From an uncultured Opitutaceae bacterium (GTDB lineage: Bacteria; Verrucomicrobiota; Verrucomicrobiia; Opitutales; Opitutaceae), in assembly GCA_951813085.1 (NCBI GenBank), contig OX638348.1, positions 4,473,627 through 4,537,626 on the forward strand: a stretch of 64,000 nucleotides of DNA, given 5' to 3'. The notes under the pieces were generated by a model. That model searched no databases and was not told where the DNA came from. It saw only the letters and a list, made by a program, of their open reading frames with translations. This document shows positions 1-64,000 of this stretch, piece after piece (position 1 is the first letter of the stretch; each line of letters starts with the position of its first letter). The position numbers were made by a program, and so were the translations under genes.

Positions 1-511
1 CGCCACAGGCAGGATATTTCTTAGCTCTTTTTATGACGGCTCCTACTTGTACCAGCTAAGTCCGGATTCCTTGGATTCCGAGCTCGTTTGGAGCCGCCGA
101 GGCCGTAGCGAAATACATACGGATGCTTTGCATAGCATTATTATGACCTCTGTGATTCGTGGCGACCACGTGTACGGAATCGATAGCTACGGAGCAATGC
201 GATGCCTCGACTTGAGAACCGGCGATCGAGTCTGGGAGGACTGGACTTTGATGGGAAAAGGACGCTGGGCCACCGCGTTCTTCGTGCAGAACGGAGAAGA
301 TACCTGGATCACTACCGAGAAAGGCGAAATCGCGATCGGGAGGCTTTCTCCTGATGGATTTGAACTGCGCTCCAGGGCGAAACTGATTGAACCCACCACC
401 TTTTTGCCGAGACGAAGTGGGACAATCGTTTGGTCGCAACCTGCCTATGCACACCGACACATTTTCGCTCGAAACGACAAAGAGATCATTTGCGTGGACT
501 TGTCGCAATAG
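1..511 (+). CDS. PQQ-type beta-propeller repeat protein, C-terminal part
   Basis: The frame is open from base 2 to a TAG at 509-511, so the gene begins left of the window. The visible part holds blade-like strands ending in Asp/Trp turns, for example YGIDSYGAMRCLDLRTGDRV, which is the usual signature of PQQ-like or quinoprotein-type propeller repeats (a residue string ending in G-D-x-x-W per blade). Such proteins are normally secreted or periplasmic and serve as quinoprotein dehydrogenase-like or structural propellers. In Verrucomicrobia they often sit beside sulfatases. No PQQ ligand set can be judged from this fragment, so enzymatic activity is not claimed. It converges with the broken sulfatase on the other strand, 40 bases downstream. 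Confidence 0.6.
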   Translation, partial: ATGRIFLSSFYDGSYLYQLSPDSLDSELVWSRRGRSEIHTDALHSIIMTSVIRGDHVYGIDSYGAMRCLDLRTGDRVWEDWTLMGKGRWATAFFVQNGEDTWITTEKGEIAIGRLSPDGFELRSRAKLIEPTTFLPRRSGTIVWSQPAYAHRHIFARNDKEIICVDLSQ

Positions 512-551
512 GAACGATCTTAATCCAAATATTGGATACGAGAACTAGAGT

Positions 552-2048
552 CTATTGGAGCGGAGCCGTTCGCGGTTGCTCAACGCTCGCATCCAGTAGC
601 GCAGCGAGTTCTGCGACGATTTCTGGATAGCGTTCGTATTCGTTTATTGATTCCGATAGATCGCGCTCGATGTGGTAGAGTTGGCCTTGGGGTGTAGAAA
701 CCTCTTTTTCATAGGGGCCTCTTCCGCCATGATAGGAAGGAATGAGCTTCCACGGGCCTTTGCGAATCGACTTGAGGCTGCTCGAGCTGTCCGCGATCAA
801 AAAGGGTCGTTCTGAGGGCTCAGCACCGCTTGACGAAAGCGTTTCGAGAAAGCTGAAGCTGTCTTCCGCTGCGTTTTGTGGAAGGTCCGCATTGAAGAGG
901 TCGCTGAAGGTTGCGAATAGATCCGTGAGCGCTACGAGCGCATTGCTTTCCGTGTTCGGCGCAATCACCCCCGGCCAGCGAACCAAGAGAGGAATGCGGT
1001 GACCTCCTTCATAGGTCGTTCCCTTCTGGCCTCGCAGGGGGCCATTGATGCGATGACCTTCTATTTCTGGATAATCGATAGGTTCGTACCTGAGTACCCC
1101 GCCATTGTCGCTCGTAAATATAACTAACGTATCGTTTTCCAGATTTGCGTCCCTAATCGCTTTGAGAACGCGGCCAATCGAGTCATCGAACTCGTTTATG
1201 AAATCGCCTCTTGGGCCGATCGGGCTGCTATTTTCGAATCGAGAGGCTGGGATAAGCGGTCCGTGAATATTTCGATGGGCCAAGTAGAGGAAAAAAGGCT
1301 GATTTCGAGCTGAGCCATGAATCCATTCTACTGCTTTCTCGGTGAGACGATCACTCAAGGCTTCGTGCGCATAGAGAGCGGACTCGCCACCTTTGGTTTC
1401 TAGTCGGGGATTTTTGGATACGGTTCGAGGACGTTCTAAATAGTCGGTGTAGAATTCAGGTCGAAGATCGGGTATGATCTCAATCGGATCGGTGGGATCG
1501 AGACCAAGTACGTGTCGATTTTCGATGATGAAATGAGGGCGTTGTCCCACGTGGGGAACGCCCCAGAAGTAGTCGAATCCCAGCTCGAGAGGCCCGGGCT
1601 TGAGTTTGCGATTGTAGTCGGGCCCTAGTCGGTCATCCCAGCCGTCTCCGTCGGTGGATCCGAAGCCGAGATGCCATTTGCCTAGGAAGGCGGTGCGGTA
1701 ACCTTGCTCCTTGAAGAGATCGGCGAGCGTAAATCGCGCTGGGTCAATCAATAGCGGATCATTGGCCCATACGGTCGACGATCGGGCCTAGGTGCGCCAG
1801 GCGTGCCGTCCTGTGAGTATGTTGTACCGGGTAGGCGTGCATACGGAAGCGGGTGAATGGGCGTCTGTAAATCGTAGGCCCTCGCGTGCGATAGGATCGA
1901 TATGAGGCGTATCGACCTTGTCCGTCCCGTAGCAGCTCAGGTCCCCATAGCCGAGATCATCGGCTAGTATCAATAAAACGTTGGGTCGACTGGACCCGAT
2001 CATCGAAACGGTCAATAATAATGCCGCAATGAGAATGGGGTGCTTCAC
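552..2048 (-). pseudogene. Secreted sulfatase, interrupted by an in-frame amber codon
   Basis: A single reading frame from ATG at 2048 to 552 encodes a type I sulfatase of about 498 residues. It has a signal peptide (residues 1-19), the metal-binding [16 protein letters not shown] segment, and the formylglycine motif CTPTR with Cys70. Further on come GKWHLGFG and the FTSDNGG metal ligands. A TAG at 1788-1790, just after TGRHAWRT, cuts the frame; the downstream half continues without any frame change. At this position related sulfatases often have Trp, so TGG to TAG is a plausible single change. The enzyme would cleave sulfate esters outside the cytoplasm. It is either a pseudogene or a base-call error; suppressor readthrough is not supported by anything seen. 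Confidence 0.85.
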
Positions 2049-2099
2049 TAAGTTGTCTTTCGCTCAAATAGTATTTATAAATACGATACGATCGTAAAA

Positions 2100-2541
2100 C
2101 TAAGCGCTACTTGCTTCGCACGTTTCCTTTAGTGCCTGAAGCAATGCGTAGTAAATCGGATCGCAAAATTCTCCTACGGCATTGTCGTCTTCGGAAACGT
2201 AAGTCGAGGACCATTCTACAAAGGTCTCACTACTAGCCGGTGATATCAGTGACGCGGACGCGACCGTGGTAGTTTGAAACTGCTTCCTTGGATACGGGGC
2301 CGGGTCCATCATCAATACTATAGACGAAATAACGCTCGCCGTCATTTAATTCCACTAAGGTCTCGTGAAATAGTTCATTGAGCACTCGTTTAGCGCCGGG
2401 TTGATCGGCGCCTAGGTCTCCAACCTTGTCCACACCTGTGATCACTCCTGGCGCCCACGACATGTCGTGGAAATTTCGGATGAGTCCCCATACTTTGTCG
2501 GGTTGAGCCTTTATCGCGATAGAATTGTAGCATTTTCCCAT
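2100..2541 (-). pseudogene. SRPBCC-family protein, frameshifted
   Basis: Reading from ATG at 2541 gives MGKCYNSIAIKA, then a START/polyketide-cyclase-like (SRPBCC) helix-grip fold with the phrase VWGLIRNFHDMSWAPGV and later GERYFVYSIDDGPGP. The frame breaks near 2240: after VRVTDIT the correct continuation (ASSETFVEWSSTYVSEDD and so on to 2100) is one base out. One extra G in a GG pair explains it. The repaired protein is about 146 residues, normal for the family, which binds small hydrophobic ligands. Substrate unknown. It lies between the amber-interrupted sulfatase and the interrupted YdeI-like gene, so three neighbours in a row are damaged. Confidence 0.7.
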
Positions 2542-2670
2542 AACGGTGAACGAATTAGGTTTAACTGCAAAAATTACGAGACTATTCCGGTTTTGAATGC
2601 GTGTCTTGTGAATTGAGATTCTTGAAGGTTGCTCCACTTGTCACGAGGGAATAGCGTCTGTTTTTCGACG

Positions 2671-3159
2671 ATGAGCCCACTGAAATTCGAATCAACAGTC
2701 TGCCGTGTAGGCGGCGCCATGAATCCCCATGGTATTCCGGTTCCCGATGAGATTTCCCAAGCCCTCCTTGATGGAGACACCAGGCGAGTAGTTTTGGAAA
2801 TCAAGGGTCAGGAAGTGAGGCGAGGGCTCCAAGGGAGCCTTGAATTTGGATGTTACTTCGTTGTCGGTCTCGGCCTCCTAAAAGAATTGGGAGTGAAGGA
2901 CGGAGAACGCCTTTCTCTGCAGGTTTGGGCCGATCCGAACCCTGACAGGGTCGATGTGTGAGATGAGCTGCTAATTGCGCTCGAGCAAGAACCCGATGCG
3001 ATGGCTCGATGGACGGAATTTACTACTGGGAAACAGCGTAGCTTGGCTTATCACGTGAGCAGCGCAAAGCGAGAAGAGACTCGAACCAAGCGGGCGTTGG
3101 ATATTACTTATAAAGTAAACGGGTTCGCTTCATGGAGATGGATAAGACGTCGCTGCTGA
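2671..3159 (+). pseudogene. YdeI/OmpD-associated (DUF1905-type) protein with in-frame stop
   Basis: The first part (ATG at 2671) matches the DUF1905-type beta-barrel domain: FESTVCRVGG, IPVPDEISQALL and KELGVKDGERLSLQVW. A TGA at 2959-2961 stops it. The same frame then continues with ELLIALEQEPDAMARWTEF and GKQRSLAYHVSSAKREETR, the typical C-terminal YdeI helical region (R-x-x-W/F-x-x-L-x-x-G-K-Q-R-x-x-x-x-W/H-V-x-x-A-K), ending at 3159. The intact protein would be about 162 residues. YdeI homologues are linked to stress and antimicrobial-peptide or bacteriocin tolerance; the biochemical role is unknown. The stop is an in-frame nonsense change or a base error, not a frameshift. Confidence 0.7.
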
Positions 3160-3268
3160 CGCTAAGTTGCCATTGCGCTTACAGTCAAAAATTGGCTTGT
3201 TGCAGGAACGGGAAATTGAAATCATTGTCGATCAAAAGACAGTTAGCCTGATAGCGGCCTCTCCCTCG

Positions 3269-3704
3269 ATGAAGAAGTGTAGACTGATTTACAAAAGTGT
3301 TGCCTCAAGTGAATTGCGTGCGACTGGAGCCCCGGATCGCCTTGCTCAGGATTCTTCCGATCGAAACGAGGATCTTGGGATCAATGGACTATTGGTATTG
3401 TCCGGCCATCAAATCCTTCAAGTATTGGAGGGTCCTTCGCGATTCGTGAATCGATTGTTCAAGAATATCCTGAACGATACGCGACATGATGAGGTGGAAC
3501 TCATCTCATATGAGTCCATCGATGCGCCCTTGTTCAGCGAATGGGGCATGGCGTTTCATGGATCTCCAGGCGATGGCGCCAGATGTTAGGGAGCTTATGC
3601 TGAAGAAGTACACCTCAGAGAAAGGGGTTATTTCGATTCCGAACAATATGGTCCATGCCGTTTCCCTGTTGATCGATGCTCGAGATACGGGTCTGACGAC
3701 TTAG
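3269..3704 (+). pseudogene. BLUF-domain blue-light photoreceptor, frameshifted
   Basis: From ATG at 3269 (MKKCRLIYKS) the product is a single BLUF domain. It has the flavin-contacting Tyr in RLIYKS, Asn in RNEDLGINGLL, Gln in HQILQVLEGP, the RHDEVELI strand and the Trp/Met pair in SEWGMAF. These are the residues of the AppA/PixD hydrogen-bond network around FAD. After WGMAF the frame shifts by one (one T too many in TTT near 3555). The correct C-terminal helices (MDLQAMAPDVRELMLKKY onward) run to TAG at 3704. Total about 144 residues, the usual size of a stand-alone PixD/Slr1694-type sensor. The partner that would read the light signal is not visible nearby; the IS1595-type element begins 10 bases after the stop. 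Confidence 0.8.
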
Positions 3705-3713
3705 CCTTTTAAA

Positions 3714-3740
3714 GGGGAATTATGTATTTAACTTGACAAA
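3714..3740 (+). repeat. Left terminal inverted repeat of the IS1595-type element
   Basis: Begins GGGGAATT and continues ATGTATTTAACTTG-ACAAA. Matches the reverse complement of 5628-5654 with a handful of mismatches and includes an uninterrupted 14-base identical core. Confidence 0.8.
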
Positions 3741-3748
3741 ACCACTCA

Positions 3749-4572
3749 TTATTTGACTTCTTCTAGCGCGGGTTTCCCACACCTATCTATCCGCAGGACA
3801 AATCGCCGTTTCAAATCTTTTGCGCTGGGTATTGGCCGCTTATGATTGGGGAGAGCTCCAGCGCTTAGTAGCATTTTGACTGCTTTATCTAGGTGCCTTT
3901 GTGTATGTCTAGCCATAATTTTTGGTTCAAGAATCTCCGCCATTTGTCGAAATCGAACCATCCGCATCCGATCCGACCATCTTTGTCTTTTCTACTGTTA
4001 ACTTGCCATTTGCCATCGCCTTCATAAAAAAACCTGATGCCAAGCGGTGTTCCCCGTTTGCCGCGTGTAGAGCAGCTTTCGCAAGCACGCCTTTTCAGTG
4101 AATTATGGCTAACGCTTCCGTTAGGCCTCTTTAGCAATTGAAAATTTCCCCTAATGCCGTTACCCGGCAGGTTGCTGCACCGTGCTTGCGCTTGCTTCGT
4201 TTCTTCATCCCACCCTAGCATGGGAAGCTTACGGTCAAGGGCAAGTTGATTTATTGGCCGTTCCGTTCCCTCGATTACATCGCGATGGCCCAACGATCCA
4301 GATGCCCGTCTGGCAAAGCTAGGCTGCATGCCTGCGCCCTGAACAGGTGATACGAACTGACCTGCCCATCTGTCCTGCCGCGTTGTCCTGCCGCAATTTC
4401 CACAAAAATGATTCGCACGCTCGATTTCAATTCCAGGCCGAGAGCCTGTACCGCGTTCCAAACCCCGAATACCTCCACCGCCAGCTATTTGCGCGACATT
4501 CAATTCTCCATATCCACATTCTCTGCAATGCCACTGCTGATCCTTAAGAATTGAAAAAACGCCCTGCATCAT
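3749..4572 (-). pseudogene. Cys-rich passenger protein of the IS1595-type element (unknown function, frameshifted)
   Basis: Starts MMQGVFSILKDQQWHCRECG at 4572. Two Cys pairs near the N-terminus (CRECG, then HFCGNCG about 40 residues later) look like a zinc ribbon. Later segments LPMLGWDEETKQAQARC, NGIRGNFQLLKRPNG, RACESC and GCGWFDFDKWRRFLN recall nuclease-like families with structural zinc, but I do not recognise the family with certainty. The frame is lost at a run of five A (minus strand) near 3913-3917; one more A restores QKIMARHTQRHLDKAVKML and the stop at 3749. Placement inside the terminal repeats, 30 bases after the transposase in the same direction, marks it as a passenger. A restriction- or HNH-type nuclease is possible but unproven. 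Confidence 0.45.
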
Positions 4573-4601
4573 TCGCTAAGGCACTTATGCTAAGAACCCT
4601 A

Positions 4602-5527
4602 TTAAGCCGTCAATGCTTTATAGGCGAGTGCTTTTCCACCCATCCGACTGAACAAACTGCTTAGTCCTTCCTGCGTATCCCGCCCGCAGCACCCTTCATT
4701 CGACCTAAATGAAAACTCGTCTACATAAGCCCGACAATGCTTTCTGCTCCAGCTATGATAAATCCCGTTGTAACCGCGCTTTGATACCGCCCAGACGCTT
4801 TCCATGCCATTTGCGTGGGCCATGCCGTTTACGAAGCTCCTTTGCGCTGCGATTGACCGTATCGTGCCGATAAGCCCTCCCAAGGCCTACATGCCCCTCA
4901 TGGCCATCGGCGCATAGCTGGCTTCCAGCGGTAGCATTCTCATGGACCGTAGGCTGCAGGGCATGTTGGATCGGTATTGCTTATTGGAACCGCCCTAACG
5001 TGACCGCCGCGCGCTTTCATGCCTATGGCTGCTTGCTTGCCAACCGCCCCCCGTCCTGCCTTGAGCCTCTTGCTCTCATGCTTGTCGGCTTCCTTGCCGC
5101 CAAGGCAGGTTTCGCCAATCCCTATGTGGCCGCTCAACGCCTGGAGGTCTTCACCGCAAGCCAATCGCGAGCGATGCAACATGCACCATGCCGCCCGTTG
5201 CCGTACCCCAATCTCTTTGGATGGTTGCAAAGGAGAGATACCTTTGCGTGAAGCCATCAGGGCGCAAGAGGCATATATCCACTTGCGGATATCCACCTTG
5301 CTACGCTCCATCGGCGTATTGGTGAATGCATTGAAGCATCCACGGCAATCCCCACACCAATAATCCCCTGCTTTCTTCTGCGCTGTGACCTTCCCATCAC
5401 AGCCACATTCAACGCATGCTGGCTTATCGCCCCAGCGTATCCCCTCGAAATACCGGATTGCATCCTCCCCGGCCTTATGCAAGTCCATGATTTCGTACAG
5501 GCTTAACGCTGTCGCTTCCTTACCCAT
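4602..5527 (-). pseudogene. IS1595-family (ISXO2-like) transposase, decayed
   Basis: ATG at 5527 (MGKEATALSLYEIMDLH) starts a transposase with the N-terminal zinc ribbon (CVECGCDG, then YWCGDCRGCF), the FTNTPMERSKVDIRKWIYA helix, and the GRGAVGKQAAIGMKARGG strand typical of ISXO2-like DDE enzymes. The C-terminal part (NGMESVWAVSKRGYNGIYH, YVDEFSFRSN) is in another frame (4602-4883), with a stop at 4940, so at least one frameshift has occurred. The first catalytic Asp expected in a V-x-V-D-E-T-Y-x-G-G context reads GIGETCLGG, so Asp appears replaced by Gly. Hence this copy should be inactive in itself. Confidence 0.75.
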
Positions 5528-5627
5528 GGCATCTCCCCCTGCTTCTTTGCAGAATACTGTAATTAGTAAACATATTATCGGGGTTTCCCAAGGTTTTGTC
5601 AAATTTTGTACTGAAATGGTTTATCCT

Positions 5628-5654
5628 GTTGCCAAGTTAAATACATGATCCCCC
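5628..5654 (-). repeat. Right terminal inverted repeat of the IS1595-type element
   Basis: Read on the minus strand from 5654 it starts GGGGGATC and continues ATGTATTTAACTTG-GCAA, pairing with 3714-3740. It lies about 100 bases upstream of the transposase start, which is usual spacing for the family. Confidence 0.8.
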
Positions 5655-5846
5655 AAGGAAAAGGAGCATGAAGTACATTTCTTGGAAGTCATCCAGGACG
5701 CAAGTTGGTTGCCCTTGTTTGAACGCGTGTTTTCATGGGGCGCGAAAACGAGTTTGAATGATGTGGATTTAGAGAATACCTATCCGGTTGAAAAATCTGA
5801 TTTGTATTGTAGCCGCCAATCTGAGGAACCAAAAAGAGCCGACTGA
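5655..5846 (+). other. Orphan open frame next to the IS end, possible 3' remnant of a disrupted gene
   Basis: The frame ending at TGA 5844-5846 is open from the right inverted repeat onward and reads as a plausible soluble protein tail: HFLEVIQDASWLPLFERVF, then LENTYPVEKSDLYCSRQSEE. There is no good start codon context. It may be the 3' part of a gene whose 5' part was removed when the IS1595-type element arrived, or simply a short chance frame. Function unknown. Confidence 0.2.
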
Positions 5847-5875
5847 ATTTGAACTGTTTGAATTGAAAGAGTAAC

Positions 5876-7960
5876 ATGAATGCAAAAATTATATGGCTTT
5901 TGTCTGTCGCGATGACATTCGCGGGTGCGGATATCGAAAAACCGAACGTGATCTTTTTCATGGCCGATGACATGGGCATGGGGGATACGAGCGTGTATCA
6001 GGATTTTACGGGCAATGATGACGACGCCCAGATCGATACGCCCGCTATGGAGCGACTTGCCAACATGGGCGTTCGATTTACAGATGCTCACACGCCTAGT
6101 TCGCGTTGCACGCCGACGCGCTATGGGCTTTTGACCGGGCGGGATCCTTGGCGGACGCGCTTGAAGTCGTATGTGCTCTTTGGCGCCCAGGGGGATCCAT
6201 TGATCGAGAAGGATCGTCCAACGCTAGCGACTCTCTTTCGCGATCAAGGCTATGGAACGGCGATCGTCGGCAAGTGGCATGTCGGCTTGCTCTATAATAA
6301 GGCCGACGGAACTCCTTCCGATTCCCTGGAGGATGCGGATTTGAGGCAGGGTGTGGCCGATGGGCCAATGGATCATGGCTTTGAATTCTCTCGATACAGC
6401 AGCCGATCGCATCTGTCGTCCGCTCCCAATACGGAAACTCGGGAACGAGGTGGGCCGGGCTACATGTACGGGCGCGACGCGATTACGGCTAACGGGCCGC
6501 ACTCTTTCTATATGGAAGGTCCGAAGGCATTCATTCTCGAGGAGCTCGGCAGTCGGTACTCGGATCACGCGGTGGAATACTTGGATTCTCATCGAGAAGT
6601 GGGGGCGAATGCGGACAAGCCGTTCTTCCTGTATTATCCCTCCCATTCAAATCACACTCCCTACACGACGACCGATTCTATCGATTGGGTACCGGTCGCC
6701 GGAGCGTCGAAGCGCAAGTCTGGGGAGCCAAGCGGCGAGCGAATGGATTTTATCTACGAGAATGACGTAGCTTTAGGTCGCTTGCTCGATTGGTTAGAGG
6801 CGAATGACGATCCCCGCCATCCGGGTAAGAAGTTTATCGATACAACGGTCGTGATCTTTACCAGCGACAACGGCGCGGAGATCAACGAAAAATTCGCTAC
6901 GGGTCCGTTCCGCAGCAACAAGGCTTCTTGCTACGAGGGCGGCCATCGCGTTCCCTTCATCGTAGCCTGGGGCGCGGGCGGCATCGGCGATGGAAACGGC
7001 GAGACGCCTGGGGGTACGAACGCGACTCCAATTTCGCTTTCGGATATGTATGCAACGTTCTCGGAACTGCTCGACGTTCCCCTGCCTGATTTGGCGGCTG
7101 GCGAAAAGGGAGCGGAGGATAGCGTCAGCGCCTTGTCGTTTTGGCGTGGGGAAGAGTCGGATCGCTCGAGCGTACCCATGTTTTGCAACGACAACAAGAC
7201 CCCTCCACCATTTGCGCCCAACGATCCGAGTCGGGATCCAGCTATATTGATGATGCGTCTCGATAATCCGGTCGTCGATGGGAAGGTGTTTCCTGGACAA
7301 TGGAAGATCTTCTACGATCCGACTATGATTCGGGCGGGAAAGGTGAATCCGGTCGAGCTCTACGATTTGGTGACGGATCAAAGAGAAGCGAACAACCGTG
7401 TCACGGAGCCGGGGCTGAGACCCATGATTGAGCATCTGAACCAGTTGGCTCTGAAGCATCGCTCTGCCGGAGGGCATCGCTTGGCTGAACTGGGTAGTGG
7501 AGACTCGATCCCGTTCGATATACGTGGAAACGGTGGGAAGGTGATCACTCAGGCTGGCCTGACTCTCGAGATCGATGCCGCAGGCAGCAGATCGCTCGCA
7601 TACAATGACGAAGGGCTCGGCGTTCAAGGAGGCGCGTCCGCGCAAGTGGATGGCGGCGAAGCGCTAAAGCTTTCGTTCGACAAGGATGTCATTGTCGAGT
7701 CAATACGCTTGGTGGCGGGTTCGGATGGAGTTGCGGGCGGATTCTATGAAATCGGGGCGGGAGCGAGCATTCCCGTCTACTGCGTAGATGCCCATGCGGA
7801 AAAGTATACCGCATTTGATCACAGCGGTATGCTTGCCGACGTAGGCGTGCTGAAGGCCGGTCAAGTCCTGCGACTGGATAGCGGGTCGCATTACGGCGCC
7901 AACGCTCCTGGAAGCTGGTGGCTGGAATCCATTCAGGTACAAGCGTTGAAGAGCGATTAA
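5876..7960 (+). CDS. Secreted type I sulfatase with C-terminal beta-rich extension
   Basis: Intact 694-residue protein. A short signal peptide is followed by KPNVIFFMADDMGMGD (metal Asp31/Asp32), the formylglycine motif CTPTR with Cys78, GKWHVG, SHSNHTPY, and the FTSDNGAEI metal ligands. The catalytic domain ends around residue 560. The last 130 residues (from IRGNGGKVITQAGLTLEI) form an all-beta extension unlike most arylsulfatases, perhaps a carbohydrate-contact or anchoring module. It hydrolyses sulfate esters, probably on polysaccharide fragments in the periplasm; substrate unknown. It is the closest visible relative of the amber-interrupted sulfatase at 552-2048 (shared CTPTRYxxLTGRxxWRT). 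Activity depends on a maturase encoded elsewhere. Confidence 0.92.
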   Translation: MNAKIIWLLSVAMTFAGADIEKPNVIFFMADDMGMGDTSVYQDFTGNDDDAQIDTPAMERLANMGVRFTDAHTPSSRCTPTRYGLLTGRDPWRTRLKSYVLFGAQGDPLIEKDRPTLATLFRDQGYGTAIVGKWHVGLLYNKADGTPSDSLEDADLRQGVADGPMDHGFEFSRYSSRSHLSSAPNTETRERGGPGYMYGRDAITANGPHSFYMEGPKAFILEELGSRYSDHAVEYLDSHREVGANADKPFFLYYPSHSNHTPYTTTDSIDWVPVAGASKRKSGEPSGERMDFIYENDVALGRLLDWLEANDDPRHPGKKFIDTTVVIFTSDNGAEINEKFATGPFRSNKASCYEGGHRVPFIVAWGAGGIGDGNGETPGGTNATPISLSDMYATFSELLDVPLPDLAAGEKGAEDSVSALSFWRGEESDRSSVPMFCNDNKTPPPFAPNDPSRDPAILMMRLDNPVVDGKVFPGQWKIFYDPTMIRAGKVNPVELYDLVTDQREANNRVTEPGLRPMIEHLNQLALKHRSAGGHRLAELGSGDSIPFDIRGNGGKVITQAGLTLEIDAAGSRSLAYNDEGLGVQGGASAQVDGGEALKLSFDKDVIVESIRLVAGSDGVAGGFYEIGAGASIPVYCVDAHAEKYTAFDHSGMLADVGVLKAGQVLRLDSGSHYGANAPGSWWLESIQVQALKSD

Positions 7961-8004
7961 TCGGCTTGCTTGAATTGATTGTGAAGCCGGGGCTTCGATT
8001 GGAT

Positions 8005-8332
8005 ATGTTTCGATTCCTGAAGCGGCGCGTAAACAAGGTTACCGCGATAAGAGGCGAAAGCTCTCAAGACGGAATCAAATGCGGTCTTCATAGACGTGCG
8101 TTTGCCCCGGCACTTTGCCAAGTCCCATGTGCGCGGGGCTCTTAACATTGATCGTAGAGGCGTCGCGGACGCGCTGAGCTCGACCGACCGAGCCACCCCT
8201 ATCGTCTGCTATTGCTACAGCGGTTTCTCAAGCTAGGCTGCTTGCAGAAACCTGGAGGATGCCGGATTCAAGAACGTTTATAACCTAAAAGGCGGGTACC
8301 CCGCCTGGAAGCGAATGAAGCGTAGGACTTGA
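8005..8332 (+). pseudogene. Rhodanese (GlpE-like single-domain sulfurtransferase), frameshift plus amber stop
   Basis: Not visible as one open frame but clear when pieced together. ATG at 8005 gives MFRFLKRRVNKVTA; one extra A near 8049 shifts the frame. The next frame reads EAKALKTESNAVFIDVRLPR, then HFAKSHVRGALNI, then the catalytic loop PIVCYCYSGFSS. A TAG at 8234-8236 replaces the residue (CAG, Gln, in many homologues) before AACRNLEDAGFKNVYNLKGG, which runs on to YPAWKRMK and TGA at 8330-8332. The active-site Cys is in CYSGFSS. Intact length would be about 109 residues, as for GlpE, which transfers sulfur from thiosulfate. Two lesions in 330 bases suggest real decay or locally poor sequence. 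Confidence 0.7.
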
Positions 8333-8383
8333 ATTCGTTCCGGTAGTGCATCGGTCAGCCCATCGGCATCTAGTATAGACAAG

Positions 8384-8419
8384 AAAAAAGCTAGACGTCG
8401 CAGCGCCTAGCTCTTTTTT
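8384..8419 (-). terminator. Rho-independent terminator for the VPDSG-sorted gene
   Basis: Stem AGCTAG (8389-8394) pairs with CTAGCT (8407-8412), flanked by A-run and T-run (8414-8419 is TTTTTT). It can work in both directions. On the minus strand it follows the stop of the 8441-9003 gene by about 20 bases. Confidence 0.75.
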
Positions 8420-8440
8420 GGAAAATTATTGAAGGATCTA

Positions 8441-9003
8441 CTAGCTGGACGAACGCCTATGCGCGACGAACAGCCCAATCAAGCCAAGTCCGAGTAGCAG
8501 CAGGGTAGAGCCTGAGTCTGGAATGGATTTGTAATCTGCTCTGACATCCAACTTTGCCCAAGCGAGAGACAATTTCTTATACCACTGGCTTGATTCGTTG
8601 GTAATTGTGTAGTCCACGGCTCCTGTATCGGAAAGCGTTAGCAATGCGCTGCCGAGCACGGCACCGGATTCTGAAGCTCCACCAAGGAAAAATACGCCGA
8701 AACTTCCATCGGCGAAATCGTCAGACCCTATATTGATATCGTAGTATCGAGTTCCAAAGCCAGCAGCGCCTACTGCGAATCGAGCAACCGCGCTTACCAC
8801 GTATTCGTTCGATGAGTCGTACCCGACGTTGTCGTAAGCTCCACCATCCCAGTTGGTAATATCAAAGGTGCCTGTGTAAGAACCACCGTTGCCGTATATC
8901 CCTAAGCCGTCTTTATGGAAAATATCATAGTCGTTGTAGCTATTGATAGCGAACGTTGAGCCGGCAAGACCTAGGGTTAAGGCGAGTGTTAGTATTTTTT
9001 CAT
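8441..9003 (-). pseudogene. VPDSG-CTERM sorted surface protein, frameshifted near its start
   Basis: The C-terminus reads SIPDSGSTLLLLGLGLIGLF followed by VAHRRSSS: a PDSG motif, a hydrophobic helix and an Arg cluster, as in the verrucomicrobial VPDSG-CTERM exosortase signal. Upstream the frame extends back to a signal peptide if one A is added to the run of six after ATG at 9003: MKKILTLALTLGLAGSTFA. It then continues with INSYNDYDIFHKDGLGIYG and a Gly/Asp/Tyr-rich beta domain. Repaired length is about 187 residues. The protein would be exported, anchored and processed by an exosortase, possibly as an exopolysaccharide-associated surface protein. Partner exosortase genes are not in the window. 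The A6-run lesion is a typical homopolymer miscall. Confidence 0.75.
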
Positions 9004-9546
9004 TCGGAGTGGTTCGTAGCTTTCGAGAATTTTGCGAAGTGTTCTGATAAATTGAATGACGCTAGATTTTTGTCTTAGGTAGCAGAGTCTATGCCAATGC
9101 AATGCTAGATTTTTGAATCTCTACTTAATGCATTATCCAGCAAGTATTTATAAATTTCGACATTTTTGGAAATAATTCCCGCTTGGATTGAAAGTGTAAA
9201 GGATCCTGACACTAAAACTGCTCATGGAGTTAGGGTGTGCTGTAAGCTGTTGAACCTCGGACATTTAGGAAAGATTCTCATTAGTGTAAAATATCCCAAC
9301 AGTTTACGCTAATTCATAGTCTTCTTGTTTGGATAGGCGATTTCCGGTCGCAGCCGAATTTCAATTGCAATCCTGTATTGGATTGGATCGAAATTTGAAA
9401 CACGGCGGTACCCGCTTATATCGGGTATAAAATGACAAGAGGGAAATATAACATGATATCCAAACGGTTGGACTCCGGATCGTAGTTTGCTCCGTCATAA
9501 ACATTAAAGGTGGACAGGAGTCGTCTGGATTGCCAATTGAGAAGGG
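9004..9546. other. Non-coding interval between divergent genes
   Basis: AT-rich promoter region shared by the VPDSG-sorted gene (minus) and a sulfatase (plus). It contains two direct copies of GCTAGATTTTTG (9061-9072 and 9104-9115) and a long inverted repeat listed separately. No gene was recognised. Confidence 0.6.
9281..9312. promoter_or_regulatory. Inverted repeat, candidate operator upstream of a sulfatase
   Basis: Arms TTAGTGTAAA (9281-9290) and TTTACGCTAA (9303-9312) are complementary except for one pair, with a 12-base spacer. The arms are AT-rich and 32 bases overall, as for a dimeric regulator. It lies 235 bases before the sulfatase start at 9547. The binding protein is unknown. Confidence 0.4.
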
Positions 9547-11103
9547 ATGCCCCTTCTTCGATACCCCCTTTTCGTGGCGACATTGTTCGCGGTTGCGCTG
9601 CTCTACGCCGATGATCGGCCTAATGTTCTCTTTGTCGCTATTGACGACTTGAATGACTGGGTGGGGCCCTTGGGGGGTAATGACCAGGCCCAGACGCCTC
9701 ACATGGACCGGCTCGCGGAGCGAGGCATGGTGTTCACCAATGCTCATAGCCCGTCGATGGTGTGCAATCCGACGCGCACGGCGATTATGCTGGGTCTTCA
9801 TCCGTCGACTACGGGGATTTTCGGAAACGGCCCGGATTGGCGAATGATCGAAGGAGTGAAGGACAAGGTGTCAATTCCTCGCTATTTCAGGGAGTCTGGC
9901 TACCAGGTCGTTGGGGCGGGCAAGATATTCCATGGGTCCACATTCGCCCCGACCTCCTATTTCGGATACAACGACCCGAATGGATGGGATGCGTTCTTTC
10001 CTTCTATAGAACGGCAGTTGCCGGACGAGCTCGCTCCCCATATTCGTCCTGCCAATGGGGGCATTGAGCCGAATTTCGACTGGTCTCCGGTGGTTGCTAT
10101 GGACATTGCCATTGGCGATGGTCAGGTGGTGAGCTGGTCCGTCGACAAGATCTTGGCGGAAGGAGAGGGGCCTCGGTTTAACGCAGTAGGGATTTATCGG
10201 CCGCATGAGCCTTGGTACGTGCCGCAAGAGTACTACGATCTCTACCCGCTGGAGAGCGTCAAGCTTCCCGAGGTGATTGAGGGCGATCGGGACGATGTCG
10301 CAGCATATGCGAATCAGCCAAGAGGGCGGCCCAACCGCGTCAGCGCGGAACAGCTTCATGAGTGGGTGCTCGAAAATGAAACGCTCACGCGATGGAAGGA
10401 AGGCGTTCAGGGATATTTAGCTAGTATCAGCTTCGCCGATACGATGCTGGGATTGGTATTGGATGCCTTGGACCAGAGCGGTCGCGCGGACGATACAGTT
10501 ATCGTGCTCTGGTCAGACCATGGATTCCATTTGGGAGAAAAGGCTCGCTGGCGTAAAGGCTCGCTATGGAGCGAGTCTCATCGAGTTCCCTTGATCGTAG
10601 TTGCCCCGGGCGTCACGACTCCTGGGAGTGTATCCAACGTACCGGTATCGACGATGGATATCTATTCTACGCTGACGGAATTGGTAGGTTTGGAAACCCC
10701 GGAGCATGTTCAAGGCATGAGCCTGGTACCGCTTTTGGAGAAGCCGAGCCTGAAGCTAGACCGCGCTGTCGTATCGACGTCGAACTTCAAGACCCATGTG
10801 GTTTCGGGGGAGCGTTTTCGGTATTTGAACTATCCGGATGGATCCGAGGAATTGTACGATATCGAGAATGATCCGCACGAGTGGACGAATTTAGCTGGGG
10901 ATCCGGCCTACAAGGATCATATCGCGCGACTTTCGAAGTGGCTGCCCAAGCAGAACGCGCCTCAGATCGGAGGTCCTCCCGGTGGGGGACGCGGACGGCA
11001 AGGACCCGGCGGCCCTCAAGCCGGTCCTCGAGGCGGGGACGGAGGACCTGCCCCCGACGGCGATCGTCCGCGTCGACCGAGAGCCGGCGGTCCGCAGGGC
11101 TAG
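9547..11103 (+). CDS. Secreted sulfatase, iduronate-2-sulfatase-like
   Basis: 518 residues starting at ATG 9547, preceded by a GAAGGG ribosome-binding site. Signal peptide to about residue 21, then DRPNVLFVAIDDLNDWVGPLG, the formylglycine motif CNPTR (Cys73), GAGKIFHG in place of GKWHLG, IYRPHEPWYVP, and LWSDHGFHLGEK. This DDLNDW plus SDHGFHLGE pattern is that of iduronate-2-sulfatase-type enzymes (also heparan, dermatan or algal uronate sulfatases in bacteria). After the catalytic domain there is a low-complexity tail of about 50 residues made of Gly, Pro and Arg (from IGGPPGGGRGRQ), a feature shared with other secreted proteins in this window. Substrate unknown. Confidence 0.92.
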   Translation: MPLLRYPLFVATLFAVALLYADDRPNVLFVAIDDLNDWVGPLGGNDQAQTPHMDRLAERGMVFTNAHSPSMVCNPTRTAIMLGLHPSTTGIFGNGPDWRMIEGVKDKVSIPRYFRESGYQVVGAGKIFHGSTFAPTSYFGYNDPNGWDAFFPSIERQLPDELAPHIRPANGGIEPNFDWSPVVAMDIAIGDGQVVSWSVDKILAEGEGPRFNAVGIYRPHEPWYVPQEYYDLYPLESVKLPEVIEGDRDDVAAYANQPRGRPNRVSAEQLHEWVLENETLTRWKEGVQGYLASISFADTMLGLVLDALDQSGRADDTVIVLWSDHGFHLGEKARWRKGSLWSESHRVPLIVVAPGVTTPGSVSNVPVSTMDIYSTLTELVGLETPEHVQGMSLVPLLEKPSLKLDRAVVSTSNFKTHVVSGERFRYLNYPDGSEELYDIENDPHEWTNLAGDPAYKDHIARLSKWLPKQNAPQIGGPPGGGRGRQGPGGPQAGPRGGDGGPAPDGDRPRRPRAGGPQG

Positions 11104-11247
11104 AAAAGAACCTCTGCTGCCAAAAGCCTGTAACTAAAATCCCCCCTTGCGAGGTTTGGTTTGTAGAGCGACGCAATTTTCGCTAGTGGATGCGCGGTAG
11201 AGGCATCAATCACACTTCGCTCCCTTATCCCCCTCCTTAAATATACT

Positions 11248-12806
11248 ATGATAGCTACCCCAGCCATTCCACGCCCTTGGTTGCGCAACATTAACTTTAG
11301 AAGCTTGATGCGTATGTGTGTCGGGCCCGTCTTCGGAGTCTTGTATGTATCCATGGCGACCGCGTCGGATACCCCGCCCAATGTAGTGCTCCTGGTTTCT
11401 GACGATCAGGGATGGGGCGATGTGGGCTATCATGGCGGTTGAGATGGCAACGCCCAATATCGACAAGCTTGTGGAAGAAGGCATGGAGCTGAACCGCTTT
11501 TATACGTATCCGATTTGCTCGCCTACGCGTACGGCTCTCCTGACCGGGCATATTTCTATGCGCCACAGGGTATTTATGCCCTTCGATGCAGACTCTGGCG
11601 ACCACACCCTGACGCATGACGACCCACTCATGAACCAGGTATTCAAAGATGCCGGGTTATATGACCATGACCGCGGGCAAGTGGCATTTGGGCCATACGC
11701 ACGTGCGAGACTTTCCGATCAACCGTGGCTTTGATCACACGTACGGATCGCTGGAAGCCTTTCCGGACTACTGGACCCACATGGGTAGGGGAGGTACGAA
11801 AGATTGGGCCCGCGACGGGAAAACCGTTTTCGAGAACGGCTATATGACCGATCTGTTCGGTAACGAGATCAGTCGGTTGATCCGCGATCCATCGAAGCCG
11901 TTTTTTTCCTACGTAGCGTTCACGGCGCCTCATACCCCACTGCAAGCGCCGCAAGAGTACGTCGACAAGTACGCCCATATCGAGGACGAGGATCGCCGCA
12001 TCTACTGCGCTATGGTTGAGGTATTGGACGTGGCGATTGGCAATATCCTCAAGGTCATCGACGACGAGGGCATTCGCGACAACACCATCGTGATGTTCTT
12101 TTCAGACAATGGAGCGGGACCTGTGGGCGACAATGGAGGCTTCAGGGGTCGTAAGGGGCAACTGTACGAAGCCGGTACGCGCATGCCTGCGGTCATTCGG
12201 TGGCCGGGTAAGATCCCTGCTGGAGTCCGCAGCGAGCAACCGATTGCGGTGTACGACTTGTTTCCCACCTTCGTAGACGCCCTTGGCCTGGAGCCGAAGT
12301 TGAGATCGCCCTTCGATGGGGAAAGCGTTTGGGATTCCCTGCAATCCGTAAAGACCCGTGCGCGCAAAACCGACATCGTTATCGGAACGCAGTCAGGCTA
12401 CTCGGTTCATTCGGGCGAATACAAATTGGTGCACAACAATATAAACAAGAATGCGCCGGAGAACAGCCCGCCGGAAACGGTTGAACTCTTCAAGATTTAT
12501 GAGGATCCCAAAGAGACTACCAATGTGGCGGACGCGTATGCGGATGTCGTTGATAGGTTGATGGCCAACAACGCTGAATGGGCTGAATTAATTAGCAATG
12601 CGCCGTACCGCGCTCGAGGCGGCGGACGAGGAAATCGCCCTAGCGCCGGTAGAGCGGGAGGCGGCGGACGGCCCGGAGTCGATGCTGCAGGTGGAAGAGC
12701 GGGAGGTCGTCCTGGCGGCGCTCCCCGCGGCGGTGTTCGACCACCCCCGCAGCGTGATGCCAATGGGAACATTATTCATCTCCACGAAACCGTTCCGAGC
12801 GATTAG
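11248..12806 (+). pseudogene. Secreted sulfatase with two frameshifts, paralogue of the one at 32902-34521
   Basis: Three reading frames join into one sulfatase. The first covers the signal peptide (a start at 11308, MRMCVGPVFG, is also possible) and [20 protein letters not shown]. The frame changes near 11440 to [15 protein letters not shown] with the motif CSPTR, and again near 11660 to [15 protein letters not shown]. Removing one G from a GGG run repairs the second break. From [10 protein letters not shown] to the end it is near-identical in layout to 32902-34521 (ENGYMTDLFGNEISRLI, APHTPLQAPQEY). The C-terminus has a Gly/Arg/Pro-rich linker, then DANGNIIHLHETVPSD. It would be an arylsulfatase-type enzyme if intact; here broken or miscalled. 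Confidence 0.85.
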
Positions 12807-13044
12807 CTGCTTAGAGGCCGTTGCTGGCGGGAATGCGGCCTCCAGATTTTTTCGCGAAATGCGAGCGGCTGGGTCGTCATCGCTCTCGTTCCACAAATAC
12901 TTGCCACATCCCACCACTTAGTTTCTACCTTCACTCTGTAGATGTAACCGGCGATTGCCTTTCTCAGTCTTCTTTCGTGTCTACCGCATCTTAGTCCTCA
13001 AACCCGCGTCTCCGCGTCGTAACTCGCTTAATCAGGAACTCGTT

Positions 13045-14121
13045 TTGCCCTCAAGAAATTCTATTCCCCACTTAGTTGCATTAATTGCGCTCGGATTCCT
13101 CGCCGGATGTTCCGGGCCTTCCCAAGAGACGATCCGGTTGACGGTCGTGGATGGCTATCCGACTCAGTCGCTCTGGGTCAGGGAGTTCATCGATTACTAC
13201 ATTCCGGAAGTCGACAAGCGCTTAGCCGCTAAAGGGAGCTACAAGATTAGCTGGAATCAGGCGTGGGGCGGACAGATCGTCAAGACGCGCAATGTGCTTC
13301 CCGGACTCCAGAAAGGGCTCGGAGACATCGGGGTCGTGACCACCGTATTCCATCAGGACAAGGTGCCGATTCAAGCGATTGCGTATGTCACCCCATTCGT
13401 GACGACCGATCCTGAGCTCGTGGCTCGCACGGTCGACGAGATCGCCGCAAAATTCCCTGAGATGAAAGAGGCCTGGGAGAAGTACAACCAGGTCTACTTG
13501 ACCAATATGGTAGTCTTGGACAGCTACCAGTTGTTCTCGAAAGAACCCATTGGTGGCTTAGCCGATTTCAAGGGCCTGAAGATCAATGGGGCGGGCACGA
13601 ACCTGCGCTATCTTCATGGTCTAGGCGCTGCGGGAGTGGCGGGCAGCTTGGTGACTTACTTCCAGAATATCAATACGGGGGTCGTCGATGCCGCTATGAT
13701 CTGGCCCGAGGCTGCCACTTCGTTCAAGATGCACGAAGTGGCTTCCTACATGCTCCGAGCCGATATGGGCACCGTCAATTCGAAGGCCATCACGGTCAAT
13801 AGGCGGGCTTGGGAAAAATTGCCTGCGGATGTTCAGGAGGTCCTAGCTGAAACCGCTATCGACTATCGCGACCATGTCGCTAGGCTTGCGGTATCCAAAG
13901 GAGCGGAAAGCTTGAAGATTTTTGAAGATAACGGAGGAACCATCGCTACAATGTCTGCGGCGGAGCGCGAGCAATGGGCGAACAACATGCCCAATATCGC
14001 CAAGGAATGGGCGGATGGGCTCGAGGAAAAAGGGCTGCCGGGCCAAGAGATCTTGACGTTCTACATGGATACGATGCGGGCCAATGGGCAGAATATTTCC
14101 CGGCACTGGGACCGAGAGTAA
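13045..14121 (+). CDS. TRAP transporter solute-binding lipoprotein (DctP family)
   Basis: TTG at 13045 is preferred as start because AGGA lies 7 bases upstream and it gives a clean lipoprotein signal, IPHLVALIALGFLAGC, with Cys in the lipobox; an earlier TTG at 12955 would add an implausible leader. The mature protein has DctP features: TVVDGYPTQSLWVREF, SWNQAWGGQIVKTRNVLPG, GDIGVVTTVFHQ, LKINGAGTNLRYLHGLGA and YFQNINTGVVDAAMI. It binds a substrate, usually a carboxylate, in the periplasm and passes it to the two membrane subunits encoded next (spacing 6 and 9 bases). The adjacent intradiol dioxygenase suggests an aromatic acid or related carboxylate, which is inference. Confidence 0.9.
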   Translation: MPSRNSIPHLVALIALGFLAGCSGPSQETIRLTVVDGYPTQSLWVREFIDYYIPEVDKRLAAKGSYKISWNQAWGGQIVKTRNVLPGLQKGLGDIGVVTTVFHQDKVPIQAIAYVTPFVTTDPELVARTVDEIAAKFPEMKEAWEKYNQVYLTNMVVLDSYQLFSKEPIGGLADFKGLKINGAGTNLRYLHGLGAAGVAGSLVTYFQNINTGVVDAAMIWPEAATSFKMHEVASYMLRADMGTVNSKAITVNRRAWEKLPADVQEVLAETAIDYRDHVARLAVSKGAESLKIFEDNGGTIATMSAAEREQWANNMPNIAKEWADGLEEKGLPGQEILTFYMDTMRANGQNISRHWDRE

Positions 14122-14127
14122 GGCTTG

Positions 14128-14679
14128 ATGGAGAACGAAGCCCCTGCGCGACCAAACGGCTTGTTTGATCGGATACTGGAAATCGTCGTATCCAATCTAA
14201 ATAGCATTGGCTCTGTCTGGATTTTCGTGCTGACGCTGCTGATCAATGCAGACGCCTTCGGGCGGAAGCTTTTCCATTCGCCGATCGATGGCGTAAACGA
14301 GATCGTCGAACTGTCCATCGTAGGAATCGTCTTTCTGCAACTGGGCGATGCGACGCGCAAGGGACGATTGCCTCGATCCGACGGGCTGTTCAATATGATT
14401 GGAAAGCGATGGCCAAACTTCGGCCGATTCCATGCGGCTCTGTTCAATTTTTTGGGAGCAGTATTCATGGGCCTGATACTGTACGGGAGCGTTCCATTGT
14501 TTATCGAGTCTTGGGAATCGGACTTCTATGTTGGCGTAGAAGGCCTTTTCACGGCGCCCGTATGGCCGATCAAGCTGATCATTGTCATTGGATGCGCGGT
14601 CACGCTCCTGCAATTTCTCGTTTTCGTACGTCGCCACCTGACTAGGCCTAAAAGCATACCGGAGGACTCACTCTCGTAA
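14128..14679 (+). CDS. TRAP transporter small membrane subunit (DctQ family)
   Basis: 183 residues with four predicted membrane helices (around LNSIGSVWIFVLTLLINADAF, IVELSIVGIVFLQLG, FLGAVFMGLILYG and IKLIIVIGCAVTLLQFLVF). The loop DATRKGRLPRSDGLFNMIG between helices 2 and 3 is typical of DctQ. It starts with ATG at 14128, just after the binding protein, and precedes the large permease. It forms the transporter's accessory subunit in the inner membrane. Confidence 0.88.
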   Translation: MENEAPARPNGLFDRILEIVVSNLNSIGSVWIFVLTLLINADAFGRKLFHSPIDGVNEIVELSIVGIVFLQLGDATRKGRLPRSDGLFNMIGKRWPNFGRFHAALFNFLGAVFMGLILYGSVPLFIESWESDFYVGVEGLFTAPVWPIKLIIVIGCAVTLLQFLVFVRRHLTRPKSIPEDSLS

Positions 14680-14688
14680 AGAAGCAGG

Positions 14689-16005
14689 ATGACTGGCGTA
14701 GAAGTTGGCATAATCTCGGTCGGGTTGATCCTGATACTAATCTATACAGGACTGTATATACCTGTAGCCTTGGGCTTGGTGTCCTTCATAGGTGTCTGGA
14801 TATTGCGCGGGGATATCGAAGTGCCCATATTCCTACTTTCATTGGCGGCCGCAGATACCATCGCTGAACCGACCTTTGCCGTGGTGCCCTTATTCGCTCT
14901 GATGGGACTCCTGATAAGCGAAGCGGGCGTGGGCAGGGATATTTACGACGTATCCAATTTTATATTTCGTCGATTGAAGGGAGGTTTGGGAATTGCCACT
15001 GTCGTGGCGAATGCCATCTTTGCCTCCATTACTGGTTCGTCGATCGCCTCCGCCTCTGTATTCACCAAGGTTTCCATTCCGGAAATGAAACGCTTCGGCT
15101 ACAATCCTCGCTTTACGGTAGGCGTTGTCGCGGGAAGCTCCGTGCTGGGCATGCTGATTCCTCCGAGCGTGATGCTCATTCTCTACGCGATCATCACGGA
15201 GCAATCCGTAGGGCATATGTTTATCGCCGGCGTGATCCCGGGAATTCTGCTATCGGTTGCATTCGGCGTAGCGATCTTGTCCATGGCGACGTTTTTTCCG
15301 AAATACGTAATCGCGGACTCTTCTGAATCTACTGAAGATCTAGGACCTTCATTGGACGGGATGCAGATCTTTCGGCTGGTGCTACCCATATTGGCATTGG
15401 TGGGAATCGTCTTGGGCGGAATTTACACCGGTTGGTTCACGGCTACCGAAGCAGGAGCGGCTGGAGCTGTTGGCGCTTTGGTCGTGGCGCTGCTCAAGAA
15501 AAAGCTGAGCCTGAAAGGCCTTTGGAAAGTGCTCATTGAAACGGGTCACATCACGGCCTCCATCTTGCTGCTGTTGATTGCAGCTTCCATGTACAGTCGG
15601 ATGCTGGGAATGGCGGGCCTGCCGACGACCTTTAGCGAATGGATACAATCGCAAGAACTGGGATTCGTGGGCATCATGGTCATCTATGTGGTGATTTTGA
15701 TACTCATGGGTACGATTTTGGATACGGTATCCATTATCCTCATTATCGTGCCGCTCTTCCTGCCCATTTTGGAGCCCATGGATATTCATTTAGTCTGGTT
15801 CGGCATCGTTACCGTGATCGGGGCTGAGATTGGATTGCTGACGCCACCGTTAGGCGTATCTTGCTTCGTGATCCATAGTTCGTTGAATGATCCGGATATT
15901 TCGTTGACGGACATTTTTATTGGGGCGTTCCCCTTTGCGTTGATCATGTTGGCGATTCTCATCTTAATCATTGTTTTCCCCTCGCTTTCATTGGTCTTCG
16001 TCTGA
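14689..16005 (+). CDS. TRAP transporter large permease (DctM family)
   Basis: 438 residues, about 12 membrane helices, the catalytic sodium-coupled transport subunit. Family motifs seen: PLFALMGLLISEAGVGRDIY, NAIFASITGSSIASASVFT, RFTVGVVAGSSVLGMLIPPS, the TEAGAAGAVGAL segment, and EIGLLTPPLGVSCFV near the end. AGGATG start context after DctQ. Together with the two genes upstream it forms a complete TRAP system, followed after 31 bases by the dioxygenase gene, so probably one transcript. Confidence 0.92.
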   Translation: MTGVEVGIISVGLILILIYTGLYIPVALGLVSFIGVWILRGDIEVPIFLLSLAAADTIAEPTFAVVPLFALMGLLISEAGVGRDIYDVSNFIFRRLKGGLGIATVVANAIFASITGSSIASASVFTKVSIPEMKRFGYNPRFTVGVVAGSSVLGMLIPPSVMLILYAIITEQSVGHMFIAGVIPGILLSVAFGVAILSMATFFPKYVIADSSESTEDLGPSLDGMQIFRLVLPILALVGIVLGGIYTGWFTATEAGAAGAVGALVVALLKKKLSLKGLWKVLIETGHITASILLLLIAASMYSRMLGMAGLPTTFSEWIQSQELGFVGIMVIYVVILILMGTILDTVSIILIIVPLFLPILEPMDIHLVWFGIVTVIGAEIGLLTPPLGVSCFVIHSSLNDPDISLTDIFIGAFPFALIMLAILILIIVFPSLSLVFV

Positions 16006-16036
16006 GAACCGTGAGCGCAATCTTGAATGACTGAAT

Positions 16037-16894
16037 ATGAAAAATCTAACTGAAGGCAATATAACCGATGCCGTGATCAAAGCCATCGAAGGCACTCAGG
16101 ATGCGCGCGCGAAAGAGGTGATGACCAGCTTGATCCGGCACCTCCATTCTTTCGTCAAAGAGGTACAGCTCACCCAGGATGAATGGGAAACGGCGATCGA
16201 TTACCTTTACAATACGGGACAAATTTCCGGGCCTACACGCAACGAATTCGTGCTCACTTCGGATACCTTGGGAATATCTTCGCTCGTCGATATTATAAAC
16301 AGCAATCCAGATGGCGGGACTGAAGCGAGCGTGCTGGGACCTTTCTACATCGAGGGTTCGAAGATGGTCGAGGTAGGCGCAGACTTGATCGGCGACAGCG
16401 AGGGCGAACCCACTGTAGTTTCTGGAACAGTACGCACGCTGGGTGGCGAGCCGATAGCCGACGCGATGATTGATCTTTGGCAAACGGCTGCCAATGGCCT
16501 GTACGAAAATCAGGATCCCGAGCAGCCTGAAAATAACCTGCGCTGCCGCATGTTGACCAACGAGGACGGCTATTACCAATTCAGCACGATCAAGCCCGTC
16601 AGCTACAAGGTTCCGACCGATGGTCCCGTGGGTGTCATGCTCAATCTTCAAGGGCGACATGCATGGAGGCCATCCCATCTCCATTTCAAGGTGAGCGCAG
16701 ACGGGCATCGGAACGTGATTACAGAAGTGTTCGACGAAGCGGATGAATACATCGAGGAAGATGCCGTTTTCGGTGTCCGAAAATCGCTCGCGATTCCCTA
16801 TACGAAAATATCGGAGCCTTCCGAGGCGGAACGCTTCGGCGTCCCGTCGCCATTCTACCGAGTTGAATTCGATTTTGAGCTCGAAGCCCTATAA
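16037..16894 (+). CDS. Intradiol ring-cleavage dioxygenase, hydroxyquinol/catechol 1,2-dioxygenase type
   Basis: 285 residues with the N-terminal helical dimerisation domain of catechol-type (not protocatechuate-type) enzymes. The non-haem iron(III) ligands are clear: Tyr156 in GLYENQD, Tyr190 in KPVSYKVPTDGPVG, His214 and His216 in RPSHLHF. These enzymes split the aromatic ring between two hydroxyl-bearing carbons; the P-T-D-G-P-V-G loop and length fit hydroxyquinol 1,2-dioxygenases, which yield maleylacetate. No maleylacetate reductase is visible in the window. It is preceded by the TRAP transporter and followed by a YciI-like gene, a possible uptake-and-cleavage unit. Confidence 0.88.
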   Translation: MKNLTEGNITDAVIKAIEGTQDARAKEVMTSLIRHLHSFVKEVQLTQDEWETAIDYLYNTGQISGPTRNEFVLTSDTLGISSLVDIINSNPDGGTEASVLGPFYIEGSKMVEVGADLIGDSEGEPTVVSGTVRTLGGEPIADAMIDLWQTAANGLYENQDPEQPENNLRCRMLTNEDGYYQFSTIKPVSYKVPTDGPVGVMLNLQGRHAWRPSHLHFKVSADGHRNVITEVFDEADEYIEEDAVFGVRKSLAIPYTKISEPSEAERFGVPSPFYRVEFDFELEAL

Positions 16895-16914
16895 CCCCGC
16901 AACCTCACTCGATC

Positions 16915-17307
16915 ATGCCGCAATCTTCCTGGGAAGCCCATCATGAACTCGTCAAAGAAAAGGGCCTATTGGCCAAGAAACTATACGTGGTTCTCACCAA
17001 GCCAGCTGGAAGCCTGGACGCAATAAAGGCGAATCTGCCGGAGCACCTGGACTATCAGCTGGAATTGGAATCGAACGGGGCGCTGTTTGCTGCGGGACCG
17101 TTCGCCGACGACGCCGAAACGGAATGGGAAGGCGAGGGCATGGTCATCCTTCGAGCGGAATCACTAGAGGAGGCGCGCCGCCTAGCCGAGAACGATCCCA
17201 TGCACAAATGCGGGGCCCGCACCTTTAGGCTTAGGCCCTGGATGCTCAATGAAGGCTCGATCACCTTGAAGGTGACTTACTCGAATGGTTCCAGAGAAGT
17301 AATTTAA
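16915..17307 (+). CDS. YciI-like (dimeric alpha-beta barrel) protein
   Basis: 130 residues starting MPQSSWEAHHELVKEKGLLA. The ferredoxin-like barrel signature follows: LYVVLTKPAGSLDAIKANLP, HLDYQLELESNGALFAAGPF, and then a long helix, ESLEEARRLAENDPMH. YciI proteins are related to muconolactone isomerase; here the gene follows an intradiol dioxygenase by 20 bases, so an isomerase or decarboxylase-like role in the ring-cleavage pathway is plausible but not shown. Confidence 0.75.
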   Translation: MPQSSWEAHHELVKEKGLLAKKLYVVLTKPAGSLDAIKANLPEHLDYQLELESNGALFAAGPFADDAETEWEGEGMVILRAESLEEARRLAENDPMHKCGARTFRLRPWMLNEGSITLKVTYSNGSREVI

Positions 17308-17313
17308 TTCGTT

Positions 17314-18306
17314 ATGCACAGAAAACCCAACACCCAAACAATGCATCAACTCTTTTTAAGAAGCACTAGAGCCTTAGTCGTAGCGCTATTGCTTGCCTTC
17401 TCATTGACCGCTTCTGCGCAGGATTTCAGGGTTACCCTCCTGGGTACCGGAGACCCTATCCCGCGACTGGACCGTTTCGGTCCGGCAACCTTGGTTGAAG
17501 TAGCTGGGCAGGAACTGCTGTTCGATGTCGGTAGAGGCGCCTCCCAACGCCTGGTGCAAATGGACATCGCGCTCAGCGCCATCGATGCGGTATTCATAAC
17601 TCACTTTCACCATGACCATCTAGTGGGTTTGCCGGATCTTTGGATGACCGGATGGATACCGCCCCCGTTTGGGCGCCGCAGTGTGCCTTTCGAGGTATGG
17701 GGTCCGACCGGCATGGAATCGCTATTGAACAATCTCGAGGATGCCTTCGCGCTCAACACAAGTATCCGCATACCGGACGAATTGTTGCCTCCGGAAGGAA
17801 TAGAGATCGTGGCTCATGAGTTTGACTCCGACGGCGTTGTCTATGAAAAGGACGGCGTCAAAGTGACCGCGTTCGCAGTGGATCACGGCGCGCTCATCAA
17901 GCCCGCTTACGGGTATCGAATCGACTACGACGGCCGAGCGGTCGTCATTTCGGGCGACACGCGCTTCGATCGGAATTTGATCAAGGCCGCCAAAGGGGCT
18001 GACCTGATTATTCACGAAGTAGCCCTCGCCAGCGAGGAACTCCTGAATTCTTCAATACAGTTTCAACGGATCGTTGCCCATCACACCACTCCCGAAGAGG
18101 CCGGTATCGTGTTCGCGGAGGTCAATCCGAAGCTAGCGGTCTATACGCACCTCGTCATGTTGAGCAGTCGACACATACCGGAAGCGCCGCTGCATACGCT
18201 CATCACGCGCACACGCACGAACTACGATGGCCCCTTGGTTATTGGGGAGGACCTTATGTCGTTCATCGTAGACGATACGGTCAGCGTGTCGCGAGCGGCT
18301 CGATAG
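17314..18306 (+). CDS. Secreted metallo-beta-lactamase-fold hydrolase
   Basis: 330 residues. The signal peptide is best from the internal start MHQLFLRSTRALVVALLLAF (17341), though ATG 17314 is also possible. The zinc motif HFHHDHLVG appears in FITHFHHDHLVGLPDLW, followed by AFAVDHG, ISGDTRFD (third metal Asp) and a final VYTHLVML. The layout is like ribonuclease Z/arylsulfatase-type MBL proteins (N-terminal LLGTGDPIPRLDRFGPATLV), but secreted members are usually small-molecule esterases or lactonases. It is in line with the dioxygenase block, 6 bases after the YciI-like gene, so it may hydrolyse a lactone or ester intermediate; substrate unknown. Confidence 0.82.
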   Translation: MHRKPNTQTMHQLFLRSTRALVVALLLAFSLTASAQDFRVTLLGTGDPIPRLDRFGPATLVEVAGQELLFDVGRGASQRLVQMDIALSAIDAVFITHFHHDHLVGLPDLWMTGWIPPPFGRRSVPFEVWGPTGMESLLNNLEDAFALNTSIRIPDELLPPEGIEIVAHEFDSDGVVYEKDGVKVTAFAVDHGALIKPAYGYRIDYDGRAVVISGDTRFDRNLIKAAKGADLIIHEVALASEELLNSSIQFQRIVAHHTTPEEAGIVFAEVNPKLAVYTHLVMLSSRHIPEAPLHTLITRTRTNYDGPLVIGEDLMSFIVDDTVSVSRAAR

Positions 18307-18366
18307 GCTCCGACGAGATTTTAAGACGTCTCCTCCGCGATTCGGAGCAGTGGTGTATCCGAATTC

Positions 18367-19167
18367 TTAGGTAGTTCCGTATTTATATACCCTATCGGGA
18401 ACGTCGTTCAGCTCATCCTCGTCGATTTCTACCACGAGTCGTACGATCGACCCATCGCCCATATACCAGCGGATGGGAAAGCCCATAATTTTCACGCGCT
18501 TGCCCACGACCTTAGCGATATCGCCGCCTACGTTCTCCCAGCCGATGATTCCATTAGAGAGAATCGAATTGTGGCAAGGTTCCCATTCTTTGAATACATC
18601 GCTAGCTTTGTTGCCCGTTTCCGACTCGTATCGTTCGATGATGTCGGGACGCAGGGGTCCAGAGCCATGAGCTCCGATGGCTGTGTGTAGAGGGTGGTCC
18701 AAAGCTTGCTGGTCAACGCCCACGGCTTTGACCCCTTTTTCTACGAACCACTCTCCCGCTTCGCGACCCAATCCGGGCGACTCGCAGAAGTAGCGCTCGT
18801 TGTCGCCCCAGTACCGATTCCATCCCGTATGAATGATTACGATATCCCCTTTTTCGATCTTGGGCATGGCATTTTCCAAGTCCTCAGCCGTGATTAGCTC
18901 CCATTTCTTCTTTGGGATATCCACGACCACACCCGTGCCGTAGAAGCTATCCAACGGTACCTCGTGAGTGTAAGGGGCCCCAGGCACGACATGGCCCGGC
19001 GCATCCGAGTGTGTCGTGCAGTGCATCACTGTGGTGATCTTCTGCGATAGCACCCCTGACTTCGCGAAGTAGTGCATGCGCTCGATCTTCACGTCTTCGA
19101 AGTAGGGCCAGAGTGGCGCCCCGTTCCCGAAGGGATGGCTTAAATCTACGAGTACTTTGTTTCCCAT
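18367..19167 (-). CDS. Cyclase-family amidohydrolase (kynurenine formamidase-like fold)
   Basis: 266 residues. The family metal motif H-x-x-x-H-x-D-A-x-x-H is present as HCTTHSDAPGH near residue 50. Further landmarks are DLSHPFGNGAPLWPYFEDV at the N-terminus, KGDIVIIHTGWNRYW in the middle and VGVDQQALDHPLH. Members hydrolyse amides or lactones, for example N-formylkynurenine or isatin. It is the last gene of a minus-strand operon after the sodium:solute symporter and two tiny membrane proteins, and converges with the MBL hydrolase. A role in the same catabolic block is likely; substrate unknown. Confidence 0.85.
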   Translation of the reverse strand: MGNKVLVDLSHPFGNGAPLWPYFEDVKIERMHYFAKSGVLSQKITTVMHCTTHSDAPGHVVPGAPYTHEVPLDSFYGTGVVVDIPKKKWELITAEDLENAMPKIEKGDIVIIHTGWNRYWGDNERYFCESPGLGREAGEWFVEKGVKAVGVDQQALDHPLHTAIGAHGSGPLRPDIIERYESETGNKASDVFKEWEPCHNSILSNGIIGWENVGGDIAKVVGKRVKIMGFPIRWYMGDGSIVRLVVEIDEDELNDVPDRVYKYGTT

Positions 19168-19233
19168 AATTATTGATGCGTGGTTTTGGCGTTCAGAATT
19201 CTATAGCTCAAACGGCTCTAAAATTAAGCGGAG

Positions 19234-19365
19234 CTATTCTTCCGAATCAGCGCCATTGTCTTGCTTTCGAAATCGCATGTATCCGATTCCTGCTATTATC
19301 CCAAAAACGGCCATAAGTGTTACGACACCGGCCATCCATAATCGCGTTAATTCCAGTTCTTCCAT
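19234..19365 (-). CDS. Tiny single-pass membrane protein (43 residues)
   Basis: ATG at 19365 (MEELELTRLWMAGVVTLMAV) encodes one membrane helix, AGVVTLMAVFGIIAGIGYM, then a basic RFRK and an acidic end. It lies 5 bases after another tiny gene and 66 bases before the cyclase gene. Small helices of this kind beside sodium:solute symporters are likely accessory subunits, but this is inference. No family recognised. Confidence 0.55.
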   Translation of the reverse strand: MEELELTRLWMAGVVTLMAVFGIIAGIGYMRFRKQDNGADSEE

Positions 19366-19370
19366 TTTAC

Positions 19371-19472
19371 TTATTTCTTCGCGGATTTGGTTATAGCGTT
19401 CGCAATCAGCCTGCCGACTACGATGAAGGCGATGATCAACGCCAAGCATTGTATGAATATTGTCCAGAACAT
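19371..19472 (-). CDS. Tiny single-pass membrane protein (33 residues)
   Basis: Read from ATG at 19472 to TAA at 19371-19373: MFWTIFIQCLALIIAFIVVG, then RLIANAITKSAKK. One hydrophobic helix with a positive C-terminal tail, so an N-out/C-in topology is expected. The start is 2 bases after the stop of the symporter gene, so translation is probably coupled. Too short for routine gene finders. Confidence 0.55.
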   Translation of the reverse strand: MFWTIFIQCLALIIAFIVVGRLIANAITKSAKK

Positions 19473-19474
19473 AG

Positions 19475-20923
19475 TCAGTTCGATTCCTCGATTGGAGGGT
19501 TAGTTTTTCTTAAATAGCCAGGAGTGCCTTTGACAATGAGGTTACCTATGAAAATGCACACGAGAGCGGATGCCACCGTCAAATAAGCATTGGGTAGTTG
19601 GGCGAGTCCTAGAGAAGCGGGTAGTTCCGTGAAGGACCATAGGGAATTGAGAATCCAGGTAATCAATAAAGTCGCGATAGCAACGGGCTGGCTGCAGCGC
19701 CAGAACAAACCGAATACGAGTATCCAGAACACTGGCACAAGCCAGGCGAATAGCCAATTCATGGCTGCTAGGATGGGTGGCAAAAAAGAGGCCACTCCAA
19801 TTGCGATTCCGGCGATCACGACAATAACGATGCGAATCATTCGAGTCATCTCTTTTTCCTTAGCCTCGGGTCGGAACAAGCTGCGGTAGATGTCGTGCGT
19901 GAGTATGGTCGAGACCGCAAGAGCGAGAATCGCGAACGTAGACAAAATGGCGGCGAGAAACGATGCCAGCAGCAAGGCTCCCAGCCAGTTTGGCAGATAA
20001 CCTACCAGCATGGAAGTCGCCGCGCCCTTGGGTCCGATGGCGCTGAATTCCGGGATCGACTTTGCGGTCAAGCCAAGCACCATGGCAAATACGCCGAACA
20101 GTCCATTGACTGGCGCCGCGATCCAAAGGGCTTTTTTGATCGTCTTGTCGCTTTTGGCGGCCATGGCGGGCTGCAAGAGCATTTGGTTCACTCCCTGGCT
20201 GAACACCACCGCGACGATCGTGCCCAAGATAAAGGTAAGCATGATCTGGCTGTTTCCAAAAATGGAAAGCATATGAACCTGCTCATCGGCTTCATAGAAT
20301 GACTGAACGCTGCTGAAATCTGAATTGGGTAAGCGCAGCGCGACAAAGATCGTTGCGAGTATCAATCCCACGTACATGATGACCGCATTGACCAGGTTGA
20401 CTAGGCCGATCTCCTTCATGCCAGCGAAGATGACGTAGAGGATGCCTAGTATGCCGCCGACGATGACGCCTTCTTGAATGCTCCAATCCGTGAGCGATGC
20501 GAAAATGATGCCGATGCCTTGCGCCTCAACTGTTAGGATGCCGAAAAGTACGCCCGACATAACGCAGGAAACCAGCAATCGGGTTTCGAGGCCGTAGCAG
20601 CGTTGCAAGAGCTCTGGAACCGTCGCCACTCCGATGCGCCGTACCCATACTCCTGTACCGAGGCATACAAGAACGAGCAATATGACATGGGCCAAGCTGA
20701 ACCAAACCGCAGCAGCTCCTAGGAACCAGGCCATTTCAAATACGCCAAGGATATGGGCGGTGCCGAGAACGGAAAGGGCGAGCGTTACGGCAACCGCGGG
20801 TAGGGATAGGGATCGGCCCGCCAATGAAAATCCATCTTTGGCGTTCTTGTCTCGCGATCGTTGCAACCAAAGGCCTAGGCCGACTATGAGAACAAATTCG
20901 TAAACGAGGACGGCGATTAGCAT
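19475..20923 (-). CDS. Sodium:solute symporter (SSS family)
   Basis: 482 residues with about 13 hydrophobic helices. SSS traits: N-terminal FSLAGRSLSLPAVAVTLALS, the W-x-x-Q-E-G/V-E-A-Q-G region in LTVEAQGIGIIFASL, the VFSQGVNQMLLQPAMAAKSD loop, and LASFLAAILSTFAILALAVST, the core sodium-site helix. It drives uptake of a small solute with sodium across the inner membrane. It heads a minus-strand operon with two tiny membrane genes and the cyclase-family hydrolase, and is divergent from the cupin-SDR gene set. Confidence 0.88.
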   Translation of the reverse strand: MLIAVLVYEFVLIVGLGLWLQRSRDKNAKDGFSLAGRSLSLPAVAVTLALSVLGTAHILGVFEMAWFLGAAAVWFSLAHVILLVLVCLGTGVWVRRIGVATVPELLQRCYGLETRLLVSCVMSGVLFGILTVEAQGIGIIFASLTDWSIQEGVIVGGILGILYVIFAGMKEIGLVNLVNAVIMYVGLILATIFVALRLPNSDFSSVQSFYEADEQVHMLSIFGNSQIMLTFILGTIVAVVFSQGVNQMLLQPAMAAKSDKTIKKALWIAAPVNGLFGVFAMVLGLTAKSIPEFSAIGPKGAATSMLVGYLPNWLGALLLASFLAAILSTFAILALAVSTILTHDIYRSLFRPEAKEKEMTRMIRIVIVVIAGIAIGVASFLPPILAAMNWLFAWLVPVFWILVFGLFWRCSQPVAIATLLITWILNSLWSFTELPASLGLAQLPNAYLTVASALVCIFIGNLIVKGTPGYLRKTNPPIEESN

Positions 20924-21067
20924 ACTAGGCTTTGATTGTAACCTCGGCGCGGCGAAGGTCGGTTGTGGGGATTGCCATGGGGATGTAGTTTTGAATCGAG
21001 CGCTTTGCTCGATCCGACGGGGTGAGGAGCAGATAGGTTTGACAGGGGTCTTCTACCTGTGTCCGAA

Positions 21068-21080
21068 TTGTGGTACACAA
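21068..21080. promoter_or_regulatory. Perfect palindrome, candidate GntR/FCD-type operator
   Basis: TTGTG-GTA-CACAA in the divergent promoter region between the symporter operon and the cupin gene, 54 bases before the cupin start. The arms and spacing resemble sites of GntR-family (FCD subgroup) regulators, which commonly control carboxylate catabolism. No regulator gene is visible next to it. Confidence 0.4.
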
Positions 21081-21133
21081 CCGAGCTACGGCGCGAGCAA
21101 AAAAGAGGAATCTGTAATGAACGATTGGCGACT

Positions 21134-21484
21134 ATGGAAATAACACGGTTCAATGAAGCCCAACGCTACGATGCGCCAAAGCACTTCGATATGCGTTCGC
21201 TGCGCTTGCAAGGATTCGACGCCAGCAGTTCGAAATTCGCGTGGACAGGGCTGTCTCACTTTCTACCGGGAGGAGGAGCGGAAATGGATGAGTCGCCGCT
21301 TGAAAAGATATACGTCGTTCTCGAAGGCGAAATTAGCATCGAGTTGGATACGGGAGAGAAACATACGCTTTCCCGTCTCGACAGCTGCTATCTATCGGGG
21401 GGAGAAGGTCGCGCCATTAAGAATAATGGAAACGACGTTGCTACCATGCTCGTCGTCATGCCTTACCCAGATTCCCAAGCATGA
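21134..21484 (+). CDS. Cupin-domain protein
   Basis: 116 residues from ATG at 21134 (MEITRFNEAQRYDAPKHFDM). A small beta-barrel with GLSHFLPGGGAEMDESPLEK, IYVVLEGEISIELDTGEKH and a C-terminal strand. The usual two-His cupin metal site is poorly kept (Glu/Asp rich), so metal binding is uncertain. Its stop overlaps the SDR start by 4 bases (ATGA), so the two are translationally coupled. It may bind or isomerise a catabolic intermediate. Confidence 0.75.
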   Translation: MEITRFNEAQRYDAPKHFDMRSLRLQGFDASSSKFAWTGLSHFLPGGGAEMDESPLEKIYVVLEGEISIELDTGEKHTLSRLDSCYLSGGEGRAIKNNGNDVATMLVVMPYPDSQA

Positions 21485-22281
21485 GCCTCCCCTCCATCGA
21501 TTCATCCTCCTTGTTCGATGTGTCAGGCAAGCGGGCTGTCGTAGTCGGCGCAACCGGTTCCTTTGGCCGTGTTGTTTGCTCGACCCTAGGAAATGCGGGC
21601 GCGAGATTGCTGATAACCGCGGGCAATGGCGAGACGCTGGCGATGCTCAAGTCGGAGTTGAATGAGGCCAGTATCGAGGCCGTGGAGGTGCAGGGGCGTC
21701 CGGACAGCGAAGGCAGATGCGACGCTATCGTCGCCAAAGCTATTGAAGCATTTTGGGGTATCGATATTTTGGTGATTGCTTCAGGAATGAATGACGTGTC
21801 TCCCATCGTCGACATGAGTCCCGACCGGTTTCAAAAAGTTATGCGTGCCAATGTAGAGGGATCCTGGCTGATCGCTCGAGCGGTCGGGCGTCAAATGATA
21901 GAGCAAGCGCAAGGAGGAAAAGTCGTATTCACTTCTTCAGCGCGTGGAAAATTAGGCCACCCAGCGGGGTATTCGGCCTATTGCACATCGAAGTCTGCGG
22001 TCGACGGCATGATCAAGTCCTTGGGCTGCGAGTGGGGGAAGCATGGGATCACTGTCAATGGTATCGCTCCAACCGTATTTCGTTCGCCCTTAACCGCTTG
22101 GATGTTCGAAGACGATGAAAAGGGCGCCCAGTTTCGGAACAGCGTTTTAAGCCGGATCCCTCTGGGCCGTCTCGGCGAACCCGAAGACCTAGCGGGTCCT
22201 TTGCTATTTTTGTGCTCCGCAGCGTCGAATTTTCACACAGGACATATCGTATATGCGGATGGTGGATACACAGCCGGATAG
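21481..22281 (+). CDS. Short-chain dehydrogenase/reductase (SDR)
   Basis: 266 residues, classical SDR. Nucleotide-binding GATGSFG (T-G-x-x-x-G-x-G region), the N-A-G-like ASGMNDVSP strand end, active-site Ser in VVFTSSARGKLGH, YCTSK (catalytic Tyr and Lys) and the C-terminal DLAGPLLFLCSAASNFHTGH. It most likely oxidises a hydroxyl group or reduces a ketone of a catabolic intermediate with NAD(P). It overlaps the cupin gene by 4 bases and precedes the FAH-family gene. Confidence 0.9.
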   Translation: MSLPSIDSSSLFDVSGKRAVVVGATGSFGRVVCSTLGNAGARLLITAGNGETLAMLKSELNEASIEAVEVQGRPDSEGRCDAIVAKAIEAFWGIDILVIASGMNDVSPIVDMSPDRFQKVMRANVEGSWLIARAVGRQMIEQAQGGKVVFTSSARGKLGHPAGYSAYCTSKSAVDGMIKSLGCEWGKHGITVNGIAPTVFRSPLTAWMFEDDEKGAQFRNSVLSRIPLGRLGEPEDLAGPLLFLCSAASNFHTGHIVYADGGYTAG

Positions 22282-22393
22282 AGCAGTCACCCAATTTTAT
22301 CAACCTCATCGAACCCTCAATACGTAATTCATACTCCTGATCGCGCCTCCCATCTGAGGTGAGCAGGAAGCCTTTGGCAAAGAACAAAAAACC

Positions 22394-23259
22394 ATGCGAA
22401 TCACAGCATTTGAAAAAAACGGAGCAGAAACGCTGGGCGTACACGTCGGCGACAATCTAGTAGATTTATCGTTGGCAGCCCCGAGTTGCCTCAGGACCTG
22501 CGTGGATTGCTGGAGCAGGGACAGCTGGCGAACGCATACGCTGCTGCGCAACAAGCCCCGGAGTCGACCCAGTTGTCGCGCGATGGGCTCGTTCTTCTTC
22601 CACCGATCTCCAATGCCCCGAAGATTATTTGCCTTGGGTTGAATTACTATGCCCACGCGGCCGAGAGCGGTCACGACAAGCCCGAGTTTCCAACGTTGTT
22701 CATGCGCGGAAACACAAGCCTAGTAGGGAGCGGGCAACCGATTATTCGGCCCCAATGCTCAATTAAGCTGGACTACGAAGCAGAACTGGTAGCGGTGGTG
22801 GGCAAGCGCGCGAAGCATGTGAAAGCGGAGAATGCCTTGGAATATATTGCTGGGTATTCAGTTTTTAATGATGGCTCTATTCGAGACTACCAGAAGCGCA
22901 CGTCGCAATGGACGCTTGGGAAGAACTTCGACAGCACGGGAGGGTTTGGCCCGGATTTCGTGACCGCCGACGAATTGCCCGCCGGAGCCGAGGGCTTGAA
23001 GATTCAATCGAGACTGAACGGCGAGGTCGTACAGGACTCGAGCACCGATAAAATGATATTCAATGTGGCGGAAACCGTCGAGATCCTGACGGAATGCCTG
23101 ACCTTAGAGCCTGGGGACGTCTTGGTGATGGGTACGCCTTCGGGAGTCGGCCTCGCTCGTACGCCTCCGCTTTGGATGAAGGATGGCGACACGGTTGAAG
23201 TGGAGATCGAAGGGATTGGCATATTGACCAACCCCATAGTGGACGAGATAATAGACTGA
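22394..23259 (+). pseudogene. Fumarylacetoacetate hydrolase (FAH)-family protein, frameshifted
   Basis: ATG at 22394 starts MRITAFEKNGAETLGVHVGD, NLVDLSLAAP; there one base is missing (CCCCGAG near 22480) and the frame moves. The rest, LPQDLRGLLEQGQLANAY onward, is intact to 23259. The catalytic core has ICLGLNYYAHAAE, IKLDYEAELVAVVGKRA (metal Glu pair) and GYSVFNDGSIRDYQ (metal Asp), then GTPSGVGLARTPP. Repaired length is about 288 residues. Members hydrolyse, hydrate or decarboxylate beta-diketo or oxo-acids, fitting ring-cleavage products. If the lesion is a sequencing error, this is a functional step in the pathway. Confidence 0.82.
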
Positions 23260-23263
23260 TAGT

Positions 23264-23914
23264 ATGCCAGACAGCAATACTCCTGGAGACTCGATCAAAA
23301 CCCTTAGAGCCCGTATTCAGCGCCTGGATAGCGCGGGCTTGGACCTGATGTTCCGAGAGGCTCGTTCCTTCAAGAAATGGCAGGACCGCTCGGTGGAGCC
23401 CACCGTCTTGCAGGAGCTCTATGAGCTCATGAAATTCGGGCCTACGTCACAGAACTCGAACCCAGGTCGCATATTTTTCCTCTGCAGCGAGGAGGCGAAG
23501 GAGCGAGCTGTTCCTGCCTTGCACGAGGGCAATGTCCCTAAGGTAAAGGCTGCTCCGGTCGTCGCGATCATCGCTTACGATACCGAGTTTTATGAATACC
23601 TGCCGCGGCTCTTTCCCGCCAAGGATACGAGCGGGATGTATCGCTCCAATCCGGATAAAGCGGAATCGACTGCGTTTCGCAACAGCTCGCTTCAAGGCGC
23701 TTATTTCATGCTTGCTGCTCGAGCCCTAGGCTTAGACGTCAACGGGATCTCTGGATTTCATAACGAAAAGATTGACGTGGAATTTTTCGCCGAAGGACGC
23801 TGCAAATCGAACTTTCTATGCTGTCTTGGATATGGGGATACGGATGGCCTGCACCCAAAAGGGGTCCGCGCTTGGACTTTGATGAAGCCTGCGAGATATT
23901 GTAGGAATTTCTAA
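23264..23914 (+). CDS. Nitroreductase-fold reductase, RutE-like (malonic semialdehyde reductase family)
   Basis: About 213 residues: ARSFKKWQDRSVEPTVLQEL, KFGPTSQNSNPGRIFFL (FMN binding), the KAAPVVAIIAYDTEFYEYLP segment, and NSSLQGAYFMLAARALGLD. RutE reduces 3-oxopropanoate (malonic semialdehyde) with NADPH. The last 15 residues here appear frame-shifted: one A added at AAAAGGGG (about 23860) gives the expected ending GPRLDFDEACEIL and a stop at 23902-23904 in place of 23914. The gene follows the FAH-family gene by 4 bases, so the two are probably coupled. Confidence 0.82.
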   Translation: MPDSNTPGDSIKTLRARIQRLDSAGLDLMFREARSFKKWQDRSVEPTVLQELYELMKFGPTSQNSNPGRIFFLCSEEAKERAVPALHEGNVPKVKAAPVVAIIAYDTEFYEYLPRLFPAKDTSGMYRSNPDKAESTAFRNSSLQGAYFMLAARALGLDVNGISGFHNEKIDVEFFAEGRCKSNFLCCLGYGDTDGLHPKGVRAWTLMKPARYCRNF

Positions 23915-23940
23915 CCGCGGAGAACGCAGAGTACGCTGAG
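23911..23940 (+). repeat. Dispersed AACCGCGGAG-type repeat, left arm around the GxxExxY gene
   Basis: TAACCGCGGAGAACGCAGAG then TACGCTGAG. It pairs in inverted orientation with 24366-24396 on the far side of the GxxExxY gene. Related copies occur at 39835-39871, 45201-45229, 45301-45328 and 51037-51056. Confidence 0.7.
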
Positions 23941-23969
23941 TCCAGTTATTCCTAATACACACTAATCGA

Positions 23970-24362
23970 ATGAATTTGAATGGCGTGAATAAACTGACAG
24001 AGAGAATAATTGGGGCAGCTATCGAGGTGCACAAAGAACTTGGACCCGGCTTGTTGGAGAGCACCTATGAAAGATGCCTTTTTCATGAGCTATTATTGAG
24101 AGGCATCAAAGCTGAACGTCAAAAGAAGCAGCCAATAGATTACAAAGGGCTTAAGATCGATGAAGGATATCGGATCGATATCCTCGTAGAAAACGAAGTT
24201 ATATTAGAACTCAAAGTTGTAGATGAATTTAGCAATGTTCATATAGCTCAACTGCTTACCTATCTCAAACTTTCTGGATGCAAGTTGGGATATCTAATAA
24301 ACTTCAATACGAACGTCCTCAAGAACGGTATCAAGAGAATCGTCAACAACTATCCGGAGTAA
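23970..24362 (+). CDS. GxxExxY family protein
   Basis: 130 residues. The name-giving motif is present as [11 protein letters not shown] (G-x-x-E-x-x-Y), with [15 protein letters not shown] before it. It continues [20 protein letters not shown] and [20 protein letters not shown], an E-x-K pattern like a PD-(D/E)xK nuclease core, then [19 protein letters not shown]. The family is widespread in environmental bacteria and of unknown function; a nuclease-like fold is suspected. Here the gene sits between inverted copies of a dispersed repeat, as a small cassette, which suggests mobility. Confidence 0.85.
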
Positions 24363-24365
24363 TTC

Positions 24366-24396
24366 TCTGTGATCTCAGCGTTCTCAGCGGTTAAAC
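24366..24396 (-). repeat. Dispersed AACCGCGGAG-type repeat, right arm around the GxxExxY gene
   Basis: On the minus strand it reads TTTAACCGCTGAGAACGCTG then AGATCACAGAG, an inverted match to 23911-23940. The two arms enclose the GxxExxY gene and about 50 bases on each side. Confidence 0.7.
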
Positions 24397-24416
24397 TGAG
24401 TTCAGTCCGAGAATGG

Positions 24417-26138
24417 TCAGTTTCTAGGGCCGCCTGGTCGGGGTCCTCGTGGAGGACCTGGAATGGGCAAAACGATTCCGTTTTTAGCTACATAAGCATC
24501 CCATTCATTGAGGAGGTCTTTGAAAATTTCGGGCTTCGATTCGGAGAGATCGTTTGTTTCTCCGGGATCGACGGAAAGGTCATAGAGTCCCCATTGATCC
24601 GCGTGTTCAGGTACGACTTGTCCGGGCTCGGTGGGCTTTGATGTTAGCCAAAGCAATTTGTAGTCTCCTTTGCGAAGGGCTCTGTGGCCGAAGATCTCCC
24701 AACCAAAGGTGAAGTCCTCTGGTCTTACTGATTCTTCGTTACCGAAAATTACAGGTAATAGGGAATGCCCTTGAATCTCATGGATAGGTTGGCCGTTGCT
24801 TGCAGAATTTAGATGGTTGCCTCCCGCCAATTCCACAAAGGTCGGGTAGAAATCGACCACGGACATGAACTCGTCGTTCATCTGTCCCTTCTTGGTCATG
24901 CCCTTATGGTAAATGATTGCAGGACCAAGCGATCCTCCTTCAGAGCTGAGCGACTTGTGGTAGCGCCCGACCCCCACGCCCGCTTGAGCCCATCGCTCGC
25001 CATAGTAGACGTAGGAATTAATGCGCCCCAAGTTCTCTAATCGGTTGTCCCAGCCTCGCGCAGGTCCCCCTCGGTCTACACCTTCAGCGCCGTTGTCTGA
25101 AATGAAAATGATAAGGGTGTCATCGTATTCATCAATTGCCTTGAGGTGGTCCAAGAGCCGACCCACGTTCTGATCGATGCCATCCACCATGGCAGCGTAG
25201 ATCTCCATTTCTCTTGAAGCGACCGCTTTTTCTTCGGCGGAAAGATCGCCCCATGCCGGTACTGTATGGTAACGTGGATACATGACTGCTTCCTGCGGAA
25301 TTACGCCGAGTTCTTTTCCCCGAGCAATTCGTTTCTCGCGCAACACCTCGTAGCCTTCGTCATACACCCCTTTGTATTTGTCGATGTATGCGTCAGGCGC
25401 TTGCAGGGGCCAATGCGGCGCCGTGTAGGATAAATAAGCAAACCAACGCTTCTCGCTAGCGGCATCCGAGTCCAGGTAATCAATCAAGAGATCCGTATAG
25501 AAGTCGGTGGAGAAAAAATCTTCTGGAAGGGTTTCAACGAGGTCTCCGTCCTCGTAGTAGGTTCCAAGCTGGTCAGGCCGAAAGCGGCCTTTGTCGTGAA
25601 AGTGGCTGGCGAAGCCTTCCATGAGAGCAAAAGAGCGATCAAAGCCTCGGGCAGAGGGTAGGTGTTCGGGTTCGCTCCCCAGATGCCATTTACCTAAGAA
25701 GCAGGTGCTGTAGCCACTTTGGCGAAGCAGATCGGAGAAGGGGACGACGTCCAGGCTCAAATGAGACTCGTAACCGGGGACACCTCTTTGATTGGGAGTC
25801 TGATGCATAGCGCCTCCCGCATTTCGATTGTCTGTTCCGGCCAGAATCGACGCTCGAGTGGGTGCGCAAACCGCTTGATTGTGAAAGTCCGTGAGGAGGA
25901 GGCCCGCTCTTGCAAGCTGGTCTAGATGGGGCGTCTCAATCTCGCCCCCGTAAACTCCAAGATCGGTATAGCCTAGATCATCCGCGACAATCAATAAGAT
26001 GTTCGGTTTCGAGCCTTTGATTTCCTCCAACGTATTGGTGGCGGAATTACGATTGCTACTCGAAGAATCCCCTCCGCATGCAACGAGAAAAGAGGCCAAT
26101 GGGCAGAGAAGCGCCCAGACAATGCGATTTTGATTCAT
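24417..26138 (-). CDS. Lipoprotein sulfatase (arylsulfatase type)
   Basis: 573 residues. A lipoprotein signal, LLCPLASFLVAC (Cys21 lipobox), anchors it to a membrane. Catalytic segments: KPNILLIVADDLGYTDLGVY, formylglycine motif CAPTR with Cys91, FLGKWHLG, SYTAPHWPLQAPDAYID, and IFISDNGAEG. It is of the arylsulfatase A/atsA type, with the insertion GDLSAEEKAVASREMEIYAA that such enzymes carry. The end has a short Gly/Pro/Arg tail (PGPPRGPRPGGPRN). It acts on a sulfate ester, substrate unknown, outside the cytoplasm, divergent from the DUF6152 operon. Confidence 0.93.
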   Translation of the reverse strand: MNQNRIVWALLCPLASFLVACGGDSSSSNRNSATNTLEEIKGSKPNILLIVADDLGYTDLGVYGGEIETPHLDQLARAGLLLTDFHNQAVCAPTRASILAGTDNRNAGGAMHQTPNQRGVPGYESHLSLDVVPFSDLLRQSGYSTCFLGKWHLGSEPEHLPSARGFDRSFALMEGFASHFHDKGRFRPDQLGTYYEDGDLVETLPEDFFSTDFYTDLLIDYLDSDAASEKRWFAYLSYTAPHWPLQAPDAYIDKYKGVYDEGYEVLREKRIARGKELGVIPQEAVMYPRYHTVPAWGDLSAEEKAVASREMEIYAAMVDGIDQNVGRLLDHLKAIDEYDDTLIIFISDNGAEGVDRGGPARGWDNRLENLGRINSYVYYGERWAQAGVGVGRYHKSLSSEGGSLGPAIIYHKGMTKKGQMNDEFMSVVDFYPTFVELAGGNHLNSASNGQPIHEIQGHSLLPVIFGNEESVRPEDFTFGWEIFGHRALRKGDYKLLWLTSKPTEPGQVVPEHADQWGLYDLSVDPGETNDLSESKPEIFKDLLNEWDAYVAKNGIVLPIPGPPRGPRPGGPRN

Positions 26139-26497
26139 GAAATTACGTGGGGTATAGTCAGTTTTGAGAAGCCTGGAAAAGCAGTTTGGCGATCGTTGAA
26201 ATTCAACACTCGCCTCTTAGCTGTTTATATTGATTGAGGGTGCTGACAATAAGAATCGAGTCCAGAAGTTAACCCCAGTTCCGCTATAAATTCGAGATTG
26301 GATGCTACTTGAGACCCGATCCAATCCTCATCTGCGAGGGGGTTTTCTTCTTGCTAAGCAAATTCAGTGGAACGAGATTAAACGTTGGCTAAAGCTTAGC
26401 AGTGACACAGCTGATTTAGTCGTAACCCTCAAAGAGGGTTTCTCGTTCTCAAGCAAAAGACCCCTCGCTGACCCATCCCCAATCAAAGAAAAACGCT
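26139..26497. other. Divergent non-coding interval
   Basis: About 360 bases between the lipoprotein sulfatase (minus) and the DUF6152 operon (plus). No gene seen; holds a hairpin listed separately. Confidence 0.5.
26424..26440 (+). promoter_or_regulatory. Hairpin in the leader of the DUF6152 operon
   Basis: AACCCTC-AAA-GAGGGTT, a perfect 7-bp stem with a 3-base loop, followed by a pyrimidine-rich stretch, about 58 bases before the first ATG. It could attenuate transcription or end a short leader; function inferred only. Confidence 0.35.
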
Positions 26498-27727
26498 ATG
26501 ATGATCAAACAATCCCTTTTAGCCAGCGCGCTTGCATCCTTGTGCATCATACCGGTGTTCACCCCAACCGCAGAGGCGCACCACGGTGTCTCGGGGCAGT
26601 TCGACCTTGAGCAAATTTTGACGGTAACCGGTGTCGTCAACCGCGTTCGTTTTGTGAACCCTCATGCTTACCTTTATTTCAAGGTCACCAATGACCAAGG
26701 CGAAGAAGAACAATGGCGTTGCGAACTACGGGCGGGCAGCTTGCTCAAGCGCAAAGGTTGGACAACGGATATGTTCGAGCCAGGTACCAAAATTAAAATT
26801 TTTGGATCGCCGGACCGGCGCGATCCTAAGACCGTTTATACGGAAACGATTACATTTGAGGATGGTTCTGTCATAGCGCGCTATGATGTATTGGACAGCG
26901 CTGGTTCTGTTGTTATCGGAGAACGCGACCTCAAGCGTGAAGATGGTACGCCAAATCTTGCGGGAAACTGGTCCACGCCACAAAGAGATGCGCCGGGACC
27001 TCGAGGCGCCCTTCCAAGAGCGGATGGACCCCCTGAGGACGTGGAACTTTCAAATGATGGCACTCCAATTAGAGTAGCCGCTCCCCCTTCGATGAATCGT
27101 CCTCAACGAGGCAGCGGTCCAGGAGGCGAGGGAAGAGGTCGTGGAGGTCCTGGTGGACCCGGCCGCAGACCCGGCGGGCCAGCTAGGGCGGCGCCTTATG
27201 TGATGACGCAGATCGGCATGGATGAAGCGGACGATTTTACGGGGGATCAGAATCCCAGGTTCAATTGCGAGCCGACCAATATAATCTTTGATTACGACTT
27301 CGACCAGATGATCAACAAGATCGAACAGACGGGATCCGCGATTGTAATCACCTACGGATTTATGGACATGGTGCGTACCATCCATTTGGTCGGTGGATTT
27401 CCAGATGAACTTGAGCCCAGCGTCACTGGGTACTCGGTCGGCAAGTGGGAAGGGGATACCTTGGTCGTCCAAACCAAAGGCTTTAAGCCCGGTTTCCTTC
27501 AAGCCCCAGGAGGCAATCGAACAAGCTGCGTCCGTCATGGCGAACAGATGGAGATCACGGAACGCTTCACCATGAGCGAGGACGGCTCTGAGTTGGTGCG
27601 TGAGTATACCGTGGTAGATCCGGTATACCTAGCCGAACCCAGCTCGCACAGGAACGTCTCCTTGTATACGAGCGATCCATACATTCCAACAGAGTGCGAA
27701 GAGCTAAAGGACGATTTGCAGCAATAG
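26498..27727 (+). CDS. DUF6152 secreted protein, copy 1
   Basis: 409 residues. A signal peptide ends TPTAEA, so the mature protein would begin HHGVSGQFDLEQ. The family core is VVNRVRFVNPHAYLYFKVTN, then EEEQWRCELRAGSLLKRKGW and KIKIFGSPDRRDPKTVYTET. Next comes LAGNWS, a Gly/Arg/Pro-rich linker (residues about 165-230), and a second domain with NPRFNCEPTNIIFDY and GYSVGKWEGDTLVVQTKGF. Function unknown. The tandem His at the mature N-terminus, a second conserved NPHAY and the HupE-type neighbour suggest metal handling, which is inference. The gene opens a six-gene operon and has a paralogue 95 bases downstream. Confidence 0.8.
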   Translation: MMIKQSLLASALASLCIIPVFTPTAEAHHGVSGQFDLEQILTVTGVVNRVRFVNPHAYLYFKVTNDQGEEEQWRCELRAGSLLKRKGWTTDMFEPGTKIKIFGSPDRRDPKTVYTETITFEDGSVIARYDVLDSAGSVVIGERDLKREDGTPNLAGNWSTPQRDAPGPRGALPRADGPPEDVELSNDGTPIRVAAPPSMNRPQRGSGPGGEGRGRGGPGGPGRRPGGPARAAPYVMTQIGMDEADDFTGDQNPRFNCEPTNIIFDYDFDQMINKIEQTGSAIVITYGFMDMVRTIHLVGGFPDELEPSVTGYSVGKWEGDTLVVQTKGFKPGFLQAPGGNRTSCVRHGEQMEITERFTMSEDGSELVREYTVVDPVYLAEPSSHRNVSLYTSDPYIPTECEELKDDLQQ

Positions 27728-27739
27728 GCGATTCGATAA

Positions 27740-27764
27740 ATTGTAACCAATTATTGGTTACAAT
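27740..27764 (+). terminator. Hairpin after DUF6152 copy 1
   Basis: An 11-bp perfect stem (ATTGTAACCAA pairing with TTGGTTACAAT) around TTA. There is no T-run after it, so it may be an mRNA-stabilising or partial terminator structure that sets the ratio of copy 1 to the rest of the operon. Confidence 0.45.
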
Positions 27765-27822
27765 AGACACTTACCGAATAGATCGAGCTTGGCTTAACTA
27801 GGCTTAGTTCCCAAAGTACAGG

Positions 27823-28998
27823 ATGATGAATATTAAACATACATATATGGCCGCGGTTTTTGCGTCCTTGTCCGCCTTGATATTGCTTCCTTCCACAGCG
27901 GTGGCGCATCACGGAATAACCGGACAGTTCGACCTTGAGCAAGTGCTGAGGGTTAAGGGCGTCGTGAATCGCGTACGCTTCGTAAACCCACATGCCTATG
28001 TCTATTTCAAGGTGACGAACGAAGCAGGCGAAGAGGAGCAATGGCGCTGCGAACTGCGATCTGGAAGCTTGCTCAAGCGTAAAGGCTGGTCGACCGACAT
28101 GTTCGCCATTGGCAGCGTGATCGAGATATTCGGGTCGCCAGACCGGCGCGATCCCAAGACGGTCTACACAGAGACCATTACGTTTGAAGATGGTACGGTC
28201 GTCGCGCGTTACCAGGCCTTGGACGAATCTGGAAACGTTGTCCTTGGGGAACGTGATCTAAAGCGTGAGGACGGGACTCCCAATTTAGCTGGAAACTGGT
28301 CTGAGCCCGTGCGCGATGGCCCTCCACCGCGCGATCCCACACCTAGATCTGATGGCCCCCCACCGGGTTTGGATCTCACGATTGACGGGTCTCCGCAACA
28401 AGTGGAAATTCTCTCGCCCGTAGGAAATCAAGGAAGGCCGGGAGGCAGAGGGGGCAGGCCGCGACCGCCACAGTATGCGCCAACAGAAATCGGGCTCGCC
28501 GAAGCGGGCAACTATTCGCGGGATGATAATCCACGATTCAACTGTGAGCCAACGAACATTATTTTCGATTACGCTTTTGACCAGATGATGAATAAGATCG
28601 AGCAAACCGGATCTGCGATTGTCATTTCCTATGGTTTTATGGACTTGGTTCGCGTAATCCATCTGGTCGGAGATTTTCCGGATGAGATCGAACCCAGTGT
28701 AGCCGGCTATTCCATCGGTAAATGGGAAGGAGACACGTTAGTCGTCACGACAAAAGGCTTTAAGCCAGGTTTTCTTCAAGCGCCTAGAGGAACGGGTGGA
28801 GGTGTCCGCCACGGTAAGCAGATGGAAATCACTGAACGCTTCAGCATGAATGAGGATGGCAGTGAATTAACTCGTGAGTATACGGTAGTAGATCCAGTTT
28901 ATTTGGCTGAGCCCTATTCAGGTTCAAATTCCTCCCTTTATACCACCGATACGTTCATTCCTTACGAATGCGAAGAGTTGAAGGACGAATTGCAATAA
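27823..28998 (+). CDS. DUF6152 secreted protein, copy 2
   Basis: 391 residues, paralogue of the upstream gene over its whole length: same GQFDLEQ, VNRVRFVNPHAYVYFKVTN, EEEQWRCELRSGSLLKRKGW, FGSPDRRDPKTVYTET, FNCEPTNIIFDY and EGDTLVVTTKGFKPGFLQ. The signal peptide again ends just before HHG (VAHHGITGQ). The proline-rich linker is shorter. Most differences lie in the linker and the signal peptide, which is what one expects of a tandem duplication held under selection. Its stop is followed by a hairpin with the same GTAACC/GGTTAC arms as copy 1. Confidence 0.8.
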   Translation: MMNIKHTYMAAVFASLSALILLPSTAVAHHGITGQFDLEQVLRVKGVVNRVRFVNPHAYVYFKVTNEAGEEEQWRCELRSGSLLKRKGWSTDMFAIGSVIEIFGSPDRRDPKTVYTETITFEDGTVVARYQALDESGNVVLGERDLKREDGTPNLAGNWSEPVRDGPPPRDPTPRSDGPPPGLDLTIDGSPQQVEILSPVGNQGRPGGRGGRPRPPQYAPTEIGLAEAGNYSRDDNPRFNCEPTNIIFDYAFDQMMNKIEQTGSAIVISYGFMDLVRVIHLVGDFPDEIEPSVAGYSIGKWEGDTLVVTTKGFKPGFLQAPRGTGGGVRHGKQMEITERFSMNEDGSELTREYTVVDPVYLAEPYSGSNSSLYTTDTFIPYECEELKDELQ

Positions 28999-29015
28999 TT
29001 GATTCACTAACCTTT

Positions 29016-29034
29016 GTAACCGATAGGTGGTTAC
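29016..29034 (+). terminator. Hairpin after DUF6152 copy 2
   Basis: GTAACC (29016-29021) pairs with GGTTAC (29029-29034) around GATAGGT. Same arms as the hairpin after copy 1, so the duplication included the 3' structure. Only four T follow, so termination would be weak. Confidence 0.35.
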
Positions 29035-29069
29035 GAGTTTTGATGACTGGACTGTAGACTAAAACTAGA

Positions 29070-29528
29070 ATGGAAATATTGTGGTGGATCGAAGACTCAT
29101 GGCTCGGTATGCTCGTTTCGAGCTCCCAGTGGGGTTACCCAATCGTATTGTCGCTTCATGCAGTTGGCATGGCCGTACTGGTAGGCGTATCCCTTATTCT
29201 TGCGATGAGAGTCTTGGGGCTGGCGAACGCTGTGCCGGTTACCGCTATGGGGTCATACTGGACGGTTGCCGTTTGGGGATTCGTTCTGAACCTCTTGTCC
29301 GGCGTCGCCTTGTTTATGGGTAGCGCTTCAACGCTATTCTACAATACGGCTTTCCACATCAAACTCATCGGTGTCGTCATCGGCCTTTGGTTGACGTGGT
29401 GGCTGGTTAAAATCTGCATACGGGGAACCGGTGAAGTGTCCTCTATGCACAAGGGACTTGCCGCAGGCGCTCTTGTCGCTTGGATCGTGGCGCTGATCGC
29501 AGGGCGTTTAATCGGCTATTTTTCCTGA
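29070..29528 (+). CDS. Four-helix membrane protein, DUF6644-like, copy 1
   Basis: 152 residues: four membrane helices (PIVLSLHAVGMAVLVGVSLI, YWTVAVWGFVLNLLSGVALF, IKLIGVVIGLWLTWWLVKI and GALVAWIVALIAGRLIGYF). A His in helix 1 (LHAVGM) and an Arg just after (MRVLGLA) are shared with the next gene. Such small proteins with one His per helix can bind haem or metal, but I see no proof here. Starts at ATG 29070. Function unknown. Confidence 0.65.
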   Translation: MEILWWIEDSWLGMLVSSSQWGYPIVLSLHAVGMAVLVGVSLILAMRVLGLANAVPVTAMGSYWTVAVWGFVLNLLSGVALFMGSASTLFYNTAFHIKLIGVVIGLWLTWWLVKICIRGTGEVSSMHKGLAAGALVAWIVALIAGRLIGYFS

Positions 29529-29540
29529 GGAGATTACGAC

Positions 29541-30023
29541 ATGGAATCGCTTATCAACTGGCTAAATAGCACTGCCCTTAACAAGTTCATTATGTCCGAG
29601 GCCTGGCTGTGGCCGTCGCTCGAGATCGCGCATTTCTTTGGGCTATGCCTTCTCCTGGGTTCGCTGATTATTTTCGATCTGCGAATGATCGGCATTGCGA
29701 AGGCCGTTCCGCTGAAGAGTATCGAAACGTTCATGACGGTTGCCTTGATTGGTTTCCTGATCAATCTGTTTACCGGCATCATATTCATAGTCGGAGATCC
29801 GGATCGCTATATACCCAATATCGCTTTCCGCCTAAAAATGCTTCTGATGGTGGTAGCCGGTTTGAATGTCGCTTACTATATGCGGCGATTGCGGCCTCAA
29901 GTTTTGGACGGCATTGAAGGAGACGAAATATCGGGTGGCGCTCGCTATGTGGCCGCTCTGTCGCTTTTCCTTTGGACGAGCATCATCGTACTAGGGCGCA
30001 TCATTCCCTATGTCGAATACTAG
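29541..30023 (+). CDS. Four-helix membrane protein, DUF6644-like, copy 2
   Basis: 160 residues, paralogue of the previous gene in layout: N-terminal amphipathic helix, then LWPSLEIAHFFGLCLLLGSL with the same His, FDLRMIGIAKAVPLKSIETF, VALIGFLINLFTGIIFIVGD, RLKMLLMVVAGLNVAYYM and a final helix. Starts 13 bases after copy 1 with GAGGAG upstream. Its 3' end overlaps the HupE-type gene by 14 bases. The pair may act as a heterodimer in the inner membrane; function unknown. Confidence 0.65.
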   Translation: MESLINWLNSTALNKFIMSEAWLWPSLEIAHFFGLCLLLGSLIIFDLRMIGIAKAVPLKSIETFMTVALIGFLINLFTGIIFIVGDPDRYIPNIAFRLKMLLMVVAGLNVAYYMRRLRPQVLDGIEGDEISGGARYVAALSLFLWTSIIVLGRIIPYVEY

Positions 30024-30705
30024 GCGCTTAATCGGTTCGCTCGATGGGCGATGGGCGATTCTCGTCATCGCTTCCCTCGTTTTTATCCATGAAGCGTGGG
30101 CTCACGGCGTTGCGGGGCAGGACCAAGGATTTCTGATGCGATCCGAAGGGGTGCATGCGGGGCCTTTTTTGTATTTGGGCGCCAAGCACATGGTTACGGG
30201 ATATGATCATCTGCTGTACCTCGCAGGCGTTATATTCTATCTGCGCGCTCTCGCGGACGTCGTTAAATTCGTCAGCTTGTTCGCGCTCGGTCACTCGATC
30301 ACATTGCTTTTCGGCGTTCTCGCGGGAATTAATATCAATCCCTATTTCATTGACGCCATCATTGGCCTGTCGATCTGCTACAAGGCGCTCGAGAACCTAG
30401 CAACATTTCGATTTGTGGACCCAAAGATCGCGGTATTCGGCTTTGGCTTAGTCCATGGCTTTGGCCTTTCGACCAAGCTACAAGATCTGGCGTTGTCCCA
30501 GGATGGGCTTATCGCTAATATGATATTCTTCAATGTCGGCGTCGAGATAGGTCAAGTGATAGGACTCGTCGTATTGTTCATTGGCCTGTCTTGGCTTCGC
30601 GATCGTCCCGACTTTGATAGCGTTTCTCGCAATGCCAATATTGTGTTTTTTGGAGCGGGCTTGCTTTTATTTGGTATGCAAGCGGCCGGACTTTTTGTAA
30701 ACTGA
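30010..30705 (+). CDS. HupE/UreJ-type membrane protein
   Basis: 231 residues. The family's hallmark H-x-x-x-G-x-D-H-L-L is present as KHMVTGYDHLLYLAGVIFYL, after AHGVAGQDQGFLM. Further helices: FALGHSITLLFGVLAGININ, YFIDAIIGLSICYKALENL, FGFGLVHGFGLSTKLQDLAL and VEIGQVIGLVVLFIGLSWL. HupE and UreJ import nickel or related ions; homologues near other metal genes are annotated only by similarity. Histidines in helices 1, 2 and 4 fit a metal path. The start overlaps the preceding gene by 14 bases, so translation is coupled. Confidence 0.85.
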   Translation: MSNTRRLIGSLDGRWAILVIASLVFIHEAWAHGVAGQDQGFLMRSEGVHAGPFLYLGAKHMVTGYDHLLYLAGVIFYLRALADVVKFVSLFALGHSITLLFGVLAGININPYFIDAIIGLSICYKALENLATFRFVDPKIAVFGFGLVHGFGLSTKLQDLALSQDGLIANMIFFNVGVEIGQVIGLVVLFIGLSWLRDRPDFDSVSRNANIVFFGAGLLLFGMQAAGLFVN

Positions 30706-30714
30706 GGTGTCATT

Positions 30715-31377
30715 ATGAAGGAGAAGAAATCGTGGTCTTTAGGTTCGAAACTTTGTCTGTCGGCATTGGGCGCGGCGATATTGCTCGTCTTAGTAGTTTT
30801 GCCCGCCGAGTACGGCGTCGATCCTACTGGCTTCGGACGATTGACGGGTATTAGCGCCCTGTCCGAGATCACGCCAGCTGCGGGCCGCGACTTCGGTCAG
30901 TCTATGGAATTCAACATCGCTGAATATGACCTTACCGCAGAGAGAATCGAGCAGTCCATTCAAGGTCTCATCAAGCTAGAGGATTCGCCGTTCCGGACGG
31001 AGACAATCGACTTGAAGATCGAGGACTTTGGCGAGATCGAGCATAAGTTCATCATGCCGGCCGATACGACATTCGTCTACTCGTGGGAAGTGCTGGAGGC
31101 TAAAGGCGAAGGCGTATACTTCGAATTTCACGGACATCCATCGAGTGCAGATGCGCCCAACTATCCTCCGGAGTTCGAACAAGCCTATAGCAAAGGCGAG
31201 GGGACGTCCCAAAGCGGTACGTTTACTACGCCCTTTCCAGGGTATCACGGTTGGTATCTTATGAACTTGGAGGAGGGCGGCATTACAGTTCGTCTGAAAG
31301 TCAGCGGTTACTGGCAAGAGCACAAGGAGATGTACCGAGCCGTAGATGGCAAGGTGCTGAAGGCGGTGGAATTTTAG
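30715..31377 (+). CDS. Membrane-anchored periplasmic protein of unknown function
   Basis: 220 residues: one N-terminal membrane anchor (KLCLSALGAAILLVLVVLPA) and a periplasmic domain with KFIMPADTTFVYSWEVLEAK, then GVYFEFHGHPSSADAPNYPP, TTPFPGYHGWYLMNLEEGGI and VRLKVSGYWQ. The HGH motif and the GYHGWY loop (Tyr/His/Trp) could bind a metal or haem. The gene is 9 bases after the HupE-type gene, so it belongs to the same operon and probably works with it. No family recognised with certainty. Confidence 0.6.
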   Translation: MKEKKSWSLGSKLCLSALGAAILLVLVVLPAEYGVDPTGFGRLTGISALSEITPAAGRDFGQSMEFNIAEYDLTAERIEQSIQGLIKLEDSPFRTETIDLKIEDFGEIEHKFIMPADTTFVYSWEVLEAKGEGVYFEFHGHPSSADAPNYPPEFEQAYSKGEGTSQSGTFTTPFPGYHGWYLMNLEEGGITVRLKVSGYWQEHKEMYRAVDGKVLKAVEF

Positions 31378-31413
31378 TTGGAATAGTTGTCCCCAAAAAA
31401 CGGAGACTAGCTG

Positions 31414-32637
31414 CTAGGCTGGCTCTCCTTGAGTGACGTCGGCCAATATCGCTCTAAATTCGTCGTCCGTCAGAATTCCCTTTTTAGCGATGCCTGCCTT
31501 TTTGACCTCGGCAAGAAGCTCCGCGATTTGCTCATCGTTGATACCATCGATACCGAGCTCGTTGAGCTTGTAGGTAATGGAAGCCTTGCCGCTTTTCTTA
31601 CCTAGTACGATATCGCCGGTACGTCCCGTTAGGGCTGGATGTGTGCCGAACATGGCCAGCGGTTTTTCGACGACGAGATTAACGCCGATACCTGACTCGC
31701 GGGTGAAGTTTCGCTCTCCAAGTATAGGCTTGTTCAAGGAATAGGGAATGCCAGTGATATCCGCGAGGAGCTCTCCGAGTTCCGGTAGCTTGGCGAGTTC
31801 GTACTTCGTTTCGTATCCGTAAAGCAGTTCGAGGCAAAGGATCAGTTCTTCAAGGGCGGCATTGCCGGTACGCTCGCCCAGTCCGCCCACGCAACTATGG
31901 ACGCAGGTAGCGCCGACCGTGACGGCTGCTAACTCGGTGGCGACTCCGGTTCCGAAATCGTTGTGCGTATGGATCTCGACCGGAAGACCCGTCAGGCCAT
32001 TGACCATTCGGACCAAGTACTTGATCGCTTCCGGCGTCGCGCACCCCATCGTGTCGACAACGCCGATGGAGTCAGGCTCCGAGTTTTTCATGATGCCGTT
32101 GAGCAGATTCGTCAGATCGTCTTCGCGAGCTCGCGTGGTGTCATAGGGAAAGAAGACTGCGTGGAGGCCTTTGCTCTTAGCGTAGTTGATGACGTCCGCG
32201 CTCTTTTTAAGTACATCTTCCCAAGTCCAGTTGAATTGGTATTTAAGTTTAGGATACCCGATGGGTACTTCAATAATCACGCCGTTCGCCCCGCACTCGA
32301 CCGCTTTGTCGATGTCCGCATTCATGGCGCGAGCGAATGTGTAGATCTTGGCGTCGAGTCCGAGAGCCGAGATCTGCTTGATCGCTTCAAAGTCTTGCGG
32401 CGAAACCGCTGGCATTCCTGCCTCGATCCGATCGATGCCGACTTCGTCTAGCTTCTTAGCGATAGCGACCTTTTCTTCTACCGAAAAAACCAGACCCGGC
32501 GTTTGCTCGCCGTCCCTTAGAGTTGCGTCGTGAATTCCGACCTTCTCTGGCAAATTCATCTCGCCGGTGACTTCTGGAATAAAATTGTACGGGCTAACCC
32601 AATACTGATCTTCTTTGTAGTGTTTACTGCCTTCCAT
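31414..32637 (-). CDS. Homocitrate/2-isopropylmalate synthase-type (DRE-TIM) enzyme
   Basis: 407 residues. The metal and acyl-transfer motif is DATLRDGEQTPG, the TIM-barrel Glu-rich strand EIHTHNDFGTGVAT carries the His-x-His metal ligands, and CVGGLGERTGNAALEEL is the glycine-rich acetyl-CoA-binding segment. The length without a LeuA regulatory domain (407 against about 510) is closer to homocitrate, citramalate or related synthases. It condenses acetyl-CoA with a 2-oxo-acid. The N-terminal phrase YWVSPYNFIPEV marks a subgroup I cannot name for substrate. The gene stands alone between unrelated operons. Confidence 0.8.
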   Translation of the reverse strand: MEGSKHYKEDQYWVSPYNFIPEVTGEMNLPEKVGIHDATLRDGEQTPGLVFSVEEKVAIAKKLDEVGIDRIEAGMPAVSPQDFEAIKQISALGLDAKIYTFARAMNADIDKAVECGANGVIIEVPIGYPKLKYQFNWTWEDVLKKSADVINYAKSKGLHAVFFPYDTTRAREDDLTNLLNGIMKNSEPDSIGVVDTMGCATPEAIKYLVRMVNGLTGLPVEIHTHNDFGTGVATELAAVTVGATCVHSCVGGLGERTGNAALEELILCLELLYGYETKYELAKLPELGELLADITGIPYSLNKPILGERNFTRESGIGVNLVVEKPLAMFGTHPALTGRTGDIVLGKKSGKASITYKLNELGIDGINDEQIAELLAEVKKAGIAKKGILTDDEFRAILADVTQGEPA

Positions 32638-32901
32638 GATGTGAGGTATTGCTGTATTTCGAAAACTGCGCGGCGATAGCTCGCTCTGTTTTTAGTGACG
32701 AAATTCTTAGCGGCATCAAGCGTGAAAGCGAGAATAAGTTCATCTTGGCTGCTGATGGGGAGCTGGAGTTCTCGTCAGGGATTAATTGGTCTTGGAATGG
32801 TCCGAAAGTTGTCGAGTTTTGATGAAATTTGGTTTTTGTTCAGTTGCGCCTGAAAAAGACGCGCCCCTAACCCTACTAGTATCAGTCAGCCCTCTAGATT
32901 T

Positions 32902-34521
32902 ATGAGCTCAAATCAGTTCGCTCTTTCGCATATCCCTGCGCAATGCTTCCATTCAATTCTAAGAATCCCGGTGATTGTCGCGGGTATCTGCTCACTTCTA
33001 TCCTTCCTGACAGTGTCCGCGGATCAAACCAGGCCCAATGTCCTTATATTGGTATCGGATGATCAGGGATGGGGAGATGTCGGCTATCACGGAAGCGAGA
33101 TCTCTACTCCCAATATCGACCAGCTCGGGAAGGAAGGCTTAGAGATGAATCGCTGGTACTCGAACCCGTGGTGCGGTCCGACGCGAGCATCAATGCTGAC
33201 TGGGCACATAGCGGCGCGACACGGAATTTTTTCGGGTGGAGGCAATCTGACTCATGACGAGCAACTGATGAACGAGGCGTTCAAGGACGCTGGTTATGTG
33301 ACCATGACGGCGGGCAAATGGCACTTGGGACGCCAGACGCAGGCGCAGGCGGACCTACCGATTAACCGTGGATTCGATCATACCTATGGATCGCTCATGG
33401 CGGGACCGGATTATTTCACGCATGGCCGCGGCGAGCAGAAGGATTGGGCCCGCAATGGCAAGACAGTATTTGAAAACGGATACATGACTGACCTGTTCGG
33501 GAACGAGATCAGCCGACTGATACGTGAGCGCGACCCCTCCAAGCCATTCTTTTCCTATGTCGCCTTTACGGCGCCGCACACGCCGCTGCAAGCGCCGCAG
33601 GAATATATCGACAAGTACGCTCATATCGAGAACGAGGACCGTCGCATCTATTGCGCTATGGTCGAGGTGCTCGACATAGCGATCGGCAATATTCTCCAAG
33701 CCGTCGACGACGAAGGCATTCGGGACAATACGCTGGTATTGTTCTTCTCTGACAACGGTGGCGGCCCTGGTGCCAGCAACGGCGATTTCCGCGGTCGGAA
33801 AGGTACCGTATACGAAGGAGGGACCCGGCTGCCCGCAATATTCCGTTGGCCCGGCAAGATTCCGTCTGGAGTTCGGTCCGAGCAGCCCATGATCGTTTAC
33901 GATCTATTCCCTACATTGGTGGAAGCCCTTGATATTCCCACAAATTTGAATACGCCCTTCGATGGCGAAAGCCTCTGGGATGCGCTTCAAACGGGAGAGA
34001 CTCGAAAACGCAAGACTGATATGTTCATAGGCGCCCCTTCAGGCTACGCTGTTCTGTCGGGCGAGTACAAGCTCGTTCACTCGAACATTAACCGGGCATC
34101 TCAGGGCCCGCCTGAGCAAGTGGAGTTGTTTAAGATTTACGACGATCCCAGTGAAACCACTAATGTGGCGGAGCAGCATTCAGATGTCGTTAATAAAATC
34201 GTACAACGCAACGCGTTTGCAGCGGATTGGATAGCGAATGCTCCTGCCCAGACGGGCCGAGGGCCGAGAGCGCGTGGAGGGCTAAGACGTTTCGATTCGG
34301 ACGGCGATGGCGTCGTCCTAAGGAGCGAGGTCGACGAAAGCGCCCTGGAGCAATTTGCGACCGCAGATACCAATAAGGACGGCAAGATCGATTCCGAAGA
34401 GCTAGCCGCTAGAGGACCCGGTGGAAGAGGCGGCAGAGGTCCCGGTGGAGGCGGTCCGCCCGCCGCGCGAGACGCCAACGGCAACATCATTCACATGCAC
34501 GAAGCCGTTCCTGCGGGTTAG
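32902..34521 (+). CDS. Secreted sulfatase with EF-hand pair and conserved C-terminal tail
   Basis: 539 residues. Signal peptide with an uncleaved-looking long N-terminus, [20 protein letters not shown], the formylglycine motif CGPTR (Cys91), [27 protein letters not shown], and FFSDNGGGPG. After the catalytic domain a Gly/Arg linker leads to two EF-hand-like loops, DSDGDGVVLRSE and DTNKDGKIDSEE, which normally bind calcium. A Gly/Pro-rich linker follows and then DANGNIIHMHEAVPAG at the C-terminus. The broken paralogue at 11248-12806 has the same tail but no EF-hands. The EF-hands may sense or need calcium, abundant in seawater. Confidence 0.9.
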   Translation: MSSNQFALSHIPAQCFHSILRIPVIVAGICSLLSFLTVSADQTRPNVLILVSDDQGWGDVGYHGSEISTPNIDQLGKEGLEMNRWYSNPWCGPTRASMLTGHIAARHGIFSGGGNLTHDEQLMNEAFKDAGYVTMTAGKWHLGRQTQAQADLPINRGFDHTYGSLMAGPDYFTHGRGEQKDWARNGKTVFENGYMTDLFGNEISRLIRERDPSKPFFSYVAFTAPHTPLQAPQEYIDKYAHIENEDRRIYCAMVEVLDIAIGNILQAVDDEGIRDNTLVLFFSDNGGGPGASNGDFRGRKGTVYEGGTRLPAIFRWPGKIPSGVRSEQPMIVYDLFPTLVEALDIPTNLNTPFDGESLWDALQTGETRKRKTDMFIGAPSGYAVLSGEYKLVHSNINRASQGPPEQVELFKIYDDPSETTNVAEQHSDVVNKIVQRNAFAADWIANAPAQTGRGPRARGGLRRFDSDGDGVVLRSEVDESALEQFATADTNKDGKIDSEELAARGPGGRGGRGPGGGGPPAARDANGNIIHMHEAVPAG

Positions 34522-34657
34522 GCGGCAGGTCAGTGACGATCGCGTAAAACGCGCTTGCAAGGGGGGAGGTCTCATTCAACTATGGCGCCTCTCTTTTCGA
34601 TCGTTCCTACCCCTATGCGAACGAGTTGAATCAACCCAATATCGTATCCCAAATCTC

Positions 34658-35299
34658 ATGAGAACCTACCTGTCTCTATTCCTAATTCTGTTCACTCCAT
34701 TTTTCGCGTATGCTGCAAACATCGATGGCCCTTGGGAAGGCGCCGTTCAAACCGGTGAAAATACGATAGGCTTTTCCGCGGATTATAAAGTGGCGGGAGA
34801 AAAGCTGACCGGAAGCGTAACTATAAATTTTCGAGGAAATCAGATTGAAAGAGAAATCGAAAACGGAGTCGTAAACGGCGACGCGTTTGAATACGGTTTT
34901 TCCGTGCAGGGAAGATCGATCACCCATAAAGCGAAAGTGAAAAGCGATAGCGAAATCGAGATCACTACGAATAGAGGCACTGTATTTATTGTAAAGCGCG
35001 TTGGTTCGAAAATCAGTGGAAATTGGAAGGGCCAAGGAGACTCCTCTTATGGGACGGTAGATATTTCGCCCATGTATGAAGTGTCTGGAGACAAGATTAT
35101 GGGTAAAATCACTCTGAGTATTCAAGGCACCCAGATTGAGGGAGAAATCCGAAACGGTACGGTTTCTGGCGACACTTTCAAGTACAGCTATAGCCTACGT
35201 GGCAACGATATCTCCCATGAAGGGACGTTAGTGAATGACAACGAAATCGTGATCAATTCGAGTTCAGGCACTAAGTTCACCCTAGCGCGGTTTGAGTGA
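34658..35299 (+). CDS. Secreted protein with two internal repeats, unknown function
   Basis: 213 residues from ATG 34658 (MRTYLSLFLILFTPFFAYAA, signal peptide). The mature protein is two copies of a 90-residue beta-rich unit: copy 1 has IDGPWEGAVQTGENTIGF, LTGSVTINFRGNQIEREIEN, NGDAFEYGFSVQGRSITHKA; copy 2 has ISGNWKGQGDSSYGTVDI, IMGKITLSIQGTQIEGEIRN, SGDTFKYSYSLRGNDISHEG. Each looks like a lipocalin-type or up-and-down barrel half, or a repeat of a small sandwich. It lies between two sulfatase genes. Role unknown. Confidence 0.7.
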   Translation: MRTYLSLFLILFTPFFAYAANIDGPWEGAVQTGENTIGFSADYKVAGEKLTGSVTINFRGNQIEREIENGVVNGDAFEYGFSVQGRSITHKAKVKSDSEIEITTNRGTVFIVKRVGSKISGNWKGQGDSSYGTVDISPMYEVSGDKIMGKITLSIQGTQIEGEIRNGTVSGDTFKYSYSLRGNDISHEGTLVNDNEIVINSSSGTKFTLARFE

Positions 35300-35347
35300 T
35301 CAGGGGACAGGGAAGGATTAGAAGCCAGCATCAAGCATCCAGAATCT
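35300..35347 (+). repeat. Dispersed intergenic repeat (CAGGGGACAGGG with CCAGCATCAAGCATCCAGAA)
   Basis: Two linked motifs, also found separately around 36735-36775, 40334-40359, 43030-43055 and 49128-49190 (the last two inverted). It fills the gap between two genes. Confidence 0.55.
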
Positions 35348-36730
35348 ATGCGTAATATTCTAATTTTAATCGCGGGCTATTGTCTTGCATCAGTTGGCCT
35401 TTGGGCCGAAGAGTCGAAGCCCAATTTTTTAGTCATCGCGATTGATGACTTAAATAACTATGTAGGCTGTCTGGATGGGCATCCGAATGCCTCTACTCCC
35501 AACTTGGATCGCTTAGCGAAACAAGGAGTCTTGTTTACCAACGCGCATTGCGTCTCTCCGGTATGCAATTCCTCGAGAACGGCGATCTGGACCGGATTGA
35601 GACCGACCACTACCGGCATTAATTCTAATCAAGTGGGCTGGTTTCGTGAAAAGGAAGGCATCAAGGATGTTGTTACGCTATCGCAGGCCATGCCTTTAAA
35701 TGGGTATTCATCGTACGGCTACGGAAAGATGTATCATCAAATCGAAACTTCCGGTGGCGAATGGGTGCGGTCGAATGGCTACTACTACGGACCCTTGCAG
35801 GATCCGAAAGTGAATTACAATGCAGGCTGGACGCTCACGGATTGGGGCATCCCTCCCGTCAAGGACGCAGCGAGCCACGATGCAGCGATAGCGCAGCGCA
35901 CGATCGATACGCTGATGAACGAGCATGATCGACCTCTGTTTCTGGGATGTGGTTTCTACCGTCCCCATACTCCAATGTATGCGACTCAGGAATGGTTCGA
36001 TCGGCATCCCTTGAGCGGAGTACAGCTGCCCGTTGGCGCTGTGGAAGGCGATACCGAGGACCTGGTCTACTTTGGGAAACGCGAGCGGCGTCCCCAAGAT
36101 GTAGAGGCGCCGGGCCTTTGGAAGCACGATTGGGTCGAGGCTAACGGAAAGTGGAAAGAAATTGTTCAAGCCTACCTGGCGAGTACGTCAGCCATGGACC
36201 ATGAACTGGGGCGCGTTATGGACGCGTTTCAAGAGAGCGCTTTCAAGGACAACACCTATATCATCTGCTTTTCAGATCATGGATACCAGCTCGGCGAGAA
36301 GCGCCATTGGGGCAAAGCAACCTTATGGGAGCTCTCTACCCGCGTTCCTTTTATAATCGTGGGTCCAGGCATTCCGGCCGGCGTGGTCTGCGACAAGCCC
36401 GTCGAGCTTCTCAGTATCTATCCAACGGTCATGGATTATGCGGGGTTGACGCCTCCTCACGATTTGGAAGGGCGCTCGCTGCGTCCCTTGTTGGAGGACG
36501 TAAACGCTGATTGGGGCCATCCTGCTTGGACGACCTTCGTTGACCATCATTCCCTGAAGACCGAGCGCTGGCGATATATCCGCTATGCTACAGGCGAAGA
36601 GGAGCTGTACGATACGAAGAACGATCCGCATGAGCTGACGAATCTGGCTCATGGAGAATCGTACATGCCCCAGCTAGCCGACGTTATTCAGTCTCTTCGT
36701 GGAGAATTGGATGAGTTGCTCGAGCTTTGA
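35348..36730 (+). CDS. Secreted sulfatase, iduronate-2-sulfatase-like
   Basis: 460 residues. Signal peptide to about residue 20 (GLWAEE), then KPNFLVIAIDDLNNYVGCLD, the formylglycine motif with Cys73 as CNSSR (Ser in place of the usual Pro), GYGKMYHQ in place of GKWHLG, FYRPHTPMYATQEWF and CFSDHGYQLGEKRHWGKATL. These features place it in the iduronate-2-sulfatase-type group with the gene at 9547-11103, but without the Gly/Pro/Arg tail. The CxSxR variant is known in active bacterial sulfatases. It ends with EELYDTKNDPHELTNLA. Substrate unknown. Confidence 0.92.
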   Translation: MRNILILIAGYCLASVGLWAEESKPNFLVIAIDDLNNYVGCLDGHPNASTPNLDRLAKQGVLFTNAHCVSPVCNSSRTAIWTGLRPTTTGINSNQVGWFREKEGIKDVVTLSQAMPLNGYSSYGYGKMYHQIETSGGEWVRSNGYYYGPLQDPKVNYNAGWTLTDWGIPPVKDAASHDAAIAQRTIDTLMNEHDRPLFLGCGFYRPHTPMYATQEWFDRHPLSGVQLPVGAVEGDTEDLVYFGKRERRPQDVEAPGLWKHDWVEANGKWKEIVQAYLASTSAMDHELGRVMDAFQESAFKDNTYIICFSDHGYQLGEKRHWGKATLWELSTRVPFIIVGPGIPAGVVCDKPVELLSIYPTVMDYAGLTPPHDLEGRSLRPLLEDVNADWGHPAWTTFVDHHSLKTERWRYIRYATGEEELYDTKNDPHELTNLAHGESYMPQLADVIQSLRGELDELLEL

Positions 36731-36734
36731 GGGT

Positions 36735-36775
36735 TATCAGGGACCAGGAGTCAGGTATCAGGGGACAGGAGTCAG
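36735..36775 (+). repeat. Two tandem copies of an intergenic repeat (TATCAGGG...CAGGAGTCAG)
   Basis: TATCAGGGACCAGGAGTCAG (36735-36754) followed, after a G, by TATCAGGGGACAGGAGTCAG (36756-36775). Part of the CAGGGGACAGG family seen several times between genes here. Confidence 0.6.
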
Positions 36776-36785
36776 TATGCAGTTC

Positions 36786-38320
36786 TTAGCCCTTTGGGTT
36801 GGAGTCTTTATACTGCGCCCGCAAGTTCCTGAGCTTTTCCTTCATGCTAGAAATCTCGTTTGCGTATTCTTCATTTCCATACGAGTTGAGCTGCTCAGTA
36901 GGGTCTTTTTGCAAGTCATAGAATTCCCATCCGTCAACATCTCCATAGAAACGGATCAACTTGTATCGATCGCTACGAATGCCGTAGTGCGGGTTCACAT
37001 GAGCCATATACGGGTATTCGTAGTAGTGGTAGTAAACCGCATCCCTCCAGGTCGGTACTGTTTTACCTTCGAGTAGTGGCTTGAGGGATTCTCCTTGCAT
37101 ATCATCCGGAATTTGAATCCCTGCAAAATCAAGCAGGGTGGAGGCTAGGTCGATATTCGATGTCAGCTCATGACGTTCCTGGCCAGGCGCGATCGTATTG
37201 GGGTACTTGACGAGCAATGGAAATTGCAGGCTTTCCTCATACATCCATCGCTTGTCGAACCATCCATGCTCGCCGAGGTACATGCCCTGGTCAGACAGGT
37301 AGACCACCAGAGTATTGTCTGCCAGGCCCTCCTTCTCAAGGTAGTCCAACATCCGCCCGACATTTTCGTCCACTGCCAAAACGCACCGGACGTAGTCTCT
37401 AATGTAGCGCTGATAATTCAGCGATTGACGCGTTTTCCCCGATTCCAGTCCACGCGTGTATTCGAGTCGTTCGTCTGCGAGCTCCTTGTCCCATGCGGCT
37501 TTTTCCGTGGGCGTTAGTCGGTCTTCGTAAACACGTTTCCAAAGGCTCGCATCGCGTTCGGAAAGGGGGATCGTTGTCACTTTGGCATCGTAGGTGGGAA
37601 GGAATTGATGCTGCAGGTGCATCTCTTGGGAATGGGCCGCCAGGCGGGTATCGTAGTTGTCCGTTAGAGACGCTGGTTCGGTAAAGATGCGATCTTCAAA
37701 TGTATTCAAATGACGGATCGGAGGCATCCAGCTGCGGTGCGGCGCCTTGTGCGAGTAGAACATGAAGAAGGGCTTGGAATCGTCCCATTCCTCCTCCAGC
37801 CATTTAAGGGCCCTATCTGAAACCAGGTCTGTCGCGTACCCAAGGTGTTGCTGGGTATCGCCCATCGTATTGATATCGGGATTGTAGTAGTGGCCTTGGC
37901 CCGGAAAAATCGACCAATAGTCGAAACCGGTGGGTTCGCTTTTTAGATGCCATTTTCCAATCATCGCGGTATGATAGCCGGATGCCTGCAATAACTTGGG
38001 GAATGTCTGTTGGCTTCCGTCGAACACCGCGTGATTGTCCAGCTGTCCATTCAGATGACTGAATTTTCCAGTCAGAATGGTTGCACGAGCAGGGGCGCAA
38101 ATGGAATTGGTGACGAATGCTCGCCGAAAAGAGCCCCTTCCTTGGCGATGCGATCCATATTCGGAGTTTGGATCAGGCTCGAATCATAAGCGCTCAGGGC
38201 CCTGACTGCATGATCGTCCGTCATCATGAACAGTATGTTAGGTCGAGCAGCGACGTTTGCGCTAGCTGCCAGAAGCAGGTTAAGTGCGAGAACGAGATTC
38301 GACAATTTATACGTTTGCAT
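36786..38320 (-). pseudogene. Secreted sulfatase, frameshifted before the catalytic cysteine
   Basis: ATG at 38320 starts a signal peptide (MQTYKLSNLVLALNLLLAA), then RPNILFMMTDDHAVRALSAY. After AKEGALF one T is missing (TTTT near 38136); with it the next residues are RRAFVTNSICAPARATILTG with the formylglycine motif CAPAR, then GKFSHLNGQLDNHAVFDGSQ and an intact rest to 36786 (GKWHLKSEPTGFDYWSIFPG, YLSDQGMYLGEHGWFDKRWM). Repaired length is about 511 residues. It is a close relative of the sulfatases at 40371 and 49233. The single-T loss is typical of a sequencing or slippage error. Confidence 0.85.
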
Positions 38321-38660
38321 GAGAAGAACTATTCAAGATTCATTTCGTCGAAATCTTGAACCGATTTGTCCTGTATATCGAACCTAATTGAACGTTTATT
38401 TGAAAATCGTTCGTTTGTGTAGGAATGTAGCGGACGTACTGGTGGAAGGGGAAAATTAAGTTCTCGATGCGGGAAGTAAGGGGATAGAGCCTTCAATAGG
38501 AAACAGCTGGCATCAAGGAGTAATCGTCCATAAACACGTGCTAAGAAAAGAAAGGCTGACATTTTCAAATCGTTTGCCACAATGCAAAGCTAGGCAATTC
38601 AGGCAGATTGCGTTAGTCTACTGCTAGAGTTTCTTTTTGTTTGAATAACCCGGTTGCAAT
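38321..38660. other. Non-coding interval
   Basis: About 340 bases between the divergent sulfatase and a small membrane protein gene. No gene or clear repeat seen. Confidence 0.5.
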
Positions 38661-39191
38661 ATGAATTCCGATAGAGTCGTCAGCATTAGCGCCATGATTG
38701 TTGCCGCGGGCACGCTTTTTGTCATTATATATCAGACGCATCTAACACGAAAAGCGCAGCAGGCATCGGTCTTACCGTATTTGCAGATTGGATATTCTCG
38801 TTCAGAAGGCTACTCTTATATCAATCTTGTCAATCATGGTATCGGACCCGCGCTCATAGAGGATATTCGAGTGATTAAGGAAGGATCATCTTATCCAGGG
38901 GATCCCGTCGCGTTCTTTTCGCAATTGAACGAAGATTTGGATTCAAACGAAGGATTGTACATTGATCGTGTCTTTCAGGGTATGCTTATTCCAGCAGGCG
39001 CTTCCAAAGCGATGATTGGATTGAGGCGCTCATCCGAAGAGGCACTGAGATTGGAGCGCGTATTCAATGTGACTGGAATTGGCGAGCAAGAAGGGGAGCC
39101 AGAAAAGGCCATTATCGTGATTACCTACGCGTCTGTGTACGGCAAACGATGGGTCATTCATTCAAATGAAATCGTGCCCAAACCTAAATAG
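38661..39191 (+). CDS. Small membrane-anchored protein, unknown function
   Basis: 176 residues. One N-terminal helix (VSISAMIVAAGTLFVIIYQT), then a basic turn LTRKAQQASVLPYL and an exposed domain with INLVNHGIGPALIEDIRVI and a C-terminal VYGKRWVIHSNEIVP. It resembles general membrane-anchored proteins with a small beta domain; no family recognised. It is followed by two other small genes (39240 and 39914) on the same strand. Confidence 0.55.
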   Translation: MNSDRVVSISAMIVAAGTLFVIIYQTHLTRKAQQASVLPYLQIGYSRSEGYSYINLVNHGIGPALIEDIRVIKEGSSYPGDPVAFFSQLNEDLDSNEGLYIDRVFQGMLIPAGASKAMIGLRRSSEEALRLERVFNVTGIGEQEGEPEKAIIVITYASVYGKRWVIHSNEIVPKPK

Positions 39192-39239
39192 GTTGTTTGA
39201 GGGCTACTAATTAATAAATAGAATTCAGTTGTCGCATTT

Positions 39240-39746
39240 ATGGAAACACAACACCGGGTCGAGCGTCTTGAACGCAGACAGAAAATACTATCAGCGATGC
39301 TAATCGCTACCTTTGCGGGCTTAATTGTAGTTGGCCTGAGACAAGAAGGCAATAATCAGGATCATTTGCGGGTTAAGCAAATTACAATCGTGGACGACAA
39401 AGGAACGGAACGCGTATGGATTGGCGCCCCGGTGCCGGATCCGATTATTCATGGTGAAGTGAAGCCTCGAAGTGGGCCAATTTCAGGAGTGATACTACTC
39501 GATGCGAAAGGGAACGAGCGCGCCGGATTTGCTACTTCTGACAATATCCCAGGAGAAGTGTTCATGGGCTTAGATAGTGAAAAGGGTCAAGAAGCGAGGT
39601 TCATCATCAATCCCGGCGGGGGCGGTCACCTGACATTCTTTGATAAAGAGAAAAATTATGCTCGAATTGGAATCTGGCCAGACCGACCTGCGCTAGAGCT
39701 TCGCGAGAAAGGCGAGACGGTGTTCGAGGGATTGCCGTCAAATTAG
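39240..39746 (+). CDS. Small membrane-anchored protein with repeated beta hairpins, unknown function
   Basis: 168 residues: a basic N-terminal helix (HRVERLERRQKILSAMLIAT), one membrane segment, and a domain of repeated strands (KQITIVDDKGTERVWIGAP, GVILLDAKGNERAGFATSD, HLTFFDKEKNYARIGIWPD). The strands have the form L-x-D-x-K-G-x-E-R-x-x-x-x and look like a beta-roll. No family recognised with certainty. It follows the previous gene by 48 bases. Confidence 0.5.
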   Translation: METQHRVERLERRQKILSAMLIATFAGLIVVGLRQEGNNQDHLRVKQITIVDDKGTERVWIGAPVPDPIIHGEVKPRSGPISGVILLDAKGNERAGFATSDNIPGEVFMGLDSEKGQEARFIINPGGGGHLTFFDKEKNYARIGIWPDRPALELREKGETVFEGLPSN

Positions 39747-39834
39747 GAAAGCCTGTTTTCGGAGTCTAGGCACGAGTATCAGGTGAATGGGTAAAGTAAG
39801 CATTCATACAGTAACGAGACGCTATAGATGTGGC

Positions 39835-39871
39835 GTAACCGCAGAGATCGCTGAGGACGCAGAGCTGAGAG
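39835..39871 (+). repeat. Dispersed AACCGCAGAG-type repeat
   Basis: TAACCGCAGAGATCGCTGAG then GACGCAGAGCTGAGAG. Related to the arms around the GxxExxY gene and to 45201-45328. Confidence 0.65.
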
Positions 39872-39913
39872 ATGAATGTGGCGTATCCAATATATCAATA
39901 AATTAGGAACCTT

Positions 39914-40321
39914 ATGATAAGAGAAGACTACATAATGCGAATGATTCAGCAAATCGGTGTCTTAGTCGCGCGTATACTGAATCAAAGCCTGTCCCATGAG
40001 GAGATGGATGTCGAATTTGAAGGGTTGACGGTGCAGTGGACGGGTCTTCCGGCTAGCATGCTGCTGGCTCTCTCGAAAGAGAAGGTATATAGCTTGTTTG
40101 AAGAGTCGGAGAGAATGGTAGTGGAAAAGAGCTACCTAATGGCGGAAATATATCGAGCGAAGGGACTTTCGAGTGAATCAGCCGAGTCTAAGCGAGAGTT
40201 CTTGGGAAACGCTAAGTTCTTTTATGGAAAGTGCACGGGTCTCGTCGACGAATCGCTTCAAAACGAAATCGATAGCCGCCTTGCAGAAGTGAATGCGTCA
40301 ATCGATGATGAGATTGGGTAG
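39914..40321 (+). CDS. Small helical protein, unknown function
   Basis: 135 residues, mostly helical, no membrane segment: MRMIQQIGVLVARILNQSLS, then EEMDVEFEGLTVQW, LLALSKEKVYSLFEESERMV and a long C-terminal helix region with EIYRAKGLSSESAESKREFL. It resembles bacterial proteins annotated as DUF6483-like, but this is only an impression. The start is MIREDYIM at 39914. It stands alone after a dispersed repeat. Confidence 0.5.
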   Translation: MIREDYIMRMIQQIGVLVARILNQSLSHEEMDVEFEGLTVQWTGLPASMLLALSKEKVYSLFEESERMVVEKSYLMAEIYRAKGLSSESAESKREFLGNAKFFYGKCTGLVDESLQNEIDSRLAEVNASIDDEIG

Positions 40322-40370
40322 CCGAGCAGGAGAGGGGGACAGGAGACAAGGGTCAGGAACCGGAATCGCG

Positions 40371-41918
40371 TTATCTTTGGCTGCTCGCTTTTAGGCCTTC
40401 CAATTCGTCTTCGGGTAGATCGTAGGCGGCTCGTAAGCGTTTAAGCTGCGTTTCCAGCGTTTTCTGGATTTCAGGATTCGTCTGACCGTAGATGTTCTTC
40501 ATCTCCATAGGATCGCTCTCTAGGTCGAACAGTTCCCAGGTGTCGTTTTCCTTGTCTGGATACCGTATTAGCTTGAAGCGACCATCGGTTACGCCGAAGT
40601 GGAGGGGAACTCCATGTCCGCCGTGCTCGTAGTAGTGATAGTAGTGATACTTGCGCCAGTCTTTGGGCGTTTCATTCTTGAAGACGGGCACCAGCGAACG
40701 GCCCTGCATGTCGTCGGGAATATCTGCTCCTGCTAAGTCGAGAAAGGTTTGGGCGTAGTCGAGATTGGATACAATGTCGCTGTCGTTGACGGTTCCCGCT
40801 TTCGCAACGCCGGGCCAACGAACCAGCAGCGGCGTTCTCAAGGATTCCTCGTACATCCAGCGCTTGTCGAATAGTCCATGCTCTCCCAGATAGAAGCCTT
40901 GGTCGGAGGAGTAGATGACGATCGTATTGTCGGCCAGCCCGGTTTCGTCGAGGTACTCGAGCAGTTCACCGATACTTTCGTCCACGGCCTTGACGCAGCG
41001 GAGATAGTTCTTGATGTAGCGCTGGTAATTCCACTTCTTGCGCTCGAAGTCGTTGAGATTGTCGGCCAGCATGGCTTCGTTGCGGGGGCGGAAGTAGGCG
41101 TCGAAGGGCTTGAGCTGTTCGGGTGTATGCTTTGACGAATACTTGATCATGAGCCGGAAGTCGTTCATTTCCTCCAGCATGCGGGCTCGGTTTTGAGAGA
41201 TCGGACGCGCTCTTCCTGAATAGTCGTCGAAGAGCGTCGGTGGCTCAGGAATTTCGATGTCGTCGAACAATTCCAGGTGGCGAATCGCCGGTTCCCAGCG
41301 TCCATGAGGCGCTTTCTGTTGGACCATTAGGAAGAAAGGCTTGTCCGGGTCGCGCTCGTCCTCGAGCCAATCCAAGGACTGTTCGGTGATGAGGTCCGTG
41401 GTGTATCCGACGTGGTCTACGTTCTCGCCATTGGTGATGAGCATCGGATTGTAGTACGCGCCTTGTCCCCTGAGGACCTCGAAATGGTCATAGCCCGTAG
41501 GCGTCGAGGCCAGGTGCCATTTGCCGATGACCGCGGTCTGGTAGCCCGCCTTTTGCAAGTACTTCGGGGCTGTGCTCTGGCTGCCATCGAAGCGATCGCC
41601 GTTTTGCCGAAAACCATTCAAGTGCGAGTACTTGCCAGTTTGAATGACGGCGCGAGCGGGTCCGCAAATCGAATTGGTCACATAACACTTCCGAAACAAG
41701 ATGCCTTCCGCTGCTAGCCGATCCAGGTGTGGCGTCGGGGCGATTTCCGCCAGCATGCCGCCATAGGCGCTGATGGCCTGGGTCGCGTGATCATCGGTGA
41801 AAATGAATAGGATATTCGGGCGCTCCTCTTTGGCGAACAGACTGGAAGCGAAGAATGCGAGCGCGAGTCCAATTGGGAGGCGGAAGGGTGGCGAAATCCT
41901 AGGTAGCGGGTTCTGCAT
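40371..41918 (-). CDS. Secreted sulfatase
   Basis: 515 residues. Signal peptide (FRLPIGLALAFFASSLFA), RPNILFIFTDDHATQAISAY, the formylglycine motif CGPAR (Cys85), GKWHLASTPTGYDHFEVLRG, a Lys-rich insertion (KTYLSS-like region HTPEQLKPFDAYFRP), then YSSDQGFYLGEHGLFDKRWM and FDLESDPMEMKNIYG. Closely related to the genes at 36786 and 49233, which share DDHAxQxIxAYG and DQGFYLGEHGxFDKR. The family includes exo-acting enzymes such as N-acetylglucosamine-6-sulfatases, but the substrate cannot be fixed from sequence alone. Confidence 0.93.
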   Translation of the reverse strand: MQNPLPRISPPFRLPIGLALAFFASSLFAKEERPNILFIFTDDHATQAISAYGGMLAEIAPTPHLDRLAAEGILFRKCYVTNSICGPARAVIQTGKYSHLNGFRQNGDRFDGSQSTAPKYLQKAGYQTAVIGKWHLASTPTGYDHFEVLRGQGAYYNPMLITNGENVDHVGYTTDLITEQSLDWLEDERDPDKPFFLMVQQKAPHGRWEPAIRHLELFDDIEIPEPPTLFDDYSGRARPISQNRARMLEEMNDFRLMIKYSSKHTPEQLKPFDAYFRPRNEAMLADNLNDFERKKWNYQRYIKNYLRCVKAVDESIGELLEYLDETGLADNTIVIYSSDQGFYLGEHGLFDKRWMYEESLRTPLLVRWPGVAKAGTVNDSDIVSNLDYAQTFLDLAGADIPDDMQGRSLVPVFKNETPKDWRKYHYYHYYEHGGHGVPLHFGVTDGRFKLIRYPDKENDTWELFDLESDPMEMKNIYGQTNPEIQKTLETQLKRLRAAYDLPEDELEGLKASSQR

Positions 41919-42060
41919 TCGTAAACTCTTTCTCTGGTCTGTCTCTCTGGCAAGCCAAGATCGAGAGCGTTCGGGAAATTGTGGACGGGAAGCGTTTATG
42001 CGAACTTAGCCAGGAGCTTGCGTCTTCTGAGTTGAAAGCTATGTTAATGCAGGAGGTTGA

Positions 42061-42471
42061 ATGTACAGAATGAATGCCCTATTTAGTGTGGTCGTTCCCT
42101 TGTCGATGGCGCTCGCAACTTGCCTATCGTTAGAGGGAGCGGAAATCGTAGAATCTAAAGAGCATGAGTGCGCAAATCTGGTGACTAAATTGTCGGACTT
42201 GCTCCTGGAAGGCGATCGAGGAACGGTTGCCTCCGATCCTCTCAAAACGACAATTTCGAGCAAGCTTGCCCAAGTCTACGGGCTGCATGTTGTGAAACCG
42301 AACGAAACCCTGTCCTCTATCGCCCGTCTGTATGGAATCACAGCTCCCAAATTGCTGCGACTGAATCCAGAAGTCAAAGGCGCCCAACCTCCCTTGGTTA
42401 TTGCTCAAGTGTTGAAGATTCGTGAGAGTAGCGAAAAACGCGCGGTCCCACCAAGGAGCCCAAATCCTTAG
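42061..42471 (+). CDS. LysM-domain exported protein
   Basis: 136 residues. ATG at 42061 follows a strong AGGAGG ribosome site. Signal peptide (MNALFSVVVPLSMALATCLS), an unknown segment, then one LysM domain, VYGLHVVKPNETLSSIARLY and GITAPKLLRLNPEVKG. LysM binds peptidoglycan, so the protein probably localises to the cell wall. It may guide a partner there. It lies between the divergent sulfatase and an acetyltransferase gene. Confidence 0.8.
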   Translation: MYRMNALFSVVVPLSMALATCLSLEGAEIVESKEHECANLVTKLSDLLLEGDRGTVASDPLKTTISSKLAQVYGLHVVKPNETLSSIARLYGITAPKLLRLNPEVKGAQPPLVIAQVLKIRESSEKRAVPPRSPNP

Positions 42472-42501
42472 AATGAATGGGACTAGCGAACGTGATGGAT
42501 T

Positions 42502-43026
42502 GTGATTCCGGAACTCGAAATCAGAAGCGAGACAGTTGGCGATGTGGATTTCATCGCCGAAGTGACCGTCGCTGCGTTCAAGGACATTGAATTCAGCAGC
42601 CATACGGAGCAATTCATTGTTGCTGATCTACGTAGGGCCAATGTCCTTACAATTTCACTAGTCGCAGAATTGGATACCGAAATTGTAGGGCATATCGGAT
42701 TCTCTCCAGTAACACTTTCAGATGGCAGTTCCGATTGGTATGGACTGGGTCCGGTTTCGGTTTTGCCAGAGCATCAGCGACGGGGAATTGGCAAGTCTCT
42801 TATCGAGGAAGGGCTGTTCCAACTGAGAGATTTGAAGGCTCGAGGCTGTTGTCTGGTGGGACATCCCGAATACTACAGGCAATTTGGGTTTACCAATCCG
42901 CCTGGGCTCAAATTCGAAGGCGTGCCACCGGAAGCGTTTTTCGCTCAATCATTCGACGGGACTATGCCGCGAGGGACTGTCACTTTTCACGATGCATTCA
43001 ATGCAGATGGACAAGGCTCTGATTAG
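42502..43026 (+). CDS. GNAT-family N-acetyltransferase
   Basis: 174 residues from GTG at 42502. The acetyl-CoA site is LGPVSVLPEHQRRGIGKSLI (V-x-P-x-x-Q-x-x-G-I-G). Other landmarks: IAEVTVAAFKDIEFSSHTEQ at the N-terminus, VGHIGFSPVTLSDGSSDWYG, and VGHPEYYRQFGFTNPPGLKF near the end, the usual shape of the YhbS group. Substrate unknown. Confidence 0.88.
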   Translation: MIPELEIRSETVGDVDFIAEVTVAAFKDIEFSSHTEQFIVADLRRANVLTISLVAELDTEIVGHIGFSPVTLSDGSSDWYGLGPVSVLPEHQRRGIGKSLIEEGLFQLRDLKARGCCLVGHPEYYRQFGFTNPPGLKFEGVPPEAFFAQSFDGTMPRGTVTFHDAFNADGQGSD

Positions 43027-43109
43027 TCCTCTGCGATTGAATCTTGTTGCTGGATGCTGGTTTCTAGATACTAGTGGGCTATGCACGGAGGATATTGAAT
43101 ACAGGCGAA

Positions 43110-43512
43110 ATGAGCGAACATGATATTAGGGCGATTAAGGAAATGCGTGACCGAGATGCGCAGGCCGCGAGAGCAGGAGACTTCGAGACGCTACGCTCCC
43201 TTATCTCTGACGAAGCGGTCGTGATGCCTCCAGGTCGAAATGCACAGGTGGGGAAAGCGGATATCGATGCCGCTTTCGCCGAAATGTCCCAAGCTCCAAA
43301 AACCTACGAGATCATCGAATATACGTTCGATCTTTCAGATCCAGAAATCGTCGGCTCGCTAGCGATTGAGCATGGCGCTATATCGAGGAACGACACGAAA
43401 TCTGGAGGATGGAACGATTGAGCATTCCAACTATCATGTGATGCGTGTTTTGAGGAAAGAAGCGGGGGACGAATGGAGAGTATATCGAACGATTTGGACG
43501 GAGAGCGAATAG
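43110..43512 (+). pseudogene. SnoaL/DUF4440-like (ketosteroid isomerase fold) protein, frameshifted
   Basis: ATG at 43110: MSEHDIRAIKEMRDRDAQAA, then GDFETLRSLISDEAVVMPPG, a typical SnoaL/DUF4440 start. After SGGWN the frame is lost near 43419; the other frame gives IEHSNYHVMRVLRKEAGDEW and VYRTIWTESE to TAG 43510-43512, as in complete homologues. The protein would be about 133 residues. Ligand or reaction unknown. Confidence 0.7.
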
Positions 43513-43683
43513 CAGCTAGCTAGTTTCGCGACATTCGCATCTAGCAACCAGAATCGAAAACCCTGCTTTCAGAATTCCCTTGCTGTAAAGAACATGCGCG
43601 GTTTCTATCCGCGGCTGAACCCCGTCTTCTCTTCCTGTCTCCCGTGCCCCTTTGGTCTGAGCGGTGGAGTCGCACTCGAATTT

Positions 43684-44429
43684 ATGGCTATTTACGGTAC
43701 AGCGCTCCTTGCGATTTGTCTCTTGCTTGGCGTGATCCTGGGCAATTGGCTCGGAATATTAATCGGTGTTGATGCCAACGTGGGCGGGGTGGGGATCGCT
43801 ATGCTCCATTTCCCTCGATCATAGGGTCATCGGAAGCTGATTTCGCCCTTTGGCCTTCCTTGCATATTTGCAGTATCTTGCGATAAGGCGCGTGTCTACA
43901 AGCTCTAATTGGATAAAGAGCTAAATTTTATTTGATTTTAAGGGGGTGTCCGATAGCGCTGGTTGCCGCAAGGCCAAAGGAGCGTGTATGATAAAAAGCA
44001 CAACCAACCAGTAGCGATTTGGTTGACACCAAGTCAAACAAAAATCAATCGCGCTACTGCCTGCCCTTGCGACAACCTTCACTTTCGACTATAACAATCT
44101 CTCCGCGCGGTTGTCAAGCAAAAAATGAAATTTAGGGGCTATTATTTAGTTCTCTGCCCTGCTGCATCTTTTTATTGATCCTCGGAGTCGAACGCTTGCA
44201 AAGATCCGGCAAGATCAAGCCGCCTACGGAAAAGGGCATCTTATTTTGGAGCGCAATTTATATACCGATCGTGGTGGCAATGGCAGCTAGCCAAAACGTG
44301 CTCGCTGCGATTAAAGGGGGACCTGTTGGCATTGTAGCGGGTTTGCTGGCCGTTCTCTGCGCCTTTGCGCTGGTTCCCGTGATCAGTCGCTTCACTGGAA
44401 GCGACCCAAAGCCGGAGGACGAAGATTGA
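43684..44429 (+). pseudogene. madL: Malonate transporter subunit MadL, split by a 0.36-kb insertion
   Basis: ATG at 43684: MAIYGTALLAICLLLGVILG, GNWLGILIGVDANVGGVGIA, then ML. Sense stops there and a stop follows at 43822. From about 44166 the frame resumes with FLLILGVERLQRSGKIKPP, SAIYIPIVVAMAASQNVLAA and FALVPVI, the second half of MadL, ending at TGA 44427-44429. The inserted 350 bases have inverted repeats and are listed separately. Full-length MadL would be about 130-140 residues with four helices. With MadM it transports malonate and sodium (known from Malonomonas). The insertion should abolish function unless it is spliced or excised. Confidence 0.82.
43807..44165. other. Insertion inside madL with nested inverted repeats
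   Basis: About 360 bases with no coding sense. Outer arms GGTTGCCGCAAGG (43961-43973) and CCTTGCGACAACC (44065-44077) match in 12 of 13 pairs. Inner arms CAGTAGCGATT (44009-44019) and AATCGCGCTACTG (44047-44059) pair within them. GGTGTC (43945) and GACACC (44025) can also pair. Flanks GCTCCAT (left) and GCTGCAT (right) are near-duplicates. It looks like a MITE, IS remnant or structured RNA element. Boundaries approximate. Confidence 0.5.
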
Positions 44430-45195
44430 CCGAATACCTAGACGCGGTCGCGCAGGTCCTGACCAAGTATTCCTTGGTGACGGGCTTTGCTGTTATCGGC
44501 TCTATTGTATGGGCTTCCTACTACGTGTCAGATAAATTGACGCGTGGCTGGCTCCACGGCTCATCTATTGCAATCTTGATCGGGTTGACGCTTGCGTGTA
44601 TCGGAGGGTTGACTACTGGGGGTTCCAAAGGAATTTCGGATGTGAGCGTACTTGCTGGTATTGGCGTGATGGGGAGCTCTATGTTGCGGGATTTCGCCAT
44701 TGTCGGGACGGCGTTTGGCGTTCGCATGGAAGCCTTTCGTAAGACGGGTCTTAGCGGTATCGTTTCCTTGCTAGTCGGTGTGTTTGTCTCCTTCACGGTC
44801 GGAGCCTTAGTGGCCTACGCCTTTGGATACCGCGATGCGGTGAGTATCACCACGATTGGTGGCGGGGCCGCTACCTTTCTGGTAGGACCCGTAACAGGAA
44901 GCTCGCTGGGAGCCAGCTCAGAGGTTATTGCCTTGAGCGTTACTGCAGGCCTGACCAAGTCGATTCTAGTGATGTCGACGACACCTTTTGTGCCAAGTAC
45001 ATAGGTCTCGATAATCCGAGATCGGCCCTAATATATGGTGGACTCATGGGAACGAACAGCGGCGTCGCGGGGGGACTCGCCGCTACGGACCCGAAGCTGG
45101 TGCCTTACGGAGCGATGACGGCGACCTTTTACACAGGTCTGGGGTGTCTGCTGGGGCCATCGGTAGTCTATATCGTAATACGGGCGATTCTATGA
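44426..45195 (+). pseudogene. madM: Malonate transporter subunit MadM, frameshifted
   Basis: TTG at 44426 overlaps the madL stop (TTGA). The sequence TEYLDAVAQVLTKYSLVTGF, WASYYVSDKLTRGWLHGSSI, GGLTTGGSKGISDVSVLAGI, GSSMLRDFAIVGTAFGVRME and ATFLVGPVTGSSLGASSEVI is the MadM core. At 44996 one base is missing (GTGCC in place of GTGGCC); in the right frame it continues AKYIGLDNPRSALIYGGLMG, GLAATDPKLVPYGAMTATFY to TGA 45193-45195. Repaired length is about 256 residues, the size of MadM. Both mad subunits are therefore damaged. Confidence 0.8.
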
Positions 45196-45200
45196 AATTC

Positions 45201-45229
45201 TAACCACGGAGTACGAGAGTACGCGGTGG
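45201..45229 (+). repeat. Dispersed AACCACGGAG-type repeat, left arm
   Basis: TAACCACGGAGTACGAGAGT then ACGCGGTGG, 5 bases after madM. Forms an inverted pair with 45301-45328 about 70 bases away: an empty cassette resembling the one that holds the GxxExxY gene. Confidence 0.55.
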
Positions 45230-45300
45230 ATTTGAAATGATGCGGTTGGAGTCCGATCAAGATTGCCGAGAGCACGAGTCTCGATAATACCTCAGAATAG

Positions 45301-45328
45301 CTCTGCGATCTCCGCGTCCTCTGCGGTT
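45301..45328 (-). repeat. Dispersed AACCGCAGAG-type repeat, right arm
   Basis: On the minus strand GAACCGCAGAGGACGCGGAG then ATCGCAGAG. Inverted match to 45201-45229. Confidence 0.6.
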
Positions 45329-45338
45329 CATTCTATTC

Positions 45339-47807
45339 TTAATTATTCTGGAACGTCGGGCTGAGAACGACGGCTTCAATCAAGTTATGAAGTCCACCTG
45401 ATTGGGTATCCAGTTTTTCCATGATACTGTCGATGACGGAGCGGTCTCGGAGGTCGAGTTCGCGACCGACCGCGTAGGCCATGAGTTTCTCCGTTAGGCA
45501 ACGGGTGAATTCCGCTTCGCGCTCAATCAGGAGTGAGCGAAACTCAGTCGGATCGCGAAAGCGTTCTCCGCTGGGCAATTCCCCGGAGGCGTCGATTTCC
45601 AGTTGTTTCCCGTAGTGGGAACGCCACTGACCGGTTGGATCGAAGTTTTCCAGCGCGAATCCGAGAGGATCGATTTTGCTATGGCAGGCGGCGCAGGTTT
45701 CGACCGCGCGATGCTTTGCCAGTTGATCGCGGATGGTCTCGGCGCCACGTATGTCCGACTCGATTGCGGGCACGTCCGGTGGAGGGGGAGGCGGCGAGTA
45801 GCCCAGGAGGTTTTCTAGCACATAGATGCCACGCACGACGGGCGAGGTATCGACGCCATTAGCCGATGCCGTGAGCAGGAGCGATTGACCCATCAAGCCA
45901 CCTCTTGGAGTGCCCTCCATCGATACCTTGCGCAATTCGGTCCCCTCGATGCCTTCGATGCCATAGTGGAGAGCCAGTTCGCGATTGATAAAGCTGTATT
46001 CGGCTGAAAGCAGCTCGCCGGGCCGTAGGTTCTTGTCGAGTACATGACGGAAGAACATTTCCGTCTCTGCTTGCATGGCCGATTCGATGCTGTCGCGGTG
46101 ATAACTACGAAAGTCATCCGATACGGGCATTTCTCCGATGTTGTCTACTTCGAACCAACGTCTGATGAAATTGGATACGAATCGGTCCGACTTTGGATCT
46201 TTGAGCATTCGATCGATTTGCGCTTTGAGAACCCCGGATTCACTCAGACGACCTTTCCTGGCCTGCTCGATCAATTCCTTGTCCGGCATCGAGGACCAGA
46301 GAAAATAGGAAAGACGCGATGCCAGAGAAAAGGTATCCAACGGTCCTTCGCCCTCAGCGAGGTATATGAATCCGGGCGCGCAGAGAATCGTTTGGAAGCC
46401 GAGCTGCAGCGCCTCGAGCGGTTCCAGGCCCTCGTCGATTTTTGCAAGTACGAGCGACTCGACGGGCGCCAGTTCACCGGGCTGCAAGGGGCGTCGAAAC
46501 GCGGTTTCGGCGAATACGCGCAGGCGCTCGATCGCGCTGTCGCTGGTAATTTCGTCCGGAGCGAGGTCACCGTAGAGCAATTGATGGCCCTTGGGCGGCC
46601 ATTGCTCGGTCAAGGGGCCTTCGACTTGAATCTCCCAGATGCGTAGCTTGGGACCTTGGTAGCCTTTTAGGATTCCATGGAATTTTTCATTCCCATTCTT
46701 CATATCCACGAAGGGCTTTATCTCTTCGCGGTGACCGGCTTTCTGATGGAGAAGTCGAACGAGGCGTTTGGTGGCAAGCGTACCGTTTCGAAAGCGTACC
46801 TCCGGCTCGAATCCTTTCTCGAAAAAGACTTCCCATTCGAACCACTCCGGTTCCTCGCTGGTAAGTTCGACTTCGGCGAGCGAGCGTTCGACCGATATGT
46901 TGCCGGTACTCTCGACGCTGCCTTCTCGATCGACCGCGACCAATTCGAGCACGAGTGGATCGCCGTTTCGAAAATCATCGACCACGTCACCGTAGGGATG
47001 CCAACGATCGATAGCCGCTGCTTGCACGCGAACGCGATACATGCCGCTCGTTGGGACGCCCCCTCTAGCTAAGGGCTCGAAACCCATATGGCCGCCTCGG
47101 TAGTGGCGACCATACATATCCGTGTAAGGGGTATCGGGGGTAAAACGAAAACGATCCACCCGAAACACTTTGGGCAGGTCCGCGTTTTCTTTACCTTCGA
47201 AGTAGAAGGGCGTTCGCTGGGAGTAGCGATGAAGGGCAGGGGACTCTTCAAAATTCGTCGCCTTTTTCACCGATTCTTCAGCGGCGTGGAAGTAGTGTTC
47301 GAGAAGCATGCCTGAAGTCACCAGCTCGGCCCCGAAATTGTCGAAGCCGTCCTTAACAACCTCCTTGGGGAAATCGGCTGCCGGATTCCAAGCGGACACA
47401 TTCAGACCTAGGAGGTCGCCGATCGTATGCTGGTATTCCCAAGAGTTGATGCGGCGCAGCACGCTGTGACCACCGATGTCCGAGAGGCGGTCGAGCTCGC
47501 TCGTGACCAGCTCCGTCGTCGATTCGATCATTTCGGTCCGCTCGGTGTCGCTTGGCTGCGTTTCGTCCTCGGGGGGCATGTCGCCGAGGTTGAGCATATC
47601 CAAAACTTCCTGCCAAAGTTCGAGGTCTTCGATTCCCAGATTGGATTCTCCAAGGGAGTCGAATCGGCGGTCGCCTTTCTGCTTTTCCGGACCGTGGCAA
47701 TCGATGCAGTAGGTTTGCAGGAATTCCTCCCGGGGTGAAGCGTAAGCTGCGGAGCAAGCGAACGCTAGAATTGCGACGGAAATATATAATTTTTGGAAAG
47801 GGAGCAT
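45339..47807 (-). CDS. DUF1587/DUF1592/DUF1588/DUF1585 cytochrome-like protein
   Basis: 822 residues, signal peptide first. An N-terminal haem-binding-type site CIDCH (Cys34, Cys37, His38; the planctomycete cytochrome c domain) is followed by DUF1587 (LRRINSWEYQHTIGDLLGLN), DUF1595/DUF1592 with FAETAFRRPLQPGELAPVES and SLASRLSYFLWSSMPDKELI, DUF1588 with ETCAACHSKIDPLGFALENF (second CxxCH) and DUF1585 at the end (TQSGGLHNLIEAVVLSPTFQ). The role is unknown; such proteins are paired with DUF1552 partners in Planctomycetes and Verrucomicrobia and probably form a secreted redox complex. Starts 12 bases after the DUF1552 gene, one operon. Confidence 0.9.
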   Translation of the reverse strand: MLPFQKLYISVAILAFACSAAYASPREEFLQTYCIDCHGPEKQKGDRRFDSLGESNLGIEDLELWQEVLDMLNLGDMPPEDETQPSDTERTEMIESTTELVTSELDRLSDIGGHSVLRRINSWEYQHTIGDLLGLNVSAWNPAADFPKEVVKDGFDNFGAELVTSGMLLEHYFHAAEESVKKATNFEESPALHRYSQRTPFYFEGKENADLPKVFRVDRFRFTPDTPYTDMYGRHYRGGHMGFEPLARGGVPTSGMYRVRVQAAAIDRWHPYGDVVDDFRNGDPLVLELVAVDREGSVESTGNISVERSLAEVELTSEEPEWFEWEVFFEKGFEPEVRFRNGTLATKRLVRLLHQKAGHREEIKPFVDMKNGNEKFHGILKGYQGPKLRIWEIQVEGPLTEQWPPKGHQLLYGDLAPDEITSDSAIERLRVFAETAFRRPLQPGELAPVESLVLAKIDEGLEPLEALQLGFQTILCAPGFIYLAEGEGPLDTFSLASRLSYFLWSSMPDKELIEQARKGRLSESGVLKAQIDRMLKDPKSDRFVSNFIRRWFEVDNIGEMPVSDDFRSYHRDSIESAMQAETEMFFRHVLDKNLRPGELLSAEYSFINRELALHYGIEGIEGTELRKVSMEGTPRGGLMGQSLLLTASANGVDTSPVVRGIYVLENLLGYSPPPPPPDVPAIESDIRGAETIRDQLAKHRAVETCAACHSKIDPLGFALENFDPTGQWRSHYGKQLEIDASGELPSGERFRDPTEFRSLLIEREAEFTRCLTEKLMAYAVGRELDLRDRSVIDSIMEKLDTQSGGLHNLIEAVVLSPTFQNN

Positions 47808-47819
47808 GACAGAGTGATC

Positions 47820-49079
47820 CTAAGCCAACGTCATCGGCGAAAACGTTCCCGTGCTGCGCCCGAAACGCTCAATATCCATACCGAACCACTGAAGCGATGA
47901 AAGCCAGAGGTTGCTCAGAGGAATCCGTTTTCCCTTTTCTTCCGGACAGACCAAGTGGCCCTGGTGATTTAATCCGCCGCCGGCCAACAGAACGGGCAGA
48001 TCTCGATTGCTATGTGTATGGGCATTTCCCATACCACTGCCCAAGGCGACCAAGGTATCGTCGAACAGATTGGCTTCCTTGAGCCGATCCACTAAATGGC
48101 CGAACTGCTTCATAAGATAGGCTTCGACGATTTGCAGCTGATCCAATCGACTTTCCTCTTTCCCATGATGAGACAGCCCATGGTAGGAACCGACCTCCAA
48201 TTCGGCAGTTTGGAAACCCATCGGTATTTCAAACGTCGCTACACGAGTTGAATCTGTCTGCAAGGCTAGGACCAATAAATCGTATAGCAGCGGCATTTCC
48301 TCAATATGCAATCGGTCTTGATCCTCAACTCGATCGATCGGCGATATCGGCTTCGGTCGGTCCAGCCACTCATTCGACATTTGCAAGCGCTGCTCCACTT
48401 CGCGAACTGAGGTCAGGTATTGATCCAGCTTGTCGCGGTCGGCGGTGTTGAGTTTGCCGCCCAAGGTTTTAGCTGACTCGCGAAGCGCATCCAAAACGCT
48501 ACTGCGGTGCAAGAGGCGTTTACGCTCCGCTTCTAGGCTGGCTTTGTCAGAATTGACAAACAAGGCGTCAAACAGACGAGCTGGGTTGCTGACAGGCGGT
48601 ATATTGACTCCCGAACGTGTCCAACACATGTCCGTGCCTTCCTTGAGGCCAGCTGTGATTGACGGGTAGCGGGTCCGACTTCCGGAAAACTCCGCGGCTG
48701 CCTGGTCGACTGACATATTTTTTTCCGGAAACCCGGCCGATTCCTCTTTTTTTACTCCGCTCAAGAAAGAGTGTACGCACTTGTGCCCTCCGCCTAGCCC
48801 GTGATCCAGGTGGGAGAACACTGTGAAATCGCCGCGATGACGCTCGATCTGCTTCAAGGTCATGCTCGCATTGAAATCCTTGCCTGCGTTTTGAGGGAAG
48901 AATCCCCCTGGCCAGAATCCCAGGTGACTGCCCACATACACGAGGCGACGCGGGCGAGCGCCGCTCGCCGTAGCCGCGAACCCGGAGTTTAGGCTTTCAA
49001 AGGCGGGCAAGGCGAGCGTCACGCCCAGGCCTTTTAAGAAGCGCCTTCGGTCCATGGAAACGTGGAAGGGGTATTTCAT
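47820..49079 (-). CDS. DUF1552 secreted protein (Tat exported)
   Basis: 419 residues with a twin-arginine signal, SMDRRRFLKGLGVTLALPAF. Body motifs: RLVYVGSHLGFWPGGFFPQN, GDFTVFSHLDHGLGGGHKCV, SFLSGVKKEESAGF, GSYHGLSHHGKEESRLDQLQ, SGMGNAHTHSNRDLPVLLAG. It resembles an alkaline-phosphatase/sulfatase-superfamily (DUF1501-like) fold, consistent with LSHHG and the final metal-like HTH. Its function is not known. It is followed by the DUF1592 protein, 12 bases downstream. Tat export suggests folding with a cofactor in the cytoplasm. Confidence 0.88.
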   Translation of the reverse strand: MKYPFHVSMDRRRFLKGLGVTLALPAFESLNSGFAATASGARPRRLVYVGSHLGFWPGGFFPQNAGKDFNASMTLKQIERHRGDFTVFSHLDHGLGGGHKCVHSFLSGVKKEESAGFPEKNMSVDQAAAEFSGSRTRYPSITAGLKEGTDMCWTRSGVNIPPVSNPARLFDALFVNSDKASLEAERKRLLHRSSVLDALRESAKTLGGKLNTADRDKLDQYLTSVREVEQRLQMSNEWLDRPKPISPIDRVEDQDRLHIEEMPLLYDLLVLALQTDSTRVATFEIPMGFQTAELEVGSYHGLSHHGKEESRLDQLQIVEAYLMKQFGHLVDRLKEANLFDDTLVALGSGMGNAHTHSNRDLPVLLAGGGLNHQGHLVCPEEKGKRIPLSNLWLSSLQWFGMDIERFGRSTGTFSPMTLA

Positions 49080-49127
49080 TATTTCGCATTTTGAGGGGAG
49101 TTTGCCGCTATGGAAAGCATGAAACCT

Positions 49128-49190
49128 TCTGGCTGCTTGCTAGTTGCGACTCCCCTATTTCTTTCAATCCCCTGTCCCCTGCATCCAAAA
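49128..49190 (-). repeat. Dispersed intergenic repeat (CAGGGGACAGGGG type)
   Basis: On the minus strand GCAGGGGACAGGGGATTGAA and, further on, CTAGCAAGCAGCCAGA. Related to 35300-35347, in opposite orientation. Confidence 0.5.
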
Positions 49191-49232
49191 CCTCAGTCTT
49201 GCAGTGGTCTCGATGTGCCTATTGAGTTTTGA

Positions 49233-50837
49233 ATGATGTTTAGAGTACCCCAATACCCCATTGTCAGCCATTATGGAGCGCTAGTGTGTCTTCTCCTAGG
49301 AATCGTGAATATCCAGGCTCAGGACAGGCCCAATATTCTCTTTTTGTTCAGCGACGATCACGCTTGGCAATCGATCGGCGCTTATGGCGGCTTGCTCAAG
49401 GATGTGGCGCATACGCCTCACATCGATCAGCTGGCCAGCGAAGGGATGCTGTTTCGCAAATGCTATGTGGCCAATTCGATTTGTGGCCCGAGCCGTGCGG
49501 CGATCTTGACGGGCAAGTATGGTCACAAAAATGGCATCACCTGGAATCGTCGCGGACAATTCGATGGATCGCAGCAGACCTTTCCTAGGATCATGAGGGA
49601 GAATGGATATGAAACCGCCCTCATTGGAAAGTGGCATCTCAAGACGACCCCGACCGGGTTCGATTACTGGGAAGTGATGCGCGGGCAAGGGCGGTATTAC
49701 AATCCTTTGCTGCTCACGGGGGATATCGACGGGCAGAACGACGAGCGAACCGTAACTGGATACAATTCGGATATCGTAGGTGATCTGAGTATTGAGTGGT
49801 TGAAAAATGGCCGGGACAAGAGTAAGCCTTTTGTGCTGATGTCGCAATTCAAGGCGACCCATCATGGATGGTGCCCAGGGCCGGAAGAATACGATCTTTA
49901 CGATGGAGTTGAGATCCCGGAGCCATCTAATTTATTTGACGATTTCTCGTATCGAGGAACGGCGATACGCGAACAGACATTGACGCTTTATGAAGATTTG
50001 AGGGAAAGCATCCTCATTGGCGATCCGGGCGAGCTTGGGCAACTGAACCCTGACCAGCGCGTTGCCTGGGATGCCTACCGATCCAAGTTCACTACACCGT
50101 TTAAAGCCATGAACCTGGAATGGAATGATCCCAGCAGAGAGCTGTCCCGTTTCAAGTACCAGACGCTCTTGAAGAACTTCCTGGCGGCGGGGGCGGGCAT
50201 CGACAAGAACGTCGGCCGCATTCGCGCCTTTCTTGAGGAGAACGATCTGGCCGACAATACGATCGTAATCTACATGGCCGACCATGGGTATTTCCTGGGG
50301 GAGCATGGATTCTTCGACAAGCGTTTCATGTATGAGGAATCGCTGCGTACCGCATTCATCGTTCATTGGCCAGGCAAGGTCGAGGAGGGAGTCGTGAACG
50401 ATGAGGATATCGTATCCAATATCGACATCGCCGAGACCTTTTTGGAGATGGCCGGGATCGATGTGCCTTCGGATATGCAGGGACGAAGCCTGGTTCCGGT
50501 TTTGAAGGGGAATACTCCCGATGATTGGAGGAAGACTTTTCTGTATCAGTATTTCGAGTTAGCGAATCACCATGTGTATCCACATTACGGAGTTACGGAT
50601 GGAACGCATAAGCTGATCTATTATCATGGTCAAAACGAATGGGAATACTTCGACCTCGAGTCGGATCCACAAGAGATGGTTAGCCAGTACTATGTTCCCG
50701 AGCACCAGGAGACGATTCAGACCCTGAAAGAAGAGCTGGTCCGCCTTCGAAAACACTACGAGTCCAACGATTCACCGGGACCTGATTTGGACAAGGAAGG
50801 GGACTGGCCCTGGGAGAAACAGCTAAAGCCGCTTTAG
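49233..50837 (+). CDS. Secreted sulfatase
   Basis: 534 residues. Signal peptide ends near IQAQ, then DRPNILFLFSDDHAWQSIGA, the formylglycine motif CGPSR (Cys84), GKYGHKNGITWNRRGQFDGS, GKWHLKTTPTGFDYWEVMRG, QFKATHHGWCPGPEEYDL, YMADHGYFLGEHGFFDKRFM and FDLESDPQEMVSQYY. Third member of the group with 36786 and 40371. The C-terminus has an acidic/Lys stretch (GPDLDKEGDWPWEKQ). Substrate unknown; the position after the DUF1552/DUF1592 operon, with divergent promoters, may reflect co-use. Confidence 0.93.
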   Translation: MMFRVPQYPIVSHYGALVCLLLGIVNIQAQDRPNILFLFSDDHAWQSIGAYGGLLKDVAHTPHIDQLASEGMLFRKCYVANSICGPSRAAILTGKYGHKNGITWNRRGQFDGSQQTFPRIMRENGYETALIGKWHLKTTPTGFDYWEVMRGQGRYYNPLLLTGDIDGQNDERTVTGYNSDIVGDLSIEWLKNGRDKSKPFVLMSQFKATHHGWCPGPEEYDLYDGVEIPEPSNLFDDFSYRGTAIREQTLTLYEDLRESILIGDPGELGQLNPDQRVAWDAYRSKFTTPFKAMNLEWNDPSRELSRFKYQTLLKNFLAAGAGIDKNVGRIRAFLEENDLADNTIVIYMADHGYFLGEHGFFDKRFMYEESLRTAFIVHWPGKVEEGVVNDEDIVSNIDIAETFLEMAGIDVPSDMQGRSLVPVLKGNTPDDWRKTFLYQYFELANHHVYPHYGVTDGTHKLIYYHGQNEWEYFDLESDPQEMVSQYYVPEHQETIQTLKEELVRLRKHYESNDSPGPDLDKEGDWPWEKQLKPL

Positions 50838-50878
50838 GGGTGGCTTGGTATTAATTGGACAACGCTCACCCGCTTTGC

Positions 50879-50932
50879 GGGATCGCTTGATCCCTGCGCT
50901 ACGCTTCGGGGCAGGATCGCCGCGCTGCGGCG
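50879..50932. repeat. REP-like double hairpin
   Basis: GGGATC-GCTT-GATCCC (50879-50894) and CGCCGC-GCT-GCGGCG (50918-50932), separated by 23 bases. A similar CGCTTTGC hairpin lies at 20998-21016. Such palindromes are typical intergenic extragenic repeats. Confidence 0.5.
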
Positions 50933-51070
50933 GCAGGATTGATCGGATTGGACGTTAAGATACATTGGGCGTTGAAAAACAAGATTAGAGTTTGATGAAA
51001 TTTGGTAGATATCTATCTATTGTATTTTCTCAATTGCTCCGTGACCTCCGTGGTTAAAAAATCAATTTCT

Positions 51071-52611
51071 ATGAAATCCATATCGCGAATACAGCTTGTT
51101 TCTTTCTCATTATTCGCGATTTGGCAGTCAGCATTTGCCCAAGACGATACTCCCTACAATATCATCCTCATCGTGGCGGATGATATGGGATATGGGGAAG
51201 TGAGCGCTTTCCTTCCTGAGGGACGCTTCGAGACGCCTCGACTGGACCGGATGGCGGCCGAGGGAGCTATGCTCACGCGCTTCTATGTACCCACGCCTTA
51301 TTGCGCGCTTTCGCGGGGGACCTTTCTTACAGGGCGGTATCCGTTCCGCCACTCAGTAGTGGGCAATCCATCGCCCGAATCGGGCCAAAACAACTTTGGC
51401 CTGCCGCGTTCGGAGATCACAATAGCTGAATTGCTCCAGTCGAAAGGTTATGCGACCGCGGCTTTCGGCAAATGGCATCTCGGGCATCGCGATCCCTGGT
51501 TGCCCAGGTCGCAAGGCTTCGATGAATACTACGGCATTTTGTATTCGAATGACATGTACCCCGTGCAGCTGGTGCGAAATGAAGAAGTAGTCGAGTATCC
51601 GGTCGCCCAAGGGAAGCTCTCGCAACTCTATACGGATCTGACGATCAACTTTATCGAGGAAAACAAGGATCAGCCGTTTTTCGTGTATCTGCCGCATGCC
51701 ATGCCGCACAAACCCTTAGCGGTGTCGGACAATTTCTATACGCCTGAAACTCCCGACAATCTATACGAAGACGTGATTGCGGAGCTCGACCATTGCGTCG
51801 GGCAAGTATTGGATTTTTTGTTACGAAGCGAATTGGACCGGAAGACGCTTGTCGTGTTCACTTCCGACAATGGGCCCAATCAAGGGGGATCCACCGGCGG
51901 CTTGAGGGGAATGAAGGGCCGGGTCTGGGATGGGGGAATGCGTGTCCCGTTCATCGCCCGACTCCCCGGGGTGATTCCTCCCGGAGTGAAAACGCTCATC
52001 CGGCTGCCAGCGTGGATTTGCTTCCGACGTTTTGCGCCTTGGTCGGAATCGATGCGCCACGGGATCGAACCATCGATGGAGCCAATATCTTGCCCATGTT
52101 TAAGAGCTCAAATAATGCTAGTCCTAGTGAGGCAGTCTTTGGAATGAGCGGTCAAGATCTGAGCTGTATCTGGTTAGGCGAATGGAAGCTGCATGTGCTG
52201 GATCCGGGACGATCCGATATGCGCGGGCTGTCCGATCAGGAAGCGATCGATTGGATTGATCCCCGAGCGCCCAACGGCGTATCCATAATTTCCCCCTACG
52301 AGCAGGCGAAGGCTTACGAAATTCCCGGCTTGCTAACCGGAGATCCTCCCAAGCCTATGATGCTATTTAACCTCGATACGGATCCTGGAGAACAGCGTGA
52401 CCTAAGCGCCGAGCACCCCGAGGTGGTACAGCGTCTCAAGCAAAGTTTCGACGCGACCCATGCCGAGGTTCCTCACTACCCCGCCCCGAAATCAGACTAC
52501 TTGTTCGAGCCACCCGCCCGCGGCGAGAGCCGTCAGTTGATGCACTTGATAGGTGGGGAGCTACGCTACGATAAGATTCCCGCCCATCAGAAGCCACTAT
52601 TGGTGGAGTAG
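51071..52611 (+). pseudogene. Secreted arylsulfatase-type enzyme, frameshifted
   Basis: ATG at 51071: signal peptide (ISRIQLVSFSLFAIWQSAFA), YNIILIVADDMGYGEVSAF, formylglycine-type motif CALSR with Cys78 (Leu where Pro or Ala is usual), FGKWHLGHRD, YLPHAMPHKPLAVSDNF and VVFTSDNGPNQGGSTGGLRG. At 51991 one A is lost from a run of AAAA (VKTLIR in place of VKNAHPAA). The second frame gives AASVDLLPTFCALVGIDAPR and the rest to TAG 52611. Repaired length is about 513 residues. The A4 loss is a typical homopolymer error. The CALSR motif is unusual and could affect maturation. Confidence 0.82.
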
Positions 52612-52675
52612 GGATACGGAATGCTGGTTTTAGGCGTGTTTTTGTGAGAGCGTTGCTTTTAATGGTTTATTAAAA

Positions 52676-52729
52676 GGCAAAATAATGCCTATAAATACCA
52701 ATAAAACTAGACAAAGAGCAAAATATTGC
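52676..52729. promoter_or_regulatory. Paired inverted repeats, candidate HipB operators
   Basis: GGCAAAATAATGCC (52676-52689) and GCAAAATATTGC (52718-52729) share the core GCAAAATA, with starts 41 bases apart (about four helical turns). They lie 57 and 17 bases before the hipB start, where autoregulation by the antitoxin would act. Confidence 0.45.
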
Positions 52730-52745
52730 CGATAACTAAAGAGTT

Positions 52746-53111
52746 ATGTCCTATTTAATCGATTTTTCGACTGCGACAAGCGACCAGATTGAAAAAGCGC
52801 TCTGTCAGCGCTTGGAGCAAATCCGGCTCTCACGTAATGTGCCCCAGGGAAGCCTTGCGGACGAGGCGGGCGTGTCGGTTCGAACGATTCGCAATCTAGA
52901 GAAGGGTGAGGGGGTTTCCTTTGATACGGCGCTGCGTGTAATGATTGCCTTGGGAGTTCAGCAGGCATTGGAGTCCTTGTTACCCGATCCAGCCATCCGG
53001 CCGGTAGAACGCGTTGAAGCACGAGCCGCGGAGCGCAAACGCGCATCGCCTCAAGCGACGAGAGAGAAGAAGGTATGGACTTGGGCGGACGGCGAGGACG
53101 ACGATGAATAA
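52746..53111 (+). CDS. hipB: HipB-like antitoxin, XRE-family regulator
   Basis: 121 residues. Helix-turn-helix in CQRLEQIRLSRNVPQGSLAD then EAGVSVRTIRNLEKGEGVSF, the XRE pattern. A charged, Arg/Glu-rich C-terminal tail ends WTWADGEDDDE. The stop overlaps the hipA start (ATGAATAA), so the two are translationally coupled. By analogy it binds its own promoter and, with HipA, represses the operon. Candidate operators lie just upstream. Confidence 0.85.
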   Translation: MSYLIDFSTATSDQIEKALCQRLEQIRLSRNVPQGSLADEAGVSVRTIRNLEKGEGVSFDTALRVMIALGVQQALESLLPDPAIRPVERVEARAAERKRASPQATREKKVWTWADGEDDDE

Positions 53112-54408
53112 CAACGCCAAAGTCATTCTATGGGGCAATGTCATAGGAGCCGTAACTTGGCTAGATGATCGTGGCGTTGGCGTGTTCCAGTATCACCCCG
53201 ATTTCTTGGGAAGCGGCATAGAGCTGTCGCCCTTGACGATGCCTCTTCGTGATTTTCCCTATGAGTTCCCGGCATTGCCGCAGGATACGTTTAAAGGGCT
53301 GCCAAGTATGCTCGCTGACGCGCTTCCGGACAAGTACGGTAACGCCATCATTGACGAGTGGTTGGCGTCGCAGGGTCGGACTGCGTCCAGCTTTCATCCG
53401 GTTGAGCGTCTTTGCTATATCGGAAGCCGTGGCATGGGCGCCTTGGAGTTTGAACCGGCGACCATGGGGATCCCGAAAGAAACTCAAGACTTGGAAATTG
53501 CAAAACTGGTCGAGCTTGCCGATCAGGTTCTTGACCAGCGGAAACGCCTTGGCGGGGTCTTTACGGGCGAGGACGACACGCAAGTCATCGAAGATATATT
53601 GAGGGTCGGCACGTCTGCAGGTGGCGCCAGAGCCAAGGCAATCCTCGCATGGAACCCGAGTACTGGAGCCTTTTGTTCGGGTCAAGTTGATAGCGACGAT
53701 GCGTTCGAGCACTGGCTCATGAAGTTCGATGGAGTGTCCAATAATCGGGATAAGGAACTCGCGGACCCTCAAGGATATGGTAAAATTGAATACGCCTACT
53801 ACCTCATGGCGGTTGCAGCCGGAATAAAAATGAATGATTGTCGTTTGCACTTCGAAGGCGGTCGCAGCCACTTCATGACTAAACGTTTTGATCGAACCGC
53901 GAAAGGCGGCAGACGGCACATGCAAACCTTAGGGGCGATCGCGCATTACGATTACAACCAACCGGCCAGCTATTCGTATGAACAAGCGATTCAGGTAATG
54001 AAGCGACTGAAATTGCCTCGCGAAGATTTGGAGCAGCAAGTATTGAGAGCATTCTTCAACGTGATCGGCAGGAACCAGGATGACCACGTTAAGAACATCG
54101 CGTTCCTTATGAATCGCAGAGGTGAATGGTCGCTTTCACCTGCATATGATGTGACTTACTCCTATGATCCCAAAGGAGAATGGACAAGCCGGCACCAGAT
54201 GAGTGTGAACGGCAAGCGCGACGCGTTTTCCAGAGACGATCTCATCAGTCTCGCCAGCCAGGCGGGGGTCAAGAAGAAACCCGCTACCAACATGCTAGAT
54301 CAGGTGATATCAGTAGTTGAGAAATGGGAACACTTCGCAAATCGAGCCGAAGTTCCCGAAAAGCGCGCCGAACAAATAAAAAGAGCGCATCGAGTCGATC
54401 TTAGTTAG
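53104..54408 (+). CDS. hipA: HipA-like serine/threonine kinase toxin
   Basis: 434 residues from ATG 53104 (an upstream frame to 53014 is a shadow of hipB). HipA-N part: VILWGNVIGAVTWLDDRGV, QYHPDFLGSGIELSPLTM. Kinase domain: Gly-rich loop VGTSAGGARAKAILAWN, WLMKFDGVSNN (ATP lysine region), catalytic loop VIGRNQDDHVKNIAFLM with Asp, and the metal Asp in SPAYDVTYSY. HipA toxins phosphorylate tRNA synthetases (GltX in E. coli) and cause dormancy. The full-size kinase and matching HipB suggest an active module. Its edge next to the defence operon is typical. Confidence 0.88.
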   Translation: MNNNAKVILWGNVIGAVTWLDDRGVGVFQYHPDFLGSGIELSPLTMPLRDFPYEFPALPQDTFKGLPSMLADALPDKYGNAIIDEWLASQGRTASSFHPVERLCYIGSRGMGALEFEPATMGIPKETQDLEIAKLVELADQVLDQRKRLGGVFTGEDDTQVIEDILRVGTSAGGARAKAILAWNPSTGAFCSGQVDSDDAFEHWLMKFDGVSNNRDKELADPQGYGKIEYAYYLMAVAAGIKMNDCRLHFEGGRSHFMTKRFDRTAKGGRRHMQTLGAIAHYDYNQPASYSYEQAIQVMKRLKLPREDLEQQVLRAFFNVIGRNQDDHVKNIAFLMNRRGEWSLSPAYDVTYSYDPKGEWTSRHQMSVNGKRDAFSRDDLISLASQAGVKKKPATNMLDQVISVVEKWEHFANRAEVPEKRAEQIKRAHRVDLS

Positions 54409-54415
54409 GCGAAAA

Positions 54416-54826
54416 ATGATCAAACACATACAATTTCTAATACCCCTACTCGCCATCGGCTGCACAAGGGTGATCGGTCAAGAATCAATCATTGGCACTT
54501 GGAAGCATGACGAATCTGGCGGATACGTGATCTTTCATGAAAGTGGAGAACTCGAATTTTTTGATAATCAAAAGAATAAGCAGGAAATGTTGCCTGGAGA
54601 TTCTTCAAGGTGGGAGGTCGTTAGTGACAAGGAACCGAAACAACTATTCTACATTTTTATTATTAGCGGCGAATTGGAAAAGACACCGATTGGTATCTAT
54701 AAAATAGAAAATGGAAGGTTAACTATAGGAGAAGCCAGAGGATTCGATTCTTCCGACGGATTTCAGTATGTATTGCCCAAGGACTTTTCTGGTTATAGTC
54801 ATACATATACGAAATCTAATTTATGA
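54416..54826 (+). CDS. Small lipoprotein, unknown function
   Basis: 136 residues. Lipobox LIPLLAIGC at the N-terminus. The rest, IIGTWKHDESGGYVIFHESG and IYKIENGRLTIGEARG, is a small beta domain of the lipocalin-like 'DUF' type with unknown ligand. It follows hipA by 7 bases but has no known link with toxin-antitoxin function. Confidence 0.55.
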   Translation: MIKHIQFLIPLLAIGCTRVIGQESIIGTWKHDESGGYVIFHESGELEFFDNQKNKQEMLPGDSSRWEVVSDKEPKQLFYIFIISGELEKTPIGIYKIENGRLTIGEARGFDSSDGFQYVLPKDFSGYSHTYTKSNL

Positions 54827-54916
54827 TTCCTAACCAGGCAGTCTCAATTCGTACCCACTCCGCGGGCACTCTTGAGACACACAGAGGACTAGAATTTAAG
54901 GGTTATTAAAAAGAAT

Positions 54917-55189
54917 ATGGATGTAAGTACAACACATCGAACCTCCGGAATGGCAATAGCGTCTTTGATTCTGTCGATTCTATCGTTCTTCTTCACGTTG
55001 ATAACACTCTTCTTAGGGCCGTTGCTATCTGTTCCGGCCATCCTTTGCGGCCATAAAGCGAGATCTGAGTGCAGGAGAGAATCAAGCGTCAAGGGAAGAG
55101 GATTAGCTTTGGCTGGTGTGGTGATTGGTTACGTTTCTCTAGCGCTAAGTATTGGAGGCATCGCTATTTTATTATTTACTCATGGATAA
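54917..55189 (+). CDS. DUF4190 small membrane protein
   Basis: 90 residues: two membrane helices, GMAIASLILSILSFFFTLIT with GPLLSVPAILCGHKA, then a Lys/Arg turn, GRGLALAGVVIGYVSLALSI. The G-x-A-I-x-S-L-x-L and G-H-x-A-x-x-x pattern is the DUF4190 signature, a family of unknown function often annotated with cell-envelope proteins. It is the last gene before the IS3 remnant. Confidence 0.75.
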   Translation: MDVSTTHRTSGMAIASLILSILSFFFTLITLFLGPLLSVPAILCGHKARSECRRESSVKGRGLALAGVVIGYVSLALSIGGIAILLFTHG

Positions 55190-55224
55190 AGCACTTTTTA
55201 GACAGTTCAGGAATGGTAACTGGT

Positions 55225-55711
55225 TGGGACCCCGCGAACTAGCCCACTTTTGATGAGGTGATTTTCGTCGATCAACGAAAGGGACATCATCGATGAAAAA
55301 GACAAGACGCGCGACCGAGCAGATAATCCGCATACTGAGGGAGGCCGACACGGGGCTTCGGACCGAGGGGATCTGCCGCAGGCGCAGCATCAGCTCGCAG
55401 AGCTTCTACCGTTGGAAGAGCAAGTACGGAGGCATGGATCTGAAGGAGGCTCAGCGCCTCCGCGACCTGGAGAAGGAGAACACCGAGCTCAAGAAGCTGC
55501 TTGCCGACCAGCTGCTCAAGACCAAGGCCCTGGAGATCGCGCTGGGGAAAAACCTCTGAGCCCGGAGCGCCAGCGCGGGGTTGCGGCGAAGGTCCAGTCC
55601 GCGCTGTCGCGTTCCGGGAGAGCCGTTTGCCGGTGGCTGGGGATCAGCCGCTCGCCGCTTCGCTATCGCCCGAAGCCCAAGCCCGAGGGGAAGCGCTTGC
55701 TGGAGTCGGAG
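55225..55711 (+). mobile_element. Truncated IS3-family insertion sequence
   Basis: Contains a full orfA and only the first 50 or so codons of orfB before the sequence passes into DUF4391 coding sequence near 55703-55715. The right end is missing. The left boundary is estimated from the start of conserved non-coding sequence (TGGTTGGGACCCCGCG near 55223). No pair of terminal repeats can be shown. Confidence 0.6.
55293..55559 (+). CDS. IS3-family transposase OrfA (IS2/IS407-type)
   Basis: 88 residues. Helix-turn-helix (TEQIIRILREADTGLRTEGI, CRRRSISSQSFYRWKSKYGG) followed by a leucine-zipper stretch (LRDLEKENTELKKLLADQLL). The end, LGKNL, lies over a GGGGAAAAACC run, where ribosomes can slip back one base into orfB. 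OrfA alone binds DNA but does not transpose. Intact, but without a complete orfB. Confidence 0.85.
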   Translation: MKKTRRATEQIIRILREADTGLRTEGICRRRSISSQSFYRWKSKYGGMDLKEAQRLRDLEKENTELKKLLADQLLKTKALEIALGKNL

Positions 55712-56278
55712 ATCGTCTGGCAATACAAACTTGCGCCAGAAACCATCAACCTTAGCGCCACCAAATCGATTCCAGAGATACAGATATTCCGAATCAAACT
55801 TCGAGGGGCCGATTTGAATAGAGAGTTGGATGAGGTTGTCTTGCGAGCAATCGACAGAGCAATTGCGTTCCCGATCATTTTCGAACTGACCCAGGCAGGT
55901 AAGCGCAAAGCTATTGCGTCATATAAACGCCCTAGTGAAGCCGATAACACGAAATGGGTCGTTAGCGAGTATTTCGGAACAGAGTGGGAAGTGGAAGACG
56001 GACCTCGACAACCTCTCCCTTCTGCCCTGAATCTTGGTGCGCTCTATGACAAACTTCTCAATGCATTGATTCCGGCGACGACCGGAATTGAAGAGCCCAT
56101 CGTGAAGCGTGTTGAGCGCATGGAAGCGATCCGGGCGAAGCAGCGCGAGGCGGATCGCATTAAGGCTCGCCTTGCTCGAGAAAAGCAATTCAACAAACGT
56201 GTTGCGATAAACGCCGAGCTGCGGGAAGTGACGAAGCAGCTGAAACACCTTGGCGCGACTGTCACGGCTTTGGATTAA
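55556..56278 (+). pseudogene. DUF4391 protein fused to the start of IS3 OrfB
   Basis: The frame begins as IS3 OrfB (LSPERQRGVAAKVQSALS, CRWLGISRSPLRYRPKPK) and continues at about 55712 as DUF4391: IVWQYKLAPETINLSATKSI, IQIFRIKLRGADLNRELDEV, FELTQAGKRKAIASYKRPSE, then SEYFGTEWEVEDGPRQPLPS and a C-terminal coiled helix (KQREADRIKARLAREKQFNK). About the first 40 residues of DUF4391 are lost. DUF4391 is a recurrent partner of Mod and Res of certain type III systems; role unknown. Whether the hybrid is made depends on frameshifting at orfA. It is followed by the mod gene 8 bases later. Confidence 0.75.
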
Positions 56279-56286
56279 GAAGACTG

Positions 56287-58201
56287 GTGAAAACGATGGA
56301 AAAACTGAAAATGCATAGCCGTGACCTTACCGATGAGAACGTGGCGAAAATTCGTGAACTGTTTCCGGGGAGCGTGACCGAGGCCAAGGACGAAGACGGC
56401 AACCTTCGGTATGTCGTCGATTTTGATCAGCTAAAACAGGAGTTGAGTGACCATATCGTTGAGGGGCCTCAGGAGCGGTACCAGCTCAATTGGCCGGGGA
56501 AACGCGAAGCTCTCCTAACCGCCAATGCACCCATTGCTAAAACGCTCCGTCCATCCCGCAAAGAAAGTGTTAACTTTGATTCGACCCAAAATCTCTTTAT
56601 TGAGGGAGACAATCTTGAAGCCCTAAAGCTTCTCCAAGAGACATATCTTGGCAAGATCAAGATGATTTATATCGACCCGCCTTATAACACCGGCCACGAT
56701 TTCGTTTACGAGGATAATTTCGCTGAAAGTACGGATGAATTTTTTCAAAGATCAAATCAGACGGATGAATTGGGCAATCGATTGGTTGCCAATCCAGACA
56801 GCAATGGAAGATTTCACTCTGATTGGCTGTCAATGATGTATGCCAGGTTAAGGTTGTCTAGGTCGTTGGTCTCCGACGTTGGTCTCCGACGTTGGTCTGA
56901 TTTTCATTAGCATCGATGATGGTGAGGTGGCAAACCTAAGACGATGTTGTGATGAAATATTTGGTGAGAACAATTTCGTGGCTCAAATAGCTTGGGAAAA
57001 AAGGTATACGAGGTCAAACAACGCAAAGCGGTTTTACTCTTTAAAAGACACGATCCTAGTATTTCGAAAATCCGAAGCTCTCGACATAATAAAAGAAAAG
57101 AGGACTGATAAAGCGGACGCCAACTACCGAAATCCTGACGATGATCCCAAAGGGCCTTGGATGACATCGTCATATGTGAATCCTGCAACCAAAGAGGCTA
57201 GGCCCAATCTAGTTTACGGAATACGAAATCCTCATACCGACGAAGTTGTTCATCATCCCACCCATGCTTGGAAGTTCAGTGAAGCTGAGCAAAAAAATCA
57301 TGCGGCGGAAAACAGACTATGGTGGGGGGCAGACGGATCGGCTGAGTATCCGCGCCTTAAACTATATCTATCGGAACAAACCGACGGAATGGTTCCAATT
57401 GACGTATGGGACTATAAGACGTCTGGAACAACCGACGAAGGCGGAACAGAAATCAAGGAGTTATTTGGCTCTGCTGTTTTCGACACCGCAAAACCAACAA
57501 AACTAATAAGACGAATGCTAGGTATTGCAACGTCGCCATCCAGCAGCGATATAGTTCTAGATTTTTTCGCAGGTTCTTGTAGTACTGCCGTCGCTGTTAT
57601 GAAGGAAAATGCAACTGATGGCGGACAGAGAAGATCGATTTCAATTCAAATCGCTGAACCATGTGTCGAAGGTTCTATAGCCCGAAGTTCAGGTTTCGAT
57701 ACCATTTCCGAAATTTCAATGGAGCGGATTCGACGATCTGGAAAAAAGGTTCTTGAAAGTGAATGCCATGAAAACTGGAACAAGGACGTTGGCTTCCGTG
57801 TCCTGAAGATCGACACGTCCAATATGGCAGACGTGTATTACACACCGGGCGAAGTGAAGCAAGAAGACCTGCTGGCTGCCGTTGATAACATTAAGCCAGG
57901 GCGCGACAATCCTGAGGATCTGTTGTTCCAGGTGCTCGTCGATTGGGGCGTTGACCTAACCCTACCCATCCGCAGCGAGAGCGTGCAGGGCAAGACCGTC
58001 TTCTTCGTCAATGAAGAGCCCTACGACCTAATCGCTTGTTTCGATACCGGCGTCACGGAAGAACTCGTGAAAGAGCTCGCGAAGCATGAGCCAATGCGCG
58101 TCGTTTTCAGGGACAATGGTTTCGTCTCCGATTCCGTGAAGATCAATGTCGACCAGGTATTCCGGCAGCTTTCCCCTGCAACTGACGTTAAGTCGATTTA
58201 G
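56287..58201 (+). pseudogene. mod: Type III restriction-modification methyltransferase (Mod), frame broken by a 13-bp duplication
   Basis: Beta-class adenine methyltransferase. The start is GTG 56287 or ATG 56296. Motif IV DPPYNTGHDFVYEDNF comes first, motif I as LDFFAGSCSTAVAVMKENAT near the end, as in Mod subunits. The frame shifts at 56878, where a 13-base unit is present twice; removal of one copy joins SLVSDVG to LIFISIDDGEVANLRRCCDE and restores a protein of about 633 residues. Mod recognises the target DNA and methylates adenine; with Res it restricts foreign DNA. With the duplication only a short, truncated product is made. Confidence 0.88.
56865..56899 (+). repeat. Tandem 13-bp repeat inside mod
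   Basis: GTTGGTCTCCGAC at 56865-56877 and again at 56878-56890, followed by GTTGGTCTG, a partial third copy. One extra copy changes the reading frame (13 is not a multiple of 3). Confidence 0.85.
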
Positions 58202-58211
58202 GGGGTAAGGA

Positions 58212-61200
58212 ATGAAACTCAAATTCAAAGTTCAGCCATATCAAACAAACGCAGTAGATGCGGTGGTCGATTGTTTCGCCGGTCAACCGATGAGCAGCGG
58301 GCTACGCTATCGCATTGATCCTGGCAAGGCGGTCCAGATGGCGGCTTTTGAAGAGGGCTTCAAGAACGAGGACATACGACTGACAGACGGGCAACTGCTG
58401 ACCAATATCCAAAGCGTGCAAAAGCGCCAGAACCTAACACCCATGCGATCTCTGGATGATTTCACGGAGGTTGACCGTAAAGGCCAAGTCAAGCCGAAGG
58501 CCAAGAGTTACAAGCCAGGGGCAAAACTCAATCTCGACATCGAGATGGAGACCGGCACCGGCAAGACCTATTGCTACATCAAGACTATCTTCGAGATGAA
58601 CAAGCGATATGGCTGGTCGAAATTTATTGTCATGGTGCCGAGTATCGCTATTCGCGAAGGTGTTCATAAGTCTTTCCAGATCACAGCGGACCATTTCACA
58701 GAGAGTTATGGAAAGAAAGCACGCTTCTTCATTTACAATTCGAAGCGCCTGCATGAGCTGGAGAGTTTCTCTTCCGACGCCGGGATCAACGTGATGATCA
58801 TCAATATCCAGGCGTTCAATGCACGGGGTGCTGACAATCGCCGGATATATGAAGAGCTTGACGACTTCCAATCGCGTCGCCCGATTGACGTGATTAGCAG
58901 CAACCGACCGATCCTCATTCTGGATGAACCACAGAAGATGGAGGGCAAAGCAACACTCGATGCGTTGCCAAAGTTCAATCCGCTGATGATCCTGCGATAT
59001 TCAGCAACCCACAGAACCAACCACCTCAAAGTGCATCGGCTCGATGCTCTGGATGCCTACAACCAGAAACTCGTGAAGAAGATTGCCGTTCGGGGAATCC
59101 AGACGCGCGGACGCGCGGGTACCAACGCTTATCTCTACCTCGAAGGGATCGACATCTCAAAGAAGGCCCCGGTCGCGCGGATCGAGATGGAAGTGAAGCA
59201 AAAATCTGGAGAGATCAAACGGCAACTGCGGCGGCTTGAGTTTGGCCGTGATCTTTTCGCTGTGTCCGAAGGGCTCGACCAATATCGCGACTTCACTATC
59301 TCGCAGATCGACTACAACAACGATTCCGTAGAATTCACGAACGGCCTTGTGCTGCAAGCAGGTGAGGCAACCGGCGATGTGAATGAAAAGGATATCCGGC
59401 GTATTCAAATCCGCGAGACGATCAAAGCTCACTTCGATAAGGAGAAACAACTTTTCTCCCAAGGGGTCAAAGTGCTTTCTCTGTTCTTTATCGACGAGGT
59501 GGTGAAATACCGAGATTATGACCAGGGCGACGATAAAGGCGATTATGCGCGCGTCTTCGAGGAAGAGTATGGTCAATTGAAAGAGGAGTATCTCTCAGAG
59601 CTCGCAATCGACAATGAGGAATACCGGAAATACTTAGCGGGCATAGAGGAGGACGCCACTCATAACGGATACTTTGCTATCGACAAGAAAACGAACCGGA
59701 TGAAAGACCCGAAGGCGGCAGTTCGAGGTGAAAATGTAGGGCTTTCAGATGACGTAGACGCGTATGACTTGATCCTGAAAGACAAAGAGCGACTCCTAGC
59801 GTTTGACGAACCAACTCGCTTCATTTTTTCGCATTCGGCTCTCCGTGAGGGCTGGGATAATCCTAACGTCTTTGTCATGTGTATGCTAAAGCATAGCAAC
59901 AACACTATATCCCGGCGCCAGGAGGTTGGGCGTGGATTGCGCCTGTCCGTTGACCAGCATGGTGAGCGCATGGACCTACCCGCTGTCGTTCACGACATCA
60001 ATGTTCTGACCGTCGTTGCAAGCGAGAGCTACAAAGATTTTGTCTCAGGGCTTCAAACCGAAATTGCTGAGACACTGTCTGCCCGTCCTCGAAAGGCCGA
60101 TGAGGAGTACTTTACCGGCAAAGTGATTGAGACTTCTGATGGATCGGTCGAAGTTACGCCCCAAATGGCAAAGCAGATATACCGTTATCTGTTGAGGCAC
60201 GATTACACGGACGATGATGACAGCATCACGGATACCTATCACATGGCCAAGGATGCTGGCGAGCTGGCCGAGCTTCCAGAAGAGTTAGAATCCTATGCTG
60301 ATCAGATTGTTGATCTAATCGACAGCGTCTTCGATGACAGTAAATTGCCGAAGATTGATGATGGACGGAAGCCGAAAACGAACCCGCTCAACGACAATTT
60401 TGGGAAAAAGGAGTTTCAGGAGCTCTGGTCCCGGATTAATCGCAAAGCGGTGTATCGCGTGGACTTTGAGTCAAACGAGCTGATCAAAAAAGCGATTAGT
60501 GCGTTGGACAGCCAACTGCGTGTGACGCCACTCCAGTACACCGTGCAGACTGGCGAGCAACATGCCGCAGTGATGGACGAGCAATTAAACACGGGAGAGA
60601 GTTTCAAACTGACCGGCACCACCACGGAAAAGGGTGGCCCTGTCCATTCCGATGTGACCTATGACCTGATCGGTAAAGTCGCTGAGAATGCTCATCTAAC
60701 CCGCAAGACGATAGCGAAGATATTAGCTGGTATACAGCCAGCGATATTTGAGCAGTTCCGAATGAACCCGGAACATTTCATCAGCGAAGCATCACGTCTG
60801 ATAAGCGAGCAGAAAGCGACAGCAATCATTGAGCAACTTTCCTACGATGAGGTGGAGGATCGCTTTGACACCGATATCTTCACGGCGGCACAGACAGGCC
60901 AGGATTTCTCACGTGCGACCGACAAACTCAATAACCATGTCTACGACTATTGCGTGACGGATTCCGATGTTGAGCGGCGTTTCGTCGAAGAGCTCGATAC
61001 GAGCACGGAGGTGGTTGTGTACGCAAAGCTGCCGGGTGGGTTCCTAATTCCCACACCAGTTGGCGACTATAACCCCGATTGGGCCATTTCGTTTAAGCAT
61101 GGCAGTGTTAAACACATCTATTTCGTCGCGGAGACCAAGGGCTCCATGTCCTCAATGAAGCTGCGCGAGATAGAGAAAACCAAGATTGAGTGCGCACGGA

Positions 61201-61310
61201 AATTCTTCGCCGAGCTAAACCAACAAATTGCAGCGGAAAAGATTAAATACGACGTAGTCACTGACTACGCGAAGTTGATGGACTTGGTGAACGAGGTGGC
61301 AGCGCAGTGA
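58212..61310 (+). CDS. res: Type III restriction endonuclease subunit (Res)
   Basis: 1032 residues, start supported by GGTAAGGA 3 bases before ATG. SF2 helicase parts: Walker A ETGTGKT (residues 113-119), the motif II box LILDEPQKM with DEPQ near residue 237, [12 protein letters not shown] (motif III-like SAT), and [13 protein letters not shown] (motif VI). C-terminal nuclease: PD in [12 protein letters not shown] and ETK in [10 protein letters not shown] near residues 955-975, a PD-(D/E)xK core. Res translocates on DNA and cuts when two sites meet, only together with Mod. The frame is intact, unlike its partner. Confidence 0.92.
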
Positions 61311-61311
61311 T

Positions 61312-62581
61312 ATGGAATTTTTGAAGGGAAGCCGAGACGAATTCGAAAAGCTCAAGGACAAAGATTCTTGGAAAGACAAAGCGGACATCACCCAGCGGCA
61401 GATGGCGGAAGTCTTTGGGGCCAAGAATCTGTCCTTCTTAATGGGATCGGGTTGTTCTTCGCTGAGAAATGGCGACGATGAGCTAGGAATTTCGACGATG
61501 ACGTTCCTGGCAGAAGAATTTCAGTCGCTGCTCGCCACGGAGCCCGCCGATAACGGAGGAGAGGTCTTTGTCAGCCCTGCACAAAAGACCGAACTCCACG
61601 ACAAGCTCGGCATTAATCTTTCCGCCGATGACGTGAAGGGCAATCTTGAGCGGATGATGGAGGTTCTCATCAACGCCCATCATTTCTGCAAAACAAGTGA
61701 CAAAGGCGAACTGAGCTCGGTTGCCACTCTGGTTGATCAGATTATTGCAGGTATTAAAAAGTTCGTCTTGTACAAGTGCACTACAGGCCCCTTTTCCAAT
61801 GGTGATGAAAGCGTCGTTGCGGACTATCGGCGTTTTTACCAGTCCCTGGCGACGCGTTCGCGCGGGCTTGCCCCGCCTTGGGTATTCACGACCAATTACG
61901 ATCTCTTCAATGAATGTGCGATGGATCGCTCGGGCATTCCGTACTCTAACGGCTTCTCTGGAACCGTAGAGCGCAGGTTCAATCAGGCTTGCACTGGCAG
62001 AACAGTTGGACATCACCTCGCGCCGTTGGGCTGCCGTCGATGGATTTGTACACTTCTGCAAGTTACACGGCTCCGTCAATTGGACTGAAGAGGAAAAAGG
62101 TCTCTTCCCCATCCGAGAATCGCACACACCGCTTGATCCATCCACAGATCGAGTCATGATTTACCCGACCCCGTCAAAACAGACGGCGAGCTTTGGATCA
62201 CCATACTCAGATATGTTCCGCGAATTCCAGAGGCAGGTTGTTCAGGATCAGAGCGTCCTGATTATCATGGGGTACAGCTTTGGAGACGAGCACGTCAACA
62301 ACATCATTTTTCAAGGACTTACCTTGCCCAGCTTCAGACTTATAGTCTTCATTGACCACGGAACGAACGACATCACGCGTGAGCTCGCGGCACTTCGTGA
62401 TCCACGCGTCTGGTTCGTTTGGGGCGACGGCAAGAAAGCTGACCAGAAAGCCCATTACTTCGATGGCATCGTCAATCATCTTATGCCCACCAGTGCAGAT
62501 CAAAAGATTGACCAGACCATAGAAGAAGCGTTGCAGACGCTTCTTGTCAAGCAGCAGGGCAGAGCAAATGGCGAGGGATGA
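61312..62581 (+). pseudogene. SIR2-family NAD-processing defence protein, frameshifted
   Basis: ATG at 61312, one base after the res stop. SIR2 fold: LSFLMGSGCSS (G-x-G-x-S nucleotide loop), WVFTTNYDLFNECAMD (T-T-N-Y-D), catalytic His in FCKLHGSVNW, and LIIMGYSFGDEHVNNII. Between FNQA and LALAEQLDITSRRWA one base is missing near 61990 (one base added gives GCN CTT GCA). Repaired length is about 423 residues. Paired with HerA, such proteins form an anti-phage system: they deplete NAD or act as nucleases. Its stop overlaps the HerA start by 14 bases. Confidence 0.85.
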
Positions 62582-64000
62582 CGCAAGCCGCGCCATAGGA
62601 AAGATTGTCAGCGTGTCGGCTGACCGTTTGGTTGTTGAGCTGCATAGGGGCAGCGATAACTTCACTATCGTCGGTTTCGACGACATCCACTATGTCGCAA
62701 CACTTGGTTCCTATCTTATGGTTGCTATGCAGGCCGAGTATGTTATTCTTGAGGTTGTAGGCCTCCGCGAAAAAGACAGCACACCCTCGGATGCAAACCA
62801 TACCGAAATGGACAAAGCCTCTTCCGCCAAGTTCCTTGACGTGGTTCCCGTAGGTTCTATGCCGATGCAAGGTGGAAGCTTTCGGTTTGGAGTCTCGACA
62901 TTCCCATCACTTTACGCGGACGCCCTCTATGCGCGCGACGAAGATCTTGATCGTATCTTCAATGTTGAACAGCCGTCTGAGCTCGAAACAAAAAAAGACG
63001 CTAGTGGTACAGACCAGCAGGGTAGTGTTCCCCATACCATAGAAATTGGCACTTTCGCCGTCTTCAAAGGCTATCCCGTTAAGTCGAGGCTTGATGAATT
63101 GTTTGGTGGTCATGTAGCCGTACTTGGAAACACCGGAAGCGGAAAATCATGCACTGTTGCATCAATCTTCCAGTCCGTATTTATGAAGCCCGAGGCTTTT
63201 GCAGCACTGGGTGCAGCCTTCGTGATCTTCGACGTGAACGGTGAATATCGGCGGGCGCTCGACAATGTGCCTGGCTGGATTAAGTCTTGCTATCTCAAGG
63301 CAAGTGAACCGGATATGCCGGTCCCTGACGTTTCCGAGAAAAGGCAAGGATCGGAGATCAAGGATAGATTTAGGCTCCCCCACTGGTTCATGAGTGTCGA
63401 TGAATGGGCTTTGTTGTTGAGGGCGAGCGAGAAGTCACAGCTTCCAGCACTCCGTACCGCTCTCGGTCTGACCACTTTGTTCCCAGAAGCACCTAGAGGC
63501 GATGTAGCTGAAAATAAACTCAAAAAAATCCGCAATCATGTCTCAGCAAAGATTATTCTTTCGATTTTATATAGCGATGCCAGTTCTCCGAGCAAAGTGG
63601 ATCGCATCCTGGCTCTGTTAAATACATTCTCTACTGATAAAATCTCGAAAGATATAGTATCTCCAGGTCTCTCTATCTATTTCGGTCAGTTTAGGGATGG
63701 CCCAAGGCATGATACGTCTAAAAAGTATGAAGAGCTTTTGGAGCGTCTGAACAGGCACGTACAAGATGAACCTGTTCTTCCGGGCTACGCGAATACACCC
63801 TTTTCGTTCGAGCGGCTGAAAGCCGCGCTCGACCTTGCACTCTTCTACGAGGAAGCGAACGGTAATAAGCAAATTCGAGAATACTGCTCGCAGTTGGTTA
63901 CACGCCTTAAGTCAGTGATAGATAACCCTGATTATGAGTTTCTACGAGCTGATATTGACGCGCTACAAGCCCATGACCGTGAACCGACGCATTATGTGGA
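62568..64000 (+). CDS. herA: HerA-like ATPase (DUF87), partial at the right edge
   Basis: Open to the end of the window (477 codons seen). Begins MARDDASRAIGKIVSVSADR, the HAS-barrel-type start, then Walker A GNTGSGKSCTVAS, Walker B AAFVIFDVNGEYRRAL. HerA proteins form hexamers that move DNA; with SIR2 partners they assemble a large defence complex. The start ATG 62568 lies within the SIR2 gene, 14 bases before its stop, so translation is coupled. The remaining 3' part (arginine finger and C-terminal brace) lies outside the window. Confidence 0.85.
   Translation, partial: MARDDASRAIGKIVSVSADRLVVELHRGSDNFTIVGFDDIHYVATLGSYLMVAMQAEYVILEVVGLREKDSTPSDANHTEMDKASSAKFLDVVPVGSMPMQGGSFRFGVSTFPSLYADALYARDEDLDRIFNVEQPSELETKKDASGTDQQGSVPHTIEIGTFAVFKGYPVKSRLDELFGGHVAVLGNTGSGKSCTVASIFQSVFMKPEAFAALGAAFVIFDVNGEYRRALDNVPGWIKSCYLKASEPDMPVPDVSEKRQGSEIKDRFRLPHWFMSVDEWALLLRASEKSQLPALRTALGLTTLFPEAPRGDVAENKLKKIRNHVSAKIILSILYSDASSPSKVDRILALLNTFSTDKISKDIVSPGLSIYFGQFRDGPRHDTSKKYEELLERLNRHVQDEPVLPGYANTPFSFERLKAALDLALFYEEANGNKQIREYCSQLVTRLKSVIDNPDYEFLRADIDALQAHDREPTHYV

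Follow-up and report, generated by a model that had tools for sequence, protein, structure and literature searches.

Whether restriction systems bring suicidal back-ups of their own has been debated since at least 2012, PrrC being the case studied in depth, and the pertinent passages of PMC3506569 describe restriction-modification (RM) loci as carrying interchangeable suicide genes, Sir2 among those named, and give as cases of immunity-suicide coupling PrrC with PrrI and the Sir2 genes found in type I and type III RM loci. The idea of coupling the two was already published in 2012, and for the locus described here we infer restriction as the first line with NAD loss as the fallback. Moreover, the S. 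thermophilus GAO_19 pairs of SIR2 and HerA lie between or downstream of R/M systems (excerpts of PMC11514479), and an active-site role of the TTNYD and HGS motifs of SIR2 is given in portions of PMC11559045. BREX systems are reported to recruit back-up effectors in the relevant part of PMC12839542, a text with zero occurrences of Sir2. Among the titles, abstracts and passages listed from open-licence PubMed Central (for long hit lists, the best 30 of 805 and the best 15 of 48), no description of the present operon was found.

To begin with, the window (the whole stretch of 64,000 nucleotides analysed) had been read in the initial annotation as containing a five-gene operon, DUF4391–mod–res–sir2–herA. 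All five families were confirmed on the + strand and the spacings were reproduced, namely 8 bp between the DUF4391 stop (56278) and the mod start (56287), 10 bp between the mod stop (58201) and the res start (58212), 1 bp between the res stop (61310) and the sir2 ATG (61312), and a same-strand overlap of 14 bp, with the sir2 stop (62581) lying past the herA ATG (62568). What did not stand was the integrity of the genes, as the copy in the window is broken in three places, DUF4391 being truncated and both mod and sir2 being split (Table 1). In the profile searches, for which HerA was entered as its first 644 residues, the families found were PF14335 for DUF4391 (E 4.6e-42), N6_N4_Mtase for mod, ResIII and RE_endonuc for res, SIR2_2 for sir2 and DUF87 for herA; the pieces also matched the PADLOC families MTase_III, REase_III, SIR2 and HerA, and SIR2 and HerA matched the solved complexes 8yhx/8yho and 8j4u. 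The layout suggests that res and sir2 would be co-transcribed; a promoter scan returned no + strand promoter-like matches between 60363 and 64000, and the sites it scored were no commoner than in shuffles (6 vs. 7.3).

Table 1. Features of the locus, in window coordinates
Feature	Position	Strand	Evidence or extent
Truncated insertion sequence	55221..55717	+	First ~497 bp of a ~1250 bp element
DUF4391 remnant, N-terminus lost, without its own start	55718..56278	+	PF14335
mod, N-terminal fragment, with DPPY, without FxGxx	56287..56910	+	PADLOC MTase_III PDLC03634, positions 2-192
13-bp tandem repeat, 2.7 copies	56864..56898	+	Tandem Repeats Finder, 100% match
mod, C-terminal fragment, other frame, with FxGxx	56879..58201	+	PDLC03634, positions 188-621
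res, type III restriction subunit, intact, GTGKT/DEPQ/ETKG	58212..61310	+	PDLC03647, 1121 bits, residues 1-1027
sir2, N-terminal fragment, with TTNYD	61312..62088	+	PADLOC SIR2 PDLC04090, E 1e-70
11-bp deletion in sir2	61983..61984	+	Alignment with L004, L017, L006 and L010
sir2, C-terminal fragment, other frame, with LHGS	62006..62581	+	PADLOC PDLC04084, E 1.1e-89; PF13289
herA, intact, GNTGSGKS	62568..64000, on to L003:10626	+	PADLOC HerA PDLC04102, E 3.5e-271, 899 bits

Res and HerA are the only whole proteins of the window operon. Both ResIII (PF04851) and RE_endonuc (PF19778) are present in Res, and HerA, whose gene ends 625 bp beyond the window (the equivalent of 64625), joins the Walker A motif GNTGSGKS to a HerA/FtsK core (PF01935, PDLC04102). 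sir2 and herA lie side by side on one strand, a pairing found likewise in loci L004, L006, L017 and others. A tRNA-Leu stands ~230 bp after a DUF2779 gene; matches between its region and the window did not exceed chance level (best E 0.79), and we therefore propose no attachment site, and an Rfam search of L003 returned two tRNAs and nothing else.

The breaks were located by alignment, with the intact Halioglobus locus L004 as reference. In mod, an extra copy of the 13-bp unit, absent from the genes of both L004 and L017, shifts the reading frame, leaving DPPY and FxGxx, which belong in one type III Mod protein, in two frames, while mod is a single frame in L004 and L017. In sir2, the 11-bp deletion splits the gene into two frames, and the TTNYD and HGS motifs fall in different ones, whereas the SIR2 of L004 holds both motifs in one frame and sir2 of L017 is also one frame. 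Furthermore, a truncated insertion sequence, presumably IS3-like from its orfA/orfB layout, stands in place of the 5′ end of the operon. It has 39 matches in its own genome, including the window copy (40 of 56 candidates scored), and its alignment with seven other copies ends at 55717, while some copies have ~1249 bp in common; the DUF4391 frame is fused to the element at 55717/55718. The remnant covers positions 26-232 of the 232 in the PF14335 profile, and the DUF4391 homologue of L004 aligns to it only from its residue 41. The SNF2 helicase gene present upstream in L004 and L017 is missing from the window copy, and a search of its own genome found no close SNF2 copy (best match 28%).

Since no close SNF2 was found, the break in Mod and that in SIR2 each fall between two key motifs, and whole proteins remain for Res and HerA alone, the operon in this genome is very probably inactive. 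It is highly improbable that the operon still functions and that its frame breaks represent errors of sequencing, programmed frameshifting or a switch that can revert. Phase variation is known for type III mod genes, and slippage could shorten the 13-bp tandem repeat; moreover, two other genes, a sulfatase of the window and another sir2 of the genome, are likewise split in two frames, with breaks near short A-runs (judged by eye), which leaves room for indel errors in the assembly. However, what breaks mod is a 13-bp duplication and what breaks sir2 an 11-bp deletion; neither is a homopolymer change, and they come together with a truncated DUF4391 and the lack of a close SNF2 in the genome. 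Programmed frameshifting or phase switching as the main reading of mod and sir2 was rejected, because each of the two genes is a single frame in relatives and slippage cannot reverse the deletion in sir2. The claim that sir2 was broken twice in this genome is a weak one, as the second break (L065) adjoins an A-run, again judged by eye.

The five-gene order was sought in other genomes, and DUF4391–Mod–Res–SIR2–HerA was found intact in L004 and L017. In the intact relatives the operon is fuller, reading SNF2 helicase–DUF4391–Mod–Res–SIR2–HerA (the Halioglobus MAG with L004 and a Henriciella MAG, which are close relatives), and a divergent third operon, L058, has a GmrSD gene added (SNF2–Mod–GmrSD–Res–SIR2–HerA), its pieces being 27-39% identical over the aligned parts. 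The recurrence of the order in L004, L017 and L058 makes the combined layout real and recurrent beyond this contig, so that the refuting condition set in the initial annotation, an order confined to one contig, does not hold. HerA proteins 85-88% identical to that of the window came from one Halioglobus and six alphaproteobacterial records, and no close herA was found in 56 relatives, four of which had weak partial matches; no HerA relative in viral contigs was confirmed by the HerA search.

The two halves of the operon differ in their histories. Between the window and L004, the synonymous difference (pS) was 0.83 for res, compared to 0.34 and 0.36 for the two parts of sir2 and 0.46 for herA, and DNA identity steps up at the 3′ end of res and down again after herA. 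The difference of 0.83 against ~0.35 for sir2 indicates that the SIR2–HerA module travelled separately. In the HerA tree, the protein of L017 groups with four from MmeI-type operons and two lacking an RM partner (support 100/98), with those of the window and L004 falling apart from this group; the window Res is sister to the Res of L114 (95/92), and in the L114 operon the place of SIR2–HerA is taken by an AAA ATPase module. Overall, close versions of SIR2–HerA stand alone or close MmeI-type operons, and distant versions occur in type I operons, either inside (L064, hsdM–sir2–herA–hsdS–hsdR) or after the RM genes (L062, following hsdR–hsdM–hsdS). SIR2–HerA thus behaves as an exchangeable module, and a fixed pair with type III RM was dropped because it was seen in these other contexts. 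Of the combined system proposed in the initial annotation, the recurrent layout holds, but the window copy is damaged and the halves form no fixed pair, SIR2–HerA being absent from most of the type III operons examined in this Res family.

The tight junction between the halves could speak for an obligate coupling like that of PrrC with type I RM, in which the RM complex, depending on its state, would keep SIR2–HerA inactive or set it off, for instance through Res sitting on or moving along DNA, or through a phage protein inhibiting Mod/Res. The close spacing of res and sir2 (1 bp in the window, 4 bp in L004), the 4-bp overlaps in L017 and L058, the placement of SIR2–HerA inside or after the hsd genes, and the PrrC precedent with the hypothesis of 2012 (as far as set out in the passages of PMC3506569) all favour it. 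We nevertheless regard this coupling, and the triggers given as examples, as unlikely: in L010-L014 and L016, sir2 has no upstream same-strand ORF of ≥80 aa closer than 150 bp, the module accompanies RM units of types I and III and of the MmeI type, and the published SIR2–HerA (Nezha) protects with all the other genes of its island deleted, according to the pertinent sections of PMC11559045. The occurrence of the module without a detected RM partner elsewhere, and beside three RM types, points instead to halves that would be layered and not obligately coupled.

The genes following res in related type III operons were then counted without (23) and with (24) L004, which was the centre of the Res sample. 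Modules seen right after res included Gabija, DRT3, Ppl, Dsr1 and candidate modules, and some module, SIR2–HerA included, was present in 7 of the 23 loci (8 of 24); in L116, a 123-aa ORF lies close to res. Per locus, the excess of non-RM known or candidate defence genes abutting res over flanking genes (~4/29) was non-significant (P = 0.18 and 0.11, respectively), which, together with the independent movement of the module, would fit a passive clustering in defence islands, the operon 3′ end being a harmless landing site with no joint function of SIR2–HerA and RM. Of the ORF pairs in the flanks, 42 of 119 are likewise close and on one strand, so adjacency alone is weak as a sign of joint function. 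However, passive clustering seems improbable to us, as known or candidate defence modules made up 7 of the 10 same-strand ORFs within 100 bp of the res stop (8 of 11 with L004), compared to ~4/29 in the flanks (P = 0.002 and 0.0007, for a contrast picked after seeing the data), and the order recurs at the great divergence of L058. Tentatively, the res 3′ end of SNF2–DUF4391–Mod–Res operons might be a slot into which different effectors (SIR2–HerA, Gabija, DRT3, Ppl, Dsr1, AAA ATPase) are swapped, giving one restriction unit a fallback that can be replaced and that the restriction complex may help to trigger, with SIR2–HerA as a plug-in shared by type I, MmeI-type and type III systems.

Taken together, the locus is probably a mobile, layered defence operon that was gained horizontally and is now decaying, consisting of a type III RM unit (SNF2 helicase–DUF4391–Mod–Res when complete) and an exchangeable SIR2–HerA effector. 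In intact relatives, Mod would methylate the host DNA, Res with Mod would cut unmodified phage DNA, and SIR2–HerA, made from the end of the same operon, would deplete NAD once infection proceeds. Against this explanation, 16 of the 24 assessable type III loci of the window Res family had no recognised effector abutting res.

Compared with the known systems, the locus resembles BREX in that auxiliary effectors are added to a restriction-like operon, but the operon is type III RM here and BREX in the part of that report concerned. The gene set, the exchange between RM types and the step in divergence at the module borders are not described in the pertinent passages of PMC3506569. The GAO_19 pairs of S. 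thermophilus share the position of SIR2/HerA next to R/M systems; in the excerpts of PMC11514479, however, they belong to another species, were tested as clones lacking a type III unit and are not claimed to form one operon with it. With SIR2–HerA itself (Nezha, GAO_19) the locus shares adjacent sir2 and herA genes, the sequence matches to the solved complexes and, in the intact L004 protein, TTNYD and HGS, although in the parts of its description concerned it is a two-gene system, whereas here it closes a type III RM operon and its window sir2 is broken. The annotated SNF2–DUF4391–Mod–Res operons on plasmids NC_016108.1 and NZ_CP101235.1 have the same families in the same order, their Res proteins being 70% and 68% identical to that of the window, respectively; after res, NZ_CP101235.1 lacks SIR2–HerA and NC_016108.1 has a different ATPase set, and it is in the window that SNF2 is absent and that mod and DUF4391 are both damaged. 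Natural operons combine one kind of restriction unit with varied known effectors, and one effector pair with three RM types, to which the window adds a case of decay that has broken Mod and SIR2 but spared HerA and Res.

The five gene families of the initial annotation (DUF4391, mod, res, sir2 and herA) were recovered in the order and with the spacing that it had stated, but the genes are not all whole, three breaks in DUF4391, mod and sir2 having been overlooked. A truncated insertion sequence contains the beginning of the DUF4391 frame, and for this reason the domain is matched from position 26 of the 232-position profile. This element had 39 matching places in the same genome, the window copy included (40 of the 56 candidates were scored); all seven other copies compared align as far as window position 55717, and about 1249 bp are common to some of these seven among themselves. 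Comparison with the intact locus of a Halioglobus MAG (L004) showed one additional copy of a 13-bp tandem unit in mod and 11 bp missing from sir2; every indel detected in res, herA and DUF2779 had a length divisible by three. DUF4391 differed by 1 bp, at the extreme edge of the stretch compared, and several 1-4 bp gaps in the variable middle of mod were taken as alignment noise. The Mod break leaves DPPY on one side and FxGxx on the other, and the SIR2 break parts TTNYD from LHGS. Phase variation occurs in mod genes. The res and herA frames are open, the latter extending beyond the window to the equivalent of 64625, followed 3′ by a DUF2779-like gene (its L004 homologue matches PF11074) and a tRNA-Leu. 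The copy of the operon in this genome has very probably lost its function at Mod and SIR2. Just upstream of it stands a HipB/HipA-like toxin-antitoxin pair, and a nearby sulfatase gene is split close to an AAAA run (by eye), through either decay or an assembly indel.

Coordinates and placement of the features considered
Feature	Location	Strand or basis
mod, two frames	window 56287-56910 and 56879-58201	ORF calling
sir2, two frames	window 61312-62088 and 62006-62581	ORF calling
Split sulfatase gene, with Sulfatase and Sulfatase_C matched in separate frames	window 51002-52611	
HTH and HipA-type genes	window 52746-54408	
SIR2–HerA 3′ of res	L004, L058	same strand
DRT3a/b 3′ of res	L111	same strand
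PDC-S46 3′ of res	L112	same strand
PDC-S06-type ATPase 3′ of res	L114	same strand
Gabija 3′ of res	L123	same strand
Ppl 3′ of res	L124	same strand
Dsr1 3′ of res	L128	same strand
PDC-S14 candidate defence gene, 579 bp 3′ of type III res	L121:11207-12097	same strand
Third type III locus: three tandem mod genes, one full res last	L146:5127-15883 (own genome C1:1950000-1966000)	reverse-strand coordinates
Four tandem mod fragments ahead of res	L128:1865-7504 (genome G499)	reverse-strand coordinates
Second, divergent SNF2–Mod–Res locus	L065:2936-15452 (own genome C1:1843435-1855951)	
MmeI-type enzyme, 395-aa gene without Pfam match, helicase and T5orf172/GIY-YIG gene, ahead of SIR2–HerA	L006:1538-8742	
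Type I operon enclosing SIR2–HerA, hsdM on one side, hsdS–hsdR on the other	L064:414-10279	
AbiEii-family gene adjoining SIR2–HerA, zero gap	L053:6851-9196	

A HerA search of genome contigs gave 15 loci, one of which (L018) had only 34 residues of match. The five-gene order put forward as a combined system was found intact in L004 and in a Henriciella MAG (L017), in both of which an SNF2-type helicase gene (964-965 aa) overlaps the DUF4391 start; DUF2779 is also present in L004. The genome of the window lacks a close copy of the SNF2 gene (best match 28% identity). A close herA was found in none of 56 relatives of this genome (10 of the same genus; weak partial matches in four), and therefore the operon was probably acquired by horizontal transfer.

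Among the 14 loci of this search with sir2 in view, the setting was type III in two (L004 and L017), while in four (L005, L006, L007 and L009) SIR2–HerA ends an operon with an MmeI-type enzyme, a helicase and a GIY-YIG-type gene, assigned by Pfam in L005 and L006 and by similarity in L007 and L009. L005, L006 and L009 have one more gene in common, which matches no Pfam family in L006 and to which L007 has no match, and this operon is possibly an undescribed restriction-modification (RM) type. The other eight showed no similarity to the RM query genes, a count that may include loci with RM genes unlike the queries or on the opposite strand. These include a 3.3-kb contig too short to judge (L015) and L008, which keeps bases resembling the GIY-YIG gene end ahead of sir2 (by eye); one neighbour each in L008, L012 and L013, the only three of the eight compared with PADLOC, had no RM match. 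A HerA-family profile search (E 1e-60, at most three candidates scored per genome) matched 10 or more of 385 genomes in one class and at least 4 of 369 in another, two of them being the sample centres L006 and L004. The remaining 12 loci included a divergent type III locus, SNF2–Mod–GmrSD–Res–SIR2–HerA (L058; 27-39% identity over aligned pieces), hsdR–hsdM–hsdS–sir2–herA (L062), hsdM–sir2–herA–hsdS–hsdR (L064) and a HerA fragment only (L061). In the other eight, similarity searches found no RM gene adjoining sir2, the neighbours in L053, L057, L059 and L063 being given to Pfam.

The Res-family search (E 1e-100, at most two candidates scored per genome) matched 14 of the 385 genomes of one class and 25 of the 369 of the other. 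Of these 39 genomes, 26 contributed loci to the analysis (24 retrieved, plus L058 and L004), the 13 omitted all scoring below 760 bits in that search; L125 and L133 stop within res, leaving 24 assessable loci. In eight of the 24, res was followed on its own strand, at no more than 100 bp, by a non-RM defence module, known or candidate, although 7/23 is the fairer figure, because L004 had served as the centre of its sample. Three further loci had another same-strand ORF within 100 bp, namely a FAD-binding enzyme (L126), SNF2 (L132) and a 123-aa ORF without PADLOC match at 1e-20 (L116). Among four selected plasmid loci, L135 had a PDC-S06-type ATPase 67 bp past res, and three had no such gene. 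Same-strand, close pairs also made up 42 of the 119 flanking ORF pairs taken as a control. PADLOC was run at 1e-20 on 30 flanking genes, with an output that counts families rather than proteins; one protein was left out for matching type III Mod families, and the non-RM names were PDC-S14, WYL, Cas3c and RmrA. When nine of the 30 were scanned directly, every PDC-S14 match fell on a single gene of L121 and RmrA on a single gene of L114; thus, 3 to 5 of the other 29 flanking genes match, and 4/29 was used for statistics. Per abutting ORF, the proportion was 7/10 (8/11 including L004) against 4/29, with P-values of 0.002 (0.0007) for a contrast picked post hoc, and per locus it was 7/23 (8/24) against 4/29, with P-values of 0.18 (0.11). 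The idea of an effector slot right after res is suggestive, not proven.

Divergence between the window and L004 was uneven, with values of synonymous difference (pS) of 0.83 for res, 0.34 and 0.36 for the sir2 parts, 0.46 for herA and 0.67 for DUF2779. In 150-bp bins, most of res had 66-85% DNA identity (a single bin close to the 3′ end reached 89%), most of sir2-herA had 79-95% (two bins at 63 and 69%) and DUF2779 had 67-81%; no such step was seen against L017. In the HerA tree (26 rows), the type III L017 grouped with four MmeI-type HerAs and two without RM partner, apart from the window and L004 (100/98), with long and unsure deep branches. In the Res tree (29 rows), the window Res was sister of that of L114 (95/92), an operon with an AAA ATPase module 3′ of res, and L058 lay far off. 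These steps and trees therefore indicate that the effector was swapped on closely related Res units and that SIR2–HerA became attached to distant type III units on more than one occasion.

Other type III loci were also observed. The tandem mods of L146 encode proteins 56-67% identical and share longer DNA stretches of 86-94%, with about the first 30-50 res codons duplicated behind each of mods 1 and 2, an arrangement that looks like a mod cassette array for specificity switching. The L128 fragments are DNA repeats of 71-79% identity, possibly another mod array. In L065, SNF2–Mod–Res is followed by an SNase-like gene, then by what is left of a DUF2779 C-terminus (33% over 57 residues) and then by sir2–herA; its sir2 is likewise in two frames, possibly by sequencing error, since an A-run adjoins the break (by eye).

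For the intact relatives, the favoured reading is that restriction would act first and SIR2–HerA would be a putatively co-expressed fallback with its own trigger, because of its sequence similarity to solved SIR2–HerA complexes, the published function and autonomy of the pair, and its modularity; in PMC11559045, such a pair depletes NAD and protects even with the remainder of its island deleted. A PrrC-like direct coupling between the RM unit and SIR2–HerA would be a less probable alternative to this layered arrangement. Among the matches listed in literature searches, no description of the SNF2–DUF4391–Mod–Res–SIR2–HerA operon was found. Sir2 is already listed among suicide genes of type I and III RM loci, with coupling proposed (PMC3506569), SIR2/HerA in S. 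thermophilus is reported either downstream of R/M systems or between them (PMC11514479), and BREX systems recruit back-up effectors (PMC12839542). Finally, the position of SIR2–HerA in L064 recalls the placement of prrC with hsd genes.
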